64,000 bases of DNA from Emticicia oligotrophica DSM 17448 (lineage in GTDB: Bacteria; Bacteroidota; Bacteroidia; Cytophagales; Spirosomataceae): contig NC_018748.1 in assembly GCF_000263195.1 (NCBI RefSeq), forward strand, positions 3,100,001-3,164,000, read 5' to 3'. Made by a program: the position numbers and the translations under genes. Under the pieces are notes generated by a model that saw only the letters and a list, made by a program, of their open reading frames with translations, had not been told where the DNA came from and searched no databases. This document shows, one piece after another, positions 1 to 64,000 of this stretch; the stretch's first letter is position 1, and each line of letters begins with the position of its first letter.

Positions 1-772
1 CAATAGTTTGTTTTCGAATATCTCTACTCATGCCATGTGGGTCAGAAACGTATAAAACAGGGTCACCACCCGTACGACACTGCACACCTTGATAAATAGA
101 TGGCAAAAAACCATTTCCCCAAACACTTTTACCTGCATCGGGGCTTCGGCCTCCAGAAGCCAGTACGATAAAACCGGGTAAATTCTGATTTTCAGAACCT
201 AAACCATACACTGACCAAGCACCTAAACTTGGCCTCCCTAATCGGGCACTGCCTGTGTGCATGAGCAATTGGGCAGGGGCATGGTTAAACTGGTCGGTAT
301 ACATGGCCTTCAGAAAGGTAAGGTCATCAGCTACTTCGGGTAGATAGGGTAGGAAGTCTGAAATTAAAGCCCCCGATTCTCCATGTTGACTAAATTTTCC
401 AATTGAGCCAAGCATTTTAGGTACTCCTCTAATAAATGCAAATTTTTTCCCTTCTAAAAATTCTTGTGGACAGTCTTTCCCATCAAATTTTTGAAGAGCA
501 GGTTTGTAATCAAAAAGTTCTAATTGTGAAGGAGCTCCGGCCATGTGTATGTAAATCACTTGCTTAACTTTTGGCGGAAAATGAGGTTGTTTTGGATACA
601 TTGGGTCAGTTTGAAGCATATCATTTGATGCTTTTTCATTGCCCGAAAAACAGCCACCGAGTAATGAGCTAAATGCCATTGTGCCTAGTCCAGTTGTGCA
701 GGTTTGTAAGAAATGGCGACGGGTTTGATATTGAGCTTCAGCCAATAAAAATTCTTTGATTAACTTTTGCAT
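1..772 (-). CDS. DUF1501 family protein, partial (3' end beyond the window)
   Basis: Open reading frame running off the left edge: 257 codons from an ATG at 772 with no stop. The N-terminus has a twin-arginine motif (RRHFLQ, about residues 18-23) followed by a hydrophobic stretch ending LLGGC at residue 41, so Tat export is likely, possibly with lipidation. The body matches the DUF1501 (sulfatase-like fold) family: VKQVIYIHMAGAPSQLELFD near residue 75, then FNHAPAQLLMHTGSARLGRPS and GSENQNLPGFIVL. Known context: DUF1501 proteins usually pair with DUF1549/DUF1553 cytochrome-type proteins in Bacteroidota and Planctomycetes; the partner would lie outside this window. The biochemical function of the family is not settled. 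Confidence 0.85.
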   Translation of the reverse strand, partial: MQKLIKEFLLAEAQYQTRRHFLQTCTTGLGTMAFSSLLGGCFSGNEKASNDMLQTDPMYPKQPHFPPKVKQVIYIHMAGAPSQLELFDYKPALQKFDGKDCPQEFLEGKKFAFIRGVPKMLGSIGKFSQHGESGALISDFLPYLPEVADDLTFLKAMYTDQFNHAPAQLLMHTGSARLGRPSLGAWSVYGLGSENQNLPGFIVLASGGRSPDAGKSVWGNGFLPSIYQGVQCRTGGDPVLYVSDPHGMSRDIRKQTI

Positions 773-828
773 GGTAAGGGTTGAATTTGCCTACTAAGTT
801 AGGTATTTATTGCGAGAAGACACTATTA

Positions 829-870
829 AAAAAATAAAAAGTCCTCAACGTTTTTAAGATTGAGGACTTT
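829..870 (-). terminator. Intrinsic terminator of the DUF3050 gene
   Basis: An 11-base perfect stem (838-848 with 860-870) with an 11-base loop. On the minus strand it is followed by a long T tract (the A-rich stretch at 829-840). It lies 8 bases past the stop of the DUF3050 gene. Confidence 0.85.
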
Positions 871-878
871 AAAAAGTT

Positions 879-1667
879 TTATGATAAACTTACTTTTTTT
901 GCATTGATACTCTCATATACCCCATCCCAAAGTTCGATACGCTTTTTGAGCGATTCGATGGTAGCATTTTCGGCTTCTTGCCAAAATGTTTCGTTATCTC
1001 CACAGAGATTAGCGGTCATTTCTAAGGCCAAATGACTATGATGGTCGCCATCTACTTCGATGTGTCGTTCGAGATAATATTTAAAAATTGATATTCTCTC
1101 AGGAATACTCAAATGAATATCATTGATAATTGATAGAAACATTCCCGGTATTAAATCTTCTCTACCAAATGTAAAAATAGCTGCTTGAAGGTAAGATTTT
1201 TGACTTTTAATAATATCAAAGGTAAAATTTACAAAACTACGAGCAGCTTTTGGTGTACCTGCAACTACAAATGCTGAATCGAAATTTTCAGATTCTTTCA
1301 ATACTTCAATAAACTTTTCAATGTGGCTTGTATCGGCCTCAGCTTGGTGCATGGCATCGAGGTAAAGTTCAAAGTGACTTTTACGATTACCATCCATATC
1401 AACATCTGATTCTTCTCCAACTACAATTTCGTTGATTAAATAACGAGTATCGGCAGAAGCGGTAGGAAACCAAGGAACTTTTGTACACGTAAGGTTATTT
1501 TGAAGTGATTTCAGTAACGACATAAAGTCCCAAACGGCATACACGTGGTATTGCATAAATACCTTTAGGTCGTCGAGATCATTGATGACAGAGTAAACTT
1601 TGTGATTAATAATTTGCTGTCGGAGCGGTTCGATTTTTTCTTGAATACGGTTAATGTAATGACTCAT
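879..1667 (-). CDS. DUF3050 domain protein (heme-oxygenase-like fold)
   Basis: A 262-residue soluble protein with no signal peptide, covering the whole DUF3050 family length. Family-typical segments are the N-terminal helix with LRQQIINHKVYSVI, then FMQYHVYAVWDFMSLLKSLQ (about 37-56), the E-rich segment NEIVVGEESDVD, and HLALEMTANLCGDNETFW near the C-terminus. DUF3050 is assigned to the heme-oxygenase/TenA-like all-helical superfamily. The conserved His and Glu residues (HVYAVWD, YYLERHIEVDGDHHSHL) suggest a metal-dependent oxidase-type site, but no substrate is known. It stands alone between two unrelated genes with its own terminator. Confidence 0.85.
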   Translation of the reverse strand: MSHYINRIQEKIEPLRQQIINHKVYSVINDLDDLKVFMQYHVYAVWDFMSLLKSLQNNLTCTKVPWFPTASADTRYLINEIVVGEESDVDMDGNRKSHFELYLDAMHQAEADTSHIEKFIEVLKESENFDSAFVVAGTPKAARSFVNFTFDIIKSQKSYLQAAIFTFGREDLIPGMFLSIINDIHLSIPERISIFKYYLERHIEVDGDHHSHLALEMTANLCGDNETFWQEAENATIESLKKRIELWDGVYESINAKKVSLS

Positions 1668-1891
1668 TTTACTTTGGTTTGTTTATTTCTTAAACTTTCT
1701 GTCTTACTGAATAGTTTGAATGTGGCCTTAAAAATACTTGATAAAAATAATTAAGTTATTTCTCTGATTAAGTTTATGGTGCTTTAATAAAGAAATGTTT
1801 AAAATATTACCTGATTTATTATTAACATTAAACTTGGAAGTTTAATGTTGATTTTCTACTAAATTGAGAAAATATCAAACCTAACCTACTT

Positions 1892-2800
1892 ATGATGATT
1901 AAGATTTGTTTCATTATTCATGGAAAAAGCACAAATAAAGTTTCGCTAAGCGGTAAGCTAAAAAAAACTTTCGATGCTAATAATTTTATAGTAAAAATCA
2001 TAGAAACTGAATATGCCAGCCATGCAATATTGCTAACTGAAAGTGTAGTAAACGAAGGATTTACAATTATTGTTGCTTGTGGTGGAGACGGAACCCTCAA
2101 TGAAGTTGTCAATGGAGTTATGAACGTAGGGAATGAAAGTGTAAAAGTATGTTTATTGCCCAATGGTTCGGGCAATGATTTTGCTAAAACCATTATTCCA
2201 ACACAAACCATTGAGTCGTTAAAGGAAGCTATTTTAACAGGAAGTATTAAAAAAATTGATGTAGGATTGGCGACCTTTAAAGATAAAAATGGTCAGCAAG
2301 CAAGCCGCTATTACATCAATATTACCGATGTTGGCATTGGAGGTGTAATTGCCAAAGAGCTTTTTTATGCAAGTAGGTTTTTTGGTGCAACTTTAACTTA
2401 TCAGTATTTTATTCTTAAAAACTTTATCACTTACAGACCTCAAAATATCATTGTTAAAGGCGATGATTTTGTGTATGAAAGTAAAGTTATGAATTTTTGT
2501 GCCGCTAATGGAAAGTTTTTTGGGAGTGGACTTGGTATTGCCCCCGAAGCAAAAGTAGATGATGGCTTGATTGAAGCAGTTGCAATTGGAGATGTGAATT
2601 TGATTGATTATTTTTTGAATTTCCCTAAGATTAAAAGATGTGAACGTTTGACACATAAAGCAGTCAAATATTTTAAATCAAAATCTTTAAGTTTTGAGTC
2701 AGAAAGTGCAAATACTCCTATTGATATGGATGGAGAATTCGTTGGTTATCTACCGATGAGTATTACCGTGAAACATAAAAGTATAAATTTTATCGTCTGA
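1892..2800 (+). CDS. Diacylglycerol kinase family lipid kinase
   Basis: A 302-residue cytosolic or peripheral membrane protein of the DagK/YegS/sphingosine-kinase superfamily. The nucleotide-binding signature GGDGT is at residues 64-68 and the second motif LPNGSGNDFAKT at 89-100, both intact, followed by the beta-sandwich domain to the end (IDMDGEFVG near 278). It probably phosphorylates diacylglycerol or a related lipid during membrane lipid turnover. Length is normal for the family. Only 2 bases separate it from the downstream MmcQ/YjbR gene, so the two are probably co-transcribed. The exact lipid substrate cannot be read from the sequence. Confidence 0.9.
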   Translation: MMIKICFIIHGKSTNKVSLSGKLKKTFDANNFIVKIIETEYASHAILLTESVVNEGFTIIVACGGDGTLNEVVNGVMNVGNESVKVCLLPNGSGNDFAKTIIPTQTIESLKEAILTGSIKKIDVGLATFKDKNGQQASRYYINITDVGIGGVIAKELFYASRFFGATLTYQYFILKNFITYRPQNIIVKGDDFVYESKVMNFCAANGKFFGSGLGIAPEAKVDDGLIEAVAIGDVNLIDYFLNFPKIKRCERLTHKAVKYFKSKSLSFESESANTPIDMDGEFVGYLPMSITVKHKSINFIV

Positions 2801-2802
2801 AA

Positions 2803-3147
2803 ATGATTACTGAACAACGTGTTCGAGCATTGGCTTTATCGTTTGAAAATGCCGAAGAATTACCACATTTCGAAAAGATTTCATTTCGAGTGAAAAAGAA
2901 AATTTTTGCCACACTCAATCTGAAAGAAAATAGAGCAACACTTAAACTCTCAGAAACTGATCAGTCAATATTTTCATTGTATGGTGATAAAACGACAGTT
3001 TATCCTGTGCCGAATAAATGGGGCAAAATGGGATGGACGCAATTTCGCTTGGATAAAATTGAAGAGGCTTTTTTTTATGATGCACTCGTAGCGGCTTACT
3101 GCGAAGTTGCACCAAAAATTCTCGCAGAAAAATATTTGAATAGTTAA
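2803..3147 (+). CDS. MmcQ/YjbR family protein
   Basis: A 114-residue protein matching the MmcQ/YjbR (CyaY-like fold) family over its whole length. It has the opening helix RVRALALSFENAEELPHFEK, the strand pair SFRVKKKIFATLNLKENRATLKL, and the late motif NKWGKMGWTQFRLD. Family members are small putative DNA-binding proteins; the role is not established and I see no evidence here beyond fold. It starts 2 bases after the lipid kinase stop and ends just before a strong terminator, giving a two-gene operon. Confidence 0.85.
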   Translation: MITEQRVRALALSFENAEELPHFEKISFRVKKKIFATLNLKENRATLKLSETDQSIFSLYGDKTTVYPVPNKWGKMGWTQFRLDKIEEAFFYDALVAAYCEVAPKILAEKYLNS

Positions 3148-3150
3148 AAT

Positions 3151-3194
3151 CCAAAAAAGTCCGAAATGTTATTATAGAATTTCGGACTTTTTGG
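3151..3194. terminator. Bidirectional intrinsic terminator
   Basis: Inverted repeat of about 16 bases (3151-3167 with 3178-3194, one bulged A) with A and T tracts at both ends. It sits between the convergent MmcQ/YjbR gene and the GH13 amylase gene, so it can stop transcription from both sides. Confidence 0.85.
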
Positions 3195-3204
3195 TTGCTG
3201 TATT

Positions 3205-5049
3205 TTAGAAAACCTCAAAAATCATCGTAGATTTTGGCGAAATTGTTAGGCCATTTTTCAAGGTTTGGATTTCGTTGTTCAGAATATTTTTGGCGGAAGT
3301 TTTATTCTGCAAGATTTCATCAAAACGCTTGGTTTCGAGCTTTATTTCTTTTTCATTTTTATTCATCACAACCATCACCGTTTTCTTATTATCGTATCTA
3401 AAATACACATAAATTCCATCAAAAGGTGCAAAATGTAGTGTTTTTCCATGGGCAATTACTGAATTATTTTTCCGCCAATTTAGCAGTTCCTTCAAATAGG
3501 CTTTAGTACTTTTTTGTGCTTCTGTAAGGCCTTTTTCGGTGAAAACATTTACACTGTCTTCTTTCCAACCACCTGGCAAATCGGAACGAATCAGTCCATC
3601 TACTTTATGATGACCAGTGTTTTGCATCAAAACCTCTGTGCCATAATAAATTTGAGGTATTCCACGTGTAGTAAGCAAGTAGCCCAATGCCATTTTAGTA
3701 AGGTCAACATCTTCGTTGAGTTGCGTAAAAATGCGGTCCATATCGTGGTTATCGCCCATAATTAGAATATTCGAAGGGTCGGCATACACAAAATCATTTG
3801 CCAATGCTTCATACAAAACAACCAAGCCCTTTCCCCAAGTTTCTTTTTCTTTGAGGGCATTGACGAGGGCTTCTTGTAGTGGAAAATCCATGATGCTCGT
3901 TAGGCAACCGTTGTAGCCATCGGCATTTTTTTTGCCTCTTTGCCAGTACGAAGTAATGAGCGGGTTGACGCTCCATTCTTCGCCAACAATGCTAAAATTA
4001 GGATATTCGTTCATGATGGCACAACTCCAGTTTTTCAAGAAAGTCTTATCCGAATAGCCATAAGTATCTTGTCTGACTCCGCCCAGTTGAAGGGTTTCAA
4101 TCCACCATATCGTGTTTTGTATCAGATAGTTAGCCATGTAAGGGTTTTCACCGTTCATGTCGGGCATCATTCTATCAAACCAACCTTTTTTCATGAACTC
4201 TTTGTCATAATCTGAAGCATAAAGGTCTTGATTGACAGTGCGTCGATGATTGGTAGAGGTTTTGGTGTCAGGATAATTAAGCCAGTTTTTAAATGGCAAA
4301 TCATCTGTCCACCAGTAGCCGTAGCCAGTATGATTCAATACTTCATCAAAAATCAACTTAATACCTTTTTGGCGAGCTTTGGTCGAAAGTTCCTTATAAT
4401 CATCAAGCGTGCCGTATCTGGGGTCAACTTTGTAATGGTTTGTAATGGCATAGCCATGATAAGAATAGCCTGACATATTATTTTCAAGTACAGGCGTTGG
4501 CCAAATGGCCGTAAAACCCATATTGGCAATGTAATCAAGGCTGTTTATCATTCCTCTAATATCGCCGCCGTGGCGGCCACCATCAAAACCACGATTGATT
4601 TTGGCTTCTTTCATGCCTGCAACTACATCATTTGAGTAATCACCATTGACAAAGCGGTCGGGCGTGATAAGGTAAATGACATCAGAAGAATTAAACCCAC
4701 GCATCTGGGCTGATGCTTGTTGCTTAGGTAGCAGACTATAATTGTACGTATAAACGGTTTTACCTGCTTTCTTGAAATTAATAGTAAAACTACCCGCTTT
4801 GGTGGTTTTGGCAATCACTAAATCAAGGAAAAGATAGTTTTTACTATCAGCTTTATTGACTTTTTTGATGCTTACCCCTGCATAGTTGATAGAGGGTTGA
4901 GTTTCGGAAATATTCTCGCCATGAATCAATAATTGTAGGTTTGGATTCTTCAAGCCTACCCACCAATTCAGTGGCTCAACGTGCTGAATTTGAGCATTTG
5001 CCACGAAATGAAAGCAGCAGAGATATATAAGGAAGTAAATTTTTTTCAT
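3205..5049 (-). CDS. GH13 alpha-amylase family enzyme (cyclomaltodextrinase/SusA type), exported
   Basis: A 614-residue protein with an N-terminal signal peptide (residues 1-19, cut near VANA-Q). It has an N-terminal cyclomaltodextrinase-type beta domain (about 22-110), a GH13 TIM barrel (about 120-530) and a C-terminal beta domain. The GH13 motifs are intact: DEVLNH (235-240), nucleophile D328 in GGVRQDTY, acid/base E357 in VGEEW and the NHD motif ending at D436. It should hydrolyse alpha-1,4-glucans (maltodextrins, pullulan or cyclodextrins) in the periplasm or at the cell surface, like Bacteroides SusA. Its ATG overlaps the stop of the upstream esterase gene by 4 bases (ATGA), so translation is coupled. 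It is the last gene of the carbohydrate locus. Confidence 0.93.
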   Translation of the reverse strand: MKKIYFLIYLCCFHFVANAQIQHVEPLNWWVGLKNPNLQLLIHGENISETQPSINYAGVSIKKVNKADSKNYLFLDLVIAKTTKAGSFTINFKKAGKTVYTYNYSLLPKQQASAQMRGFNSSDVIYLITPDRFVNGDYSNDVVAGMKEAKINRGFDGGRHGGDIRGMINSLDYIANMGFTAIWPTPVLENNMSGYSYHGYAITNHYKVDPRYGTLDDYKELSTKARQKGIKLIFDEVLNHTGYGYWWTDDLPFKNWLNYPDTKTSTNHRRTVNQDLYASDYDKEFMKKGWFDRMMPDMNGENPYMANYLIQNTIWWIETLQLGGVRQDTYGYSDKTFLKNWSCAIMNEYPNFSIVGEEWSVNPLITSYWQRGKKNADGYNGCLTSIMDFPLQEALVNALKEKETWGKGLVVLYEALANDFVYADPSNILIMGDNHDMDRIFTQLNEDVDLTKMALGYLLTTRGIPQIYYGTEVLMQNTGHHKVDGLIRSDLPGGWKEDSVNVFTEKGLTEAQKSTKAYLKELLNWRKNNSVIAHGKTLHFAPFDGIYVYFRYDNKKTVMVVMNKNEKEIKLETKRFDEILQNKTSAKNILNNEIQTLKNGLTISPKSTMIFEVF

Positions 5050-5969
5050 TTGTTTAATAAGAATTTTAGTGGAATATCAAGACGTTGATTCCAAGATTTT
5101 TCTGAATGGTCGGCACCAATAAATTCTTTTGTAAGCCAATTTTTATCAGAAAATCCTTTTGATTTCATAACAATATCGACCTTTTCTTGGAAAGGCTTGT
5201 AAAGTGCATCTAAGGTTTCTGTACCATAATCGAAATATATTTTGTGATTTTTTGGTGAAGGTAAATGTATTTGTAAGTATTGCAAAAATGTTGCTGGAAT
5301 AGGGTTATTTTCTACCGTAAAAGTGCCAACCCAGTGCGTTGATAAACAAGCAGCACCCGCAAATACTTTGGGGTATTCACAAATGGCATACATCGAAATC
5401 AATCCACCCATGCTTGAGCCACCAATAAATGTATGTTTTTGATCGGTGAAAACAGCGTATTTTTTATCAATGAAAGGTTTGAGTTCTTCTACAATGAATT
5501 TTAAGTAATTATCAGAATTGATTTTACCTGCGAAAAGTGCTTGGTTTTTTCCACGCGTAGCTTTATAAATCGAGTCTTGTTGTGCCTGACTCAACATTTC
5601 AAATGGTTTTTGTGGGAAATAATCAGAGTGTCGATTGGCTGCGATATTCCAAATACCTACTACGATGCAGTTTTGAATGGCTTTTTCATCCAGTAATTTT
5701 GTCATTATATCATCTACATCCCAAGCTTGTTTATTCCAAGTGCTTGCGGCATCAAATAGCATTTGACCATCGTGCATATAAAGCACCGAAAATTTGCTTT
5801 TGCCATCGTAGTTTTTGGGTAGCCAAACATCTACATTTCGGGCAGCAACATATTTCGATTGAAAATTAGTTTGTCTTTCTAATCGACCACTCGATACCAC
5901 CTGTGCATACGTGTTGAGTGCGAAAAAACAAAACAGAAGAATATTAATGATAGCATTCATTTTTATCAT
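5046..5969 (-). CDS. Exported alpha/beta hydrolase, esterase family (PF00756 type)
   Basis: A 307-residue protein with a signal peptide (residues 1-22, ending NTYA-Q). It belongs to the putative esterase (esterase D/feruloyl-esterase-like) alpha/beta hydrolases. The nucleophile elbow GGSSMGG places the catalytic serine at 186, and the likely catalytic histidine is in ADHSEKSW near the C-terminus. Related proteins sit beside glycoside hydrolases in many Bacteroidota loci and may remove acyl decorations from glycans or act as predicted hydrolases on esters; the substrate is unknown here. It overlaps the GH13 gene by 4 bases. A strong terminator separates it from the SusE/F-like gene upstream, so the esterase-amylase pair may have separate expression. 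Two nearby ATGs (5969, 5960) are possible starts. Confidence 0.85.
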   Translation of the reverse strand: MIKMNAIINILLFCFFALNTYAQVVSSGRLERQTNFQSKYVAARNVDVWLPKNYDGKSKFSVLYMHDGQMLFDAASTWNKQAWDVDDIMTKLLDEKAIQNCIVVGIWNIAANRHSDYFPQKPFEMLSQAQQDSIYKATRGKNQALFAGKINSDNYLKFIVEELKPFIDKKYAVFTDQKHTFIGGSSMGGLISMYAICEYPKVFAGAACLSTHWVGTFTVENNPIPATFLQYLQIHLPSPKNHKIYFDYGTETLDALYKPFQEKVDIVMKSKGFSDKNWLTKEFIGADHSEKSWNQRLDIPLKFLLNK

Positions 5970-6031
5970 GAAAATAGGTTAAAGTGTTGGTTATAAGTGG
6001 AATATGAATAGTGGTTTCTGTACAAAGACTC

Positions 6032-6064
6032 AAAAAAATCTGCATAACAAACGTTATGCAGATT
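6032..6064 (-). terminator. Strong intrinsic terminator inside the carbohydrate locus
   Basis: A perfect 12-base stem (6037-6048 with 6053-6064) with a 4-base loop, followed on the minus strand by seven T residues. It lies 26 bases past the SusE/F-like stop and before the esterase-GH13 pair, so the locus is probably split into two transcripts or attenuated here. Confidence 0.9.
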
Positions 6065-6089
6065 CTGATTATTAAACCTATGATGAATC

Positions 6090-7409
6090 TTATTTCACCT
6101 TTGTAGCTTTGTAAGTTGGCTTGGCAGGGTCTTTAAGGTCTAAAACAAAGTTCCACGTACCAGCTTTTACTCCAAAGTTTTTACCATTGGCCAATAGACC
6201 TCCACTGGCGGCAATTGGGTCAGGCTCCGTACTACCCGTTGAACCATAATTCACGCCCCAATCATCGTTTAATCTGAATTTGATTTGACCGTCTTTCAGT
6301 ACAACATTATTTAAATACCAAGTTTCAGTGCTGAGGTCATAGCTGAATTTTTGGTCAGGTTTTTCGCCCCACCCCGTAGCAGTAGCATCGCCCACAATTC
6401 CCCACGGAGCATATTTTGTAATCGTATATTTCATTTTTTTGAAATCTACCGTAATCAAATACGTTCCTTTCTTTACAGCAATATTATCTCCACCTTCTTT
6501 CAATACTCCGTTCGAACCACCATAATTCACACCCCAGTCGTTGTCTTTACGAATCTTGAACTCACCATCAATAAGTGTCACAATGCCAGTCCAAAGGTCA
6601 ACGCTTGGGTCGTAGTTGAGCGGTGCATCAGGCGTTGCCCCCCAGTTATTGTAGGCACTTCCTACAATTCCCCAAGAATATTTCTCAACCTTATAAGTAA
6701 GTGCAACTGGGTTAAAGGTGATTTTATAAGTTCCCGCTTTTACAGCAATATTATCACCATCTTTTTTCAAAACACCATTTGTTCCACCATAATTTACTGC
6801 CCAGTTGTTGTTTTCACGAATCTTGATTTCACCGTCTTTCAACGTTACATACGCTACAAATACATTTGGTACTTCAGTTTTGTAGAATGGCATATCAGGG
6901 CCATCCCAACCGTTGGTTGTGGCACTGCCCACTACACCCCAAGTTGAGCTAAGGTCTAATTTATCAAGATAAGGCGTGGCCGTCAGGCTACTTACTGTCG
7001 AACTCAACACCGTAGAAGCTCCCATTGTAGCTGTTATTTTGATGTCGATGTCGGCAGGTGTGCCAGGAGCAAGACCAAGACCCAATAAAATGCCGTTTAA
7101 CTCAGCAGTTGTAAAGGTTTTCTTTAGGTCAGAACCAGCCGTAATGGCTGATGCTTTTGAGAAATTTCCACCTTTTTTATCAATCAAAATGGTGTTGGTT
7201 GCTGCCGCACTAAAACCATAATCGGCTGCCCATGAGATAGTTAGAGCTTCTTTGGTGGCATTGTCTTTATTCAATACAACGCTTTTGCTCGAAAGCGTAA
7301 CCACAGGAGCTGCCCCTGTGCTTAAAATTGCTCGTTCTTCTTCTTTTTCGCAGCCCCACGCAAACAAAATCGCCAGCCCGAAAAGAAATAATTTATTGAA
7401 TGTTTTCAT
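6090..7409 (-). CDS. SusE/SusF-like outer-membrane glycan-binding lipoprotein with three tandem modules
   Basis: A 439-residue lipoprotein. The signal peptide ends in a lipobox with Cys20, followed by EKEEE, which fits the Bacteroidota surface-export rule (K plus acidic residues after the Cys). Residues about 35-150 form the SusE N-terminal domain. Three repeats of about 90 residues then each begin WG(I/V)VG and contain an (L/I)xDGxxKxRxxxxWxVNYG core, followed in the first two by a GGDN/DGDNIAVKxGTY-type strand. This is the SusE/F starch-binding module arrangement, which binds polysaccharide at the cell surface and delivers it to SusC/D. The ligand may be an alpha-glucan, but related modules occur in other loci. 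It follows susD by 92 bases. Confidence 0.9.
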   Translation of the reverse strand: MKTFNKLFLFGLAILFAWGCEKEEERAILSTGAAPVVTLSSKSVVLNKDNATKEALTISWAADYGFSAAATNTILIDKKGGNFSKASAITAGSDLKKTFTTAELNGILLGLGLAPGTPADIDIKITATMGASTVLSSTVSSLTATPYLDKLDLSSTWGVVGSATTNGWDGPDMPFYKTEVPNVFVAYVTLKDGEIKIRENNNWAVNYGGTNGVLKKDGDNIAVKAGTYKITFNPVALTYKVEKYSWGIVGSAYNNWGATPDAPLNYDPSVDLWTGIVTLIDGEFKIRKDNDWGVNYGGSNGVLKEGGDNIAVKKGTYLITVDFKKMKYTITKYAPWGIVGDATATGWGEKPDQKFSYDLSTETWYLNNVVLKDGQIKFRLNDDWGVNYGSTGSTEPDPIAASGGLLANGKNFGVKAGTWNFVLDLKDPAKPTYKATKVK

Positions 7410-7501
7410 ATTTTTATCTTAGATTTTTAGGTTTTAGAATTGAGGTTTTAGGTATTAATTTTAAAATAAACTATGTCTAAAACCTATCTTCTATTGCCTT
7501 A

Positions 7502-9046
7502 TTAATATCCTGTATTTTGTTTCAAAGTAGGGTTTGCAATAAGGTCAGAAGCCGCCAACGGGAATACCGAACGGAAAGTTTCTACGTCTTTTCCTGCTTT
7601 GATTCCACCTTTCCAAGCCCAATTATAGCCAGTTGTAAACTTCCCAAATCTAACTAAGTCAGTGCGGCGATGTGCTTCCCAGTATAATTCACGACCACGC
7701 TCGGCCAAAAGATTGTCGAGTGTCAGTGAAGAAAGGTTGGTAGCACCTGCACGTTTGCGAAGTGAGTTTACTAAGCTAAGAGCCAAAGTACCATCGCCAC
7801 TACCGCCACGAGTAACGGCTTCGGCGTAAATTAAATAAGCATCGGCTAATCTAAATAACGGGAAATCGGTGTCTGTATGCGTTAGGTTTTTGCCTGGTTT
7901 TCCATCTCTTTTTACGTTTTTCCATTTCGTAACGGCATAACCATTCGAGAAAGTACCCACTTCATCAATTTCTAATTCTTGTCCGTTTGTGTAGAACATT
8001 CCACGTTTATCGGCTTTGTCATTGAATAAAGACACAAATTCTTTGGTTGTACGGAAGCCGCTCCAACCACCGTCAACGCCAAATTCAGCGGCATTCATGC
8101 TTCCACCTATCGAAGCGTGAATGATGGTTGTAGTTCCACCCCAAGTTTGGGTTTCGTTTCCATCATAGTTGATAGCAAAAATGTTTTCAGTAGAAAGGTG
8201 GTTGTCAGCTAAGAAATTGTGCTGATAATTGTTTTCGAGCGTATAACCCGCATCAATTACTTTTTTGGCGTAAAGGGCTGCTTCGCTGTATTTTTTCTGA
8301 CCTGTATAAACCTCGGCATTCAAATATAATTTAGCTAAAACCATCCAAGCGGCTGCTTTATCGGCTCTTCCATACTCGTTTTTGCGTGCATCTGGAAGTT
8401 CAGTTTCAAGAGCTTTCAATTCGGTTTCTAAGTAATTGAATAATTCTTGACGAGATGCCTGTTTTGGCAAATCAGAACCTACTTTATCGTTTTCGGTTAC
8501 GAGTGGAATACTACCAAAAAGGTCGATTCCATGCGAATAAACCAATGCACGAATAAAACGTGCTTCGGCACGGTAGTTTTTAATATCTTGTGAATTGGCA
8601 ATGCCACGGCTGCTTAATTTTGCGTCAGTAGTTTCACGCAAAAACTCATTTGCTACGGCAGCTTGGAATAAGATTCTTGAATAAAAAGCTGATGTCCAAG
8701 CATTTGAGGCTGTCCAAGACATTTTGTGCAAATCAGGTAAACCTGGGTCGCCCCAACCTACGATTGCTTCATCGGTCGTAAATTCTTGCAAGTACCAATA
8801 TACACGCATGTAGCCCTGAAAACCACCATCGAAGTTTTTCAAATCCACGTCATCGTCTTTTGGTTTGATACCCGAAACCGCCAAACCTGCGTATAATTTT
8901 GCCAAAATTTCTTTGTAATTATTGGCATCTTGATAAACCAATTCTGAAACTTGCCCCACATAAGGCTTGGTATCTAAGTCTTTGCACGACCCCATCACGA
9001 AAATCAGTGCTAAAACGGCTATTAATTTTTTAGATATATTTTTCAT
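7502..9046 (-). CDS. SusD/RagB family nutrient-binding outer-membrane lipoprotein
   Basis: A 514-residue lipoprotein with signal peptide and lipobox VMGSC (Cys21), followed by the SusD N-terminal TPR-like region and the SusD/RagB C-terminal domain. Family hallmarks are FIRALVYSHGIDLFGSIPLVTE (start of the SusD core), YLNAEVYTGQ, and the C-terminal FPLFRLADAYLIYAEA and RELYWEAHRRTDLVRFGKF segments. It caps the SusC barrel and captures oligosaccharide for import. The gene is separated from susC by 13 bases and is clearly in the same operon. Confidence 0.96.
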   Translation of the reverse strand: MKNISKKLIAVLALIFVMGSCKDLDTKPYVGQVSELVYQDANNYKEILAKLYAGLAVSGIKPKDDDVDLKNFDGGFQGYMRVYWYLQEFTTDEAIVGWGDPGLPDLHKMSWTASNAWTSAFYSRILFQAAVANEFLRETTDAKLSSRGIANSQDIKNYRAEARFIRALVYSHGIDLFGSIPLVTENDKVGSDLPKQASRQELFNYLETELKALETELPDARKNEYGRADKAAAWMVLAKLYLNAEVYTGQKKYSEAALYAKKVIDAGYTLENNYQHNFLADNHLSTENIFAINYDGNETQTWGGTTTIIHASIGGSMNAAEFGVDGGWSGFRTTKEFVSLFNDKADKRGMFYTNGQELEIDEVGTFSNGYAVTKWKNVKRDGKPGKNLTHTDTDFPLFRLADAYLIYAEAVTRGGSGDGTLALSLVNSLRKRAGATNLSSLTLDNLLAERGRELYWEAHRRTDLVRFGKFTTGYNWAWKGGIKAGKDVETFRSVFPLAASDLIANPTLKQNTGY

Positions 9047-9059
9047 TTGAAATTTAGAA

Positions 9060-12050
9060 TTAGAAGTTGATGTTTAAGCCTACCGAATAAGTGCGTGGTC
9101 TTGGATAGATTTGACGGTCGATACCATCGGCAATCTCTGGGTCTAAACCTTTGTATTTCGTGATTACGAATACATTTTGCACCACAAACGATAATTGAGC
9201 TTGGATTTTCTTCGCTCTAAACAAATCGCTCAAATTATAACCAACGTTCAAGTTGTCCATGCGTAAGAATGAAGCGTTTTGTACGTAATAATCTGAAAGA
9301 ATGGTTTGGTCAGTGCGAGTTTTGAAATTTGTTTCCAAAACATTGGCCGAAACGTTATTGATGAAGTTGCCCGCACCCGTAATGTTTTGGTAAGTTGCCA
9401 TGCTTGAATAAATATTATTCAAGGCGTAGTTGCCGATGTTTGAACGCATTACAAAGCCTAAACTTGCTTTTTTGTATGACATCTGCGAGCTAAAACCTAA
9501 GAAATATTTAGGAACAGCCGATTGATAACGATAACGGTCTAATTCAGTGATTTTTCCATCACCATTGAGGTCAGCAAATAAACCTTCGATTGGTTTTCCT
9601 GCTTCGTCATATACTTGTTTATAGACAAAGAATGTATTTGGCGTGTAGCCGGTTGAATGTACTTGTGCGTAGTTTCCTACACCACCACTGATGCCACCTA
9701 CCAAAACACCCACGTAAGTCGGGTTATCAACTTTGGTCAAAGCCGTGATTTTTCTTTCGTTATAAGTAAAGTTTCCACTAATATCCCAATTGAAGTTTTT
9801 GTTCATGATTGGCGTGTAGTTTATCACCACTTCAAGACCTTTGTTTTCGAGTGTTCCAACGTTGGTTGTTACTTTATTACTGAAGTTTGAGCCCGCCGCT
9901 ACGTCGATTTCGTTAATCAAATCGGTAGTTTTCTTTTGGTAAACATCAATGCTACCAGAAATACGTGCTTTTTTCAATCCAAAATCTAATCCTAAGTTAG
10001 TAGAAGCCGTTTGTTCCCATTTGATATTTGGGTCGTAGGCATTCGGACGAAGTAGGTCGTAGTATCTATCACCAAACTGATATTTCAAGCCTTGTCCTTT
10101 CGTGTAAGCGTTCAAGTAAGGGTAATCACCCGTTGATAAATCTTGTTGACCCGTAAGTCCCCAACCAAAACGTAGTTTTAAATCAGAGAAAATCTCATCG
10201 TTTTTGAATTCTTTGTTGAGTTTCCATGCTAAAGCTACCGACGGGAATGTTCCCCAACGATTTTCTGGAGCAAAACGAGACGACCCATCACGACGAACGG
10301 TTACGGTAGCTAAGTATTTATCATTCAAAGCATAATTCAAACGACCAAAAAACGATAATAGAGCGTAGTCAGTTTTGAAGTACGAGTAAATTGGCACTAC
10401 ACCGCTGTTACCGTAAGTAGTTCCGTTTTCGTTTTCTCTCACAAATCCTTGGTTTTCAGCACCCGCCATGATATTAATCGACTGACCGTTCAAACCTTTT
10501 ACATAGTTTAGGTAAAACTGGTTGGTGAAATTATTACGAGTTTGGGTATAATAGCCAACCGAACCTTGATTAGTAAATGAAGTAGCCGAAAGTAAGTTTG
10601 ATTCTGTTTGGTCGCCTCTGGTATTTGAGCGGTCGAAACCAATATTCCAAACGGCACGAAGGTCTGGGAAGAAATGGAATTTGTAATCAGCTTGGATATT
10701 TCCAATCATACGATTAAGCGTTCCGACATTGCTTTTTAGGTTCAATAAAGCCAGTGGATTAATTGGTGCTAAACCAGCCAAATCACCATTTTGTGCCAAC
10801 CATTGGAAATAACCACCGAATTTGTTTTCGGCATAGACATTTTGAGTTGGGTCGAAACCAATGGCACTTCCAATAGCTCCTTCATCAGCAAAATTGCTTT
10901 TGGTTGATGAATATTTGAAGTTAATATCAAGTTTTAAATGCGATTTGAAGAACGTAGGCGTAAGACCAACCGATGTTGAAGTTCTATCCATCGACGAAGT
11001 TTTCAAAATACCATTTTGTTTGGTATAACCCACTGATACACGATAAGGCATTGTTTTCAAATTTCCTGTTACACTCAAATTATTATCGCTACTCAAAGCT
11101 GTACGGAAAATTTGGTCTTGCCAGTTGGTATTGGCATTTCCCAAAAGTTTTTGCTGTGTGGCAGTTCCGTAAGTTTTCACGGCTGTTCTGAACTCATCGG
11201 CTGTAAGTACATCTACGTTATTCACTCTTGAAGCTGACGAAAACAATGTACTAAAAGCCACATTAAGCTTATCTTTTTTGCTTCCTTTTTTGGTAGTGAT
11301 GATGATTACACCATTGGCCGCACGTGAACCATAAATGGCTGCTGCTGAGGCATCTTTCAAGATATTAAACGATTCAATATCATTTGGATTAATAAAACTC
11401 AAAGGGTTAGCAGCACCCGAAACATTGCTATTATCGAGCGGAATACCATCAATGACAATAAGTGGGTCATTGCTGGCACTTAACGACGAACCTCCACGAA
11501 TACGGATACGGCTACCCGAACCTGGAGCTCCACCGTTTGAGGTGATTTGCACACCCGCCAATTTACCCGAAACCAATTGCTCAGGCGTAGCGATGTTTCC
11601 TTTTACGAAGTCAGTTGAAGTGATTGAAGTAATTGAACCTGTTAAATCTTGTTTCTTTTGTGTACCGTAACCTACCACTACCACTTCTTGCAAGATTTTG
11701 TTATCATCAACCAATTTTACATCAATCGTTGAGCGATTACCCACCGCAATTTCTTGAGTTGCTTTACCAATAAAACTGAAAACTAATGTTGCATTGGCTG
11801 GTGCTGCCACTTGAAAGCTACCGCTGGCATCGGTTTGTGTTCCTGTACTTGTTCCTTTGACCGAAACCGATACACCCAGCATAGGAGATCCATCGTTTTG
11901 GTCAGTAACTTTTCCGCTTACTGTTTTTTGTGCAAAAGTCACGCTCGTGAGCATTACCGCAAGCAATACCGAAACGATACTCTTGCTGTAAGCCATGCGT
12001 TGGACTCCCGCCGCAGTTAAGACTTTCCAATTGTTAAAGTATTTGTTCAT
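9060..12050 (-). CDS. SusC/RagA family TonB-linked outer-membrane receptor
   Basis: A 996-residue TonB-dependent transporter. It has an N-terminal signal peptide with an atypical 18-residue leader before MAYSKSIVSVLL, a carboxypeptidase-regulatory-like domain (about 42-115), a TonB-box-like VVVGYGTQKK, the plug domain (GGSSLSASNDPLIVIDGIPL, DASAAAIYGSRAANGVIIITTK) and a 22-strand barrel ending in a C-terminal aromatic (NINF). It imports oligosaccharide across the outer membrane using TonB energy together with SusD. There is no second TonB box and no anti-sigma FecR-type extension. It is the first gene of susC-susD-susE and is preceded by a 113-base inverted-repeat element. Confidence 0.96.
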   Translation of the reverse strand: MNKYFNNWKVLTAAGVQRMAYSKSIVSVLLAVMLTSVTFAQKTVSGKVTDQNDGSPMLGVSVSVKGTSTGTQTDASGSFQVAAPANATLVFSFIGKATQEIAVGNRSTIDVKLVDDNKILQEVVVVGYGTQKKQDLTGSITSITSTDFVKGNIATPEQLVSGKLAGVQITSNGGAPGSGSRIRIRGGSSLSASNDPLIVIDGIPLDNSNVSGAANPLSFINPNDIESFNILKDASAAAIYGSRAANGVIIITTKKGSKKDKLNVAFSTLFSSASRVNNVDVLTADEFRTAVKTYGTATQQKLLGNANTNWQDQIFRTALSSDNNLSVTGNLKTMPYRVSVGYTKQNGILKTSSMDRTSTSVGLTPTFFKSHLKLDINFKYSSTKSNFADEGAIGSAIGFDPTQNVYAENKFGGYFQWLAQNGDLAGLAPINPLALLNLKSNVGTLNRMIGNIQADYKFHFFPDLRAVWNIGFDRSNTRGDQTESNLLSATSFTNQGSVGYYTQTRNNFTNQFYLNYVKGLNGQSINIMAGAENQGFVRENENGTTYGNSGVVPIYSYFKTDYALLSFFGRLNYALNDKYLATVTVRRDGSSRFAPENRWGTFPSVALAWKLNKEFKNDEIFSDLKLRFGWGLTGQQDLSTGDYPYLNAYTKGQGLKYQFGDRYYDLLRPNAYDPNIKWEQTASTNLGLDFGLKKARISGSIDVYQKKTTDLINEIDVAAGSNFSNKVTTNVGTLENKGLEVVINYTPIMNKNFNWDISGNFTYNERKITALTKVDNPTYVGVLVGGISGGVGNYAQVHSTGYTPNTFFVYKQVYDEAGKPIEGLFADLNGDGKITELDRYRYQSAVPKYFLGFSSQMSYKKASLGFVMRSNIGNYALNNIYSSMATYQNITGAGNFINNVSANVLETNFKTRTDQTILSDYYVQNASFLRMDNLNVGYNLSDLFRAKKIQAQLSFVVQNVFVITKYKGLDPEIADGIDRQIYPRPRTYSVGLNINF

Positions 12051-12118
12051 AGTTTTGAAAAGTAGTTTGTTTTAAAAATTAAAGTATTTAGTTAAAGTTT
12101 TTGGTTTGATTTATATTT

Positions 12119-12231
12119 ACCGAGTGTCGGCCTCCACGGAAGCACAGATTTTAAGATTTACACGAATGATTTGAGTGATTTCTCTATGAAAATTTGTGTA
12201 ACCCGTGTCTCTGTGGCGGCCGTTGCTCGGT
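12119..12231. repeat. 113-base element bounded by imperfect 19-base inverted repeats
   Basis: The ends 12119-12137 and 12213-12231 are inverted copies matching at 15 of 19 positions. The interior has words seen in dispersed Bacteroidota intergenic repeats (acagagacacgg and acagattttaag types; recognised from memory, not searched). It begins 5 bases past the GH53 stop and lies 69 bases before the susC start. It may be a small non-autonomous repeat or a large RNA hairpin controlling read-through from GH53 into susC. Confidence 0.55.
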
Positions 12232-12235
12232 TAAT

Positions 12236-13351
12236 TTATTTATAAAGCTTTTGATTGAAAAAATCGAAAACTGGCAATGCCTCGTTACCTCTCTCAGCAT
12301 CAAAGAAAATGGCATTGTCCCAATGGGAGCCTTTTCCCCAAGCTGTACTACAATTGGTTGAAATCCAAGCAGGTTCCCAATAGATAATTCCTTCTCCACC
12401 ACCTTTCACGACTGCTTTTGTCAGGTCAATCATAAATTTTAGTTGTCCGTCTGGCGTGTAATCATAACCCGCAATTTTTCCTTCACCGTCTAATAAATTA
12501 TTGGCAGCATCAAAGTTTTTTGGCGAGTACGGATAGCCTGTTTCAACAATCATTACTCGTTTTTTGAAATCGGATTTCAGTCTATTTACTTCATTTGTTA
12601 AACCCAAAAGGCTGAATTTTGACCATTTTGGGTAATATGAAAGGCCAATCCAATCGTAGTTGATGATGCCGTTTTTCTTGGCATTTTCAAACCAATTGTA
12701 GGCTTCATCGGGCTGGGCAATGTGCAGCATGGTTTGAATTTTTTGTCCACGTATAGCTGAAATTTTATCAACGGCCTCAATTCCTCTGTTCAGCAATGCA
12801 ACATTCCGTTGCCAGTTGATAGTTTTGGCAGCATCTTTTGTGTATTGCATTACTTCACTATTGATTTCGTTGCCTACTTGCACAAATTCGGGCGTTAGAT
12901 TGGCTGCAGCGAGTTTGTTGAGTACATTAAAAGTGTAGGCATAAACAGTATCTCCCAAGATTTTGGTGTCTTTAATATTCTCCCAAGCTTTCGGAATAGT
13001 TTGATGAGCGGGGTCTGCCCAAGTATCGGAGTAATGAAAATCAAGCAGCACTTGCATATTTTGCTCTTTGGCTCGGCGAATGCTTTTCTTTACGTCTTCA
13101 AAAGTTGAATACTTTGTCCAATCAGGCGAATGCCACAAGCGAACTCTTACTATGTTTGCCCCTTTGTCTTTGAAGAGTTTGTAGGGGTCAACTTTCACCC
13201 CATTGCTTTGGTATGTTCCGCCACAGTCTTCCATTTCATTGACATACGATAAATCTCCACCCAAAAAGAGTGGTTCTTTTTCAATGTCTTTTACTTGGCA
13301 ACAAAAACTCGAAAACAAAAAAGCGATACCTAACAAGTAAGTTTGTTTCAT
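12236..13351 (-). CDS. GH53 arabinogalactan endo-beta-1,4-galactanase, lipoprotein
   Basis: A 371-residue protein with a short signal sequence ending SSFCC (lipid Cys17 or 18), followed by a GH53 barrel. The acid/base Glu is E162 in VQVGNEI and the nucleophile is E270 in MIVETGYPYS. Other family segments are GGDLSYVNEMEDCGG, NIVRVRLWHSPD, VLLDFHYSDTWADP and EGIIYWEPAW. It cleaves beta-1,4-galactan, such as the side chains of pectin or arabinogalactan, probably at the cell surface or in the periplasm. It precedes susC in the same orientation but has its own upstream promoter-like sequence. Combination with a GH13 amylase in the same locus is unusual. Confidence 0.93.
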   Translation of the reverse strand: MKQTYLLGIAFLFSSFCCQVKDIEKEPLFLGGDLSYVNEMEDCGGTYQSNGVKVDPYKLFKDKGANIVRVRLWHSPDWTKYSTFEDVKKSIRRAKEQNMQVLLDFHYSDTWADPAHQTIPKAWENIKDTKILGDTVYAYTFNVLNKLAAANLTPEFVQVGNEINSEVMQYTKDAAKTINWQRNVALLNRGIEAVDKISAIRGQKIQTMLHIAQPDEAYNWFENAKKNGIINYDWIGLSYYPKWSKFSLLGLTNEVNRLKSDFKKRVMIVETGYPYSPKNFDAANNLLDGEGKIAGYDYTPDGQLKFMIDLTKAVVKGGGEGIIYWEPAWISTNCSTAWGKGSHWDNAIFFDAERGNEALPVFDFFNQKLYK

Positions 13352-13408
13352 CGGGAAAAAATAGAATGATGTTACAGAATTTAGTGAGTATAGTTAAAGT
13401 ATTTCCTG

Positions 13409-13452
13409 CAAAAGTACAATTGATATAAAGGCGTGTCGCCCCACTTTATAAA
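13409..13452 (-). promoter_or_regulatory. Putative GH53 promoter with activator half-site
   Basis: A good Bacteroidota -7 element TACTTTTG (minus strand, 13409-13416) stands 58 bases before the GH53 start. No TTG is found at the expected -33 position. Instead a CCACTTTATAAA half-site lies 24 bases further upstream (13441-13452), where an activator would be expected to contact polymerase. The same 12 bases recur in the perfect palindrome at 13533-13550. Confidence 0.5.
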
Positions 13453-13532
13453 TAATATAAAAAAGGAGTTAAACTATAATTTAGAAGATGTAATGTGTTG
13501 ATGTGTAGTTGATTATAAAAGCCAAAAGAGTG

Positions 13533-13550
13533 TCCACTTTATAAAGTGGA
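13533..13550. promoter_or_regulatory. Perfect 18-base palindrome, candidate operator
   Basis: TCCACTTTATAAAGTGGA is identical on both strands. It lies 18 bases past the stop of the membrane AraC-type regulator and about 180 bases upstream of GH53. A partial copy (CCACTTTATAAA) is 93 bases away at 13441-13452. A 7-base hairpin terminator is the alternative, but the shared second copy next to the GH53 promoter favours a binding site. Confidence 0.5.
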
Positions 13551-13567
13551 ACTACAAAATGAGCAAT

Positions 13568-15457
13568 TTAATCATTGATTTGTTCAAAAAAATCGCTTGG
13601 AGTTTGGTTTGTAATCTTTTTGAATGAACGATTGAAGGCAGTTTTAGAATTGAACCCTACTTCAAAAGCTAAGCTGAGTAGTGTAAAGTTTTTATAACGT
13701 GGGTCTTCGATACGACGTTTAAACTCTTCGATTCTGTAGGTATTTATCAAATCAAAAAAGTTTTTATCAAAACCATCATTGATAACTTTTGATAAAACAT
13801 GCGGCTGAATCTTGAGTTTTGCGGCAAGGTCGTTGAGCGTTAGTTTTGGGTTTTCATAAGGTTTGTGTTTGTCCATATAAGTTTCCAACTGACTTTTCAA
13901 AACCATGATATTTTCATCGACCACCTCGCTTTTATCGGGAGTAGGAGCATAATTATTGGCCTGATTAATAGGTAATGGATTTTGAAAAAACTCAACTTCT
14001 CGTTGGGGAAGTTTAAATATTTCAGGTTGATGAATGGCAAAATAACCCAAAAAATAAACAATTGTAGAGAATACTAACCAAATTGTATCGATGCTTCGCT
14101 CGGCAATTAGACTATCATTTACTAATCCTTCGTATGAAAATATTGTCCAGATTCCTGTAAATAACCAAAGTGTTAGGCATACAGCCTGAATTGAAAGTAC
14201 AGTGTTGAGGTATTGAAGATTTTGCTCGTATGAATAATTATGGCTATAATCTCTTTTATAGGTTTGAATCATTTTACGGCAGATATTCCAGTAGTAAAAA
14301 TTACTACACCACCCAATCAGCCCCATAATTGCTAAAATGATTTGTAAATCATTGTCTTCATTGACTAATTTTAACCTAAAAACATTAAAATCCATCAAAA
14401 AATAGGGCAAATATACTACCAACTGTATAGCTGGTAAAATGAAATGGAACTGCCATTTTTTTGGTAACTTCTTAGTCTGAAAGAGAAGTTTACTTAAATA
14501 AAAATAAAAAAGAGGGGCATATAAGAATAGTAATAAATTGGGAATTAGTAAAAGTTTAGAATAGGTTTGGGCAAATTCTTTATGGTTCGACATTTCCCTT
14601 AGAAGTACCATGAGAGAAGTCACAGCTATCAATAATACCAACCAACGATTAGCCGCCCGATTGTAATCTTGAATAGTAGGAATGGCGATTATGAGCAAAA
14701 TGCCTTGAAAGGAGGCAAATAGCATTAATAAATCGAAAAGTGAAAAAAAGTTAAAAGCTCCTGAAAAGTCTTCCCAACTTTCGATTTTTATCTGAATTGT
14801 CTTTAAATCTGTCGTATTCGAACGATTAAATACTCGATTTGGGCGAGCTTTTCCACTTTGGCGGCCTTCAACTGATTCCCATGTACCACGAGTAAATTTA
14901 TATTCTAATCGAGCTAAATCGCTGTAAATTATGGTGCGATAAGTACCATCAGCTTGGCGTTTGAGACGATATTTTTCTTCTCCGGGATTCCAATTATTAA
15001 AATTACCAGTGATATAAATATGAGCATCTTTGGGCGTATTCTCTGGTATTTTTTCAATCACCATGACGTATGATGGTTTCGACTCCCAACTTTCAATTTT
15101 TACTTTTATAAATTTAGGATTGGCTTCTGAAGAGGCATCATAAATTCGATTTTGTCTGCTTCGGCCGTCTTTTCCTCCTTCCACAAGCATCCAATTTCCT
15201 TGTGTAAATTTATATTCAAAGTAGGGGATTGAGTCGGGTAATATTATGAAGTAAGAACCATCAATATCTTTCTTCAGGGCATAATTGGGGTCGCCCGGGC
15301 TCCAGTTATTTATCGAACTGGCCATATATAGCTCACCATCAGGTATCAGAAAAGTAGGATACTCCGAAACCACAATTTTAATTTGTGCTTCCGCCCGATT
15401 TCCTAATATTAGAAGAAGAATGGATATTATTGAAATATATAGCTTCATTAAGGTCAA
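13568..15457 (-). CDS. Membrane AraC-family regulator with two periplasmic glycan-binding-like domains and seven TM segments
   Basis: A 629-residue protein. After a signal peptide (1-24), two tandem homologous domains (about 26-125 and 126-229) each carry an NNWxPG motif (N51-W52, N155-W156), a DG(S/T)Y strand, a YKFT(Q/R)GxW strand and end in IESWE; this resembles AMPK/CBM48-type glycogen-binding folds. Seven hydrophobic segments follow (about 236-258, 270-287, 303-322, 337-355, 371-391, 416-441, 457-476). A linker leads to a C-terminal AraC helix-turn-helix domain (about 536-629, with LSLAFEVGFNSKTAFNRSFKK). Topology predicts sensing outside and DNA binding inside. It is encoded immediately upstream of the carbohydrate locus, so it is the likely activator of that locus. 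The sensor assignment is inference from motif resemblance. Confidence 0.85.
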   Translation of the reverse strand: MTLMKLYISIISILLLILGNRAEAQIKIVVSEYPTFLIPDGELYMASSINNWSPGDPNYALKKDIDGSYFIILPDSIPYFEYKFTQGNWMLVEGGKDGRSRQNRIYDASSEANPKFIKVKIESWESKPSYVMVIEKIPENTPKDAHIYITGNFNNWNPGEEKYRLKRQADGTYRTIIYSDLARLEYKFTRGTWESVEGRQSGKARPNRVFNRSNTTDLKTIQIKIESWEDFSGAFNFFSLFDLLMLFASFQGILLIIAIPTIQDYNRAANRWLVLLIAVTSLMVLLREMSNHKEFAQTYSKLLLIPNLLLFLYAPLFYFYLSKLLFQTKKLPKKWQFHFILPAIQLVVYLPYFLMDFNVFRLKLVNEDNDLQIILAIMGLIGWCSNFYYWNICRKMIQTYKRDYSHNYSYEQNLQYLNTVLSIQAVCLTLWLFTGIWTIFSYEGLVNDSLIAERSIDTIWLVFSTIVYFLGYFAIHQPEIFKLPQREVEFFQNPLPINQANNYAPTPDKSEVVDENIMVLKSQLETYMDKHKPYENPKLTLNDLAAKLKIQPHVLSKVINDGFDKNFFDLINTYRIEEFKRRIEDPRYKNFTLLSLAFEVGFNSKTAFNRSFKKITNQTPSDFFEQIND

Positions 15458-15534
15458 AAAACTTAGGTTTTTGACAAATTTTTTGTCGTTAGTTTATCAA
15501 AGTTAAGCAATAAACATTTAGAAATTATTGTAAT

Positions 15535-16791
15535 TTAAGAAACCTGTTGATAGATATTCACATGCTCAGATATAAATCTTTCCCAAGAAAATTTGCTCGC
15601 CTGTAAAATGGCTTTTTTACTCAACTCATTTCTAAGTTTTTCATTCTTGTAAAACGCAAACATTGCTGCTGCAATGGCAGTTTCATCGGTTGGTTCTACT
15701 AATAAGCCAGCATCGCTAACTACTTCTGGAATAGAACTTTTATTAGATGAAATAACGGGTGTACCGCACTGCATTGCTTCAAGCGGAGGAAGCCCAAAAC
15801 CTTCATAAAGCGAAGGATAAACGAATCCAATTGCCGAAGAGTATAAAGAAGCTAAATCTTCATCGGCTACAAAGCCAGTGGTAATGATACGTTCTTTTAA
15901 GGTAGGGTTTGACTTTATTTCTTCAAAAATTCCATCAAATTGCCAGCCTTTTGTGCCTACTAATACTAAATTTAAATCGGTGATGTGTTCTTGCTGAATG
16001 AGTTTCAAAAATGCTCTGATTGTACGCTCAAGGTTTTTACGTGGTTCTAAAGTAGAAACCGAAAGTAGGTGCTTACTTTCAGCTGATATATGATATTTTT
16101 TTAAGGTTCTACTTATTTTTTCTTGATTACTTTCTTGATAAAATATGTCTTTTGATGCCGCTAAATGTACTACCTTTACTCGATTAGTGGCAATGCCAGT
16201 GGCCTCACAGAGGTCGTTTTTAGTAGCTTCCGAGATACAAATAGGAGTAGTATGTTCATCAATACTTGCTAATATTTTTTTGGTAATGATTTTATTCCAT
16301 TCGCCAAAGAATTGAGGGAATATATGCGGAATCAAATCATGGATAGTGATGATTTTTTTAGGTTTAGCAAATCCTTCAAATTCTTCTGGAATCGGCAAAA
16401 AGGGTGAATGATAAATATCATAGTTAGAGAGCGATGTAGTATCAAACTTAAATTTAGGCTTAAGATACCCACGTGTACGCACGAACGCTTCACGAACTGC
16501 TTTTTGTGGCAGCGATTTAAAAGGAAATATTGATATAAGCGAACTTTCGAGTTTCGCTCTTACTTTATCGGAATTTTTATTTACAATATTGAAAGATTTT
16601 TCAGGAAAATGCTCCTTTAAATAACTTATCATTTCGGGTAGATGCTCAGTATTGGCTAATGATAATTCAATTGAAGGAGAAGTATGTAATCCTTTAAAAA
16701 GTTCTTCAACTACACGAAAAATTCCTGTACGTGATTGTTCATTGAAATGGCCAAGCCCCAAAACTGATGTATCTAAAATGACTTTATTCAT
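15535..16791 (-). CDS. Glycosyltransferase family 4 (GT-B fold)
   Basis: A 418-residue cytosolic glycosyltransferase. The GT4 C-terminal half is clear: [18 protein letters not shown], the donor-binding segment [21 protein letters not shown] with the paired glutamates, and [12 protein letters not shown]. The N-terminal half begins [26 protein letters not shown], similar to GT4 enzymes that act in surface polysaccharide assembly. The start overlaps the upstream GT9 gene by 8 bases, indicating one operon. The sugar donor and acceptor cannot be told. It probably works in LPS or exopolysaccharide assembly with the neighbouring genes. Confidence 0.88.
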
Positions 16792-17959
16792 GTAATAATT
16801 TGCTTATTTTGTTTAAAACCAAGGCTTTTACTGCATCGGTTTCAACATTTTCTTGATACACAACCTCGACATTATCTCGCTCAAAAGTCATGCCTACACT
16901 TGGTTTGTGATTGTGAATAAGATAAACTGGGAAATTGGCTAAAGGAAAAAATGGATAGCCTGTGCCTTTGAAAATAGTAATAGTTTGACTAAAAATACAA
17001 CACAAGTGTTCAGGAAATGAATCAAGTGTTAGTGCAAATTTGGCGTTTTTTGATAAAACTGCAATTTCTTGAATATTGATTTTTGCTGAGGTATCAATAA
17101 TATTTTGTTTATGTGCACCGTCAACTAAATCTAAAATCTGTTTCGACATTTGGGTTTGACCACAAAGTAATACATTTAGTTGGTGTGCTTTCAGGGTTTC
17201 ATCAATGATTTTCGCCCAAAATTCGACTGAAAGTTGCTTATGTTCACCGCCTGATTCTGGGAAAAGCATTAAGAAGGGCTTATTTGCTAATCCTATTTTT
17301 TCTTGAATTTTTTCAAAACTAACATTCGGCGGAATTGGGAAATAAGGTTCGATATCAGCAAAAGAGCCTTTTACGTCAATTTCACGAAGTAACATAAAAT
17401 ACATATCAAAATGATGAAACTCGTGAGTTGGAACATCAAATTCTATGTCTAAAAGTCCACCCAAAGCACGTCTCGAAAAGCCATAAGCTTTTTTTACACT
17501 AATAAATGGCAAAACAAAATGGGCGACTGCATCGCTATAACGAATGTCTATGTAGTAATCATAATCGTTTTGACAAAGTAGGGGTAGAGCCTGACGAAAT
17601 GTGCGATAAAAATCCTTGATTTTCTCCCAAGATGAAATCTTACGTCGGTTAGTTTGAAAATGATTAATATAAATTGTCTGATTAATGTGCGGATTGTGCA
17701 AGTTTACGGGTTCGCACCATTGAGCTGTCAATAAATCAATGCTTGCATTTGGGTATGTTTTCTTTATTAAAGGAAACATATACGTTACCGTCAAAGCATC
17801 GCCAAGATGCCCTAAAGAGGCAATTAAAATTCTTGGTGAATTATGATTAATGGGTGCTAATTTTCGTTTTTTATAGAAAAGATTTGCATAAATATCCACA
17901 AAAAAATCCATGATTCTAAACGGAATGGTTTCTTTTGGAGTGCCGCAGTATTTTCTCAT
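16784..17959 (-). CDS. Glycosyltransferase family 9 (heptosyltransferase-like)
   Basis: A 391-residue protein with the GT9 fold: N-terminal RILIASLGHLGDALTVTYMF (nucleotide-sugar heptosyltransferase opening motif), FLMLFPESGGEHKQLSVEFW at the middle, and a C-terminal half with the family segments LLCGQ and KFALTLDSFPEHLCC. It resembles LPS core ADP-heptose transferases but the sugar is not assignable. The segment before residue about 43 carries a predicted amphipathic or hydrophobic stretch (MDFFVDIYANLFYKK). It overlaps the downstream GT4 gene by 8 bases. A short palindrome (17972-17990) lies between it and the upstream DUF5672 gene. Confidence 0.83.
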   Translation of the reverse strand: MRKYCGTPKETIPFRIMDFFVDIYANLFYKKRKLAPINHNSPRILIASLGHLGDALTVTYMFPLIKKTYPNASIDLLTAQWCEPVNLHNPHINQTIYINHFQTNRRKISSWEKIKDFYRTFRQALPLLCQNDYDYYIDIRYSDAVAHFVLPFISVKKAYGFSRRALGGLLDIEFDVPTHEFHHFDMYFMLLREIDVKGSFADIEPYFPIPPNVSFEKIQEKIGLANKPFLMLFPESGGEHKQLSVEFWAKIIDETLKAHQLNVLLCGQTQMSKQILDLVDGAHKQNIIDTSAKINIQEIAVLSKNAKFALTLDSFPEHLCCIFSQTITIFKGTGYPFFPLANFPVYLIHNHKPSVGMTFERDNVEVVYQENVETDAVKALVLNKISKLLHE

Positions 17960-17971
17960 ATTGATAGGTAG

Positions 17972-17990
17972 GACAGGTTTTTAACCTGTC
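17972..17990. repeat. Short palindromic repeat, GACAGG type
   Basis: GACAGGTT, 3 bases, AACCTGTC: a perfect 8-base stem in the gap before the GT9 gene. A related copy with a degenerate right arm is at 38168-38187, before another gene. This suggests a dispersed family. Confidence 0.55.
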
Positions 17991-18011
17991 AATTTAATTT
18001 AGAAGAGCAAA

Positions 18012-18827
18012 TCAAAATTTATACCCAAATTTCTCAATCTCTTTTTTCCAAAATTCGGTTTCGTAAATATCCCAAGCGTGGCATCCAAAAGGTAAGCCGC
18101 CGTTGAGTTGAAAAGCTTTTTGAGGCAGATGTTCAACACCAAATTTGAGGGCAGTTCGCCAATTAGGAATTCGTAGGTTTGGCCAAAAACGATTCATTTC
18201 AATGCCCCAAAACATATCTTCATTATAGGCTGGGTGTGTCTTTACCTTTTCTAAATATTCTTCAATTTTAGCTTTATTTTTGGGAATTAAACTTAAAAGT
18301 TTTTTCGTACGTCTCAAAGAAAACCCGCCATTGCCAACGGCTCGTTTCATGATAATTTCCTTAGGGCCATATTTGCCATGAAGTTCTTCTTTAAGGTCGA
18401 ACCATAAAGCAATTTTTCGCTTGAAATGCCAAATTAGTTCCTTAATTTTTGAATCAAAGTCAATTTCAATTCGCCACGGAGCTCCAATATAATCATAACC
18501 TTGTTGGCACCAGTATTCTAATTCATCTCGAAAAACAAAAGCATCAAGTTGATAAATAAGCATGAACTCATGTGCCAAAAATCTGCTGTAGAATTCTTCC
18601 GATAAAAGTAAACGATTATAGGTAAGTGTACTTTTAAAAAAAGAATCATCAAATGATTCGAAAGTAATTTGAGGGTATTGCTCTTGTAAAAGGCTTAAAT
18701 TGAGTGTTTGGGGCTTTACAACTATGATAGGGTAATGCCCCAAAACTCGCATCCCTTGGGAAAGCGATATTTGCTCAAACTGACTTAGTTTATCTTGATA
18801 AATAGGTATTATTACACAAACATTCAT
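18012..18827 (-). CDS. DUF5672 family protein, putative glycosyltransferase
   Basis: A 271-residue protein typical of DUF5672, found among capsule and LPS glycosyltransferase genes. Recognisable parts are the N-terminal VIIPIYQDKLSQFEQISLSQ, the YDYIGAPWRIE motif after LIYQLDAFVF, and GNGGFSLRRTKK (a GGFSLR motif shared by GT-A-like enzymes). The C-terminal FGCHAWDIYETEFWKKEI is also family-typical. No signal peptide or membrane span is seen. The neighbouring GT9 and GT4 genes support a role in surface glycan assembly. The catalysed linkage is unknown. Confidence 0.8.
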   Translation of the reverse strand: MNVCVIIPIYQDKLSQFEQISLSQGMRVLGHYPIIVVKPQTLNLSLLQEQYPQITFESFDDSFFKSTLTYNRLLLSEEFYSRFLAHEFMLIYQLDAFVFRDELEYWCQQGYDYIGAPWRIEIDFDSKIKELIWHFKRKIALWFDLKEELHGKYGPKEIIMKRAVGNGGFSLRRTKKLLSLIPKNKAKIEEYLEKVKTHPAYNEDMFWGIEMNRFWPNLRIPNWRTALKFGVEHLPQKAFQLNGGLPFGCHAWDIYETEFWKKEIEKFGYKF

Positions 18828-18864
18828 TCTTTGTGATTAAAATTGAGATGGGGTCGTCCATGCG

Positions 18865-18911
18865 ATTAAGACTAGAGAATAAAGGAAAGTACTTAATTCT
18901 CTAGTCTTAAT
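18865..18911. terminator. Perfect 16-base inverted repeat after the SDR gene
   Basis: 18865-18880 and 18896-18911 are perfect inverted copies with a 15-base loop, starting 7 bases beyond the stop of the first SDR gene (minus strand). There is no T tract after it, so it may be an mRNA 3' end stem rather than a true terminator, or a dispersed repeat. Confidence 0.45.
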
Positions 18912-18917
18912 TCCTAA

Positions 18918-19679
18918 TTAAATTATCGTTCCACCATCAATGGCAAAAATACCACCCGTTGTATAGCCAGATGCGGCCGAAGCTAAATAAAGAGCCATCG
19001 GAGATATTTCTTCGACAGAACCCATACGTGCAATAGGTAAACGTTTAGTAAAATGAGCCAAAACTTTATCATTTTCCCATAAAGCTTGACTGAATTTCGT
19101 TTTTATCAAGCCTGGAGCAATGGCATTTACTCTGATACCAGCTTCTCCCCATTCTTTGGCTAATACTTTGGTAAGCATATTCAATGAAGCTTTACTTACG
19201 CTATAAATACCTAAGCCGGGGTCAGGTGTATGTCCAGCAATGCTACTGATATTAATGATACTGCCACCCCCGCGTGCTTTCATGATTGGATGAACCATTT
19301 TAGCTAATTCAAAAGGTGCTTTAACGTTGATTTGCATAATCTTGTCGAATGCACTATCTGAACACTCTAATGAAGGTCCATAAACAGGGTTAGTTGCTGC
19401 ATTATTGACTAGAATATCAATACCACCGTAAATTTCAACCGTTTTTTCTACTAATTGACGAAGTTGCTCCATATCGCCTGCGTGTGCAGCTATGCCCACA
19501 CATTCGCCCCCTTCGGCTTTTATTTCTGCGGCCAATTCATCTAAATCGGCTTGTTTTCTACTACTAATGACTACTTTTGCACCATAAGCTGCATAGATTC
19601 TAGCAATTGCTTCACCAATTCCTTTGCTAGCTCCTGTAATCACTGCTACTTTATCTGTTAAATCGAATACATTTTTCAT
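18918..19679 (-). CDS. Short-chain dehydrogenase/reductase (SDR)
   Basis: A 253-residue classical SDR. The NAD(P)-binding TGASKGIGEA is at 15-24, the NNAA motif at about 91-94, the catalytic serine in INISSIAGH and the YSVSK catalytic pair are all intact. The C-terminal APGLIKTKFSQALWEN and DGG ending are family-typical. Sequence style resembles the DHRS4/glucose dehydrogenase-like subgroup, but the substrate is not assignable. It lies 67 bases downstream of a second SDR gene on the same strand, and both sit in a presumed glycan or lipid cluster. Co-transcription is likely. Confidence 0.88.
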   Translation of the reverse strand: MKNVFDLTDKVAVITGASKGIGEAIARIYAAYGAKVVISSRKQADLDELAAEIKAEGGECVGIAAHAGDMEQLRQLVEKTVEIYGGIDILVNNAATNPVYGPSLECSDSAFDKIMQINVKAPFELAKMVHPIMKARGGGSIINISSIAGHTPDPGLGIYSVSKASLNMLTKVLAKEWGEAGIRVNAIAPGLIKTKFSQALWENDKVLAHFTKRLPIARMGSVEEISPMALYLASAASGYTTGGIFAIDGGTII

Positions 19680-19746
19680 ACTGTGTAAATTTTAAATGGT
19701 TGATAGTTTTTGATAGTTTGAATACAGCACCTCTTGATGTGTTGGG

Positions 19747-20499
19747 CTACTGCAAAATCAGTCCACCATCTAAAATTATGCTTTGACCTGTAATGAATGA
19801 AGACTCTTCGGCAGCTAAATAAAGAATAGCACTGGCAATTTCTTCGGGTTTGCCAAAACGTTTCATAGGAGTGGCGTGTTGAAGAGCTTCTAAATAAGCA
19901 TCGTCGGTATCTGCACTTTCAAGCATTGGGGTTTGGGTAAAACCCGGACAAACAGCATTGATTCGGATACCATGTTTGGCGTATTCTATTCCTGCTGTTT
20001 TAGTCATACCTACAACGGCGTGTTTACTAGCTGAATAGGCGATATGACCAACCATTCCCAGATGTCCAGCAACAGAGGCGATGTTTACGATATTTCCGCT
20101 ACGCTGTGCAATAAAATGCTGAAGGGAAACCCTCATGCAATTCCAAAGACCTTTGACGTTGACATTGATTACTTTATCGAAATCTTCTTCAGGATATTTA
20201 TCTGTACGAACTCTTGGTCCAAGAACTCCCGCAGAATTTACTAAAATATCGAATCTTCCCAATCTACTGATGGTTTGTTCAATCATTCTTTGCACATCAT
20301 CAAGGTCAGTTACATTGACTCTTATAAATGAAGCTTCGCCACCATTGGTTTCGATTTCTTCTACTACATCATCACCGATTTTCTCAGATAAATCGGCAAT
20401 CATTACTTTGGCACCTTCCTTGGCGAATAAAATAGCTGCTGCTTTGCCAATACCAGAGTTGCCCCCAGTAATGACAACAACTTTGTCTTTAAATCTCAT
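19747..20499 (-). CDS. Short-chain dehydrogenase/reductase (SDR), second copy
   Basis: A 250-residue classical SDR: TGGNSGIGKA at 11-20, NSAG motif, catalytic serine in NIVNIASVAGH and YSASK are intact, with the C-terminal DGGLILQ. It is clearly a paralogue of the neighbouring SDR in fold, but the sequences are not close. Substrate unknown. It is separated by 85 bases from the upstream methyltransferase gene, and a short palindromic repeat (20531-20549) lies in that gap. Confidence 0.88.
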   Translation of the reverse strand: MRFKDKVVVITGGNSGIGKAAAILFAKEGAKVMIADLSEKIGDDVVEEIETNGGEASFIRVNVTDLDDVQRMIEQTISRLGRFDILVNSAGVLGPRVRTDKYPEEDFDKVINVNVKGLWNCMRVSLQHFIAQRSGNIVNIASVAGHLGMVGHIAYSASKHAVVGMTKTAGIEYAKHGIRINAVCPGFTQTPMLESADTDDAYLEALQHATPMKRFGKPEEIASAILYLAAEESSFITGQSIILDGGLILQ

Positions 20500-20530
20500 T
20501 AGTTAATTATTATTTGGTTGATAGATGTAG

Positions 20531-20549
20531 CACAATCCTCTGAATTGTG
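20531..20549. repeat. Short palindromic repeat, CACAAT type (copy 1)
   Basis: CACAATCC, TCT, GAATTGTG (8-base stem with one mismatch). It matches 50458-50476 in 18 of 19 positions. It lies in the gap between the SDR and methyltransferase genes. Confidence 0.65.
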
Positions 20550-20584
20550 TATTGATGAATTTATTAGCAATTTATAAAAATGCC

Positions 20585-21355
20585 TTACTTTTTTTCACAG
20601 AAGTAAACAATTTCTTCGCTTGGTAAAGAATAACGCTTCACTAATTCTTTCGGCATTTTCATTACAAAATCGTCTTCTGTTACGGTAAAACCTGCTTTTT
20701 CAAGTTCACGCCCATAATCACGCCCAAACAGACGAAGGTGGTCGTTTTGCCAGAAAACACGTTCACGTTCACGTGGGTCGGTGATTGTTGGGTCTTCGAA
20801 TGTATGTTCTTTTGTCCAATCTTGTGGTGATTGAATAATCGCCCAACCATTTGGTTTTAAAACTCTGTATAGCTCCGACATGGCTTTGTGGTAGTCATCA
20901 ACGTGCTCCATTACGTGATTACAGATGGCTACATCAAAGGTATTTGCTTCAAATGGAATCTGATGAATATCCATTTTAACTTTAGCTAATGGCGATTCAA
21001 TATCAGCCGTGATATAATCTAAATTTTTCATGGACTCGAAACGGTCGATGAAACAATATTCAGGTGCAACGTGTAATACTTTTAGGTTTTCTGCCTTAAA
21101 GAAATTAGTGCGTTCTTTTAGATAAAGGGCCATTAATCTGTGGCGTTCGAGTGCCAAACAGTTTGGACAAAGTGCATTTGGACGAGAAACTAAGCGGCCA
21201 TAAGGCATAAATTTAGTCAGTTTCGCATCACATACTGTACATTCAACGGTATTTCCTTTTAGGAAAAAAGTATATATTTTAAGTGGAATATGGCTAAATA
21301 GCTGTAAATATTTACGTGGGATAAAGCGGAGTAAAAGACTAATAATTTTGCCCAT
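20585..21355 (-). CDS. Class I SAM-dependent methyltransferase with Cys-rich N-terminal segment
   Basis: A 256-residue protein. An N-terminal region (about 36-70) has CTVC and CPNC pairs that could bind a zinc ion. The methyltransferase domain (about 85-215) has a SAM-binding strand LKVLHVAPEY, the acidic loop DYITADIES, and the post-motif DVAICNHVMEHVDDYHKAM that marks class I methyltransferases. It resembles methyltransferases near LPS and exopolysaccharide genes; the substrate is not determinable. It is the first gene of the minus-strand group ending at the GT4 gene. Confidence 0.82.
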   Translation of the reverse strand: MGKIISLLLRFIPRKYLQLFSHIPLKIYTFFLKGNTVECTVCDAKLTKFMPYGRLVSRPNALCPNCLALERHRLMALYLKERTNFFKAENLKVLHVAPEYCFIDRFESMKNLDYITADIESPLAKVKMDIHQIPFEANTFDVAICNHVMEHVDDYHKAMSELYRVLKPNGWAIIQSPQDWTKEHTFEDPTITDPRERERVFWQNDHLRLFGRDYGRELEKAGFTVTEDDFVMKMPKELVKRYSLPSEEIVYFCEKK

Positions 21356-21456
21356 TCTTTTAGGAGTGCTATTTTAGGAGTGCTGAACTAATTGTTATTA
21401 AAGGTTTAATTACTACCTTAAAAAACGAATAATTCATTACTGATTGTTGATAATTA

Positions 21457-21488
21457 TTGAAACTTTGCCTCAAAATTAGTTATTTTTG
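21457..21488 (+). promoter_or_regulatory. Bacteroidota-type promoter of the small membrane protein
   Basis: TTG at 21457-21459, a 21-base spacer, then TATTTTTG at 21481-21488. The -7 box overlaps the annotated GTG start, which shows that translation must begin further downstream. Confidence 0.6.
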
Positions 21489-21529
21489 TGGTTAGATTTT
21501 ACACCAAGAACGATAAAGATTCAATTAAG

Positions 21530-21883
21530 ATGGAACTAAAAAATAAAAAACCGCCTGGAAAGAAAATGTTGAAACGAATGAGTCTTTATACCAAATGGTT
21601 ACTTTCTTCAGTAGGAGGGCTATTATTGATTGGCTTTGGATTAAGCCTTTTTAGCGAAGCAGGGCATTTAAAGCATACAAATGAACCTTTTTTGCGTTGG
21701 TTTTTGCTCGGTACTTATAGCCTAATTATGATTTGCAGTGGTTTATCTGTATTTGGGCAAGGGATTATATTCAAAGTCAGAATTGAGAATAAGAAGCTAA
21801 TTAAAAAGGCTCTCAAACAGAGAGAAAAAGTAGCAAAGAAAAAACTTACAATTACAAAAATAGACAATTCTAAGATAGAATAG
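21530..21883 (+). CDS. Small inner-membrane protein of unknown function (two TM segments)
   Basis: I chose the ATG at 21530 instead of the GTG at 21488, because the GTG lies inside a good -7 promoter box. The resulting 117-residue protein has a basic N-terminus (KKPPGKKMLKR), two hydrophobic segments (about 22-41 and 56-76) and a strongly basic C-terminal tail (LKQREKVAKKKLTITK). No known domain is recognised. It stands alone, divergent from the methyltransferase gene and upstream of the stress-like gene. Confidence 0.7.
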   Translation: MELKNKKPPGKKMLKRMSLYTKWLLSSVGGLLLIGFGLSLFSEAGHLKHTNEPFLRWFLLGTYSLIMICSGLSVFGQGIIFKVRIENKKLIKKALKQREKVAKKKLTITKIDNSKIE

Positions 21884-21928
21884 TATTATATTGCAAATAA
21901 GTATTTGTACTTAGATTTTGTGTGTAAA

Positions 21929-21987
21929 TATTTGATAATCAAATACTTGTATATTGTTGACTTTGTTTATAATTTTGCAAAATTATA
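21929..21987 (+). promoter_or_regulatory. Promoter with dense palindromes upstream of the stress-like gene
   Basis: TTG at 21947-21949, a 20-base spacer and TAATTTTG at 21970-21977 form a Bacteroidota promoter. The -7 box sits inside a perfect 20-base palindrome (21968-21987). A second palindrome TATTTGA-TAA-TCAAATA lies at 21929-21945. This is a plausible regulator binding region. Confidence 0.5.
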
Positions 21988-22009
21988 AAACTAATTAATT
22001 TAATATTGC

Positions 22010-22903
22010 ATGGCATCATGCATATTAGATTTGTATTTGTACATGACTTTTTTTTCAGCAAAAGATGCTGCAGTATTGCCAAGTGTTCAATATTCCAGAA
22101 ATATTCTAATTGCAATTGACTTAGGGCCTTATTCCGAAATTCAATTGACCTACACACTACTTCTCACCAAAGATTTTCCATGTAATTATACGGTTGTACA
22201 TTGCATGAAAGAAAATGAAGATGAAATTGCTTTATCTAAAAAAATTGATGAAATAGTTAGAAAAGCATCTTATAATCTTTCGTTATCAGTAGAAAAAAAA
22301 ATAGTTAAAGTTTTTTCGAAAAATAATCTACTCGCAACAATTAATGAGATTCATGCTCAGAATTTTCAATCTTGTGTATTTGTAGGAACTTCGAATAGTA
22401 TAGAATCTACCAAAATGAGTCGGCTGACTTCTCAACTCTTATTGCAGAGTGATTTAAACCTATTTGTTATTCCGCCAGACGTGATACTTTCATTTCCAAC
22501 TAACATAAGTATTTTAGTCGAAACTACTCATCCAGAAAGTATCGAAAAATTAACAGGATTTAATAGATACATTTCGCACTATAACGCTTTTTTGAACTTT
22601 GTCATCTTTGCAGATAATCAAGATGATTTAGTGCATTGCCAGTGTGTGGCTAAAGATTACAAAGCGTTTTTTCGAGAAAGCTATACGTTTACCTTTGTTG
22701 CTCAGTGTGATAAGTCTTACTATAACTTTTTGAAATATATTAAAGAGACTCAATGCGAGAGCGTTGTGATACCTTGGAGTAGCGATTCGGATTTTTTTAG
22801 GCCGTTTATTGAAAATGAAGATGTTAAGATTCCTTTTAGTCCAAAGATTCCGATATTTTTTTCTAAAAGAAGAGAGCCTATTGAAGCTGCATTTGAGTTT
22901 TAA
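22010..22903 (+). CDS. Universal-stress-protein-like tandem-domain protein (degenerate)
   Basis: A 297-residue cytosolic protein. The region after residue about 28 (YSRNILIAIDLG..SEIQLTYTLLL) looks like a Usp opening strand and helix, and the segment VFVGTSNSIESTKMSRLTSQLLLQS followed by LFVIPPD resembles the end of a Usp domain. A second, weaker half follows (about 160-285). The usual ATP-binding glycine pattern is not obvious, so it is degenerate or a different Rossmann-like protein. A start at residue 12 (ATG 22043) is possible. The promoter palindromes suggest regulated expression. Alternative: unrelated family of alpha/beta fold. Confidence 0.55.
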   Translation: MASCILDLYLYMTFFSAKDAAVLPSVQYSRNILIAIDLGPYSEIQLTYTLLLTKDFPCNYTVVHCMKENEDEIALSKKIDEIVRKASYNLSLSVEKKIVKVFSKNNLLATINEIHAQNFQSCVFVGTSNSIESTKMSRLTSQLLLQSDLNLFVIPPDVILSFPTNISILVETTHPESIEKLTGFNRYISHYNAFLNFVIFADNQDDLVHCQCVAKDYKAFFRESYTFTFVAQCDKSYYNFLKYIKETQCESVVIPWSSDSDFFRPFIENEDVKIPFSPKIPIFFSKRREPIEAAFEF

Positions 22904-22904
22904 C

Positions 22905-22942
22905 AAAAAAAAGAGACAACCCTAAAGTTGTCTCTTTTTTTT
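22905..22942. terminator. Bidirectional intrinsic terminator
   Basis: Perfect 16-base inverted repeat (22905-22920 with 22927-22942) with a 6-base loop, A tract on the left and T tract on the right. It serves the stress-like gene (+) and the small basic protein gene (-). Confidence 0.92.
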
Positions 22943-22960
22943 GAAATGCTTTATTAAGAA

Positions 22961-23104
22961 TTATTTAGCAAACTCAGCTTTCAATTCTTCTGCATCTACA
23001 CGCTTAATATCTACTTTTAAAGATAAACGTTTGATGGTTGCAATTCTATTTTTAGCTACTGCTTGATTTCTTTTTGCTTTACGCTTCAATCGTGTTACTG
23101 CCAT
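22961..23104 (-). CDS. Small basic protein of 47 residues
   Basis: The longer frame to 23302 is not supported. The ATG at 23104 gives MAVTRLKRKAKRNQAVAKNR and onward, 47 residues, rich in Lys and Arg in the first half (about 10 of the first 26) and more acidic at the end (VDAEELKAEF). A promoter with correct spacing lies at 23206-23236 and a terminator follows the stop, so it is a free-standing transcription unit. It could bind RNA or DNA, for instance a ribosome-associated factor, but no family is recognised with certainty. Confidence 0.7.
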   Translation of the reverse strand: MAVTRLKRKAKRNQAVAKNRIATIKRLSLKVDIKRVDAEELKAEFAK

Positions 23105-23205
23105 TGTATTATGTATTTTAAACCCCAAAACCCATTTTCTAATGAGATTTAGAGCATAGTAAAAAATTTTTTGGAATATCAGTGACCCCATTTTGGGGTT
23201 TGGGG

Positions 23206-23236
23206 CAAAATTAGGGTGCAAAGCTACAAAAATCAA
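23206..23236 (-). promoter_or_regulatory. Bacteroidota-type promoter of the small basic protein
   Basis: On the minus strand TTG (23234-23236), a 20-base spacer and TAATTTTG (23206-23213). The leader to the ATG at 23104 is about 95 bases and contains a GC-rich inverted repeat (ACCCCA and TGGGGT, 23185-23199). Confidence 0.6.
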
Positions 23237-23387
23237 TTCACATTTAATAATTAACAATAACTTTTTTAAGCTATTTTTGTGGCAAAGAAAAATAATTATC
23301 AAAAATACACCGTCTTTACCAAAGTTTTGACGGTATTTCGAAGGTTTTGTTCTATTTCATGAACACTTCGAAAACACTTAAAATAAA

Positions 23388-24749
23388 ATGAGTAAACCAA
23401 GTTTAGCAAGAGGAACACGTGATTTTGGACCATCGGTGATGGTTAAGCGAAATTTTATCTTTGATACAATCAAACGCACTTTTCAAAAGTTTGGTTTTCA
23501 GCCAATTGAAACACCTACTATCGAAAATCTTTCGGTATTAATGGGTAAATATGGTGATGAAGGCGACCAACTTTTATTTAAAATTTTGAATTCAGGCGAT
23601 TTCGCAAAAGACCTGAGTCAAAAAGACCTTGATGAAGGTTCGAAGAAGCTTACACACAAAATCTCGGAGAAAGGTTTGCGTTATGACTTAACGGTTCCGT
23701 TTGCTCGCTTTGTGGTGATGAATCGCAACGATTTGGTAATGCCATTTAAACGTTATCAAATTCAACCAGTTTGGCGTGCAGACCGCCCCCAGAAAGGTCG
23801 TTACCGTGAGTTTTACCAATGTGATGCCGATGTAGTAGGAACCGATTCATTAATTTGTGAAGCGGAAATCGTATTGATGTTGCAAGAAATTCTCCAAAAC
23901 TTAGGAATCAAAAACTTTACGATAAAAATTAATAACCGTAAAATTTTATCAGGCATTGCAGAAGTAATAGGGGTGAAGGGTAGCGAGGTTCCGCTTACAG
24001 TAGCTATTGATAAGCTAGATAAAATTGGCAAAGAAAAAGTAGAAGAAGAACTCCGTGAACGTGGTTTTTCGGAAGAAGCTATTGGAAAACTACAACCAAT
24101 TTTTGAAATTCAAGGTAATGATACACAGGTTTTCGAGAAACTACGTTTGTGGTTAAAAGATTCGGAAACAGGCTTGAAAGGAATCGAGGAGTTAGAGAAA
24201 GTATGGAGTTTGGTAGAAGGATTTGGCTTGACTAATGCTCAAACCCAACTTGATATTACGCTTGCCCGTGGACTGAGCTATTATACAGGTGCAATTTTTG
24301 AAGTGAAAGCCAACGGCGTACAAATTGGAAGTATTTCGGGTGGTGGCCGTTATGATAATCTGACGGGTACTTTCGGAATGCCAGGGCTTTCGGGCGTTGG
24401 TATTTCATTGGGGGTTGACCGTATCTTTGATGTGATGGAAGAATTGAATTTATTTCCAGATAATCAGGATGTTACGACTAAAGTTTTGGTTACGAATTTC
24501 GATGCAGAAGCTGAAAAATATTCATTGCCACTTTTAAAACAACTGCGTGATGCAGGAATCAATGCCGAAATTTACCCTGAATCAAGTAAAATCAAAAAAC
24601 AATTTGATTACGCCAATCGCAAGAATATTCCATTTGTTATCGTTGTAGGTTCAGATGAAATACAATCAGGTGAACTTACTCTAAAAAACATGGAACTCGG
24701 AGAGCAAGAGAAGCTAAGTATAGACCTAATTATAGAAAAGCTAAAATAA
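23388..24749 (+). CDS. hisS: Histidyl-tRNA synthetase
   Basis: A 453-residue class II synthetase. It has the opening GTRDFGP, motif 2 region (RPQKGRYREFYQCDADVVG), the histidine A motif DITLARGLSYYTG, motif 3 in GGGRYDNLTGTF and GVGISLGVDRI, and the C-terminal anticodon-binding domain (about 365-453). It charges tRNA-His. All key motifs are intact. The downstream mltG gene starts 6 bases after the stop, so they form an operon. Confidence 0.97.
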   Translation: MSKPSLARGTRDFGPSVMVKRNFIFDTIKRTFQKFGFQPIETPTIENLSVLMGKYGDEGDQLLFKILNSGDFAKDLSQKDLDEGSKKLTHKISEKGLRYDLTVPFARFVVMNRNDLVMPFKRYQIQPVWRADRPQKGRYREFYQCDADVVGTDSLICEAEIVLMLQEILQNLGIKNFTIKINNRKILSGIAEVIGVKGSEVPLTVAIDKLDKIGKEKVEEELRERGFSEEAIGKLQPIFEIQGNDTQVFEKLRLWLKDSETGLKGIEELEKVWSLVEGFGLTNAQTQLDITLARGLSYYTGAIFEVKANGVQIGSISGGGRYDNLTGTFGMPGLSGVGISLGVDRIFDVMEELNLFPDNQDVTTKVLVTNFDAEAEKYSLPLLKQLRDAGINAEIYPESSKIKKQFDYANRKNIPFVIVVGSDEIQSGELTLKNMELGEQEKLSIDLIIEKLK

Positions 24750-24755
24750 AAATCA

Positions 24756-25793
24756 ATGTTAAAAAATAGAAAATTTATTGCCTACGCATTAGTTGTTGTT
24801 ACGACTGTGGCGGCTACTCTAACCTTTTATTTTTGGCAAGTAGCCAATAGTGCAAACCTAAATGTTGATGGTAAAAAAGATTTTGTATTGTATATTCCAA
24901 CGGGAGGAACTTACAAAAGTGTAGTTGATTCTTTGCATGAGCATAAAATGATTCATGATGAAATATCTTTTCAGTTTTTATCAAAATGGATGAGTTATCC
25001 TGAAAAAGTAAAAGCTGGTAGATATATTATCAAACCTAATTCAGGAAATAGAGAAGTACTTTCAAGATTACGCCGAGGCCAGCAAGATGAGGTACGTCTG
25101 ACATTCAATAATGTTCGTCTTAAATCTGACCTCATCAAGAAAATGGGTGGTCGTTTTGAATTCAAAACTGAAGATTTAGTGGCACTTCTGCGTAATCCAG
25201 AGGCTTGTCAAAAATATGGATTCGATACAACTACAATTATGTGTATGTTTTTGCCTAATACTTATTTTATCAGATGGACAACCACACCTGAGAAATTTAT
25301 GGCAAGAATGCACGATGAATACAATAAGTATTGGACTAACGAACGCCTTTCACAAGCTAAATCAATCAATATGACGCCAATTCAAGTGGCAATTTTAGCT
25401 TCGATTGTGCAATCTGAAACCAATAAAGTTGATGAAATGCCACGTGTAGCAGGTGCTTATATCAATCGTATGGCGGCTAATATGCCATTACAAGCAGACC
25501 CAACTGTAAAATTTGCCGTAGGTGATTTTAGTTTACGCCGAATTCTTTACAAGCACCTTTCTATCAATTCGCCGTATAATACTTATAAAAACACTGGTTT
25601 ACCTCCGGGCCCAATTGCTTTGCCAGAACCAGTAGCTTTGAATGCTGTGCTTAACTATGAGCGTCATAAATACATGTATTTTTGTGCGAAAGAAGATTTT
25701 TCGGGCTATCATAATTTCGCCGAAACCTTCCAAGAACACACCAATAATGCTCGTATCTTCCAAGAAGCTCTTGATAAAGCTAATATTAAGTAA
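24756..25793 (+). CDS. mltG: Endolytic transglycosylase MltG
   Basis: A 345-residue protein with one N-terminal membrane segment (about 7-28), a LysM-like periplasmic region and the YceG-type catalytic domain (about 145-345). The catalytic Glu lies in SIVQSETNKVDEMPRVAGAY; the C-terminal part has SPYNTYKNTGLPPGPIALPE and the NYERHKYMYFCAKED motif. It cuts nascent peptidoglycan strands and limits their length. It is expressed from the hisS operon. A strong terminator follows. Confidence 0.93.
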   Translation: MLKNRKFIAYALVVVTTVAATLTFYFWQVANSANLNVDGKKDFVLYIPTGGTYKSVVDSLHEHKMIHDEISFQFLSKWMSYPEKVKAGRYIIKPNSGNREVLSRLRRGQQDEVRLTFNNVRLKSDLIKKMGGRFEFKTEDLVALLRNPEACQKYGFDTTTIMCMFLPNTYFIRWTTTPEKFMARMHDEYNKYWTNERLSQAKSINMTPIQVAILASIVQSETNKVDEMPRVAGAYINRMAANMPLQADPTVKFAVGDFSLRRILYKHLSINSPYNTYKNTGLPPGPIALPEPVALNAVLNYERHKYMYFCAKEDFSGYHNFAETFQEHTNNARIFQEALDKANIK

Positions 25794-25837
25794 TTATTAA
25801 CTGAATAAAATAGCACAGAGTTATTCAAATGATATTC

Positions 25838-25876
25838 AAAAAAGCGAGGTAAGCAATAAGTTTACCTCGCTTTTTT
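25838..25876 (+). terminator. Intrinsic terminator of hisS-mltG
   Basis: 15-base perfect stem (25838-25852 with 25862-25876), with a GC-rich core (GCGAGG), a 9-base loop and a run of six T residues at the end. Confidence 0.92.
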
Positions 25877-25910
25877 GTTAATTTGCACCAACAAACTATA
25901 AACCTAACTT

Positions 25911-27554
25911 ATGATATCTTTCAAAAAGACATTCTTTTCGAGTAGCCTCCTTTTTGCTACCCTTTCTTTCTCTTATGCACAGAGGTCTTCCGCCGATTTA
26001 ATTGTGCATAATGCAGTAGTTTACACCGTTGATAATCAGTTTATGAAAGCAGAAGCTTTTGCCGTAAAAGATGGTAAGTTTTTAGCTACTGGTACATCGA
26101 AAGAAATCTTAGAAAAATACAATGCAAAACAAAAAGTTGATGCCAAAGGTAAAGCTGTTTTTCCCGGCTTATATGACCCACACAGCCATTTTATGGGATT
26201 AGGGCAAATGCTCAGTCAGTGTGATTTGGTTGATACTGAATCTTATGAAGAAATTGTCGAGCGTTTGAAAAAATTTGCTGTACAGCATCCAGAAAACCAA
26301 TGGATTATCGGGCGAGGATGGGACCAAAATGACTGGAAAAATAAAGAATTTCCAACAAAAGATTTATTAGATAAAGCATTTCCAAATAAGCCAGTGATGC
26401 TTACTCGCATTGATGGACATGCTTTATTGGTTAATTCTAAAGCCATAAGTTTAGCTAAAATTTCGCCTTCCAGTAAAGTAGATGGAGGTTTGGTAGAAGT
26501 AAAAAATGGACAACTAACGGGTATTTTAGTAGATAATGCCATGGGATTGGTTCGACGTGTAGTTCCAAAGCCAACCGAAGCAGAAAGTAGAAAAATGCTA
26601 TTAAATGCTCAAAAAGAATGTTTTAAAAATGGTTTAACTACTGTTTCAGATGCTGGTCTAAATCAAGATGATATCGATTTGATTGATAAAATGAATAAGG
26701 AGGGAAGCCTAAAGATTAGAAACTATGTGATGGTTTCTTTAGGCATTCGCAATCTTGATTATTTTATCAAGAAAGGTATTTATAAAACCGACCGACTAAA
26801 TGTTCGCTCGTTCAAACTTTATGCCGATGGTGCTTTAGGGTCTCGTGGAGCTTGCTTATTAAAACCTTACAGCGATGCACCAGATAAAACTGGATTTCTA
26901 CTCCTTAGTGCTGCTGAATTAGAAAGAAGTCTTACGCAGATTTATAACTCTGATTTTCAAGCAAATACGCACTGTATTGGTGATTCTGCTAATCGTCTGA
27001 TTTTAGATATTTATGGGAAATTATTGAAAACCAAGAATAATCGTCGTTGGAGAATTGAGCATTGTCAAGTAGTAGATAACAACGATGTGCCAAAGTTTGG
27101 GCAATTTTCGGTTATTCCATCTATTCAGGCTACCCACGCCACTTCTGATATGTACTGGGCAGATGAGCGTTTAGGCGATGTACGAGTAAAAACTGCCTAT
27201 GCTTTCCAAGATTTGTTAAAACAAAATGGAGTAGTAGCCAATGGAAGTGATTTTCCAGTTGAATTTGTTAATCCGCTCTATGGTTTTCATTCGGCTGTTG
27301 CTCGCCAAGATGCCAAAAATTACCCAGAAGGTGGCTTTCAAATGGAAAATGCCCTTACTCGTGAGCAAGCCCTTCGTGCCATGACAATTTGGAGTGCCTA
27401 TGCAAATTTTGAAGAAAAAGAGCGTGGTAGCATTGAGGCAGGAAAAATGGCTGATTTTGTCATTCTTGAAGATGATATTATGCTTGCACCCAAAGAAAAA
27501 CTTCGTAATGTGAAAGTATTGAATACATTTGTTGGCGGAGAAAAAGTATTTTAA
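25911..27554 (+). CDS. Exported amidohydrolase (YtcJ-like, Amidohydro_3)
   Basis: A 547-residue protein with a signal peptide (residues 1-23, ending SYA-Q). It has the amidohydrolase superfamily architecture of the YtcJ/N-substituted formamide deformylase type: metal-ligand motif DPHSHF near the start, LYADGALGSRGACLL, NTHCIGDSANRLILD, RIEHCQVV and ANGSDFPVEF. Predicted to hydrolyse an amide or cyclic substrate in the periplasm; the substrate is unknown. The gene stands alone after the mltG terminator and before a repeat-rich gap. Confidence 0.87.
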   Translation: MISFKKTFFSSSLLFATLSFSYAQRSSADLIVHNAVVYTVDNQFMKAEAFAVKDGKFLATGTSKEILEKYNAKQKVDAKGKAVFPGLYDPHSHFMGLGQMLSQCDLVDTESYEEIVERLKKFAVQHPENQWIIGRGWDQNDWKNKEFPTKDLLDKAFPNKPVMLTRIDGHALLVNSKAISLAKISPSSKVDGGLVEVKNGQLTGILVDNAMGLVRRVVPKPTEAESRKMLLNAQKECFKNGLTTVSDAGLNQDDIDLIDKMNKEGSLKIRNYVMVSLGIRNLDYFIKKGIYKTDRLNVRSFKLYADGALGSRGACLLKPYSDAPDKTGFLLLSAAELERSLTQIYNSDFQANTHCIGDSANRLILDIYGKLLKTKNNRRWRIEHCQVVDNNDVPKFGQFSVIPSIQATHATSDMYWADERLGDVRVKTAYAFQDLLKQNGVVANGSDFPVEFVNPLYGFHSAVARQDAKNYPEGGFQMENALTREQALRAMTIWSAYANFEEKERGSIEAGKMADFVILEDDIMLAPKEKLRNVKVLNTFVGGEKVF

Positions 27555-27609
27555 GCTAGCAAATTCAAATTGATTGAACGTGGCGTGGTACGACTTTTAA
27601 GATAAAACT

Positions 27610-27698
27610 GTCCCTCTGGGACTAAATATCGGTAGAAAGGTTGGGCTCCCCCAAAACGAGTTCCATAGGAACGACCTATTTAGTCGTTCCTATGGAAC
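27610..27698. repeat. Complex inverted-repeat element in the 471-base gap
   Basis: A perfect 16-base inverted repeat (27660-27675 with 27683-27698) encloses a 7-base loop. Just to its left, GTCCCTCTGGGAC (27610-27622) forms another hairpin and GACTAAAT (27620-27627) is complementary to ATTTAGTC inside the main loop. The gap 27555-28025 holds no convincing gene: the rest is AT-rich sequence with two further palindromes. Confidence 0.7.
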
Positions 27699-27749
27699 TT
27701 AAAATTGAAAAAAACACTATTTACTACCTAGTGTTGGCCGACAATATTT

Positions 27750-27770
27750 GACCCTTAACAGGGTCTTTTT
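27750..27770 (+). terminator. Weak terminator-like hairpin
   Basis: GACCC, TTAACA, GGGTC then TTTTT. The stem is only 5 bases but GC-rich, and the T run fits. It is 195 bases past the amidohydrolase stop, so the link is uncertain. Confidence 0.4.
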
Positions 27771-27911
27771 AATATGACAGGATAACTCATTTAATTTTAA
27801 AGTGTCTGCAAAAACATTAAATTCTTATTAATTTGCCAGTAAAATCTACATTTAATGTAATAAATAAGCGAAGTGACTGTTTAGAAACATAATATGTGAT
27901 TCGACTATTTG

Positions 27912-27977
27912 ACTGAATTTATTCAGTTTACAAGAAAATAGCCCTTTGTTCAATTAATCACTGAATTTATTCAGTGA
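27912..27977 (+). promoter_or_regulatory. Two palindromic sites upstream of the phosphatase gene
   Basis: ACTGAATTTATTCAGT at 27912-27927 and the longer TCACTGAATTTATTCAGTGA at 27958-27977 share the same 16-base palindrome, with centres 48 bases apart. They stand 50-110 bases ahead of the LMW phosphatase gene and may be operator sites. Confidence 0.45.
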
Positions 27978-28025
27978 TTATAATGTAAATTAAAAGAAAC
28001 TCCATAATTATTAAATTAAATCCTG

Positions 28026-28529
28026 ATGATAAAAGTACTTTTTGTGTGTTTAGGCAATATTTGCCGTTCGCCAATAGCAGAGGCTACCTTTAGAGAAATA
28101 GTTAAACAAAAAGGGTTGGCTGATAAAATTGAATGTGATTCGGCTGGAACTGCAGGTTATCATATTGGCCAGCTTCCTGACCACCGTACGATGAAGAATG
28201 CAGAAAAACACGGACTAAAATTGACTCACAAAGGCCGAAAAATTTCACTAACAGATTTAGATGATTTTAACCATATTGTGGTGATGGATGAACAAAATTT
28301 TGAGGATGTATATGAGTTATATTATAAAACTAAGCATCAACCACCGGCGGCTGAAAAGGTATTTTTGCTGCGTGACCACGACCCCGAAACCCGTGGGATA
28401 AAAGAAGTGCCAGACCCATACTATGAATCTGAACCATTTTTTGAGGAAGTGTATCAAATTGTGTGGAGGAGCAACGAAGTACTGGTAGAGCATTTAATAG
28501 ATAAATATCATTTGTTGGCAACAGACTAA
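28026..28529 (+). CDS. Low-molecular-weight protein tyrosine phosphatase
   Basis: A 167-residue protein with the P-loop CLGNICRS (C8 nucleophile, R14) at the N-terminus and the general-acid loop DPYYE (in KEVPDPYYESEPFF, about 135-148). Length and motifs are normal for the family. It may regulate tyrosine-phosphorylated proteins, as in capsule systems, but no kinase partner is adjacent. The start overlaps nothing; the stop overlaps the next start (TAATG). Two palindromes sit in its upstream region. Confidence 0.92.
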   Translation: MIKVLFVCLGNICRSPIAEATFREIVKQKGLADKIECDSAGTAGYHIGQLPDHRTMKNAEKHGLKLTHKGRKISLTDLDDFNHIVVMDEQNFEDVYELYYKTKHQPPAAEKVFLLRDHDPETRGIKEVPDPYYESEPFFEEVYQIVWRSNEVLVEHLIDKYHLLATD

Positions 28530-29056
28530 TGAATCTTGCTGAAATTCTTCAACAAAGGTATTCTAAAGTGAATATCACAAAAATAACCAACTGGATTGGG
28601 GTAGATTCCCAACGTTTTGACCAGTTGGTTCAACTTTTTCTACAAGATGATTATGTAACATCCCAACAAGCATCGTGGGCTTTAAGCCATTGTATCGAAG
28701 CTTATCCTTCTTTAATTGAGCCTTATTATGTGGTATTTATCAATAAAATCGAAGATGATAATTTGAGCGATACTGCTAAGCGAAATATTATTCGAATGTG
28801 GCAATTTGCTGATATTCCCGATACATTTCAAGGAGCTATTTATGATATTTGTTTTCGATATTTGTCAAGCACAGAGGCAGTTGCGATAATTGCCTTTTCG
28901 ATTACGGTTTGCCACAATATTAGTTTGAAAATTCCAGAACTTAAAACCGAACTTCGTTTAACTCTCGAGGACCTTCTACTAAAGCACCAAGAGGGTGGCT
29001 CTCCAGCCATTAAAAGTAGAGCTAAGAACATTTTAGCTAAAATGAAAAAAAAATGA
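28529..29056 (+). CDS. Helical protein of unknown function, coupled to the phosphatase
   Basis: A 175-residue predicted all-alpha protein without signal peptide or membrane span. Its sequence has HEAT/ARM-like helix pairs (SQQASWALSHCIEAYPSLIEPYY, DTAKRNIIRMWQFADIP) and a basic C-terminal end (SRAKNILAKMKKK). The ATG overlaps the phosphatase stop by one base, which suggests translational coupling. No known function; it could act as a partner or adaptor of the phosphatase. Confidence 0.75.
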   Translation: MNLAEILQQRYSKVNITKITNWIGVDSQRFDQLVQLFLQDDYVTSQQASWALSHCIEAYPSLIEPYYVVFINKIEDDNLSDTAKRNIIRMWQFADIPDTFQGAIYDICFRYLSSTEAVAIIAFSITVCHNISLKIPELKTELRLTLEDLLLKHQEGGSPAIKSRAKNILAKMKKK

Positions 29057-29171
29057 CTAAATTTGGGGAATTAAATAACCAAAGAATTTAGTACAATCTC
29101 GTATGTTTCTTCGCCTCTTTCATACGATTCGCTTTAATAAAATTCCTCTTTAGAGGCAGGGGGTCTAACTT

Positions 29172-30707
29172 ATGAACAAGAAAGTAGTCTTAATTATCCT
29201 TGATGGATGGGGTATCCCCAAAAAAGGAGAAGAATGGCGTTCGGCAATCGAAGCAGCCAATGTTCCATATTTCAGAAAACTCATGAGCGAATATCCAAAT
29301 AGCACGCTTGAAGCATGCGGTCGTGCGGTAGGTTTACCAAACGGACAAATGGGTAACTCAGAGGTAGGACACATGAATTTAGGAGCAGGACGTGTAGTTT
29401 ACCAAGAATTAGAGAAGATAAATATTGCCGTTGAAGAAGGTAAATTGGCGAAAGAACCAGTACTTGTCGAGGCTTTTGAATATGCCAAAAACAATGGCAA
29501 GAAAGTACACTTTATAGGTTTAGTTTCTGATGGTGGCGTGCATTCACATATCTTCCACGTGAAAGGATTAGTGCAAGCAGCAGCAGATTATGGTCTTTCA
29601 GATGTGTATGTGCATGCCTTTACTGACGGACGTGATTGTGACCCAAAAAGTGGAAAAGGATTCTTAGCCGACTTACAAGCTACGCTTGATACAACAGGTG
29701 GAAAATTAGCTTCGGTTACTGGTCGTTATTACGCTATGGACCGCGATAAACGTTGGGAACGAGTGAAACTTACTTATGATGTAATGGTGAATGGCGTAGC
29801 AGATACTAAAATTGCCATTGGTGAACTAACAGACACGATTCAAAAATCTTATGAAGAAAATGTAACGGATGAATTTTTGAAACCAATTGTTATCACTGAA
29901 AATGGTGCTCCAGTAGCTACTATTGCAGAAGGTGATGTGGTGATGTGTTTCAATTTCCGTACTGACCGTGGTCGTGAAATTACTGAGGTACTTACACAAA
30001 AAGACTTTCCTGATTTCGGAATGAAAGCCTTGAATTTGTATTACCTTACAATGACTAATTACGATGAAACCTATAAAAATGTAAAGGTTATTTACGAAAA
30101 AGATAACTTAAACAACACATTGGGTGAAGTATTAGAAAGAGCTAAGAAAAAACAAATTCGTATTGCTGAAACGGAGAAATACCCACACGTAACATTCTTC
30201 TTTTCGGGCGGACACGAACAACCGTTTGTTGGAGAAAGCCGCTTACTTTGCCCATCGCCGAAAGACGTAGCAACTTATGACCTAAAACCACAAATGGCAG
30301 CTTATGATATTGATAATGCTATCTTGCCAGAATTAGAAAAAGGAGAAGTAGATTTTGTTTGCTTAAACTTTGCTAATCCTGATATGGTGGGTCATACAGG
30401 TGTTTTTGAAGCAGTAGTAACTGCAGTTGAAGCAGTTGATAAATGTTTAGAACAAGTAGTAGAAACTGGCTTGGCTAATGGCTATACTTCAATTGTGATT
30501 GCTGACCACGGTAATGCAGATTACATGATTAATGATGATAAAACACCAAATACGCAGCACTCGTTGAATCTTGTGCCATGTATTGTGGTTGATAAGAATG
30601 ACCGTTTTGATGTAAAAGATGGAAAGTTAGGAGATATTGCTCCCACGATTCTTAAACTAATGGGTGTAGAGATTCCAGCGGAAATGACAGGAAATGTTTT
30701 GATTTAA
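29172..30707 (+). CDS. gpmI: 2,3-bisphosphoglycerate-independent phosphoglycerate mutase
   Basis: A 511-residue enzyme. The metal-binding D11 in LDGWG, the catalytic serine S63 in GNSEVGH, the HAFTDGRDCDPKSG substrate segment, and the C-terminal HGNADYM motif are intact. It interconverts 3- and 2-phosphoglycerate using Mn2+ and is a core glycolysis enzyme. Length is normal. The upstream region holds a small stem (29099-29105 with 29121-29127). Confidence 0.97.
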   Translation: MNKKVVLIILDGWGIPKKGEEWRSAIEAANVPYFRKLMSEYPNSTLEACGRAVGLPNGQMGNSEVGHMNLGAGRVVYQELEKINIAVEEGKLAKEPVLVEAFEYAKNNGKKVHFIGLVSDGGVHSHIFHVKGLVQAAADYGLSDVYVHAFTDGRDCDPKSGKGFLADLQATLDTTGGKLASVTGRYYAMDRDKRWERVKLTYDVMVNGVADTKIAIGELTDTIQKSYEENVTDEFLKPIVITENGAPVATIAEGDVVMCFNFRTDRGREITEVLTQKDFPDFGMKALNLYYLTMTNYDETYKNVKVIYEKDNLNNTLGEVLERAKKKQIRIAETEKYPHVTFFFSGGHEQPFVGESRLLCPSPKDVATYDLKPQMAAYDIDNAILPELEKGEVDFVCLNFANPDMVGHTGVFEAVVTAVEAVDKCLEQVVETGLANGYTSIVIADHGNADYMINDDKTPNTQHSLNLVPCIVVDKNDRFDVKDGKLGDIAPTILKLMGVEIPAEMTGNVLI

Positions 30708-30718
30708 TTCCTATAAAA

Positions 30719-30751
30719 AAGGAAGTCTTCACTTTAAGCGAAGACTTCCTT
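30719..30751. terminator. Bidirectional terminator between gpmI and tig
   Basis: 12-base perfect stem (30719-30730 with 30740-30751) with a 9-base loop, preceded by a run of A residues. It serves gpmI (+) and tig (-). Confidence 0.87.
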
Positions 30752-30776
30752 AATATTCCCCTTAAAGAGAATAAAA

Positions 30777-32120
30777 TTAAGCGTAAACTTTTTCTGCTAC
30801 TTTGTTGAACTCATCAACATTTACAGTTTTGCTTTCTACTTTAACCGCTGATTTCAAGAACTCACGTACTTTTCTTCCGAATGCACGGTCTGTATAACGA
30901 CGTACTGCTCCATCTTTGTTTTCTTTCAAAGTTTTACGAGCCATTTGGTCAATCATTTCTTCTAAACCTTCGTAAGAGTAAGCACCGAAGTAATTTCTCA
31001 TTTCAGCTTTTACTTCTTCCAAAATATCGTTGTATTCTAATTTGATGTCGTTATTGGCAGCAACTTCGTTACGAATTAAATCCATTCGAAGCCCTTTCGC
31101 AAAAGCATCATAATCTTTCTCGATATCTTCTACTGTAAATTTACCTTCGTTGATGTTAAACAACCATCTTTTCAAGAACTCATCAGGAAGTTCGATTGAA
31201 ACGCTATCTAATAATGTTTTTTCAACTTCAAAATCTAATAAATAAGCACTTTCACGAGCGTAATTTTCAGCAATAATTTTTGCAATCTCAGCTCTAAATT
31301 CTTCTTCGTTGCTTACTTTTCCTTGTCCAAGAGCTTTGTCAAACAATTCTTGGTCAAGTTCAGAAGCCGCTACACGCGTAATCTTCTCAACTGTTAATTC
31401 AAATTCTCCACTCAATGTTGCAGCTTCTTCTTCAGGTTTGCCAGTAGCAAATCCTAAATCTTTAGTATTACTGAAGATTGATTGGATATCAAATTTTACA
31501 CTGCTTCCTTTCTCCAAACCTTTGAAGATGTGTGCAGATTCCTCTTTCACACGGTCAGTTGGGAAAGTAGCATCTTTCACTTCAAAGCTAGTTGCTTCTT
31601 GTTTCAAAGTGCCAAAAATCATATCACCTGCTTCTACTTCTTCCACTTCAGCATCTTTACCAAAACGCTTACGTACGTCTTCGATAGCCTCATTGATTTT
31701 ATCTTCAGTAGGCGTGATTTCGTAAGTAGTAATTGCTGGAACAGCAGCTAAATCTACAGTAAAATCAGACGCAGTACCAATTTCATATTCAAAAGTAAAT
31801 TCTTTTTGGTTATCCCAGTCAATATTTTGGGCTGCATCGTTGTCAGGCATTGGGTCACCAACTACACGAAGTTTATTGTTAGCGATATAATCATTAACAG
31901 TTTTTGAAACCATATTGATTACTTCATCAACTAAAATACTTTTGCCGTGAAGCTTTTGAATATACTCTTTCGGAACCATTCCTGGGCGAAAGCCTTTGAT
32001 TTGAGCGGTCTTGCTGTATTGTTTGATTTTTTTATCAACCTCTGGCTTATAGTCAGCTTCTGTGAGGGTAACTTTCAATTTGCCTTGAGTAGAAGAAATT
32101 CTATCTAATGTAGTTTCCAT
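30777..32120 (-). CDS. tig: Trigger factor (ribosome-associated chaperone and peptidyl-prolyl isomerase)
   Basis: A 447-residue protein with the ribosome-binding N-terminal domain including the signature GFRPGMVPKEYIQKLHGK (about 43-60), a reduced FKBP-like domain and the helical C-terminal domain. It binds nascent chains at the ribosome exit tunnel. The Bacteroidota trigger factor has a divergent FKBP region, as here. A TACCTTTG -7 box lies at 32230-32237, but no clear -33 element. The tRNA-Leu terminator lies just upstream, so it has its own transcription unit. Confidence 0.93.
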   Translation of the reverse strand: METTLDRISSTQGKLKVTLTEADYKPEVDKKIKQYSKTAQIKGFRPGMVPKEYIQKLHGKSILVDEVINMVSKTVNDYIANNKLRVVGDPMPDNDAAQNIDWDNQKEFTFEYEIGTASDFTVDLAAVPAITTYEITPTEDKINEAIEDVRKRFGKDAEVEEVEAGDMIFGTLKQEATSFEVKDATFPTDRVKEESAHIFKGLEKGSSVKFDIQSIFSNTKDLGFATGKPEEEAATLSGEFELTVEKITRVAASELDQELFDKALGQGKVSNEEEFRAEIAKIIAENYARESAYLLDFEVEKTLLDSVSIELPDEFLKRWLFNINEGKFTVEDIEKDYDAFAKGLRMDLIRNEVAANNDIKLEYNDILEEVKAEMRNYFGAYSYEGLEEMIDQMARKTLKENKDGAVRRYTDRAFGRKVREFLKSAVKVESKTVNVDEFNKVAEKVYA

Positions 32121-32256
32121 TTAGGATTATTTTGATTTTTCGGCCTCTAGCGATAAGCCATCGGCTTTTGCTTTAAAAAGATTTCTAAATTTTTGAAAAA
32201 AGGCTTTAGGCAAAGCCAAGTGCCACACCCAAAGGTAAATGGCAAGTACATAACCT

Positions 32257-32294
32257 AAAAAACCCCCTAACCAAGCAAGGTTCAGAGGGTTTTT
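32257..32294 (-). terminator. Terminator after tRNA-Leu
   Basis: On the minus strand, CCCTCTGAACC, a short loop and GGTTAGGGGG form an imperfect stem followed by TTTTTT. It begins right after the tRNA 3' end. Confidence 0.7.
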
Positions 32295-32299
32295 CTTCG

Positions 32300-32381
32300 T
32301 ACGGGCGGAGGGACTCGAACCCCCACGCCTTGCGGCACCAGATCCTAAGTCTGGCACGTCTACCAATTTCGCCACGCCCGC
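32300..32381 (-). tRNA. tRNA-Leu (anticodon UAG)
   Basis: An 82-base cloverleaf on the minus strand. Acceptor GCGGGCG pairs with CGCCCGU (first pair G-U), discriminator A, D-loop region GAAATTGGTAGAC, anticodon stem CCAGA-CTTAGGA-TCTGG with anticodon UAG, a long variable arm (TGCCGCAAGGCGT), and T arm GGGGGTTCGAGTCCCTC. The long variable arm is typical of leucine tRNA. CCA is not encoded. Confidence 0.96.
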
Positions 32382-32424
32382 ATTTCCATGACAATTCCGA
32401 ACTCGGTCGTTGTTGTTTGGGCTG

Positions 32425-32455
32425 CAAAGGTAGTGAGTATTTTTTATCTTGTCAA
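32425..32455 (-). promoter_or_regulatory. Promoter of tRNA-Leu
   Basis: On the minus strand TTG (32453-32455), a 20-base spacer and TACCTTTG (32425-32432), which is a close match to the Bacteroidota consensus, about 40 bases before the tRNA 5' end. Confidence 0.75.
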
Positions 32456-32545
32456 TAGATGTATAGAAAATATTTTATTTTTTTTTGAGAATATATTTCC
32501 CCATATTCATCGAATATTTTAAGGTTGACTATTCTTGGAAAAATA

Positions 32546-32576
32546 TTTGTTCCTAAAAACTGAATTGTTAACTTAG
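32546..32576 (+). promoter_or_regulatory. Putative promoter of the RelA/SpoT gene
   Basis: TTTG at 32546-32549, a 19-base spacer and TAACTTAG (32569-32576), one mismatch from TAnnTTTG. It stands 44 bases before the start codon. Confidence 0.5.
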
Positions 32577-32608
32577 TGTTACGAAAATACAACAAACACA
32601 ATAAAGAA

Positions 32609-32614
32609 AGGAGG
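32609..32614 (+). promoter_or_regulatory. Strong Shine-Dalgarno sequence before GTG start
   Basis: AGGAGG is 5 bases before the GTG at 32620. Strong Shine-Dalgarno sequences are uncommon in this phylum; here it decides the start and may compensate for the GTG codon. Confidence 0.75.
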
Positions 32615-32619
32615 TCGCT

Positions 32620-34890
32620 GTGGTAGAACAAGATGTAAGCAATACAACCGAAGTAAGTCATCAAGGCTCAATGATTGATATAGAAAAAGAACGCAACGAA
32701 ATTTTATCTCGGTATCGCCAATTATTTAGAGCCGCCAAGCCAGTTCTTAAAGGAGATGACGCCCAAAAGATAAGAAAAGCATTTGATATTGCGGTTGAAG
32801 CTCATAAAGACATGCGACGTAAGTCGGGTGAGCCTTATATTTATCACCCACTTGAAGTAGCCTTGATTTGTGTGGAAGAAATAGGTCTGGGGGCTACTTC
32901 TATTATTTGTGCCTTATTGCACGATGTAGTAGAAGATACAGATATGACACTAAAAGATATCGAACAGGAGTTTGGTTCGAAAGTGGCTCGTATCATTGAT
33001 GGCCTTACGAAGATTTCAGGTAATTTCGAACAAGGAACTTCCGCTCAAGCTGAAAATTTTAGAAAAATGCTCCTTACACTTTCAGAAGATGTGAGGGTAA
33101 TTTTAATAAAACTCGCTGACCGCCTGCATAATATGCGTACGCTCGGCAGTATGGCTCGTAATTCACAACTAAAGATTGCCCACGAGACAATTTTCATATA
33201 TGCTCCATTGGCTCATCGTTTGGGGCTTTATAAAATTAAGTCAGAGCTTGAAGATTTATATTTAAAATATACTGAACCAGAAGTATATAAAGATATTGCT
33301 AATAAACTCAAAACTACTAAAGCTACTCGTGACCGCTTCATTGAGACTTTTATAAAGCCCCTTGAGAAAAAATTGCATGATGCCGGCATTGATTTTATTA
33401 TTAAAGGTCGCCCTAAGCATATCTATTCGATTTGGAATAAATTGAAACATCAAAAAAAGTCTTTTGAAGATATTTTTGATTTATTTGCTATTCGAGTCAT
33501 TTTGCAAGGAGTTTCAGCCGAAAAAGAAAAATCAGCTTGTTGGCAAGCGTATTCAATCGTAACAGATGAATATAAGCCTAATCCAGACCGCCTCAAAGAT
33601 TGGATATCTATTCCGAAAGCTAATGGCTATGAATCTTTGCATACAACAGTTATGAGCCACACTGGTCAATGGGTTGAAGTACAGATTCGTACCGAACGCA
33701 TGGACGAAATTTCGGAGCGAGGTTATGCAGCTCATTTTAAGTATAAAGGGAATGATACTTCAATGGAAGCCCCACTCGACCGTTGGATTAATCAAGTTCG
33801 AGAAACTTTAGAGTCGGGTGATAAATCAGCCATTGAGTTTTTGGAAGATTTTCGAGGAAATTTCTATAATGAAGAAGTATTTGTTTTTACACCAAAAGGA
33901 GATTTAAAGGTGCTCCGAAAAGGGGCAACAATTTTAGACTTTGCCTTTGAAATACATACGGATATTGGTAAGCGTTGTACGGCAGGGAAGGTAAATGGTC
34001 AATTGGTGCCTATAAGTTATGTGATGCAAAATGGTGATCAGATTGAGATTCTAACCACCAAAAACCAAAAACCATCAGAGGATTGGTTACGTTTCGTGAC
34101 AACCTCAAAAGCAAAGGCACGAATTAAGGATTTACTTAAAGAAGAAAATAAAATCTATTTCAGTGATGGAAAGGAAATTATTACAAAGAAGTTAAAAACA
34201 TTAGGCCTCGAAAATACCCTTGAAACGCTCAATCAGCTTCGAGCTTATTTCAATAAAAAAGATTATAATGATTTATATTATAGTTTTGGGAAGGGCTATA
34301 TTCAACCAGATGAAATTAAAAAGTTCAAGACTGAGCGTGAGGCTCGTTTGAATAAACAAGCTAAAATTGAGCTAGATAATAAGGCATTTTTAGATGCTAA
34401 AGCCTTTGAAAAAGAATTTAAGAAGGTAAAAGGGGTAGATACACTTTTTATTGGCGATGATTTACAAGAGATTGATTTTACACTGGCCAAATGCTGTAGC
34501 CCAATACCAGGAGATGATGTTTTTGGATTTTTGACCATTAATGAAGGAATCAAGATTCACCGTAACTCATGCCCCAATGCTCAGCAACTATTATCTCAGT
34601 ATGGAAATCGGGTTATAAAAGCTCGATGGTCATCTCAAGTCGCCAAAGCATTTGTCGCAACTATTCATCTCGATGGTCTTGACCGTATGGGAATGATTCA
34701 AGATATTTCTAAAGTAATTTCAAGCGAATTACATATAAATATGCGTTCTTTGGCGGTTGATACGAATGATGGTATATTTACAGGCGATATAAAACTTTAT
34801 ATTCAAGATACTCGCCACCTTGAAACCCTCATGCAAAAACTCAATGGCATTGAAGGCATGAATAAAGTAACACGCGTTGATTTAGAGTAA
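32620..34890 (+). CDS. Bifunctional (p)ppGpp synthetase/hydrolase (RelA/SpoT family)
   Basis: A 756-residue Rsh protein. The HD hydrolase domain has HP (76-77) and the HD dyad (101-102) in ALLHDVVEDTD, the synthetase domain has GRPKHIYSIWNKL and the YESLHTTVMSH segment, followed by a TGS domain (FVFTPKGDLKVL, about 425), a zinc-finger-like region with the CC motif in FTLAKCCSPIPGDD, and a C-terminal ACT domain. Both active sites look complete, so it is bifunctional. It controls the stringent response. The start is the GTG with a strong Shine-Dalgarno; the ATG at residue 18 is the alternative. Confidence 0.95.
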   Translation: MVEQDVSNTTEVSHQGSMIDIEKERNEILSRYRQLFRAAKPVLKGDDAQKIRKAFDIAVEAHKDMRRKSGEPYIYHPLEVALICVEEIGLGATSIICALLHDVVEDTDMTLKDIEQEFGSKVARIIDGLTKISGNFEQGTSAQAENFRKMLLTLSEDVRVILIKLADRLHNMRTLGSMARNSQLKIAHETIFIYAPLAHRLGLYKIKSELEDLYLKYTEPEVYKDIANKLKTTKATRDRFIETFIKPLEKKLHDAGIDFIIKGRPKHIYSIWNKLKHQKKSFEDIFDLFAIRVILQGVSAEKEKSACWQAYSIVTDEYKPNPDRLKDWISIPKANGYESLHTTVMSHTGQWVEVQIRTERMDEISERGYAAHFKYKGNDTSMEAPLDRWINQVRETLESGDKSAIEFLEDFRGNFYNEEVFVFTPKGDLKVLRKGATILDFAFEIHTDIGKRCTAGKVNGQLVPISYVMQNGDQIEILTTKNQKPSEDWLRFVTTSKAKARIKDLLKEENKIYFSDGKEIITKKLKTLGLENTLETLNQLRAYFNKKDYNDLYYSFGKGYIQPDEIKKFKTEREARLNKQAKIELDNKAFLDAKAFEKEFKKVKGVDTLFIGDDLQEIDFTLAKCCSPIPGDDVFGFLTINEGIKIHRNSCPNAQQLLSQYGNRVIKARWSSQVAKAFVATIHLDGLDRMGMIQDISKVISSELHINMRSLAVDTNDGIFTGDIKLYIQDTRHLETLMQKLNGIEGMNKVTRVDLE

Positions 34891-34925
34891 AATTAATACC
34901 CAAAAAGAAAAAATAACCTATTATA

Positions 34926-35450
34926 ATGAAAACCTCAACTGTTTTGATGGTTTGGGCTTTGCTATTGTGTTCTGCAAAAAGCTTTGCTCAAAAACCTGAT
35001 ACCTTATATGCAAAAAAAGGATTTTGGAAAACAGCCATTTACAAAGATTCAAATAAACTCACGAGCAGAGAAGTATTGGTTTTGTATGGCGATACGTGGG
35101 CTCCGAAAGTCAAATACAAATGGTCTAATATTATAAGGCCAACAGGAGGAGTAGCAATGGTGGGCGGAATAGGATTGATAGCCGTAGGCGTGAAGGGTTT
35201 AGATGTGATTACCGTAGTTGAGGGTAAACAAACGAAATACACACTTAGGAGTTTGCCACAAATGGCCGCCGGAGCGGGCTTATTAGTATTAGGTTTTAAT
35301 ATGGTTCTTTCATCGAATTTATTAGTTAAAAATTCAGTGGATGTTTATAACCACATGATTAATTCGAGTAAAAAAATGAGCTATATTGATAGAGTTCGAT
35401 TAGGCATTACAAATAATAACTCAATAGGAGTGATAGTTTCTTTGAAATAG
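34926..35450 (+). CDS. Exported membrane-associated protein of unknown function (paralogue 1)
   Basis: A 174-residue protein with a cleavable signal peptide (residues 1-21, ending SFA-Q). Two hydrophobic stretches follow (about 76-95 and 118-138). Landmarks shared with the next gene are DTLY, IYKD, KYKWSNI, GGIGL, RSLP and the DVYN near the end. No known family recognised. It lies 35 bases after the RelA/SpoT stop, so it may be expressed by read-through. Possibly an envelope protein. Confidence 0.7.
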   Translation: MKTSTVLMVWALLLCSAKSFAQKPDTLYAKKGFWKTAIYKDSNKLTSREVLVLYGDTWAPKVKYKWSNIIRPTGGVAMVGGIGLIAVGVKGLDVITVVEGKQTKYTLRSLPQMAAGAGLLVLGFNMVLSSNLLVKNSVDVYNHMINSSKKMSYIDRVRLGITNNNSIGVIVSLK

Positions 35451-35517
35451 TCTTAACTATAATTTATCCCCACTTACTTGTCAAGCTTATAAGGCTTGGC
35501 TTATTCTTGAAATTCAA

Positions 35518-36048
35518 ATGAAAAAATACATTTTTTTTATAATTATCTTTTTTTTATCAGTTCTAAATACTTTTGCTCAAACAACGCAGGATACACTTTA
35601 TCCGAAAAGGGTATTTATCACTACCAAAATTTACAAAGACGGTATAAAACTTTCTACCCAAAGAGTAACCGATATATTCATGTTTAAAGGTACTGAGCAA
35701 TCTTTAATTAAATATAAGTGGTCTAACATTCTAAAACCGATAGGTCCAGTGGTTACAATTGGAGGAATAGGTTTGGCATATGTGGCATTAAAAGGAAAAG
35801 ACGCCACAAGTATAGTAGATGGAAAAGTTGTCGAATACAAAATTCGTAGTCTTCCTAAACTACTCATAGGAATAGGGTTAGTTGCAGGTGGACTAAGTAT
35901 GATAGAGTCTTCCAATGAACTGGCCCAACACGCTGTTGATATCTACAACTCAAAAGAAAGAAAGAAAAAGAAAGTAAGTGTGATTAATAACATTCAATTT
36001 GGACTAACAGATAGTCACTTAATAGGCTTTAATTTAAATCTAAATTAA
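35518..36048 (+). CDS. Exported membrane-associated protein of unknown function (paralogue 2)
   Basis: A 176-residue protein homologous to its upstream neighbour: signal peptide (1-20, ending TFA-Q), two hydrophobic stretches, and shared DTLY, IYKD, KYKWSNI, GGIGL, RSLP and DIYN motifs. The pair probably arose by tandem duplication and then diverged. Function unknown. A terminator follows at 36074-36101. Confidence 0.7.
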   Translation: MKKYIFFIIIFFLSVLNTFAQTTQDTLYPKRVFITTKIYKDGIKLSTQRVTDIFMFKGTEQSLIKYKWSNILKPIGPVVTIGGIGLAYVALKGKDATSIVDGKVVEYKIRSLPKLLIGIGLVAGGLSMIESSNELAQHAVDIYNSKERKKKKVSVINNIQFGLTDSHLIGFNLNLN

Positions 36049-36073
36049 AGATTAATATTCTTAAGATACCCTT

Positions 36074-36101
36074 AAAGCACCATCTATTCTTGGTGCTTTT
36101 T
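36074..36101 (+). terminator. Intrinsic terminator after the paralogue pair
   Basis: AAAGCACCA, 8 bases, TGGTGCTTT then further T residues: a 9-base stem with GC core. Confidence 0.8.
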
Positions 36102-36225
36102 GTATTTATCGAAGACTTTATAGAAAAAAATATAGCTAATTGCTTCATTATATTTTTAAATGATGATAGTTCTGTATTTTATTAGTAATTTTATCCTAAA
36201 ATCATAGTCAAACGCATTTAGTAAA

Positions 36226-36699
36226 ATGGTTTCTAATCCTTCAAATTTTGAAGCAGCAAAAAGTATCTTTACGGCTTATTTGGAAACAAAATTGCTTCGT
36301 AAAACGCCCGAAAGGTACGCTATTTTAGAAGAAATTTATTCGAGAAATGACCATTTTGAGGTCGAGGATTTATATATTTCTATGAAAAATAAGAAATATC
36401 AAGTAAGCCGTGCCACGGTTTATAATACCCTTGATTTATTGGTTGAGTGTGATTTGGTAAAAAAGCATCAGTTTGGTAAGAACTTAGCTCAATACGAAAA
36501 AGCCTATGGCTCGAAACAACATGACCACCTCATTTGTGTAGATTGCCATAAAGTAATGGAATTTTGTGACCCACGAGTACAAAATATCCAAAATATGGTT
36601 GGTGATATGCTGAAATTTAAAGTGATGCATCATTCGTTGATTTTCTATGGAACTTGCGAACGAACAGATTGCGAGCACAAAACCAAAGAAGCTTCTTAA
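36226..36699 (+). CDS. Fur family transcriptional regulator
   Basis: A 157-residue Fur/PerR-type regulator with an N-terminal winged helix (about 20-90, with [15 protein letters not shown] recognition helix) and a C-terminal dimer domain with structural zinc cysteines: CVDC (about 101-104) and the C-terminal GTCERTDC. Whether it responds to iron, zinc or peroxide cannot be told from these motifs alone. It stands 109 bases ahead of purA on the same strand. Confidence 0.9.
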
Positions 36700-36807
36700 T
36701 CTCAAAAGTTTTGAAAGCGAGATGATGATTTTAGTTGTTGAAAATAAATACTTAGTTTTATTCGTAGAATAAGGTAATTCTACATTCTTAATTCTTACAA
36801 TTTCAAA

Positions 36808-38073
36808 ATGGTTGACATTCTTTTAGGCTTACAGTGGGGCGATGAAGGCAAAGGCAAAATTGTTGATGTACTTGCTCCAGATTATGAAGTAGTTGCACGT
36901 TTTCAAGGAGGACCCAATGCCGGTCATACACTCGAATTCAACGGTTTCAAACACGTATTGCACCAAATTCCATCGGGTGTTTTTCGCCCAGATTGTTTGA
37001 ATATCATTGGTAATGGTGTTGTGCTCGACCCCATTATTTTCAAAAAAGAAATTGATGGTTTAGGTAAATATAACCTTGATTTGAAGAAAAATTTAGTTAT
37101 TTCTAAGAAAACAGCCATCATTATTCCTACGCATCGTTTGCTCGATGCAGCTTATGAAAAAGCCAAAGGTGCAGCTAAAATTGGTTCTACTCTTAAAGGA
37201 ATCGGACCAGCGTATTCTGATAAAGTTGCTCGCCAAGGTCTTCGTTTGGGTGATATCGTTTCTCCAAATTTTGAAGAAAAGTACAAGTCTTTGGTTGAAA
37301 AACATACCCAAATCTTAGATTTTTACCAATTCGAGTATGATTTAGCGGAAGCGGAAAAAGATTTTTTTGCTGCGGTTGAATTTTTGAAAGAATTTAACTT
37401 ACAAGACACCGAATACGTAGTAAATCAATCTTTGAAAGATGGTCAAAAAATCTTAGCAGAAGGAGCTCAAGGCTCATTGCTCGATATTGATTTTGGTTCA
37501 TATCCGTTTGTTACAAGTTCGAATACGACCGCTGCTGGAGTTTGCTCTGGTTTGGGCGTTGCACCAAATACAATCGGTGAAGTTTACGGGATTTTTAAAG
37601 CGTATTGTACACGTGTGGGAAGCGGTCCTTTTCCAACCGAGTTAGATAATGATTTAGGTGAGAAAATTCGTCAAGAAGGACGTGAGTTTGGAGCAACTAC
37701 TGGTCGTCCTCGTCGTACTGGTTGGTTAGATTTACCAGCTCTTAAATATAGCATCATGCTCAATGGCGTGACTAAATTGGTGATGATGAAAGTAGATGTG
37801 CTTAATTTCTTAGATGAGATTAATGTTTGTACACATTATCGTTTGCCAGATGGAACCGTAACCGAACAAATGCCATTTGATTTAACTGATATTGAAGTAG
37901 AACCAATTTACACTACTTTTAAAGGTTGGAAATGCTCTTTGGAAGGTATGCGTTCGTTTAAGCAAATTCCTACCGAATTAGCTGATTACGTAAATTATTT
38001 GGAAAAAACACTCGAGGTGCCAATTAGCTTTATTTCTACTGGTCCTGACCGTGAAGAAATCATTTTACGTTAA
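36808..38073 (+). CDS. purA: Adenylosuccinate synthetase
   Basis: A 421-residue enzyme: GTP-binding QWGDEGKGK near the start (residues 9-17), catalytic D13 region, NAGHT segment, TLKGIGPAYSDK, and the C-terminal base-binding STGPDREE (residues about 410-417). It makes adenylosuccinate from IMP and aspartate with GTP. Length is normal. A terminator follows. Confidence 0.97.
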   Translation: MVDILLGLQWGDEGKGKIVDVLAPDYEVVARFQGGPNAGHTLEFNGFKHVLHQIPSGVFRPDCLNIIGNGVVLDPIIFKKEIDGLGKYNLDLKKNLVISKKTAIIIPTHRLLDAAYEKAKGAAKIGSTLKGIGPAYSDKVARQGLRLGDIVSPNFEEKYKSLVEKHTQILDFYQFEYDLAEAEKDFFAAVEFLKEFNLQDTEYVVNQSLKDGQKILAEGAQGSLLDIDFGSYPFVTSSNTTAAGVCSGLGVAPNTIGEVYGIFKAYCTRVGSGPFPTELDNDLGEKIRQEGREFGATTGRPRRTGWLDLPALKYSIMLNGVTKLVMMKVDVLNFLDEINVCTHYRLPDGTVTEQMPFDLTDIEVEPIYTTFKGWKCSLEGMRSFKQIPTELADYVNYLEKTLEVPISFISTGPDREEIILR

Positions 38074-38096
38074 TTAAGAAAAATGCTATTTGCTTG

Positions 38097-38137
38097 ATAA
38101 ATGTGCCTCGTTTTCTAAATGTGGCACATTTATTTTG
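38097..38137 (+). terminator. Intrinsic terminator after purA
   Basis: ATAAATGTGCC (38097-38107) pairs perfectly with GGCACATTTAT (38123-38133), then TTTTG. Confidence 0.8.
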
Positions 38138-38167
38138 TATGATATCTAAATGCTTATGGTGTAAAAT

Positions 38168-38187
38168 GACAGGTTTAAAGCCTGTTC
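38168..38187. repeat. Short palindromic repeat, GACAGG type (copy 2)
   Basis: GACAGG and CCTGTTC arms flanking a short centre (38168-38187). It resembles the perfect copy at 17972-17990 and lies before the psi-like gene. Confidence 0.5.
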
Positions 38188-38202
38188 AATAATACTAAAA
38201 CT

Positions 38203-38739
38203 ATGACTTCAAATCTTGCCAATTATCTTTTTAGTAACGAAACGCTCTATAAAAATGTAGTTTCCGATAGCCCTAAAGTTATGGAAACAAAACCTCATAT
38301 TGAGCCAAAAGTGCTTGTGCAAGAGCCAACTTCTACTCCAACTCAACTAGAGAAAGTTGTGAAACCTACCATTCCAACCCTCAAATTCCGAAATCAAGTT
38401 CTGATTTTAGCTGATACGATTTCAGATTCAGAAAAAGCATTATTGGTAAAGATTTTGGGTGCTATCGGACTAACAATTGAACAAGTAGATTTAATAGAAT
38501 TAAGTAAAGTACATATGCCTGATTATCAGACTTTTGTCTCACAAGCAATTACCAAAAAAGTAATTAGCTTTGGGGTAGGATTAGGGCGTTTGAACTGGAA
38601 TATTCTCCTAAATATTTATCAACCCAAACAGATAGCGGGTGTTGATTTTCTTCTTTCTGATGAACTGCGTGTGCTTGATACCAATCTCGAATTGAAAAAG
38701 GTACTTTGGGGAGCCTTAAAAGCAATGTTTAGTAATTAA
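38203..38739 (+). CDS. Possible DNA polymerase III psi-like (HolD-like) protein; otherwise unknown
   Basis: A 178-residue cytosolic protein. The N-terminal ~60 residues are low-complexity, Pro/Thr/Lys-rich (a probable flexible tail); the rest is alpha/beta. Segments VLILADTISDSEKALLV, AIGLTIEQVDLIEL and the C-terminal LRVLDTNLELKKVLWGALK resemble, in order, landmarks I recall in the E. coli psi clamp-loader subunit (VANDLPALTDP, TVSPDQVLQLTP, LRANPTARAALWQQI). The dnaX gene lies 460 bases downstream, separated only by a VOC gene on the other strand. The assignment is an inference; no known domain is certain. Confidence 0.45.
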   Translation: MTSNLANYLFSNETLYKNVVSDSPKVMETKPHIEPKVLVQEPTSTPTQLEKVVKPTIPTLKFRNQVLILADTISDSEKALLVKILGAIGLTIEQVDLIELSKVHMPDYQTFVSQAITKKVISFGVGLGRLNWNILLNIYQPKQIAGVDFLLSDELRVLDTNLELKKVLWGALKAMFSN

Positions 38740-39110
38740 ATTTGGCAAAGTTCAATAAAATTTCCATCGGGGTCATTCAAAAAAAGCTGTAATATGCCAT
38801 CTGGTCGTGCTTTTATTGGGAAATACTTTACTCCGTATTCTATCAAAACTTTTTCAGCTAAATAAACATCACTTACCTCCAAAGCAAAGTGATTGCTTCT
38901 TACGGGGGTAAAAGTTCGCTCTGGTTGACGACCTATCAAGTGGAGTTCTCGGCCATTTCCTAAATCGAACCAAATAACTGGGTAATCAAAATTAGGTGTT
39001 GGGATTTCTTTTAGATCAAGAATTTCTCCGTAAAACCTTCTACTTCTTTCTATTTCACTAATTTGCAAAGCCACATGATTAAAGGCTTTGATGCTTAATT
39101 TATTGCTCAT
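38736..39110 (-). CDS. VOC family protein (glyoxalase/bleomycin-resistance fold)
   Basis: A 124-residue VOC protein: AFNHVALQISEIERSRRFYGEILDL at the N-terminus, the second half VRSNHFALEVSDVYLAEK, and the C-terminal FLNDPDGNFIEL metal-ligand Glu motif. The His and Glu ligand positions are consistent with a metal-binding VOC enzyme; the substrate is unknown. The stop overlaps the psi-like gene stop by 4 bases (convergent). Confidence 0.88.
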   Translation of the reverse strand: MSNKLSIKAFNHVALQISEIERSRRFYGEILDLKEIPTPNFDYPVIWFDLGNGRELHLIGRQPERTFTPVRSNHFALEVSDVYLAEKVLIEYGVKYFPIKARPDGILQLFLNDPDGNFIELCQI

Positions 39111-39202
39111 TTTCTATTGTTTTTTCTTTCGCAAAAGTAAATAATTACATTGATTGAAAAGCCAAAAACACTTAGAATCCTAATTTTTTTGTAAATTGCA
39201 GC

Positions 39203-40999
39203 ATGGAAAAATTTGTTGTTTCGGCCCGAAAATACCGTCCTATCACTTTTGATACAGTCGTAGGTCAGTCGCACATCACAACTACTTTACAAAACGCCAT
39301 TCGAACCAATCATTTGGCTCAAGCTTTTTTGTTTTGTGGCCCACGTGGGGTAGGTAAAACAACTTGTGCTAGAATTTTGGCTAAAACCATAAATTGCCAA
39401 AATCTAACCGAAGATATTTCTCCTTGTAATGAGTGTGAATCTTGTAAGAGCTTCAACAACAATGCTTCTTTCAATATTCATGAGCTTGATGCGGCTTCGA
39501 ATAACTCAGTAGAAGATATTCGTAATCTGACTGACCAAGTACGTTTTCCTCCTCAATCGGGCAAGTATAAAATATATATCATTGACGAGGTTCACATGCT
39601 CTCGCAGGCAGCTTTCAATGCTTTTTTGAAAACCCTCGAAGAGCCGCCAAGTTATGCTATTTTTATTTTAGCAACTACGGAAAAACACAAGATTCTACCC
39701 ACTATTTTAAGTCGTTGTCAGATTTTTGATTTTAACCGTATTCAAATCAAAGACATTGCCGACCATTTGGCTAACGTAGCGACTAAAGAAAATATAAAAG
39801 CTGATTATCAGGCACTTGAGTTAATTGCTCAAAAAGCCGATGGTGGTTTACGTGATGCTCTTTCAATGTTTGATTTGAACGTAACGTTCTCTTCTGGAAA
39901 TGGACTAACGTATCAAGCGGTCTTAGATAATTTACATATTCTTGATTACGATTATTATTTTCAAATGACCGATGCTTTGGCAGAAAGTAAGGTTTCGGAG
40001 GCGTTTTTATTATTCAATGAAATTTTGGAAAAAGGTTTCGATGGTCATCAATTTGTTGTTGGTCTGAATGAGCATTTTCGTAATTTGATGGTAAGTAAAG
40101 ATCCACAAACCGTAAAACTTTTGCAAGTTGCTGAATCAATTCAACAACGATATATTGAGCAATCAGGGAAACTCTCGCTGGGTTATATCTTCTCATCATT
40201 GAGTATTGGTAGTCAGTTAGATATCAATTATAAATCGGCGAAAAACCAGCGTTTACATGTAGAAATTGGCTTGATGAAACTGGCACAGATTCAACAAGTT
40301 TTGAATTTGAGTGAACTTCCTAGTAGTGGGGAAGAAAAAAAAAATACTAATTCAGCTGTAAGAACGGAAACGATTTCTGAACAAAAACCGATTCCAGCGG
40401 CAGTTACACAAACAACTACTTCACAGGCTCCACCAAGTTATGTACCTACCGTACCAGTAGTTGGGCCTAAGAATATTTCGATGCCGAATATTCCGAGCCC
40501 TACACCGGGATTTCAGTCTGCTCGACCTTCGATGGCTTCTTCAAAGCTCCGCTCAACTGTTGATATCGAATCATCGGTTTTTAATCCAAAGACCAATGAG
40601 TCAGTTCCAAATAATAATGCCGATACTAATTTATTTAATTATAACGAACCGTTTACATTTGAAGCTGCCCAACAGGCTCTATTTGCTTTCGCTAATGAAA
40701 GCGATTTAGAAACTTTGCGGGTAATGCTTAAGCGAGATTTTGAGTTGAATGGTACTACTTTTCATTTGCATTTAGATAATCAAATTCAAATGGATACGCT
40801 TACACAAATCAAGCAGGACCTGGCTACTTTCTTGCGTCAGAGATTAAGAAATGTGTCGATACAAATTACAGCAGAAATGCTTGAAACAATCAGTGAGCGT
40901 AGGCCATATACCGCCCAAGAGAAGTTTGAATACTTAGCTAATAAAAATCCAGCCTTGTATGAATTGAGAGAAAAACTAGGTTTAGAACTAGTATTTTAA
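39203..40999 (+). CDS. dnaX: DNA polymerase III subunit gamma/tau
   Basis: A 598-residue clamp-loader ATPase. Walker A GPRGVGKT (46-53), zinc-binding cysteines C65, C75, C78 and C81, Walker B DEVH in IIDEVHMLS and the LSRCQ sensor segment are intact, followed by the helical domain. The C-terminal half (about 370-600) has a Pro/Ser-rich linker and a tau-like domain V. It loads the beta clamp and couples the polymerase cores. Ordinary length. A terminator follows. Confidence 0.96.
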   Translation: MEKFVVSARKYRPITFDTVVGQSHITTTLQNAIRTNHLAQAFLFCGPRGVGKTTCARILAKTINCQNLTEDISPCNECESCKSFNNNASFNIHELDAASNNSVEDIRNLTDQVRFPPQSGKYKIYIIDEVHMLSQAAFNAFLKTLEEPPSYAIFILATTEKHKILPTILSRCQIFDFNRIQIKDIADHLANVATKENIKADYQALELIAQKADGGLRDALSMFDLNVTFSSGNGLTYQAVLDNLHILDYDYYFQMTDALAESKVSEAFLLFNEILEKGFDGHQFVVGLNEHFRNLMVSKDPQTVKLLQVAESIQQRYIEQSGKLSLGYIFSSLSIGSQLDINYKSAKNQRLHVEIGLMKLAQIQQVLNLSELPSSGEEKKNTNSAVRTETISEQKPIPAAVTQTTTSQAPPSYVPTVPVVGPKNISMPNIPSPTPGFQSARPSMASSKLRSTVDIESSVFNPKTNESVPNNNADTNLFNYNEPFTFEAAQQALFAFANESDLETLRVMLKRDFELNGTTFHLHLDNQIQMDTLTQIKQDLATFLRQRLRNVSIQITAEMLETISERRPYTAQEKFEYLANKNPALYELREKLGLELVF

Positions 41000-41005
41000 A
41001 ATAAG

Positions 41006-41041
41006 AAAAAGTGCGGTAGCTGAGACTACCGCACTTTTTTT
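41006..41041. terminator. Bidirectional terminator between dnaX and the M28 peptidase
   Basis: 14-base perfect stem (41006-41019 with 41026-41039) with a 6-base loop, and A and T tracts on the two sides. Confidence 0.9.
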
Positions 41042-41043
41042 CA

Positions 41044-42288
41044 TTAGAAAGTAATTTTCAGTATAATTTTTTCTGCACCACGCTTGATTTCGGCATCAAT
41101 CGTTTGGCCTTTTTCAAATTTACCTAGTGCTTTCATGTATTCTTGTACATCATTGGTTGTGTTATCGCCCAATTTTAAGATAACATCACCTGTTTGTAAA
41201 CCCGCTTTTTCGGCTGGTCTTCCTTTGGTTACGCCATCTACTTTTACACCACCTTTATCAAAAGCATAGTCAGGAATAATACCCATGGTTACTTTAAAAC
41301 TACTGCGTGCATTGCCAGCATGCGGATTATTAGCTACTTGTATAAAATCAAGTTTGGGTGATTCATCAATTTTCTCAATAATACCTTTAGCTAGTTCTAA
41401 AACCTTTAGCTCGCCTTCATAATTGATTAAATTCGCATCATCGCTTGGCTTATGGTATTCTTGGTGAGCACCTGTAAAGAAAAACAATACAGGAAGATTT
41501 TTTAAGTAAAACGAAGTATGGTCTGAAGGCCCTACACCCGCAGAATCGACATTGTATTTAACTCCTTGATTTAGTGCTAATTGAGGCATATTTTTACCCC
41601 AAAAACTACTTGTACCCCAGCCTCCGATTGTTAAACCTTTGTCATCTCTGTATCTGCCAATCATATCCATATTTATCATACAGTTGACACTCTTTAGGTC
41701 AATTGTGGCATTATCTGCATAATATTTTGAGCCAATTAAGCCCAATTCTTCACCCGAAAATCCGATGAATAAGAAATTGTGTTTTTCTTTGATTTTGTTT
41801 TTGGCATAAAACTTCGCTAATTCAATCAATCCAGCTGTTCCAGAAGCGTTGTCATCAGCCCCATTATGAATCAAACCTGCCGAATTTGCTTCAAGCGAAC
41901 TCCCTTGGTCGCCTTTGCCGAGGTGGTCATAGTGGGCTCCAATCACAATGGTTTTATCTGAGCCATTATCTAAAAAGCCAACCACATTAGTAGCTTGTAC
42001 ATAACTTACGTTTGGGGGAAGCCCTTTTTTTGCAGGGAATTCTTGTAAATAGCTCCCTTTATCACCATAAGGTTTCAAACCTATTTTTTTGAATTGTTTT
42101 TCTAAGTAAGCGGCTGCTGTTTTGCCTCCCTCGGTGCCAGTTCCTCTTCCTTCTAATTTATCAGAAGCTAAATAAGAAATATGTTTTTTTAAATTATCAA
42201 CACTTTGAGCATGCACAAGATGTGTACAAACGATACCTAAAACAGCAGCATAGTAAGCTATTCTTTTCATAAGTAGATGTTTTTTCAA
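41044..42288 (-). CDS. Exported M28 family zinc peptidase with C-terminal PDZ domain
   Basis: A 414-residue protein with a signal peptide (about 1-27, ending HA-Q; start at 42288 or 42270). The M28 domain has zinc-ligand segments GAHYDHLGKG, NGADDNASGTAGL, GFSGEELGLIGS and the final HQEYHKPSDD. The C-terminal domain (about 330-414) has PDZ features: KGRPAEKAGLQTGDVILKLG. It probably cleaves N-terminal residues from peptides in the periplasm. Length is typical of bacterial M28-PDZ proteins. Confidence 0.92.
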   Translation of the reverse strand: MKKHLLMKRIAYYAAVLGIVCTHLVHAQSVDNLKKHISYLASDKLEGRGTGTEGGKTAAAYLEKQFKKIGLKPYGDKGSYLQEFPAKKGLPPNVSYVQATNVVGFLDNGSDKTIVIGAHYDHLGKGDQGSSLEANSAGLIHNGADDNASGTAGLIELAKFYAKNKIKEKHNFLFIGFSGEELGLIGSKYYADNATIDLKSVNCMINMDMIGRYRDDKGLTIGGWGTSSFWGKNMPQLALNQGVKYNVDSAGVGPSDHTSFYLKNLPVLFFFTGAHQEYHKPSDDANLINYEGELKVLELAKGIIEKIDESPKLDFIQVANNPHAGNARSSFKVTMGIIPDYAFDKGGVKVDGVTKGRPAEKAGLQTGDVILKLGDNTTNDVQEYMKALGKFEKGQTIDAEIKRGAEKIILKITF

Positions 42289-42422
42289 TTGATGAAGAAA
42301 AATTTTCCAATTCGAAGGCTAATATACTCACAAAATTGTTTGTATAGGTAAATACAAAAATCTCTTTTCTATTTAAACTTGTTTTTCTGTAAATTGTGAT
42401 TTTAAAATCTATCATCAGCAAA

Positions 42423-44072
42423 ATGAAAAAACTAATTTTACCCGTAGCCTGTTTATTTTCACTTACCTTAGGGGCTTTTATTTCTAAAGTAGCTGAGTTA
42501 CCTCCACTTACTGTTGATGTGGTTAACCAAGCTGAAAAAATCTTAGGAATTGATTTTACTGACGCCGAAGCCGATTCGATGCTCAATGATTTGAACGATA
42601 ATCGTAAGGATTTTGAGGCCATGAGAAAATTTCCTTTAGATAATAGTGTTTCTCCTGCACTTTATTTCAATCCATTGCCAGTTGGTTTTGAATTTGACAA
42701 AAATTATCAACCCTTTAAAGCTTCACAAATTGGTACCGTAAAGCTGCCAGCCAATCGCGATGATTTAGCTTTTTATTCAGTTAGAGAGTTAGGTGAATTA
42801 TTGCGTACAAAACAAATTTCATCGCTTGAGTTGACAAAATTTTTCTTGGAAAGACTAAAGAAATATGATGCTCAATTGCACTGTGTAGTTTCATTTACTG
42901 AAGATTTAGCCTTGAAACAAGCAGCCCAAGCAGATGCAGAAATTAAGTCTGGAAAGTATAGAGGTTTTCTACACGGAATACCTTATGGAGCGAAAGATTT
43001 ATTGGCGGTGAAGGGCTATAAAACTACTTGGGGTTCTGTACCTTACAAAGACCAAATGATTGATAAAAATGCCACCGTTATTCAGCGTTTAGAAAAAGCG
43101 GGTGCGGTATTGTGTGCGAAACTTACGCTTGGTGAATTGGCCATGGGTGATGTTTGGTTTGGTGGTAAAACACTAAATCCTTGGGACTTAAAACGTGGTT
43201 CGAGTGGTTCGTCAGCAGGTTCTGCTTCTGCTGTTTCGGCTGGATTATTACCATTTGCTATTGGAAGTGAAACACTTGGTTCGATTGTTTCGCCTTCTAC
43301 TGAGTGTGGCACAACTGGTTTACGACCTACGTTCGGACGTGTACCTCGCACGGGTGCGATGGCTTTGAGTTGGAGTATGGATAAACTTGGGCCAATTTGT
43401 CGAACAGTTGAAGATTGTGCTCTTGTGCAAAATATTATTCAGGGTGTTGATAATCAGGATTTTACTTGTATGAACGCTCCTTTTAATTACGATGGCACAA
43501 AAGGTATTAAAGGAATGAAGATTGGGTATGTAAAAAGTGATTTCGAAAGAAAATATCCTAACAAAACTACCGATTCTTTAACCTTAACTATGCTGAAGAA
43601 ACTTGGTGCCGAATTAGTTCCGATTGAACTGCCTACATTACCTTCAAATGAAATTAGCTTTTTATTAGGTGTTGAAGCTGCCGCAGCATTTGATGAACTT
43701 ACTCGTTCGGGTAAAGATGATTTGATGGTACGTCAAGGTAAAAATGCTTGGCCAAATGCTTTCCGTTCTGCTCGTTTTGTACCTGCGGTTGAATATTTAC
43801 AAGCAAACCGCCACCGTACTTTATTAATTCAAGAATTAGATAAAACGCTTAAAGGTCTTGATGTTTACATAACGCCTTCGTTTAGTAAAAACCTAACGAT
43901 GACAAACCTAACTGGGCATCCATGTGTAGTTTTACCAAATGGTTTTCGCTCAGAAGGCCGTCCTGTAAGTATCACTTTTATGGGTAAACTATTCGGAGAG
44001 GCGAAGTTATTACAAGTGGCAAAAGCTTATCAAGATGCCACTGATTTTCATAAGAAAGATCCAAAATTATAA
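42423..44072 (+). CDS. Exported amidase-signature family amidase
   Basis: The frame opens with a GTG at 42396 but the ATG at 42423 is preferred: it gives a proper signal peptide (MKKLILPVACLFSLTLGAF). The 549-residue protein has the amidase signature: GAKDL catalytic lysine region, then GSSGSSAGSASAVSAGLLP with the cis-serine and nucleophile serine, and GSETLGSIVSPSTECGTTGLRP. It hydrolyses an amide bond in the periplasm; the substrate is unknown. A terminator follows (44090-44124). Confidence 0.88.
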   Translation: MKKLILPVACLFSLTLGAFISKVAELPPLTVDVVNQAEKILGIDFTDAEADSMLNDLNDNRKDFEAMRKFPLDNSVSPALYFNPLPVGFEFDKNYQPFKASQIGTVKLPANRDDLAFYSVRELGELLRTKQISSLELTKFFLERLKKYDAQLHCVVSFTEDLALKQAAQADAEIKSGKYRGFLHGIPYGAKDLLAVKGYKTTWGSVPYKDQMIDKNATVIQRLEKAGAVLCAKLTLGELAMGDVWFGGKTLNPWDLKRGSSGSSAGSASAVSAGLLPFAIGSETLGSIVSPSTECGTTGLRPTFGRVPRTGAMALSWSMDKLGPICRTVEDCALVQNIIQGVDNQDFTCMNAPFNYDGTKGIKGMKIGYVKSDFERKYPNKTTDSLTLTMLKKLGAELVPIELPTLPSNEISFLLGVEAAAAFDELTRSGKDDLMVRQGKNAWPNAFRSARFVPAVEYLQANRHRTLLIQELDKTLKGLDVYITPSFSKNLTMTNLTGHPCVVLPNGFRSEGRPVSITFMGKLFGEAKLLQVAKAYQDATDFHKKDPKL

Positions 44073-44089
44073 GCGATTATTGGGTTTAA

Positions 44090-44124
44090 AAAATCAGGCA
44101 CATCTCTAAGTTGTGCCTGATTTT
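44090..44124. terminator. Bidirectional terminator between amidase and thioesterase genes
   Basis: 13-base perfect stem (44090-44102 with 44112-44124), 9-base loop, A and T tracts at the ends. Confidence 0.85.
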
Positions 44125-44128
44125 AACT

Positions 44129-44533
44129 CTAAAAAAATGGAAGTAATCTATCCGTAATTTCCTTCGGGCAGGTTGCAATTCGATTGTTTGAAGTTTTGAC
44201 AAAAACTAAAGTAGTTTCGCCCGTATGTAAAAGTGTTTCTTGTTCATCAAATATTTCATAATTAAATATGATTCGCACTTTAGGCATTTCTTTAATAATT
44301 ACCCGAATCGTTACCAAATCATCGTATTTTGCAGGAGCAATGAAGCGTGATTTATTTTCATAAACGGGCATGATGATTCCTGTTTCTTCCAAATCTCGGT
44401 ATCGTAAACCCAATGAACGCAGGGCTTCAACACGACCAATTTCATAGAGTTTAGCGTAATTTCCGTAATACATATAACCCATTTGGTCTATATCGGCATA
44501 GCGAACTCGGTAATGATAATCGAATGAATACAT
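44129..44533 (-). CDS. Acyl-CoA thioesterase (YbgC/FadM hot-dog fold)
   Basis: A 134-residue hot-dog-fold thioesterase. YRVRYADIDQMGYMYYGNY (about 8-26) contains the conserved Asp and the Tyr-rich segment of the YbgC/4-hydroxybenzoyl-CoA family. It probably hydrolyses short or medium acyl-CoA esters. It starts 10 bases after the M61 gene stop on the same strand. Confidence 0.88.
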   Translation of the reverse strand: MYSFDYHYRVRYADIDQMGYMYYGNYAKLYEIGRVEALRSLGLRYRDLEETGIIMPVYENKSRFIAPAKYDDLVTIRVIIKEMPKVRIIFNYEIFDEQETLLHTGETTLVFVKTSNNRIATCPKEITDRLLPFF

Positions 44534-44542
44534 TTATTTTTA

Positions 44543-45994
44543 TTAAGATTGATACTTTATCAATTGGACTAAATTTTCTTCGTTTCTGATAAGTCGTAAG
44601 TTTATGTGTGTAAGGTAAGAATTTAATAATTCAAATAATGATTCAGTACCTAAAATACATTGCTCAAAATACCATGTGAGTGACTCTCCAGCAACTTCTT
44701 CACAAATATCAAAATAATCTTGCATCGAATAACCACGTAGCGGGGTTCCATTTTCGGAAGCTCCAAAACGTTGCCACAGGATTCTCATGACATCATCTAT
44801 CGAGCGACTACCCCCAGAGGTTCGTTGAAGATGTAAATCTAATATTTGTGCAGCAATAGCTCCTTTATGATAAACCGATACTTTTCGGTCAGGAATGCTT
44901 TGCGTGTAGCCATCGAGCCATAAATCCCATGAAGATTCAATCAAAGATTGCGACGCACGGTCAGAATGGTCGAAATGACGTTTGTAATAAGTTTCTAATT
45001 CTTTCAAATATTGTTTTTCGTCAAATACTCCCGAGCGATAAAGCATTAAATCGCCGTAATAGGTGGTTACACCTTCGGCCACAAAACAAGTTGGAAAATA
45101 GTTTTCTTTCGTATAATCGTAGGGGAGAAGCTCTACTGGTCGAAGTTTACAGATATTCCAAGTATGGAAAAGCTCATGTGAAGCCAAACCTAGTAAATCT
45201 ATGTAAAGCTCGTCGCTCAGTGAACCATTAAAGTCTTGACCGTCAGGGCCTAAAACTTGCATCGTTGAGCTTCGATGTTCAACACCATGATAGTAGGCAA
45301 TTGGTAAAATCCAAGTAATAAAATGATATTCTTTTTCAGGAAATACACCGAAAAGCTTGATTTGTTCTTCAGTAAATTTCTTGAAATCAGTACTAATTTT
45401 CCCTAAATATGCTCTTGATAAATTACCTTCAAACCAAAGATTAAATTTTACTGCATCAACTTCGTAAGTCGCATGTTTCAAATTGGCACTCACAATAAAT
45501 GGCGAGTCTGCTAAATGATAAAAATCGTTAAAATTAATTTCAGCATTTCCCTTAGTTATTTTTTGAATATTATTGAGGCCCGCAATTACTTGGTTTTCAA
45601 GCAGGAAAAGCTCTAATTTACAAGGCTCATTGATAAAACCTTCAGCATAAACGCAAATATTAACTGGATTAACATACAAAATATTTTCATCAACATAGCT
45701 ACTTCCCGCATTAACAAGATTTGCATAGTAATTATATTTGGCTGTTATCTCTTTTGCTCCGTTTGTTTGCACTTTCCAGCGGTCTTTACTTATTTTTTGT
45801 GCAGGTAATAACTTGCCTTCAGCATCAAAAACTTCAAATTTTTGAATGTTTTTAGCAAAATTTTGTAGTTCATATCTACCAGGCCGCCAAGCTGGAAGTT
45901 GTAGTTCAAGTGTCTCATTTTCAACGTTTTGTACTTGAAACTCAACATCAATAAAGTGCGACGATTTATTTTTTGAATATATTTTGTAGTTCAT
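44543..45994 (-). CDS. M61 family metallopeptidase lacking the usual C-terminal PDZ domain
   Basis: A 483-residue protein with the M61 N-terminal beta domain (about 1-160), then the catalytic domain with HELFH (zinc ligands H273 and H277) and the distant Glu in FVAEGVTTYYGD. M61 glycyl aminopeptidases are usually near 600 residues with a C-terminal PDZ domain; this one ends shortly after the catalytic domain, with only 9 bases to the next gene. No signal peptide is seen. It may be a natural short form or a truncated gene. Probable aminopeptidase. Confidence 0.88.
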   Translation of the reverse strand: MNYKIYSKNKSSHFIDVEFQVQNVENETLELQLPAWRPGRYELQNFAKNIQKFEVFDAEGKLLPAQKISKDRWKVQTNGAKEITAKYNYYANLVNAGSSYVDENILYVNPVNICVYAEGFINEPCKLELFLLENQVIAGLNNIQKITKGNAEINFNDFYHLADSPFIVSANLKHATYEVDAVKFNLWFEGNLSRAYLGKISTDFKKFTEEQIKLFGVFPEKEYHFITWILPIAYYHGVEHRSSTMQVLGPDGQDFNGSLSDELYIDLLGLASHELFHTWNICKLRPVELLPYDYTKENYFPTCFVAEGVTTYYGDLMLYRSGVFDEKQYLKELETYYKRHFDHSDRASQSLIESSWDLWLDGYTQSIPDRKVSVYHKGAIAAQILDLHLQRTSGGSRSIDDVMRILWQRFGASENGTPLRGYSMQDYFDICEEVAGESLTWYFEQCILGTESLFELLNSYLTHINLRLIRNEENLVQLIKYQS

Positions 45995-46016
45995 ATAAGA
46001 AATTTTCTGTAAGGAT

Positions 46017-46047
46017 TTTGTCTTTTTAAAAACATTTTGTACTTTTG
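46017..46047 (+). promoter_or_regulatory. Promoter of rpmH
   Basis: TTTG at 46017-46020, a 19-base spacer and TACTTTTG (46040-46047). A perfect consensus match and spacing. The TSS should lie shortly after, about 40 bases before the rpmH ATG at 46092. Confidence 0.8.
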
Positions 46048-46091
46048 CACTCCCGAATTAAGAATTCCAAGAACAAAAATAACAAAATATA

Positions 46092-46247
46092 ATGAAACGT
46101 ACATTCCAACCATCAAATAGAAAGCGTCGTAATAAGCACGGATTCCGTGAGCGTATGGAAACGGCGAATGGAAGACGAGTATTGGCAGCACGTCGTGCAA
46201 GAGGCAGAAAAAGATTGACTGTTTCTGACGAGAAAAAGCATAAATAA
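46092..46247 (+). CDS. rpmH: Large ribosomal subunit protein bL34
   Basis: A 51-residue very basic protein starting [20 protein letters not shown], the bL34 signature, and ending near SDEKKHK. Too short for most gene callers. It lies upstream of rnpA in the conserved rpmH-rnpA order. The promoter at 46017-46047 is a perfect consensus. Confidence 0.97.
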
Positions 46248-46306
46248 TACAACCGTCAGTAGGTAATCTTTTATCAGTACAGAGCTATTTGATGTAAAAG
46301 ATATTG

Positions 46307-46331
46307 AAAGCCGCCTTTTGGTGGCTTTTTT
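46307..46331 (+). terminator. Intrinsic terminator/attenuator between rpmH and rnpA
   Basis: AAAGCCGCC, TTTT loop, GGTGGCTTT followed by T residues. It lies 59 bases past rpmH and 46 before rnpA, so it would reduce rnpA relative to rpmH. Confidence 0.7.
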
Positions 46332-46377
46332 GTTTTATCGAAATGATATTTTTGCAAACGAAAAAGTTTGCCATTCA

Positions 46378-46743
46378 ATGAAGCATACATTTAAGAAAAA
46401 CGAACGACTTTGTAGTTTAAAAGTCATAGATACGCTTTTTGACAGAAAGAATTCTGCCAATGAGGGCGTTTTTTCTTATCCGATGCGAGTGGTTTTTCAA
46501 CCCAAAGAATCTACCGATACAGACTCAACTACGCAAGTATTATTTTCGGTACCGAAACGGCAGTTCAAACACGCCGTTGATCGAAATCTTATTCGAAGAA
46601 GAATGCGGGAAGCGTATCGTTTGAATAAGTCGATGTTAAATGCTCATTTCAATATTGCTTTTATTTACATTGGAAAAACAATAGAAGAATATAAAGCCAT
46701 TGAAAAAGGAATGAAAAGTGCACTCAAGAAAATAAATGCTTAG
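46378..46743 (+). CDS. rnpA: RNase P protein component
   Basis: The ATG at 46378 (MKHTFKKNERL) is preferred over an upstream TTG; the longer frame crosses the terminator and a possible -7 box. The 121-residue protein has the family segment VLFSVPKRQFKHAVDRNLIRRRMREAYR, with the RNR-type motif in the RNLIRRRMREAYR helix. It binds the RNase P RNA and processes tRNA 5' ends. Stop codon overlaps the LytTR gene stop by 4 bases (TTAG). Confidence 0.94.
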   Translation: MKHTFKKNERLCSLKVIDTLFDRKNSANEGVFSYPMRVVFQPKESTDTDSTTQVLFSVPKRQFKHAVDRNLIRRRMREAYRLNKSMLNAHFNIAFIYIGKTIEEYKAIEKGMKSALKKINA

Positions 46744-47435
46744 AGTCCGAGGCGTTGCCTAATTTCTGGGATTTTCTCCTCGTAAGATGCTCCAATTGAT
46801 ATTTCATTACCCGCCACCCAAACCGACTGGCGGGTAATTTTTTGCACTTTATTATAGGCGATAATAAACGAACGATGAATTCTAACAAATTGATTACTAG
46901 GTAATTGATTGATACAATCACTAATATTTTGTCTGCAAAGTAGTTTTCGATTCGCCAACACATACGCCATATAATTTCCTTCTGCTTCTATATATAGTAT
47001 ATCGTCAAATAAAACTTTTTCTTCCTCGTATCCTGTTTTTATAAAGATAAAGTCCTGTTCAGTGGCTCCGTTTTTAAGTGTTTTTATTTCTAAAGCTTTA
47101 TTACAAGCTTTGGTAAATCTTACAAGCGAAAAGGGTTTTAAAAGGTAATCAACAGCATCTAGCTCAAAACCATTAACGGCATATTCCGAATAGGCGGTTG
47201 TAAAAATAATCATTGGTGATTTTTGCAAAATCCCAACAAATTCAAGACCTGAAATGTCAGGCATTTTTATATCTAAAAATATCAAGTCTATTTTATTTTG
47301 TTGCAAATAAGGAATTGCCTCAAAAGCGTCAGTAAACGTAGCTTTTAACTCCAAAAAAGGTACTTTTTGAGCATGAATTTCGATTACTTCTAAGGCTCTT
47401 GGTTCGTCGTCTATCGCAATTGCAGAGATATTCAT
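46740..47435 (-). CDS. LytTR family response regulator
   Basis: A 231-residue response regulator: receiver domain (1-120) with acidic D9 and D10, phosphoacceptor D55 in FLDIKMPD, and the C-terminal LytTR DNA-binding domain with the ILYIEAEGNYMAYVL core and QFVRIHRSFIIAYNKV. It works with the upstream sensor kinase gene, 24 bases away, forming a classic LytS/LytR-like pair. Target genes not evident. Confidence 0.93.
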   Translation of the reverse strand: MNISAIAIDDEPRALEVIEIHAQKVPFLELKATFTDAFEAIPYLQQNKIDLIFLDIKMPDISGLEFVGILQKSPMIIFTTAYSEYAVNGFELDAVDYLLKPFSLVRFTKACNKALEIKTLKNGATEQDFIFIKTGYEEEKVLFDDILYIEAEGNYMAYVLANRKLLCRQNISDCINQLPSNQFVRIHRSFIIAYNKVQKITRQSVWVAGNEISIGASYEEKIPEIRQRLGL

Positions 47436-47459
47436 ATTTGGTTAATCAAGGGCTTGCCC

Positions 47460-49016
47460 TTAGTAAATTCCTAAAATTAAAGATACAAAATAATCATTAT
47501 CTGATACTTGAATATCAAGTGTATGCCGATTGGGATAAATCAATTCAAGACGTTTTTTTACATTTTCAAGACCAATACCATGATTTTTCTGCTCTGTATC
47601 TTGTTCATTTTTAGGATGAGTTGAATTATGAACTTTAAAATAAAGTCTTTGTGTATCCTGCGTTAGCGTAATATATATCCAAGATGGCTTTCTAAAACTA
47701 ATTCCATGTTTGAATGCATTTTCAATGAATGGGTTTAGCAACATTGGTGCAATGAAAATATCTTTTTCGGGTTGCTGAATATTTACTTTTATCTCGATGT
47801 TATGATTTTCATCAATTCTCATTCGTTGGATTGCAATATAATTTTCCAAATATTCTACTTCTTTGCTTAGTGGGATTCTTTCTTGATGGTTTTCATTCAG
47901 CATAAAACGCATCATATCTCCTAGTTTTTGAATACCATCGCTGGTGCGTTCTGCTTGTTCTTTCAGAGAAATAGAATAAAGAGTATTTAAAGCATTGAAT
48001 AAAAAATGAGGGTTTATTTGTGAGCGAAGATTATTTAATTCGGCAGTAGTTTGCGAAATCTTTACTTCAAAATTTTGTTTTTCATTGAAAAAAGCCCAAC
48101 GAAGTCCAGCGGAAGATAATCCAATTATGTTTGGAATTGCATACAACGTTAAGAAAGAATCATAATCACGAACTATAATCATCCAAATGGCCATTAGTAC
48201 AATGCCGAGTAGAATATAGGCACAAAACCCAAAGAAAGCATATAATGTATTATCTAGTTTGTTGTAGTCGAGTTTGGCATAATATGGAATGATTAACTTA
48301 AAAAATAAGTAATGAAAACCAATACTCAACATGATGATGAGTATCGACTGGAAAGTTCCACGGCCATTGATAACCAAATTGGCAATACTTCCTTGAAGCA
48401 TCCAAAAAATAATTAACGCAAGACTGATACTGAGAATAAAATACCCAAAAAACTGATGTTTAGGTTGTTTAAACTGATTGTATAGTTTTTGGTTATGATA
48501 AAAAACTTGTGCTACTGCTTCATACAGCAAAATAACAATGATACCCGCATAAGTATTTGTAATTAAGTGAAGTTTTCGGAATAATGAAAAAACTTTAAAT
48601 CCAACAATTTCATGGAAAATATCATATCTAAAATCCCAGTAACGCTTCATGTAGCTATAAACAAAAACACTCGCAAAAACCAAAATGGCCGAGGCTACCA
48701 AAGAAGTATAAAAGATGTATTTTTGTTTTAATTCTTTATTTCTCCAACGAGGGAAAGCTTCATAATGAAATAGATACCAAGCTAAGAAGAATAAAATAGC
48801 AGCGGCGGTGGTTGGAAAAATTGTGTTAAGGACGTGGTCATAAGATGCTAAATTTCTCCATATTATGAATGGTTGCACGCCTAGGTCTTCTACTCTTGTA
48901 ACATCAGAATCGAAATCAGCGGCAATGTAAAATAAACGCCGAGTGATGTAAACAACAAAAGCGAAAAGGATTACTCCAAATTCAATTTGCCTAAATTTTT
49001 TTAAAGATTCGTACAT
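47460..49016 (-). CDS. Sensor histidine kinase of the LytS type (7-8 TM, His_kinase family)
   Basis: A 518-residue membrane kinase. The first ~320 residues contain about eight hydrophobic spans. The cytoplasmic part has SQINPHFLFNALNTLYSIS, which holds the phosphorylated histidine in the HisKA-like PF06580 box, and a C-terminal ATPase domain with the N box (NPFIENAFKHGI) and G box (NHGIGLENVKKRLEL). No periplasmic sensor domain of note is seen, so the ligand is likely within the membrane. It pairs with the LytTR regulator. A possible -7 box TAGTTTTG lies at 49037-49044. Confidence 0.93.
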   Translation of the reverse strand: MYESLKKFRQIEFGVILFAFVVYITRRLFYIAADFDSDVTRVEDLGVQPFIIWRNLASYDHVLNTIFPTTAAAILFFLAWYLFHYEAFPRWRNKELKQKYIFYTSLVASAILVFASVFVYSYMKRYWDFRYDIFHEIVGFKVFSLFRKLHLITNTYAGIIVILLYEAVAQVFYHNQKLYNQFKQPKHQFFGYFILSISLALIIFWMLQGSIANLVINGRGTFQSILIIMLSIGFHYLFFKLIIPYYAKLDYNKLDNTLYAFFGFCAYILLGIVLMAIWMIIVRDYDSFLTLYAIPNIIGLSSAGLRWAFFNEKQNFEVKISQTTAELNNLRSQINPHFLFNALNTLYSISLKEQAERTSDGIQKLGDMMRFMLNENHQERIPLSKEVEYLENYIAIQRMRIDENHNIEIKVNIQQPEKDIFIAPMLLNPFIENAFKHGISFRKPSWIYITLTQDTQRLYFKVHNSTHPKNEQDTEQKNHGIGLENVKKRLELIYPNRHTLDIQVSDNDYFVSLILGIY

Positions 49017-49134
49017 AGCTTTTTCGTAATTTTCAACAAAACTATGCTCAAAATTTACGCAAAATATATAAATGTTATAGAAATACTCGAAAATGTGATG
49101 AATTTTTGCATTGCTTTGTTATTCCTTAGCAAGA

Positions 49135-49527
49135 TTAAAATCCAATTTTTCTTCTTTCGGGTTCTTCTGTAATTATTTTTAAGACATTTCCTGCAAAACG
49201 ACTTTCATATTTTTCCTTCCAATACGCCGCTACGACTTGCCATTTTTCTAATTCGGCTTTCAATTTATCGTTTTCGAGCTGAAGTTTTTCCGAAGAATTT
49301 AGTTCTTGACTTTCAACTTTCAAAACAGGAACATCTTCTTTCAATAATTCAATAATATTCACGCCCAATATCTTCGCTATTTCATTGGCTCTTGAAATAG
49401 TCAAGTCGGTTTTATTACGTTCGATATCTCCATAAGCGGTGGTTGAAATACCAAGCATATCGGCCATATTTTCTTGTGAATAGCCTTTCTGAAATCTAAT
49501 TTGTCTGATTCTATCACCTGTATTCAT
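49135..49527 (-). CDS. XRE family transcriptional regulator with coiled-coil tail
   Basis: A 130-residue protein. The N-terminal helix-turn-helix (about 5-60: IRFQKGYSQENMADMLGIS and TAYGDIERNKTDL) is a typical HTH_3 fold. Residues about 73-105 form a charged coiled coil (SSEKLQLENDKLKAELEKW), likely for dimerisation. Target unknown. It lies divergently upstream of clpP, with a 248-base gap. Confidence 0.9.
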   Translation of the reverse strand: MNTGDRIRQIRFQKGYSQENMADMLGISTTAYGDIERNKTDLTISRANEIAKILGVNIIELLKEDVPVLKVESQELNSSEKLQLENDKLKAELEKWQVVAAYWKEKYESRFAGNVLKIITEEPERRKIGF

Positions 49528-49775
49528 GTATCGTAATTATCTATATATGAGTGCCTTACAAAGTATTTTGAAATTGTAAAAGAAAATTATTTTGGTAAAT
49601 GTTGCTTTTACCGAGAAAATATCTGAAATTCTGACTACAAATTTCTAAAAGAATTAACATCTTTGTATCGAACAATTCGGCAACTTATAAAGTTCTGAAT
49701 TGAACTTTGGCAAGAAACGAATCGTTTTATTGATACAATTACTAATAATAGATAACAAGTAAAAATAGCAAAAAT

Positions 49776-50450
49776 ATGAATTTTGGAGAAGAATTTCGTA
49801 AGTATGCCGTACATCACATGGGCATGAGTGGTCTAGGAATTGACGATTACATTAAGCACAACGTTCAGAATATGACTCCTAATATCATCGAAGAGCGTCC
49901 GATGCGTTTTGCTGCCATCGACGTTTTCTCTCGTTTGATTATGGACCGCATCATCTTTTTAGGAACGGGTGTAGATGATTACGTGGCAAACGTGGTTGTG
50001 GCTCAATTATTATTTTTAGAGTCGGTTGATGCGAAAAAAGATGTTTTAATGTATATTAATAGCCCTGGTGGTTCGGTTTATGCGGGTTTGGGTATGTATG
50101 ATACCATGCAATATGTTCGTCCAGATGTTGCTACTATTTGTACTTCATTAGCTGCGTCAATGGGGGCTGTATTATTGGCTGGTGGTGCTGCTGGAAAACG
50201 TTCGGCTTTACCACACGCACGTGTAATGATTCACCAACCAAGTGGTGGAGCACAGGGTCAATCACGTGATATGGAGATTACGGTGAAAGAAATTATCAAA
50301 CTACGTCGTGAATTGTACGAAATTTTAGCAAATCATACAGGAAAAACTCTTGAGCAAATCGAGCAAGACTCTGACCGTGATTATTGGATGAAAGCAGAAG
50401 AAGCCAAAACTTATGGTTTAATTGATGAAGTATTGTACCGCGAAAAATAA
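49776..50450 (+). CDS. clpP: ATP-dependent Clp protease proteolytic subunit
   Basis: A 224-residue serine protease subunit. The catalytic serine S128 in [14 protein letters not shown], histidine H153 in VMIHQPSGG and the Asp in the DSDRDYWM segment are intact. The N-terminal ~40 residues ([19 protein letters not shown]...) form the leader before the IDVFSRL segment, and may be processed. It degrades unfolded or tagged proteins with ClpX or ClpA-type partners, not encoded in this window. Confidence 0.96.
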
Positions 50451-50457
50451 TAGGTAA

Positions 50458-50476
50458 CACAATTCTCTGAATTGTG
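50458..50476. repeat. Short palindromic repeat, CACAAT type (copy 2)
   Basis: CACAATTC, TCT, GAATTGTG: a perfect 8-base stem with 3-base loop, 8 bases after the clpP stop. It matches the copy at 20531-20549 except for one base. It may act as an RNA stem after clpP. Confidence 0.65.
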
Positions 50477-50571
50477 CATATCGGCCACAATTTGTTATCG
50501 TTGATAATAAATTGTGGCACTTTTATTTTTTAGAATTACTTACCTTTTGGAAGGATTTGAACAAAATAAAA

Positions 50572-50602
50572 TTTCGTCCCACGACTTTTAGCCCTAACTT
50601 TG
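50572..50602 (+). promoter_or_regulatory. Putative promoter of rpe
   Basis: TAACTTTG at 50595-50602 is a perfect -7 box. The upstream element TTTC at 50572-50575 is one base off, with a 19-base spacer. The ATG at 50623 follows 20 bases later, so the frame's upstream TTG start cannot be used. Confidence 0.55.
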
Positions 50603-50622
50603 CAAAAAACATTCAAAATTTT

Positions 50623-51276
50623 ATGAGTTCTCTTTCAAACGAGGTAATTATTGCCCCTTCAGTTTTAGCCGCAGATTTTGCAAATCTTCAACGTGACTGT
50701 GAAATGCTTAATGCGTCGCAGGCAGATTGGTTTCATATTGATATAATGGATGGCGTTTTTGTGCCAAATATCTCTTTCGGAATGCCAGTTTTGGAGGCAA
50801 TTCAACGCCATGCAAAAAAGCCACTTGATGTTCACTTAATGATTGTTCAACCTGAAAGATATTTAGAAACTTTCAAGAAATTAGGAGCTGAAATCTTAAC
50901 GGTACATTATGAGGCTTGTCCACATTTACACCGCACAATTCAGCAAATAAAAGATTTAGGTTGTAAGGCTGGTGTTGCACTTAATCCACACACGCCTGTA
51001 AATGTTTTGGAAGATATCATTCATGATATTGATATGGTGCTTATTATGTCAGTGAACCCAGGCTTTGGTGGGCAGAAATTTATTGAACATACTTACGAAA
51101 AAGTAAGAAAAGTACGCAAAATGTCACCTTCAGTAATGATTGAAATTGATGGGGGCGTTAATTCAAAAAATGCCAAACTTTTGGTAGATGCAGGAGCAAA
51201 TGCTCTTGTAGCAGGAAGTTTTGTGTTTAGCTCTGAGAATCCGATTCAGACAATTGCAGACTTAAAAAATAACTAA
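50623..51276 (+). CDS. rpe: Ribulose-phosphate 3-epimerase
   Basis: I start at the ATG at 50623, giving 217 residues, the normal length; the frame's upstream TTG lies before the promoter. The TIM barrel has IIAPSVLAADFANL, the HIDIMDGVFVPNISFG metal-site motif (with His and Asp ligands), LDVHLMI, MSVNPGFGGQKFIE and EIDGGVN. It interconverts ribulose-5-phosphate and xylulose-5-phosphate in the pentose phosphate pathway. Only 3 bases separate it from the GT39 gene, so they are probably an operon. Confidence 0.95.
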   Translation: MSSLSNEVIIAPSVLAADFANLQRDCEMLNASQADWFHIDIMDGVFVPNISFGMPVLEAIQRHAKKPLDVHLMIVQPERYLETFKKLGAEILTVHYEACPHLHRTIQQIKDLGCKAGVALNPHTPVNVLEDIIHDIDMVLIMSVNPGFGGQKFIEHTYEKVRKVRKMSPSVMIEIDGGVNSKNAKLLVDAGANALVAGSFVFSSENPIQTIADLKNN

Positions 51277-51279
51277 TAA

Positions 51280-52899
51280 ATGCAAATACAGCAGCTTATT
51301 AGGCAAAATGCCATCTTAATACTCATTGGAATTCTTTTGATGGCATTTGCTTTAAGATTTTATAAAATTGGAGCTCACGGACTGGCAGGCGATGAGAAAT
51401 ATTCTCTCTTCGTGAGCCAGTTTGTTACTTATGAGGGTAATAACCAGCACGATTCAGTCCGAAAGCCTAATAACCCTTATTTCACACCAAAAGAATTTTG
51501 GTCAGAGAAATCATTGCCTGATTTTTTTGACTCAATTGCTCGTTTAGATACAGGAAACGGAGCTCTTTATACCTATTCTCTGCATTTCTGGACAAAATTA
51601 TTTGGTGTTTCAGATACGAGTTTAAGGTTTCCTTCGCTACTATTTAATCTCTTTACGATTATTTTATTGTTTATATTCGTAAAGCAACATTTCCACTCAA
51701 AAAACTTAGCACTTTTGGTGGCTTTCTTGGCTGCTATTTCTCCTTTTTACATCAATTATTCGCAAGTGGCACGTAATTATAGCATGAATATGTTTTTTGC
51801 GTTGTTGGCTACTCATTTGTTATTACAATTAATCAATGAAGAAGAGAGTGACCAGAAACCCAAGTGGAAGTATTTAGCTTATAGCCTTAGTGTCTTAGCT
51901 TGTGAGCTTTGTCATTTAGCAACTTTTCCTTTGTTTATTATTCATGCCATTTTTGTATTAATGTTTTTTCGTAAGAAAAGAGGATATATTGGTTTTATAT
52001 TGGCAGCTTTTATTTCAGTTGGAGGAGTGGCTTTATGGCTTAAATCAGATGGGGGTAGGTGGTTGATTGATTATGTTTCAAATAGTGTAAAAGTTTATAA
52101 TCAAATGGCTCTAGAAACACCAGATGATTATTTGAGTTTGGCAAATCCAAAGAATATTCTTAAACAACTTAGATATGTAATTTCAGCGATGTACCTTTCA
52201 ATTGATGGCTATCCAACAATTTCGGTTTTTCATAAGAAAACATTTATCGCTACGATATTAGCTTCGCTCTTCGTACTTGGTATTTATATTTGGGATTTAA
52301 GAAAAGCTAGTAATATTAATGCAATAAAGCTTCCTGTTTTCTTACTCATGCTTTCTTTTATTCCAATCTTTACACTGATTGTATTTGCCTTTCAAGATGG
52401 CAATACTTTTAGAATCATGCCAAGATATGTAGCCTATTCTTATAGTTTTTCTTTGGTATTATTGGCTTTACTAATACAAAACCTTTTTAAAAAGGCTAAT
52501 ATTATCAGATTTCCAATTCTCCTTATTTGGGCAATTCAGTTTTTAATGATTTTGAAATTAGTAAACAATGTTTGGAATGATAAAGCCCCTCGATATTTTA
52601 TGTCATTTCCTGAGCCTCGCAAAGAGAATCCTTACCAAACTTCAGCCAATTTAATTATTAAAAATTATGCTAAAGGCGATACAGTTTTGTACCCTTCGGT
52701 ATTTGTTGAAAAGAGGGGAGGGCTTGGAATGCCGAGTTATTCAGTGGTTGATGCACAGTTAACGAATTTTTATTTACCTAAAGATTCTGAAATAATTCAG
52801 AGGGTAAATCTTAATGAAGAGAACAAAATTTATATTCAAAAACCTGATGGTAGTCAGCAGTTAATATTTGATTTTGAAGGTACCAAATATAGATATTAA
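51280..52899 (+). CDS. Membrane glycosyltransferase, GT39/ArnT-like family
   Basis: A 539-residue protein with about a dozen predicted membrane spans and the conserved acidic motif in the first loop (GLAGDEKYS, residues about 34-42). It resembles dolichyl-phosphate-mannose or ArnT-type enzymes which transfer a sugar from a polyprenyl donor to a protein or lipid A at the periplasmic face. The donor and acceptor are not identifiable. It lies 3 bases after rpe. A strong terminator follows. Confidence 0.85.
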   Translation: MQIQQLIRQNAILILIGILLMAFALRFYKIGAHGLAGDEKYSLFVSQFVTYEGNNQHDSVRKPNNPYFTPKEFWSEKSLPDFFDSIARLDTGNGALYTYSLHFWTKLFGVSDTSLRFPSLLFNLFTIILLFIFVKQHFHSKNLALLVAFLAAISPFYINYSQVARNYSMNMFFALLATHLLLQLINEEESDQKPKWKYLAYSLSVLACELCHLATFPLFIIHAIFVLMFFRKKRGYIGFILAAFISVGGVALWLKSDGGRWLIDYVSNSVKVYNQMALETPDDYLSLANPKNILKQLRYVISAMYLSIDGYPTISVFHKKTFIATILASLFVLGIYIWDLRKASNINAIKLPVFLLMLSFIPIFTLIVFAFQDGNTFRIMPRYVAYSYSFSLVLLALLIQNLFKKANIIRFPILLIWAIQFLMILKLVNNVWNDKAPRYFMSFPEPRKENPYQTSANLIIKNYAKGDTVLYPSVFVEKRGGLGMPSYSVVDAQLTNFYLPKDSEIIQRVNLNEENKIYIQKPDGSQQLIFDFEGTKYRY

Positions 52900-52913
52900 G
52901 TGAGGTTAAGCAC

Positions 52914-52950
52914 AAAAAAGAGGTGTCGGAATTTCCGACACCTCTTTTTT
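52914..52950. terminator. Strong bidirectional terminator
   Basis: An 18-base perfect inverted repeat (52914-52931 with 52933-52950), A and T tracts on the sides, GC-rich core (GAGGTGTCGG). It serves the GT39 gene (+) and the large fibronectin gene (-). Confidence 0.9.
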
Positions 52951-52969
52951 ATTTACCCAATATTTATAA

Positions 52970-55201
52970 TTAAAACTTGTACACACGCTTTGTAAGTTGT
53001 TGCGTATCTGTACGAAGGCTAATTGTATAAGTTCCTTCTGAGTAATTATTCAAGTCAAGACGATATTCCGTTTGATTTGGAGATAATAATGTTTTAGAAA
53101 CAACTCTATTCGTGTTATCAGTGATAATAATCATTCCAGAACCTTTCAATAAGTTTTCCGAAACCGAAACTTTTACACCATCAGATGTTGGATTTGGATA
53201 AACTTGGAATACCTCATCTGCTGCAATTTCAATACCTGCAGAAGCCTTAGCAAGGGTAGTGATTTCTAATACATTCGTGTAGTCAGAGTTTCCTTTGATA
53301 TTAGTAGCTCTTACACGATAAGAGTACTTAGTTTTATCTTTTACTGTTTTATCAACGTAAGTAACTTCATTGCGGGCAGTTGTTCCGATTTTTGTAAATG
53401 TTTTACCATCATCAGAGCGTTCTACTTCAAAGCCCGCTTCTTTATTAGAATCATCACCCCATTTTAAGCTTACATCAGCAGCAGTTGCTTTTCCTTTTAA
53501 GTCATATGGAGCATTTGGAGTAGCGGTTACTGGCATTTCAAGCTTTACTGTGCTTGAATACTTTGATGCACCATATTGATTTGAGGCACTTATTCTGAAG
53601 AAATATGTTACACCTTCTTCAATTGGAAGACTTGTCGCAGTAACAGTGTTTGAGTCAAGGTCTGCTTTAAGCACACCTGTTGCAAAAGTTTCATCTGTTG
53701 AGCGTTCAAGTGCAAAGCCCCATTCGTCGTTTGAATTATCTTTCCATGTTACTTTGATAACAGTATTACCTAATGCATCATTAGCCAAGGCCGTAGCTAG
53801 TTCAGTTGGAGCATAAGGAGGGCCTAAAGTAGTTGCACTAGCCAGATTAGAATAAGGTGATTGACCTTGGAAATTGGCAGTTAAGATTTTGTACCAATAG
53901 GTAGTTTTTGGTGAACAAGTATTATCAGAATAACTATCTTCGTAGTTACCAATAGTAGCAATTCTAATGAAACCATCTGTGGCACTCACCGAAGAACGAT
54001 AAATTTCTTGTGAAACACGGTTGTTTGTTACACCATCTTGCGTACCTAAATTCCATTTCAAATCAATTTGGGTGGTTGAAATAGTTTTTGCAGTAAGATT
54101 GAATGCCGGGTTTGGTGCTACCCTTTTCAGCGTAGTTGCTGGCAAAACATTTGAAGGATCACTATCACCACCAGAGTTGAACGCAATAACTCTAAAGAAA
54201 TATCTTTGTCCTTCATTTAAGTTTGTTGCAGTAAAGCCAAGTTCGCTATTAGCAGAAACGGTACCTATAGTAAACCAAGAGTTATTATCGCTTGATTGTT
54301 GTACATAAAATCCTATCGCATTAGGTGCTCCATTTCTCCAGTACATTTTAATGAAGTTAAGCCCTATAGGATTTACGCTTATCAAACCTAAACTATTCGG
54401 AGCAATTGGTCTGTCTGGAGGAGTAATGAAAGATGCTGTCGTTGCTCCTGTTACAGACTGGCCAATAATATTTTTTGAATAGATGCGGTATTGATATTGT
54501 GTATTTGGTAATGTTGTATTATCAACATAAGAACGTTGACCTGTACCTGAAACACCAGGCATAGTTGCAATCTGAGTGAATGCACCACCACTACTTGAAC
54601 GCTCGATGATAAATTCGGTTTCATCTGCTGAATTATCATTGAAGTAAACAGTATTTGTTCTTTGTGAATAAGGAGTGGCAACTATTGCATTAGTTGGTGC
54701 AGCTGGTATAGCACCTGTTGAAATTTTTAATAAATTACTCCAACAAGATGGTGTATTGCCAGTAGGAGCTGAATTAGTAGGTTCATTAGCCACTGGAGTA
54801 CATGACCCTATACTTCTTGCAACATCTGCACGTAAAGCCCTAACCCAAATATAATAGGTTGTGTTGGGCGTTAGTCCGTTAAGTGTTGTAGCTCCAGTAG
54901 AGCCACTTCCCGTAACAGCAACAGCGGATGTGACTAAATATGTGGTAGAATCTGTTGAATAAGCAATTTCAAATTCAGTTTCATCAACTGAATTATCTGT
55001 CCATGTTAAATTGAGTTTTGTCGCATCACCACCGACTGCAGAACCAGAAAGACCACTAGGGGCAGCTGGAGGTGCGGGTATTGTGACTGTTGTGCGGGCT
55101 GCCTTGCCATTTTTATTGATTGATTTTGAACCATTGGAGGCTTCCACCTGCCAAAAAGTTATCATCAACAAAAGTAGAGATAGAAAATAATTTTTTCTCA
55201 T
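52970..55201 (-). CDS. Secreted fibronectin type III repeat protein with Por-type T9SS sorting domain
   Basis: A 743-residue exported protein: signal peptide (1-21), then about six fibronectin type III domains (repeated YYFRV/YYIWVRAL and WTDNS or WKDNS motifs, roughly every 95-100 residues) and a C-terminal ~75-residue sorting domain beginning FQVYPNPTSDGVKV and ending TKRVYKF. This is the type A T9SS signal, so the protein is anchored or released at the cell surface. It may bind glycans or other cells, but no enzyme domain is seen. Length is normal for such proteins. Confidence 0.92.
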   Translation of the reverse strand: MRKNYFLSLLLLMITFWQVEASNGSKSINKNGKAARTTVTIPAPPAAPSGLSGSAVGGDATKLNLTWTDNSVDETEFEIAYSTDSTTYLVTSAVAVTGSGSTGATTLNGLTPNTTYYIWVRALRADVARSIGSCTPVANEPTNSAPTGNTPSCWSNLLKISTGAIPAAPTNAIVATPYSQRTNTVYFNDNSADETEFIIERSSSGGAFTQIATMPGVSGTGQRSYVDNTTLPNTQYQYRIYSKNIIGQSVTGATTASFITPPDRPIAPNSLGLISVNPIGLNFIKMYWRNGAPNAIGFYVQQSSDNNSWFTIGTVSANSELGFTATNLNEGQRYFFRVIAFNSGGDSDPSNVLPATTLKRVAPNPAFNLTAKTISTTQIDLKWNLGTQDGVTNNRVSQEIYRSSVSATDGFIRIATIGNYEDSYSDNTCSPKTTYWYKILTANFQGQSPYSNLASATTLGPPYAPTELATALANDALGNTVIKVTWKDNSNDEWGFALERSTDETFATGVLKADLDSNTVTATSLPIEEGVTYFFRISASNQYGASKYSSTVKLEMPVTATPNAPYDLKGKATAADVSLKWGDDSNKEAGFEVERSDDGKTFTKIGTTARNEVTYVDKTVKDKTKYSYRVRATNIKGNSDYTNVLEITTLAKASAGIEIAADEVFQVYPNPTSDGVKVSVSENLLKGSGMIIITDNTNRVVSKTLLSPNQTEYRLDLNNYSEGTYTISLRTDTQQLTKRVYKF

Positions 55202-55414
55202 AGCTGAACGATCAGTTTATGTTATTAATATTGGGAGGGAACTATTGTTTTTTGTAAATATAAAAGAATTTCTTTATTTTAAATCTATCACGATGCATGA
55301 AAATTATTTTACGGCAAACTTTATTTCTTAATTAAAGACTCATGCGTAAAATAAACACTTGATAGTCAATATAATGACTTTTTATTAATTTCAAGTCTCT
55401 ATGACACGAAAATT

Positions 55415-55780
55415 CTAAGCTACAGCAATTACAGAAATTTCTACATTCACATCTTTTGGAAGACGAGCAACTTGAACTGTTTCTCGAGCAGGTGGCAAGG
55501 AAGTGAAGTATTGCCCATAAACCTCATTTACTAGAGCAAAATCATCCATATTTTTTAGGAAAATACTCGACTTTACGATGTTTTCGTAATTCATACCAGC
55601 TTCAGCGAGTATATGTCCGATGTTTTCCATTACTTTTTGTGTCTCGGCCTTCAGGTCTCCAGATTGTGCCAGTTCTAGAGCAATTTGGCCAGATACATAG
55701 AGTGTATCTTCAACCAATACCGCTTGACTATAAGGCCCAATTGGTGCAGGAGCTTTTTCGGTATAGATAATTTTTTTCAT
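55415..55780 (-). CDS. ridA: RidA family enamine/imine deaminase
   Basis: A 121-residue protein covering the YjgF/RidA fold: APAPIGPYSQAVLVEDTLYVSGQIAL at the N-terminus and the signature PPARETVQVARLPKDVNVEI at about 95-114, with the conserved Arg in ARETV. It hydrolyses 2-aminoacrylate-type imines to 2-oxoacids. Length and motifs intact. It stands alone. Confidence 0.93.
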   Translation of the reverse strand: MKKIIYTEKAPAPIGPYSQAVLVEDTLYVSGQIALELAQSGDLKAETQKVMENIGHILAEAGMNYENIVKSSIFLKNMDDFALVNEVYGQYFTSLPPARETVQVARLPKDVNVEISVIAVA

Positions 55781-55920
55781 GTAAAAACTATATTAAATGT
55801 TTGTTTTGTGAAATGATTTACTTGTTCTACTCAACCTAGTGAGTGATATTTTCGTAAGTTTGAAAAACAAAAATCAGAATAAAACTGAGAATTTACAATT
55901 TTAATTACATATTATTTATA

Positions 55921-56610
55921 ATGAAAGCAGGTGCATTAGCCGACAAAAATTTCCCCCAAAAATGCGGGGCTGTACAAGAAGAAGCGATTATTATTTTTAT
56001 TAAAAATCCTCGATTGGGAAAAGTAAAAACGCGTCTGGCAGCGACCCTCGGTAATGAGCGAGCATTGGAGATTTATCATGAATTGATGGCTCACACAATG
56101 TTAATCACCAGTGGCCTACCAGTGGATAAGTATTTATTTTATTCAGATTTTGTAGATAATAATGATATCTGGAATAATGAAATGTATAAGAAAAGCGTTC
56201 AGCATGAAGGCAATGACCTAGGCTTAAAAATGCAAGAGTCGTTTATGAAATGCATGAACACTGGACATAAGAAAGCATTAATAATTGGAAGCGATTGCCT
56301 TGAACTATCTGCTGAACTGATAGAAGATGGATTTAAACTACTTTCTGAAGATTCGGTTGTAATTGGACCAGCCAATGATGGAGGATATTATATGATTGGC
56401 TTTAATTTTGAATTACTTTCTGACCCCATTAATTTACTTGAAAATTTGTTTTTAAATAAAGCTTGGAGCCATGAAAATGTACTTAAAGAGGCCATTGAAG
56501 TTTGTAAAAAACTCAGCATCAGCATTGCTGAATTGCCTACTTTGACTGATATTGATGAAGAAAAAGATTATGAAAAAACCAAGCACTTGGCTCTAAAATT
56601 AGTGATTTAG
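55921..56610 (+). CDS. TIGR04282 family glycosyltransferase (DUF2064)
   Basis: A 229-residue GT-A-like protein. The opening IIFIKNPRLGKVKTRLAATLG, KALIIGSDCLEL with the acidic pair, and GPANDGGYYMIGF match TIGR04282 (arsenosugar biosynthesis-type transferases; DUF2064). The N-terminal extension of about 22 residues before AIIIFIKNP is atypical; a later start is possible. The exact role is uncertain. It converges with coaE with a 12-base overlap of coding regions. Confidence 0.85.
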   Translation: MKAGALADKNFPQKCGAVQEEAIIIFIKNPRLGKVKTRLAATLGNERALEIYHELMAHTMLITSGLPVDKYLFYSDFVDNNDIWNNEMYKKSVQHEGNDLGLKMQESFMKCMNTGHKKALIIGSDCLELSAELIEDGFKLLSEDSVVIGPANDGGYYMIGFNFELLSDPINLLENLFLNKAWSHENVLKEAIEVCKKLSISIAELPTLTDIDEEKDYEKTKHLALKLVI

Positions 56611-57189
56611 TTGTTGGTGAATTGCTAAGATTTGTGGAATAAGTAGTTTCTTCTCGTCGTTTTGAATAATATAATCAGCTATTGAGGCAAACTCCTCTTC
56701 TGTTTTTTGTCGAGCAATAATTGCTTTTATTTGTGTCTCACTTCGTTGAGGGTCTCTTTGTTTGATTCTCTTAATTCGAATGTCTTCTGGGCAGCTAACT
56801 ACAATTATTTTATCTAAATCATTGCCTTGTTTTGCCGCATTACTTATGGCTGCTTCACGTAAAACATAACTTTGGTTTTGGTTTTTCTCAAGCCAATTTT
56901 GAGTATCGGCCAATACCCTTGGGTGTATTAGTAAATTGAGCATTTGTAATAGGGAAGGGTCGGTGAATACCTGTTCGGCTACCCATTTTCTATTATACAA
57001 TCCATCTTGGTCGTAGGCTTGTCTGCCTAAAAGCTCTTTTATTTCTTTTCTTAGTTGTAAATCGTTGTTTGTAAGCCAATTAGCTCTTGCATCAGCATAG
57101 TAAACGGGAATCTGTAAAAGTTCAAAAAACTTACAAACGATACTTTTTCCCGAACCAATACCGCCAGTTATGCCTATTACCTTCGCCAT
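56599..57189 (-). CDS. coaE: Dephospho-CoA kinase
   Basis: A 196-residue P-loop kinase: GGIGSGKS (9-16), YADARANWLTNND and the LIHPRV and REAAISNAA segments. It phosphorylates dephospho-CoA to CoA, last step of CoA synthesis. It lies only 1 base after the GT2 gene (57191), so it is the third gene of ybaB-GT2-coaE on the minus strand. The C-terminal end overlaps the TIGR04282 gene by 12 bases, convergent. Confidence 0.94.
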   Translation of the reverse strand: MAKVIGITGGIGSGKSIVCKFFELLQIPVYYADARANWLTNNDLQLRKEIKELLGRQAYDQDGLYNRKWVAEQVFTDPSLLQMLNLLIHPRVLADTQNWLEKNQNQSYVLREAAISNAAKQGNDLDKIIVVSCPEDIRIKRIKQRDPQRSETQIKAIIARQKTEEEFASIADYIIQNDEKKLLIPQILAIHQQLNH

Positions 57190-57190
57190 T

Positions 57191-58171
57191 TTATACTTGA
57201 GGTTTATTTTTTCTCACAAAATACTCCCAAACAATACTTTTGGAGTAAATGGGATAAACTTGTTTAGTTTTTTTTCTTTCAAGCTTCGGAATCATCACAT
57301 AAAATGCAAAATGAGCTTTGATGATTGCCAGACAATCATTCAATTGACCATCTAAAACTAATTTTATACCCGAAATGCCATCTAAAATTAACCTTAGCAG
57401 AATCGTATAAAATACCTTTCCACTTGGTAGATTTTTATAGAGCATTGCCAAGCCATTTCTGTAATTAAGGAAAGTTTTGCGTGGATTAGATTTGTGTAAA
57501 GTGCCTCCACCAACGTGATAAACTTTTGATTCCGACGAATACATGATTTTATAATCGGCATTTTTCATTCGCCAGCATAAGTCAATCTCTTCCATGTGAG
57601 CAAAGAAATTTGCATCAAAACCTCCTAAACTATGAAATACATCAGCACGAACAAACATACAAGCACCAGTAGCCCAAAAAATTTCTTTGGTATCATTATA
57701 TTGACCAGTATCTTTTTCGTAGCTATCAAATACTCTACCTCTGCAAAACGGATACCCCAACCAGTCGATATATCCACCAGCAGCACCCGCGTATTCGAAG
57801 TGTGTTTTTTCATGATAACTCAAAATTTTAGGCTGGCACGCTGCAATAGATTCATCATTATCCATGAGTTTTATGATGGGTTCTATCCAGTTTGGTGTTA
57901 CTTCCACATCAGAATTTAAAAGAACATAATATTGGGCTTGAACTTGTTGTAAAGCCGCATTATATCCTCCTGCAAATCCTTGATTTTGAGACATTTGAAT
58001 GAGTTTCACTTCAGGAAAATGACTATGTAAAAAGGCTACTGAATCATCTGTGGAGGCATTATCTGCAACAATTACCTCATTGCCACCAGAGTTTTGAATA
58101 ACTGATGGCAAAAAGGTTTCTAGAAATGTTTTTCCGTTGTAGTTTAAAATTACTACGGCTACTTTGCTCAT
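57191..58171 (-). CDS. Glycosyltransferase family 2 (rhamnosyltransferase-like)
   Basis: A 326-residue GT-A enzyme: opening VAVVILNYNGKTFLETFLPS, the DXD-like SDVEV in YVLLNSDVEVTPNW, the FWATGACMFVRADVFHSLGGFDANFFAHMEEIDLCWR region, and the C-terminal SNPRKTFLNYRNGLAML. It resembles rhamnosyl- or other deoxy-sugar transferases for surface glycans. Fully intact. It sits between ybaB and coaE. Confidence 0.92.
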   Translation of the reverse strand: MSKVAVVILNYNGKTFLETFLPSVIQNSGGNEVIVADNASTDDSVAFLHSHFPEVKLIQMSQNQGFAGGYNAALQQVQAQYYVLLNSDVEVTPNWIEPIIKLMDNDESIAACQPKILSYHEKTHFEYAGAAGGYIDWLGYPFCRGRVFDSYEKDTGQYNDTKEIFWATGACMFVRADVFHSLGGFDANFFAHMEEIDLCWRMKNADYKIMYSSESKVYHVGGGTLHKSNPRKTFLNYRNGLAMLYKNLPSGKVFYTILLRLILDGISGIKLVLDGQLNDCLAIIKAHFAFYVMIPKLERKKTKQVYPIYSKSIVWEYFVRKNKPQV

Positions 58172-58177
58172 AGAATT

Positions 58178-58519
58178 TTATTTAAATAATTTGTCCAAAT
58201 CCATTCCTGGAATATTAGGCATTAATCCCTCAGTAGATTTTTGAAGTTCTTCTTTGGCTTTGATTTCAACTTTTTCTAAGGCTTTATTTGTAGCCGCTAC
58301 AATTAAATCTTGCAAAATTTCTCGGTCAGTCGGTTTCATCAAATCTTCATCAATTTCAACACTAACCAATTGTTTTTTTCCATTGGCAGTTACTTTCACC
58401 ATGCCTGCACCAGCTTCACCCATCTCGGTGATTTTTGCTAAATTTTCTTGAGCTTCTTGCATTCGGGCTTGCATTTCTTTCATTTTACTAGCCATCCCGA
58501 AAATATCTCCCATATTCAT
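58178..58519 (-). CDS. ybaB: YbaB/EbfC nucleoid-associated protein
   Basis: The frame runs upstream to a TTG at 58588, but a TATATTTG -7 box (58544-58551) lies inside that extension, so I use the ATG at 58519 (or 58513). The result is 113 residues: MNMGDIFGMASKMKEMQARM and the VTANGKKQLVSVEIDEDLM core of YbaB/EbfC. It binds DNA as a dimer. It is first in the ybaB-GT2-coaE operon. In many bacteria ybaB sits beside dnaX; here dnaX is 18 kb away. Confidence 0.9.
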   Translation of the reverse strand: MNMGDIFGMASKMKEMQARMQEAQENLAKITEMGEAGAGMVKVTANGKKQLVSVEIDEDLMKPTDREILQDLIVAATNKALEKVEIKAKEELQKSTEGLMPNIPGMDLDKLFK

Positions 58520-58543
58520 AGTTGTAAGCGTTTTATTTTCATG

Positions 58544-58551
58544 CAAATATA
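58544..58551 (-). promoter_or_regulatory. -7 element of ybaB
   Basis: TATATTTG on the minus strand. No -33 TTG is clear because a terminator stem lies directly upstream (58553-58585). It supports the later ATG start. Confidence 0.45.
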
Positions 58552-58552
58552 C

Positions 58553-58585
58553 AAAAAAGGGCAGTCGATTATAGACTACCCTTTT
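58553..58585 (-). terminator. Terminator of the CHU_C protein gene
   Basis: On the minus strand AAAAGGG-AGTC and GACT-CCCTTTT pair around a short loop, with a T tract after the stem. It lies just past the 58614-60674 gene. Confidence 0.8.
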
Positions 58586-58613
58586 CAAATAACATATTAA
58601 ATGGATTTTTGTT

Positions 58614-60674
58614 TCATTTAAGAAGGACTATCGAACCCGTCTTTTGAAACTTATTTCCCCCAACATCTAAGCCCCAAATCTTGAACCCATAATTACCGGG
58701 TGGTGCTTGTGTAATACCATCAGTAGTGGTGCCATCCCAACTAATATTCAAATCATTGCTTTCAAATATTACGTTTCCCCAGCGGTCATAGATTTCTAAG
58801 TTATATTTTACAATAAATCTACCTTTTGCTACAAAAGCATCATTACTACCATCTGTATTTGGGGTAAATGCAGATGGAATATACAATTGTACGGGTAAAA
58901 TAAAAGTATAATCATTCGAATAGGCAGAATAAGAACCTTGTACGGCCTTAACTCTGAATGTAGCAGCCCCATTGGCATTAGGTAAATTTATAATATCCTC
59001 AATTTGCTGCTTTAACTCTATGTAATTATTGGTTGAAATATTTACATTTAAAATATTGCCACCGGGTTCAAATGATTCGATGTAATACTGAACAGGTAAA
59101 GTAGAAGAAGGGACAGAGAAATCTGTCCAAGAAAGAATATTATCCTGATTTGAGTTTGCAAAAATACTGCAAAACGCAGGTGATAAATCAGAAGTATTGC
59201 CACATTCATCTTGATATGCTACTTTATAACAGTATTGCTGTTTTGCAGGGTCAACACCTATATCATCGTAGAAATCATCTGGTGTTCGCATGACTTCAAC
59301 AAAATTTGAACTACCTCCAACAGAGCGATAAAAAATATACTTACTTTCTTTTGTAGAAAAAAGCTTGAAATTAATTGTATTTGAATTTGAAACCGATACA
59401 GTTCCAGTTGTTTTGGCTGGTAATTGTATCGTAATGGCAGGGTCTATTAAAATACTTGGCGATTTTATGATTACCTGATTACTAGCTGGCCCTATGAAAG
59501 CCGTAATTTGAAAATTATATTTTTTCCTGCAATCAAGATTATTAAGGGTATATGTAGTGGCAGTTGGTGGTGAAGGTACGTCGGTATTGGCATTAGCTCC
59601 AGTAGGTGATTCGCTAAAATCAACGGTATAGCTTGAAACGCTAGGGTCAGGAGTGTTCCAGTTGATGGTTGCTGACTTAGTGCTCGTAATATTTGCTTTT
59701 GGGACAATACTGCATACCTCATTTGATAGCGTAGGGTTAGTACAACCATCATTAGCTTTTAATCGAAAACAATATTCATTCGAACCATTCAAACCATTTA
59801 CATCTAATGTAGCAGATGGTTGACCCGAGTTACGTTTCATTTTCTTTCCTGTATCTATCCAAGTGCCATTGTTTGTTTTTTGTTCAAGATTATAATCTTT
59901 GTTTTCGTTACCCTCTTTCATCGTGATTTTTACAATCGTACCGCTTGATAAACCTTCTAATTCTGTAAGTTTGGGTGGAATATTAAGCTCAAATGTGTAG
60001 CTCTTTGAGCAGGCCGATGTATTGGTTCCACTGATATATTTAGTAATTATACTAGGTTTTGTAGTGGGAGTGCTGTTATATAGGTGTGGTACAACAATTG
60101 GAAAATTTGTCAAATCAGTTATTGGTTCTTTATTTCCATCTCCCCAATCTATTTCATACGAGCCATGTTTTCTATTTTTTGGCGTAGCTAAAAATTCAAC
60201 AGTGATACTATTTGGGGCACAGGAACTTACGCTAATATCAGGGTCTTCAGGCTTGATTACTTCGAAATATTTACAGGTAATATAAGTTTCGGAATTTTCA
60301 TTACCACTCTGTAAAATCCAGTATTTTCCGGGGGTACTAACTGTCCACGAGGTTTGAAGCGGAGGGAATGTTGCCGCGAGACTTCTATTATCTTTTAAAT
60401 CAAATATATAACCTAAGTTATTGGTGGTATTACCAGTTGGAGATAAGGGGTTTTTGACTGTAACCGTCACTGTCGCATTAGGGTCAGATGGATTCAAACA
60501 CCCAAATTCAGGGTCCATTATAAAACTCCCTCCAATAGTTCTGATACCATAAACTGCTGCACCAGTTGTAGTACATTGCACAGGCTTTGTTTCTTGTTGT
60601 CCTAAGGTCGAAAAGCTAATAAAGAAAAAGGCTCCCAGCCAAAATAACAAATATTTGAAACGGGACATAGTCAA
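58614..60674 (-). CDS. Secreted protein with gliding-type (CHU_C, type B) T9SS sorting domain
   Basis: A 686-residue exported protein with a signal peptide (residues 1-25), a PKD-like or Ig-like region, several fibronectin-like domains, and a C-terminal ~90-residue CHU_C sorting domain beginning IPSAFTPNTDGSNDAF and containing NLEIYDRWGNVIFES and PPGNYGFKIWG. This is the type B T9SS signal found in gliding Bacteroidota. It is probably an adhesin or surface filament component. No enzyme domain seen. Confidence 0.92.
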   Translation of the reverse strand: MTMSRFKYLLFWLGAFFFISFSTLGQQETKPVQCTTTGAAVYGIRTIGGSFIMDPEFGCLNPSDPNATVTVTVKNPLSPTGNTTNNLGYIFDLKDNRSLAATFPPLQTSWTVSTPGKYWILQSGNENSETYITCKYFEVIKPEDPDISVSSCAPNSITVEFLATPKNRKHGSYEIDWGDGNKEPITDLTNFPIVVPHLYNSTPTTKPSIITKYISGTNTSACSKSYTFELNIPPKLTELEGLSSGTIVKITMKEGNENKDYNLEQKTNNGTWIDTGKKMKRNSGQPSATLDVNGLNGSNEYCFRLKANDGCTNPTLSNEVCSIVPKANITSTKSATINWNTPDPSVSSYTVDFSESPTGANANTDVPSPPTATTYTLNNLDCRKKYNFQITAFIGPASNQVIIKSPSILIDPAITIQLPAKTTGTVSVSNSNTINFKLFSTKESKYIFYRSVGGSSNFVEVMRTPDDFYDDIGVDPAKQQYCYKVAYQDECGNTSDLSPAFCSIFANSNQDNILSWTDFSVPSSTLPVQYYIESFEPGGNILNVNISTNNYIELKQQIEDIINLPNANGAATFRVKAVQGSYSAYSNDYTFILPVQLYIPSAFTPNTDGSNDAFVAKGRFIVKYNLEIYDRWGNVIFESNDLNISWDGTTTDGITQAPPGNYGFKIWGLDVGGNKFQKTGSIVLLK

Positions 60675-60908
60675 AATCTTTTCATTTGTTCATTCACCGA
60701 ATAATGTTGTTTTACAAAAATCATGCCCGATAATTGTATAGTTACTTATAAAACGATGCGATGAATAGAATTATTAAGCAGGATTTGAAAAAATCAAAAA
60801 AAACTGCTTTTGTTAGTTTAGAAAAGAATGAGTATGAGATTGATAATCAATGAATTAAGTAAAGGTAGTTGGTTGTTTGAGGTTTCGGGTTCATAATAAT
60901 TAGTACAT

Positions 60909-61601
60909 CTAAATGATAATCGGATTTACACCTTTTATTGTTCCTGTACTAAATATAGGAATAAATCGAGCGAAAAGTTCTTCGGAGTACCACTTTTCAT
61001 TGTGTGTCTTTTTTACAATTTGAGCGTGTTCTCTTTGTTTATAGGCAAATTGCTTGACGTCATCAAGGCTATCCCAAACTGAAAAAGTAGCTTGTCGGAT
61101 GAATGGAACTTCTCCGATACCTACTGAGGTAATAAATCCTTGAGCCTGATTCATCGAGGCAGATACGATTGGCACATTTGACCAAAAACTTTTTAACTTC
61201 GACCAACTGATGGTAGCTCGGGTGAGAACTGCAATCGGGCCAGAATAATTACGGTCAGGTATTGGTTTACCGAAAGGTTCTTTTTTATCCCACTTTCCAT
61301 GTGATTCGTATGGAATACAACCAATTGTCCATTTTTCGTGACAAAAAAAACGCCACCATTTTGAAACCCATGAGTTTTCTTGAAACTTTTCAAAATCTGA
61401 CTGCTGATTCCAAACACCTAGCATACCCCATTGCTGAAAGTCGGGCTGAATATCGAAAGTGCCGTTTTTGCCACAGCCTAGTAGTTTCCAAAAACTCAAG
61501 CCTCTTGTAAAAAAGAGAGGTAAGTGTAAAATGGCCATTGATAAAAAGGCAAAAGGGATAAAGTACTTGGGGTATCGAACAATTGTGAGGCTAACAAACA
61601 T
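60909..61601 (-). CDS. CrtA-like (spheroidene monooxygenase-type) monooxygenase
   Basis: A 230-residue protein with one N-terminal hydrophobic stretch (about 13-32). Family segments are FWKLLGCGKNGTFDIQPDF, WGMLGVW, GPIAVLTRATI and QATFSVWDSLDDVKQFAYKQREH, which are typical of CrtA-like proteins, and it is of usual length. CrtA hydroxylates or oxidises carotenoids; in this setting it more likely oxidises an aromatic product of the neighbouring polyketide synthase. Substrate is inferred. It lies downstream of the methyltransferase gene on the same strand (57-base gap). Confidence 0.8.
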   Translation of the reverse strand: MFVSLTIVRYPKYFIPFAFLSMAILHLPLFFTRGLSFWKLLGCGKNGTFDIQPDFQQWGMLGVWNQQSDFEKFQENSWVSKWWRFFCHEKWTIGCIPYESHGKWDKKEPFGKPIPDRNYSGPIAVLTRATISWSKLKSFWSNVPIVSASMNQAQGFITSVGIGEVPFIRQATFSVWDSLDDVKQFAYKQREHAQIVKKTHNEKWYSEELFARFIPIFSTGTIKGVNPIII

Positions 61602-61658
61602 TGGACTGAAGTAAGATTCTTATTTTAAAACTCTTAGGACTTGAAAATGTTTTAATTA

Positions 61659-62381
61659 TCATTTTTTGACAATAATTAGCCAACGAAATGCCCATTTCCA
61701 TCTAATTTGATAGTTTTTTATACCAGCTTGTTCAAGTAAATGCACTAATTCATGTTTTCTAAAACCTCTTAACACTGATAAAGGAGCATCGTTTTTAACT
61801 AAGTAAGATTTTGAGAAAAGTTTAGTCAAAATCTTTATTGAATAGTAAGCTAAAGGATGCCGATGTAAATCGGCAATAATAAATCCAGATTGAGCATGTG
61901 TATGCATCCATCGGAACATTTCTATTAATTGTTCATCTGTAAAATGATGACAAAATAATGAGTTGAAAATGATGTGAGGTTTTCCTATCGGGAAAGTAGA
62001 AGCTTGGTAGTCAGATTGTTCGTAGTTGATGTTAGTTGAATTGAATTTTTGGGCGAAATTTATACAATCGGCTTTTAAATCAATGCCGCATAGTTTGACA
62101 TTTATTTTTTTCTTACTTAAAAACTTCGCTACGGCCCTTAGGTTATCTCCACCACCGCTACCAATTTCATATAAATTTATATTTTCAGTATAATTTGAAA
62201 ATATTGAATTATCGATATTATTTGAAAATATAGAATTATTAAATCCATCTATAATTACTGAATGTCCACCTAAATAACGATTGATGAAATCAAGTTCCTT
62301 TAGGTTTTGGTAGAGGTCTTCTTGTGGAATGTGTTCATTATCAAGAAGTTCGGATTCATAAGAGCGAGTTTTGAAATTCAT
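61659..62381 (-). CDS. Class I SAM-dependent methyltransferase in the polyketide cluster
   Basis: A 240-residue methyltransferase: SAM motif I NLYEIGSGGGDNL (about 78-90), acidic motif CGIDLKADCINFAQK and the HIIFNSLFCHHFTDEQLIEMF segment. A 9-residue tandem duplication (NSIFSN twice) lies just before motif I, encoded by a 27-base repeat. The ATG overlaps the polyketide synthase stop by 4 bases (ATGA), which indicates tight coupling. It probably O- or C-methylates the polyketide product. Confidence 0.88.
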   Translation of the reverse strand: MNFKTRSYESELLDNEHIPQEDLYQNLKELDFINRYLGGHSVIIDGFNNSIFSNNIDNSIFSNYTENINLYEIGSGGGDNLRAVAKFLSKKKINVKLCGIDLKADCINFAQKFNSTNINYEQSDYQASTFPIGKPHIIFNSLFCHHFTDEQLIEMFRWMHTHAQSGFIIADLHRHPLAYYSIKILTKLFSKSYLVKNDAPLSVLRGFRKHELVHLLEQAGIKNYQIRWKWAFRWLIIVKK

Positions 62382-63445
62382 TTCTCTAAAATTACACTTT
62401 CCATTGTTAAACCAGGGCCAAAAGCAACTGCAAAGATATTTCCCTTTTGTTGAGAATTTTCGAATATTTTTTTCAAAACAAATAAAATGGTGGGTGATGA
62501 CATATTTCCATAATTACGAAGAATATCATAAGAATTCTCCAAATCAGATGCCGATAAACCTAAGGCGTTTTCTACTGCTTCAAGTATATTTTTTCCGCCC
62601 GGATGTACTGCCCATTCATTGATATCGGCTTGATTGATTTGAAGTTTATCTAAAGAAGCCTTAAGTAAATGCTTCATTTCTTCTTTAATTAATTTAGGAA
62701 CGTAACTCGACAAGGTCATTAAAAAACCTGTACTCGAAAGTCTCCACGACATATCTTTTTGTCCATCTAAGGCTATTTGAGAATAAAATTGTCTGATAGA
62801 AAGTCCCTCTGAGGCATCATTTCCTGTAATTAGGCACGCTGCCGAACCATCAGCAAACAAGGTAGAAGAAAGTATGGCATCGGTATCATTTGATTTTTGA
62901 AAATGGATAGTACAAAGCTCCGTGCACACCACCAAAACCTTTGAATTGGTATCAGCTCTACAAAAAGCATCGGCTATTTTAAGGGCATGTAGAGCTGCAT
63001 AACAACCCATGAAATTTACTGAAGTTCGCACAATATTGGTTGATAAGCCCAATTGCTGAATTAATTGTATGTCTAACCCGGGAGCTGATAAACCAGTGCA
63101 AGTAACTGTAATTAAGTGGGTAATTTCCTGAATATCAGTATCTTTAATGCAATCTTTAATAGCTTCAACAGAAAGTGCAATAGCCGCATCATTGAAAGAA
63201 TTCATTCTTGCTTCAAGTGGGGGCATCGTGCAATTATTCCCAAAGAAATTCCATTGCCCTCTGATTTTAGAGAAATCTTCAAAAACCGAATAACGGGTTT
63301 CTATGCCACTTCTATGATAGAGAATTGGTATTAACTTTTTATTTTTCTCATCAGGATTGTTGGCATCGAGCATAAACTGCATAATATCTTTTTGTTGATG
63401 ACAAAAAGCTGGTGTGGCTGTACCGATTGAAACAATCTTTGACAT
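62378..63445 (-). CDS. Type III polyketide synthase (chalcone/stilbene synthase family)
   Basis: The ATG at 63445 (MSKIVSIG) is preferred over an upstream TTG at 63520. The 355-residue enzyme has catalytic C148 in NFMGCYAAL, H281 in WAVHPGGKN and N314 in RNYGNMSSP, so the triad is complete. It condenses malonyl-CoA units onto an acyl starter to make pyrones, resorcinols or similar phenolics. It is translationally coupled with the methyltransferase and a CrtA-like gene, and a menC-like gene lies upstream. Confidence 0.93.
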   Translation of the reverse strand: MSKIVSIGTATPAFCHQQKDIMQFMLDANNPDEKNKKLIPILYHRSGIETRYSVFEDFSKIRGQWNFFGNNCTMPPLEARMNSFNDAAIALSVEAIKDCIKDTDIQEITHLITVTCTGLSAPGLDIQLIQQLGLSTNIVRTSVNFMGCYAALHALKIADAFCRADTNSKVLVVCTELCTIHFQKSNDTDAILSSTLFADGSAACLITGNDASEGLSIRQFYSQIALDGQKDMSWRLSSTGFLMTLSSYVPKLIKEEMKHLLKASLDKLQINQADINEWAVHPGGKNILEAVENALGLSASDLENSYDILRNYGNMSSPTILFVLKKIFENSQQKGNIFAVAFGPGLTMESVILEK

Positions 63446-63583
63446 GCTGGTTCGAATTTTTTGGCGGGATTGATAATTAATGTACGAAGTACAACTTAAA
63501 TTGGTTGCCGAAGCTTTCAATTTAAAAAATCATCAAAAAACAATTAAGCTTGTAGATATAAACTTAAAATAAGGAAGATAGTT

Positions 63584-64000
63584 TTAGAAATTAGCAAGCA
63601 AATTTAGGTTCCAGTTTTGTTCGGGTGAGTAGTGGAGGTAACCATTTGCTACAACTAGCGGACTTGGAATATTATTATGATAAAGTGAGCCTGTTCCTAA
63701 GCCTTGTGGCATAAGGTTTTTGTATTCGGCAGTAAATTGGGCGATGGCATTTAAGCCAATATTAGATTCGAGAGCAGAAGTCATCCACCAACCAATATGA
63801 AGGCGTGTAGCAATCTCAATCCATTCTCGGCAGTGTTGAAGTCCACCCAAAAGGCTTGGTTTTAAGATTATATAAGTAGGTTTCAGCTTTTTTAGAAGCT
63901 GCATTTTCTGCACGTAATCTGTTACGCCGATTAATTCTTCATCAAGAGCAACAGCAATCGCACCGTTTTGACATAAATTGGCCATTGTTTCAGTTTGCTG
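63584..64000 (-). CDS. menC: o-Succinylbenzoate synthase-like enolase superfamily protein, 5' part missing
   Basis: The frame is open to the right edge of the window, so only about the last 138 residues are seen. The segments AVALDEELIG, YIILKPSLLGG (a KxK/KP strand) and WWMTSALESNIGL match the C-terminal barrel of o-succinylbenzoate synthase; the LKP lysine and SALES segment are the active-site strands. The enzyme dehydrates SHCHC to OSB in menaquinone synthesis. Another enolase superfamily member cannot be fully excluded. It lies 139 bases upstream of the polyketide synthase gene on the same strand. Confidence 0.82.
   Translation of the reverse strand, partial: QQTETMANLCQNGAIAVALDEELIGVTDYVQKMQLLKKLKPTYIILKPSLLGGLQHCREWIEIATRLHIGWWMTSALESNIGLNAIAQFTAEYKNLMPQGLGTGSLYHNNIPSPLVVANGYLHYSPEQNWNLNLLANF

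Follow-up and report, generated by a model that had tools for sequence, protein, structure and literature searches.

The window, a 64,000-nucleotide stretch of Emticicia oligotrophica DSM 17448 (NC_018748.1, positions 3,100,001 to 3,164,000), carries on its minus strand a gene for a putative membrane-bound transcriptional regulator and, next to it, a starch-type locus. The open reading frame of the regulator (minus strand, 13568-15448) encodes a protein of 626 residues if translation starts at an ATG at position 15448 or of 629 residues if it starts at a TTG at position 15457; we prefer the ATG as the start codon. The features of the gene and of the adjacent locus are as follows.

13568..15448, minus strand: regulator gene (signal peptide, two alpha-glucan-type domains, seven transmembrane spans, AraC domain; open reading frame, Pfam, alignment, AlphaFold2)
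15386..15448, minus strand: signal peptide of the regulator, residues 1-21 (N-terminal hydrophobicity and helix 2-17 in the model)
15080..15385, minus strand: ectodomain 1, residues 22-123, with putative ligand residues W49, K80, W86, and N100
14762..15079, minus strand: ectodomain 2, residues 124-229, with putative ligand residues W153, K184, W190, and N204
14030..14740, minus strand: seven transmembrane helices, residues 237-473 (hydrophobicity and AlphaFold2 model)
13574..13909, minus strand: AraC-type DNA-binding domain, residues 514-625 (HTH_18, 47.8 bits; structure matches 6swi, 3lsg, and 3oou)
12236..13351, minus strand: GH53 enzyme, at the head of the predicted target operon (Pfam Glyco_hydro_53, E 3.6e-103)
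9060..12050, minus strand: SusC-type TonB-dependent transporter (NCBIfam TIGR04056, 760 bits)
7502..9046, minus strand: SusD-type lipoprotein (Pfam SusD_RagB; NCBIfam SusD, 384 bits, below the cut-off of 725)
6090..7409, minus strand: SusE-type outer-membrane protein (Pfam SusE)
5046..5969, minus strand: esterase-like protein (Pfam Esterase)
3205..5049, minus strand: GH13 cyclomaltodextrinase/neopullulanase-like enzyme (Pfam Alpha-amylase, Cyc-maltodext_N, Cyc-maltodext_C)

The initial annotation had read this frame as two homologous domains of about 100 residues followed by seven transmembrane spans and an AraC domain, and that reading was borne out by the motifs, by the AlphaFold2 model, and by the HTH_18 match. 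The motifs NNWSPG and YKFTQGNW of the first domain recur as NNWNPG and YKFTRGTW in the second, IESWE is found in addition, and the motif positions are kept across 43 two-domain ectodomains. In the AlphaFold2 model (52 rows; mean pLDDT 84, and 90 for the ectodomain modelled alone) a signal-peptide helix (residues 2-17) is followed by two beta domains (22-227), seven helices (237-259, 264-288, 297-322, 332-351, 366-400, 405-439, and 446-473), a disordered linker (488-511, pLDDT below 50), and the AraC domain (514-625). By our reading of the sequence, the basic loops lie on the cytoplasmic side. An alignment of 34 rows retained the whole architecture at 34-93% identity, with five rows containing the second domain only; this conservation, together with the occurrence of the architecture in many genera, rules out a product of chance.

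Both helix-turn-helix profiles scored above their Pfam cut-offs (HTH_18, 47.8 bits against 33.6; HTH_AraC, 35.3 against 26.6), and such a double match places the domain in the AraC/XylS family. Above curated cut-offs Pfam named only this part of the protein, and NCBIfam named nothing; a match to a T9SS plug protein (20.7 bits, cut-off 100) was set aside. No histidine kinase, receiver, sigma-70, FecR, or other anti-sigma domain was detected by Pfam at E<=0.1, and by its Pfam domains the regulator is neither a hybrid two-component system nor part of an ECF sigma/anti-sigma pair. The absence of kinase and receiver domains supports the earlier proposal that no phosphorelay is involved.

Distribution and genomic neighborhood

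A match to the regulator at 1e-30 was found in 60 of 148 genomes, its own included, when the best eight candidates per genome were scored. From our reading of the table, 13 of these 60 have only 7TM-AraC relatives of about 380 residues, one (G098) has only a lipoprotein, and 46 have the ectodomain architecture, so that the search for a CBM-like domain joined to 7TM and AraC parts that the initial annotation had called for was answered positively. In an even sample of the phylum (395 genomes, best three candidates per genome scored), 29 genomes gave a match at 1e-60, and four of the matches covered an ectodomain. Absences from the genome scans are not certain, since only the best 8, 10, or three candidates per genome were scored. 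NCBI taxonomy places Emticicia in the Leadbetterellaceae (Cytophagales), and the host and 89 other searched genomes were grouped as one family (f1). A homolog with 93% identity is present in Emticicia aquatilis, and further carriers include Runella, Spirosoma, Dyadobacter, Hymenobacter, Chryseolinea, Zobellia, Maribacter, Cellulophaga, and Reichenbachiella, among others.

The number of ectodomains per regulator in the collection is one, two, or three. Proteins of about 370-400 residues that consist of the 7TM and AraC parts without an ectodomain (L143, L146-L148, L150, L151, L153, and L156) come from Bacteroidota and from metagenome-assembled genomes labelled Melioribacteraceae, Ignavibacteriaceae, Calditrichia, Thermoanaerobaculia, and Gammaproteobacteria, the last being the source of the relative in L153. 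At L137 (9970-11443, start approximate) a gene of the family is split into two reading frames, one for the ectodomain and transmembrane parts and one for the transmembrane and AraC parts.

A GH13 gene or a SusC and SusD pair lies within 8 kb of 45 of 63 regulators with an ectodomain, as compared to none of nine without one; because L137, which is among the nine, is a split gene, the clean control is none of eight. These counts leave out eight of 80 loci (L139-L142, L144, L152, L154, and L157), at which no transmembrane-domain match reached the threshold, and the loci of one genus are not independent of each other. The remaining 18 of the 63 loci, some of them on short contigs, have neither neighbor. 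GH13 was found near 35 of the 63 regulators and GH53 near 7, the GH13 count being based on similarity to the enzyme of the window and hence missing other GH13 enzymes. Indeed, two genes directly upstream of regulators that had been missed in this way are amylases by Pfam, and among 59 downstream neighbors scanned by Pfam (of 92 selected) 21 contained Alpha-amylase and six SusG_C. A close homolog of the SusD of the window (E<=1e-100, best 10 candidates per genome scored) occurs in 39 of the 46 genomes with the regulator and in 10 of the 102 others (Fisher p 2.6e-19, phylogeny ignored); some of this co-occurrence reflects common descent, the regulator and SusCD being linked.

GH53 directly precedes susC of a starch-type SusCDE operon not only in the window but also at L094, L102, L107, L060, L061, and L161, an arrangement that spans several genera and lies behind the regulator or a predicted operator. 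Two sampled GH53 loci without a GH13 gene of the window type carry another alpha-amylase, recognized by Pfam at L102 and by 70% identity to the L102 protein at L094.

The ectodomain and its candidate ligand

A profile built from the 43 ectodomains matched BoGH13ASus, an amylase (E 9e-4), and gave a weak match (E 0.3) to the glycogen-binding domain of AMPK-beta, with the NNW and GxW motifs in register. When ectodomains were scanned singly at E<=0.1, 36 of the 43 matched AMPK1_CBM (best 6.2e-7), 27 matched X25, 21 CBM53, and nine CBM_48, whereas the ectodomain of the window regulator itself scored 16.3 bits against AMPK1_CBM, below the cut-off of 26.8. Matches to the Pfam family Chibby (15 of 43, best 6e-6) were taken as spurious.

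In AMPK-beta1, residues W100, K126, W133, and N150 are critical for contact with sugar (PMC4032982). Counterparts of these four, assigned by motif order rather than from superposed coordinates, were present in the first domain in 43, 41, 43, and 34 of the 43 sequences, respectively, and in the second domain in 43, 42, 42, and 41. Thus, by conserved ligand-contact residues (34-43 of the 43 sequences) both domains conform to the CBM48/CBM20/AMPK-type modules.

The structural comparison was less clear-cut. A Foldseek search with the ectodomain listed cyclodextrin glucanotransferases (CGTases), the CBM20 of STBD1 with maltotetraose (TMt 0.58 and 0.64), CBM41, and branching enzymes; the first six ranks were unrelated proteins, among them a TIE protein, a leucine-rich repeat protein, a pilin, and a protease, and most superpositions of the two domains, including those on CGTases, were poor (rmsd 9-22 A), with only STBD1 CBM20 giving a fair fit (4.5 A). 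The resemblance to CBM48, CBM20, and AMPK-beta folds for which the initial annotation had proposed a structural check is therefore upheld by the presence of STBD1, CBM41, and CGTases and compromised by the leading ranks and the superpositions. Its broader claim of a glycan-type ectodomain draws firmer support from the AMPK1_CBM matches, the BoGH13ASus match, and the conservation of the W, K, W, and N residues. We conclude that the predicted ectodomains resemble alpha-glucan-binding modules of the AMPK-beta, CBM20, and CBM48 kind; they differ from these in being tandem, periplasmic, and fused to a receptor, the likeness residing in profile, fold, and the four contact residues.

Domains of the same type, as detected with our own domain profile at loci with a close SusCD, are also fused to GH13 enzymes (L206, L207, and L212) and to esterases (L209-L211 and L218). 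In the host genome an esterase-like protein (L004, 676-1767) has one N-terminal copy of the domain, as read from its translation, and on that reading its assignment as a T9SS plug protein was rejected. A 555-residue lipoprotein (L077, 9332-10999) has about five copies of a glucan-binding-type domain; it is homologous over two repeats to the ectodomain of the regulator and passes the cut-offs of both AMPK1_CBM and CBM_20.

The ectodomains could instead serve only to concentrate glycan locally or to bind SusC, SusD, or another protein, with a pocket in the seven-helix part sensing the true signal. Relatives of about 380 residues do keep the 7TM-AraC core without an ectodomain, and the one at L220 adjoins a SusCDE locus, so that the core presumably senses something by itself. 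We nevertheless think this alternative unlikely, given that none of the nine ectodomain-less loci of the collection lies near SusCD or GH13, as against 45 of 63 with an ectodomain, and that both domains conserve the putative ligand residues.

A candidate operator

Three elements were recognized behind the stop codon of the regulator gene.

13534..13549, minus strand: site A, palindrome CCACTTTATAAAGTGG (similar palindrome upstream of site B elsewhere)
13435..13447, minus strand: site B, predicted operator AAAGTGGGGCGAC (only match to AAAGTGGRRCGAY in the host genome; conserved across genera)
13409..13416, minus strand: -7 promoter element TACTTTTG, 30 bp from the AAGTGG of site B (spacing)

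The conserved element AAAGTGGRRCGAC, located between the regulator stop codon and the next operon, is a probable operator. The consensus of the -7 element in Bacteroidota is TAnnTTTG, and the AAGTGG of the conserved element begins 30 (sometimes 31) bp ahead of this sequence. In the 5.2-Mb host genome AAAGTGGRRCGAY had a single match (reversed control, 0), and the looser pattern AAGTGGNNCG-N20/21-TANNTTTG had two, the second within an open reading frame. Among the gaps behind the regulator (51 loci and the window, 52 in all), AARTGGNNCG was present in 28, of which 19 also had a -7 element at 30 or 31 bp; nine thus had site B without a -7 element at that spacing, and 24 of the 52 had no site B. 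A palindrome of the form CCAYYTT...MAARYGG occurs 86-105 bp upstream of 14 of 30 sites B (background, 0.0016 per 125 bp) and is similar in sequence across genera. Site A may be a second operator or, since runs of T follow the palindrome in several genomes, part of the terminator of the regulator gene.

The operator motif was first spotted by eye and then counted in those same loci; more independent are a whole-genome scan, loci in trans, a regulator-less control, and the susC promoters of flavobacteria. The looser pattern gave 38 matches in 33 of the 148 genomes (reversed control, 21). Of these, 26 were intergenic with GH53, susC, or GH13 as the next gene, and the other 12 comprised 10 within open reading frames and two intergenic ones. 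All 26 promoter-placed matches were in genomes with the regulator (25 of 46 genomes, as compared to 0 of 102 others); 21 lay 0.1-5 kb from the regulator gene and five on another contig or 52 kb away. In one genome (G055) the SusC and SusD at the match were only 34% and 29% identical to those of the window. Another genome (G038) showed no SusCD or GH13 match beside its regulator, and its only two operator matches lie on another contig, about 128 bp ahead of the starts of GH13 and susC, respectively; as judged from these positions, the operator would there act in trans relative to the regulator gene.

Six flavobacterial loci have GH13 directly after the regulator; a generalized operator pattern, TATAA-N2-T-N-RR-N-CGA, stands before GH13 at each of them and also before susC at four. 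Across the 80 loci (2.9 Mb, both strands counted) this pattern fell between genes 14 times and within open reading frames five times, and in 13 of the 14 intergenic cases susC, GH13, or GH53 began 52-116 bp downstream. The strict operator-promoter was absent from 18 of the 39 genomes with both the regulator and a close SusD. No site was found before susC at six close SusCD loci whose genomes have the regulator elsewhere (L215-L220), from which it follows that some close SusCD loci are under other control.

Site B sits where a -33 element would be, and no other -33 element was noticed there (by eye, uncounted). Because site B stands in the place of that element, we prefer activation. A repressor bound at site B, blocking the promoter until released by glycan binding, would be compatible with the abutment of site B on the promoter; we judge it quite unlikely, as the position in place of a -33 element suits an activator-dependent promoter, SusR is an activator (PMC3878776), and AraC-type factors often activate catabolic genes (PMC2386152).

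The promoter site might, on the other hand, belong to another regulator of the locus, the 7TM-AraC gene being a neighbor with a different job: the pairing of site B with the AraC domain is deduced from sequence, and most neighboring genes are unannotated. That we regard as very improbable. A Pfam scan of ten flanking genes showed no transcription regulator among them (two were amylases), and no site was present before susC at nine informative SusCD loci in genomes without a 7TM-AraC gene, a tenth such locus (L213) having only 20 bases before susC. Site B is thus best taken as the probable operator of the 7TM-AraC regulator, and the initial claim that this protein controls the adjacent locus gains support from synteny (45 of 63 loci) and from the conserved operator-promoter before GH53, susC, or GH13.

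Proposed mechanism and comparison with known systems

Starch or a related alpha-glucan, rather than galactan, is likely to be the signal, since GH53 lies near only 7 of 63 regulators. That beta-1,4-galactan is sensed, as the position of GH53 at the head of the operon here and in several genera might suggest, is scarcely credible with GH13 near 35 regulators, another alpha-amylase at the two GH53 loci without the window-type GH13 (L102 and L094), and an ectodomain that groups with alpha-glucan modules.

We therefore consider it probable that the protein is a membrane-located one-component receptor and regulator serving a starch/malto-oligosaccharide locus and that it activates transcription through site B. 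Malto-oligosaccharides imported by SusC and SusD would bind the tandem periplasmic domains, and the resulting change would pass through the seven-helix bundle, without a phosphorelay, to the AraC domain. That domain, tethered to the inner membrane throughout, would occupy site B, a short way upstream of the -7 element and where a -33 element would otherwise stand, and recruit RNA polymerase to the GH53-susC-susD-susE operon and, in other genera, to GH13 genes as well. The 7TM-AraC regulator would so play the role that SusR has in Bacteroides. Somewhat more tentatively, we lean toward the wider view that this is a receptor of GPCR-like topology carrying its own transcription factor, that it stands in for SusR in the host family and in several lineages of Bacteroidota, and that it is the first member with a predicted ligand and operator in a wide 7TM-AraC family of varying sensors (none, one, two, or three ectodomains).

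Many starch-type loci of marine Flavobacteriaceae, of Hymenobacter, and of the family centred on Emticicia and Spirosoma are thus given a likely regulator, ligand class, and operator. As both ligand and operator are testable, the protein also offers a simple case for how a seven-helix receptor could drive DNA binding directly.

Similar SusCD operons are paired with different regulators: the 7TM-AraC receptor, ECF sigma/FecR pairs (L205 and L220), or SusR (L215). Ahead of the nearest SusCD locus without the regulator (L205, 8339-13800, SusD 72% identical) lie genes for an ECF sigma factor and FecR; the SusC of this locus is extended to 1114 residues with a weak STN match, and no 7TM-AraC regulator was found in its genome. 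At L220 (5412-7115) an operon close to that of the window lies behind an ECF sigma and a FecR gene, the genome (G072) having a 7TM-AraC regulator elsewhere, and a 375-residue ectodomain-less relative (13624-14751) adjoins the SusE gene, the only such case seen at a SusCDE locus. The sigma/FecR pairs of L205 and L220 are a regulator swap. At L215 (5991-7655) a SusR (NF058541, 599 bits, cut-off 480) adjoins SusC, and its genome (G100) has a 7TM-AraC regulator elsewhere, next to GH13.

Among known receptors, those of the 7TMR-DISM class combine seven transmembrane spans with an extracellular domain that may bind carbohydrate; no 7TMR-DISM family of Pfam, 7TMR-DISM_7TM included, matched the regulator at E<=0.1. 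Foldseek matches of the 7TM part to GPCRs and rhodopsins, among the rows listed (E 0.005-0.06, TMt 0.22-0.57), were too weak for homology. RsgI anti-sigma factors have a CBM as sensor and a single transmembrane span. They act through a sigma factor and proteolysis, in which they differ from the window regulator; like it, those of Clostridium thermocellum sense polysaccharide substrates through the membrane (PMC4711584, PMC12203970). With the hybrid two-component systems of Bacteroidota the regulator shares periplasmic glycan sensing, an AraC output, and linkage to polysaccharide utilization loci (PMC3878776), but it lacks their kinase and receiver domains.

The initial annotation had contrasted the regulator with SusR. 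The contrast holds in that the regulator lies outside the SusR family: NF058541 gave no match to it at E<=0.1, whereas the SusR of G100 scores 599 bits, and a scan of the host genome with it at E<=0.001 was likewise empty. It does not hold as to mode of sensing, for SusR too has been described as membrane-located, with its sensor in the periplasm and its DNA-binding domain in the cytoplasm (PMC3878776). SusR exceeds its cut-off in eight of the 148 genomes, five of which also have a 7TM-AraC regulator. The likeness to SusR (BT3705 of Bacteroides thetaiotaomicron) extends to the starch SusCD locus and to the wide spacing of two predicted sites: the SusR motifs are predicted as pairs of direct repeats separated by 67 or 77 bp (PMC3878776), and sites A and B here are 86-105 bp apart. 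The window regulator differs in its AraC-type DNA-binding part (that of SusR has, in the excerpted text of PMC3878776, no significant similarity to known families), in its sensor, in its seven transmembrane spans, and in the form of the site, site A being palindromic rather than a direct repeat.

Finally, the suggestion that no family of this architecture had been described stands in part. A search of open-licence PMC articles found no description of the architecture itself, but a 2008 report describes AraC regulators with six to seven transmembrane spans that lie next to polysaccharide genes (PMC2386152). These are the membrane-bound SDE 2491, 2495, 2928, and 3858 of Saccharophagus degradans, which are encoded next to cellulases and were hypothesized to detect extracellular polysaccharides (PMC2386152). 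By description alone they resemble the window regulator in AraC domain, span number, and polysaccharide-degradation neighbors; they differ in their cellulose/beta-glucan context, and the excerpted text of that report mentions no alpha-glucan ectodomain (PMC2386152). Given these proteins and the hypothesis attached to them, the general idea is already in print; new here are an ectodomain of alpha-glucan type, the link to starch-type loci, and the predicted operator.
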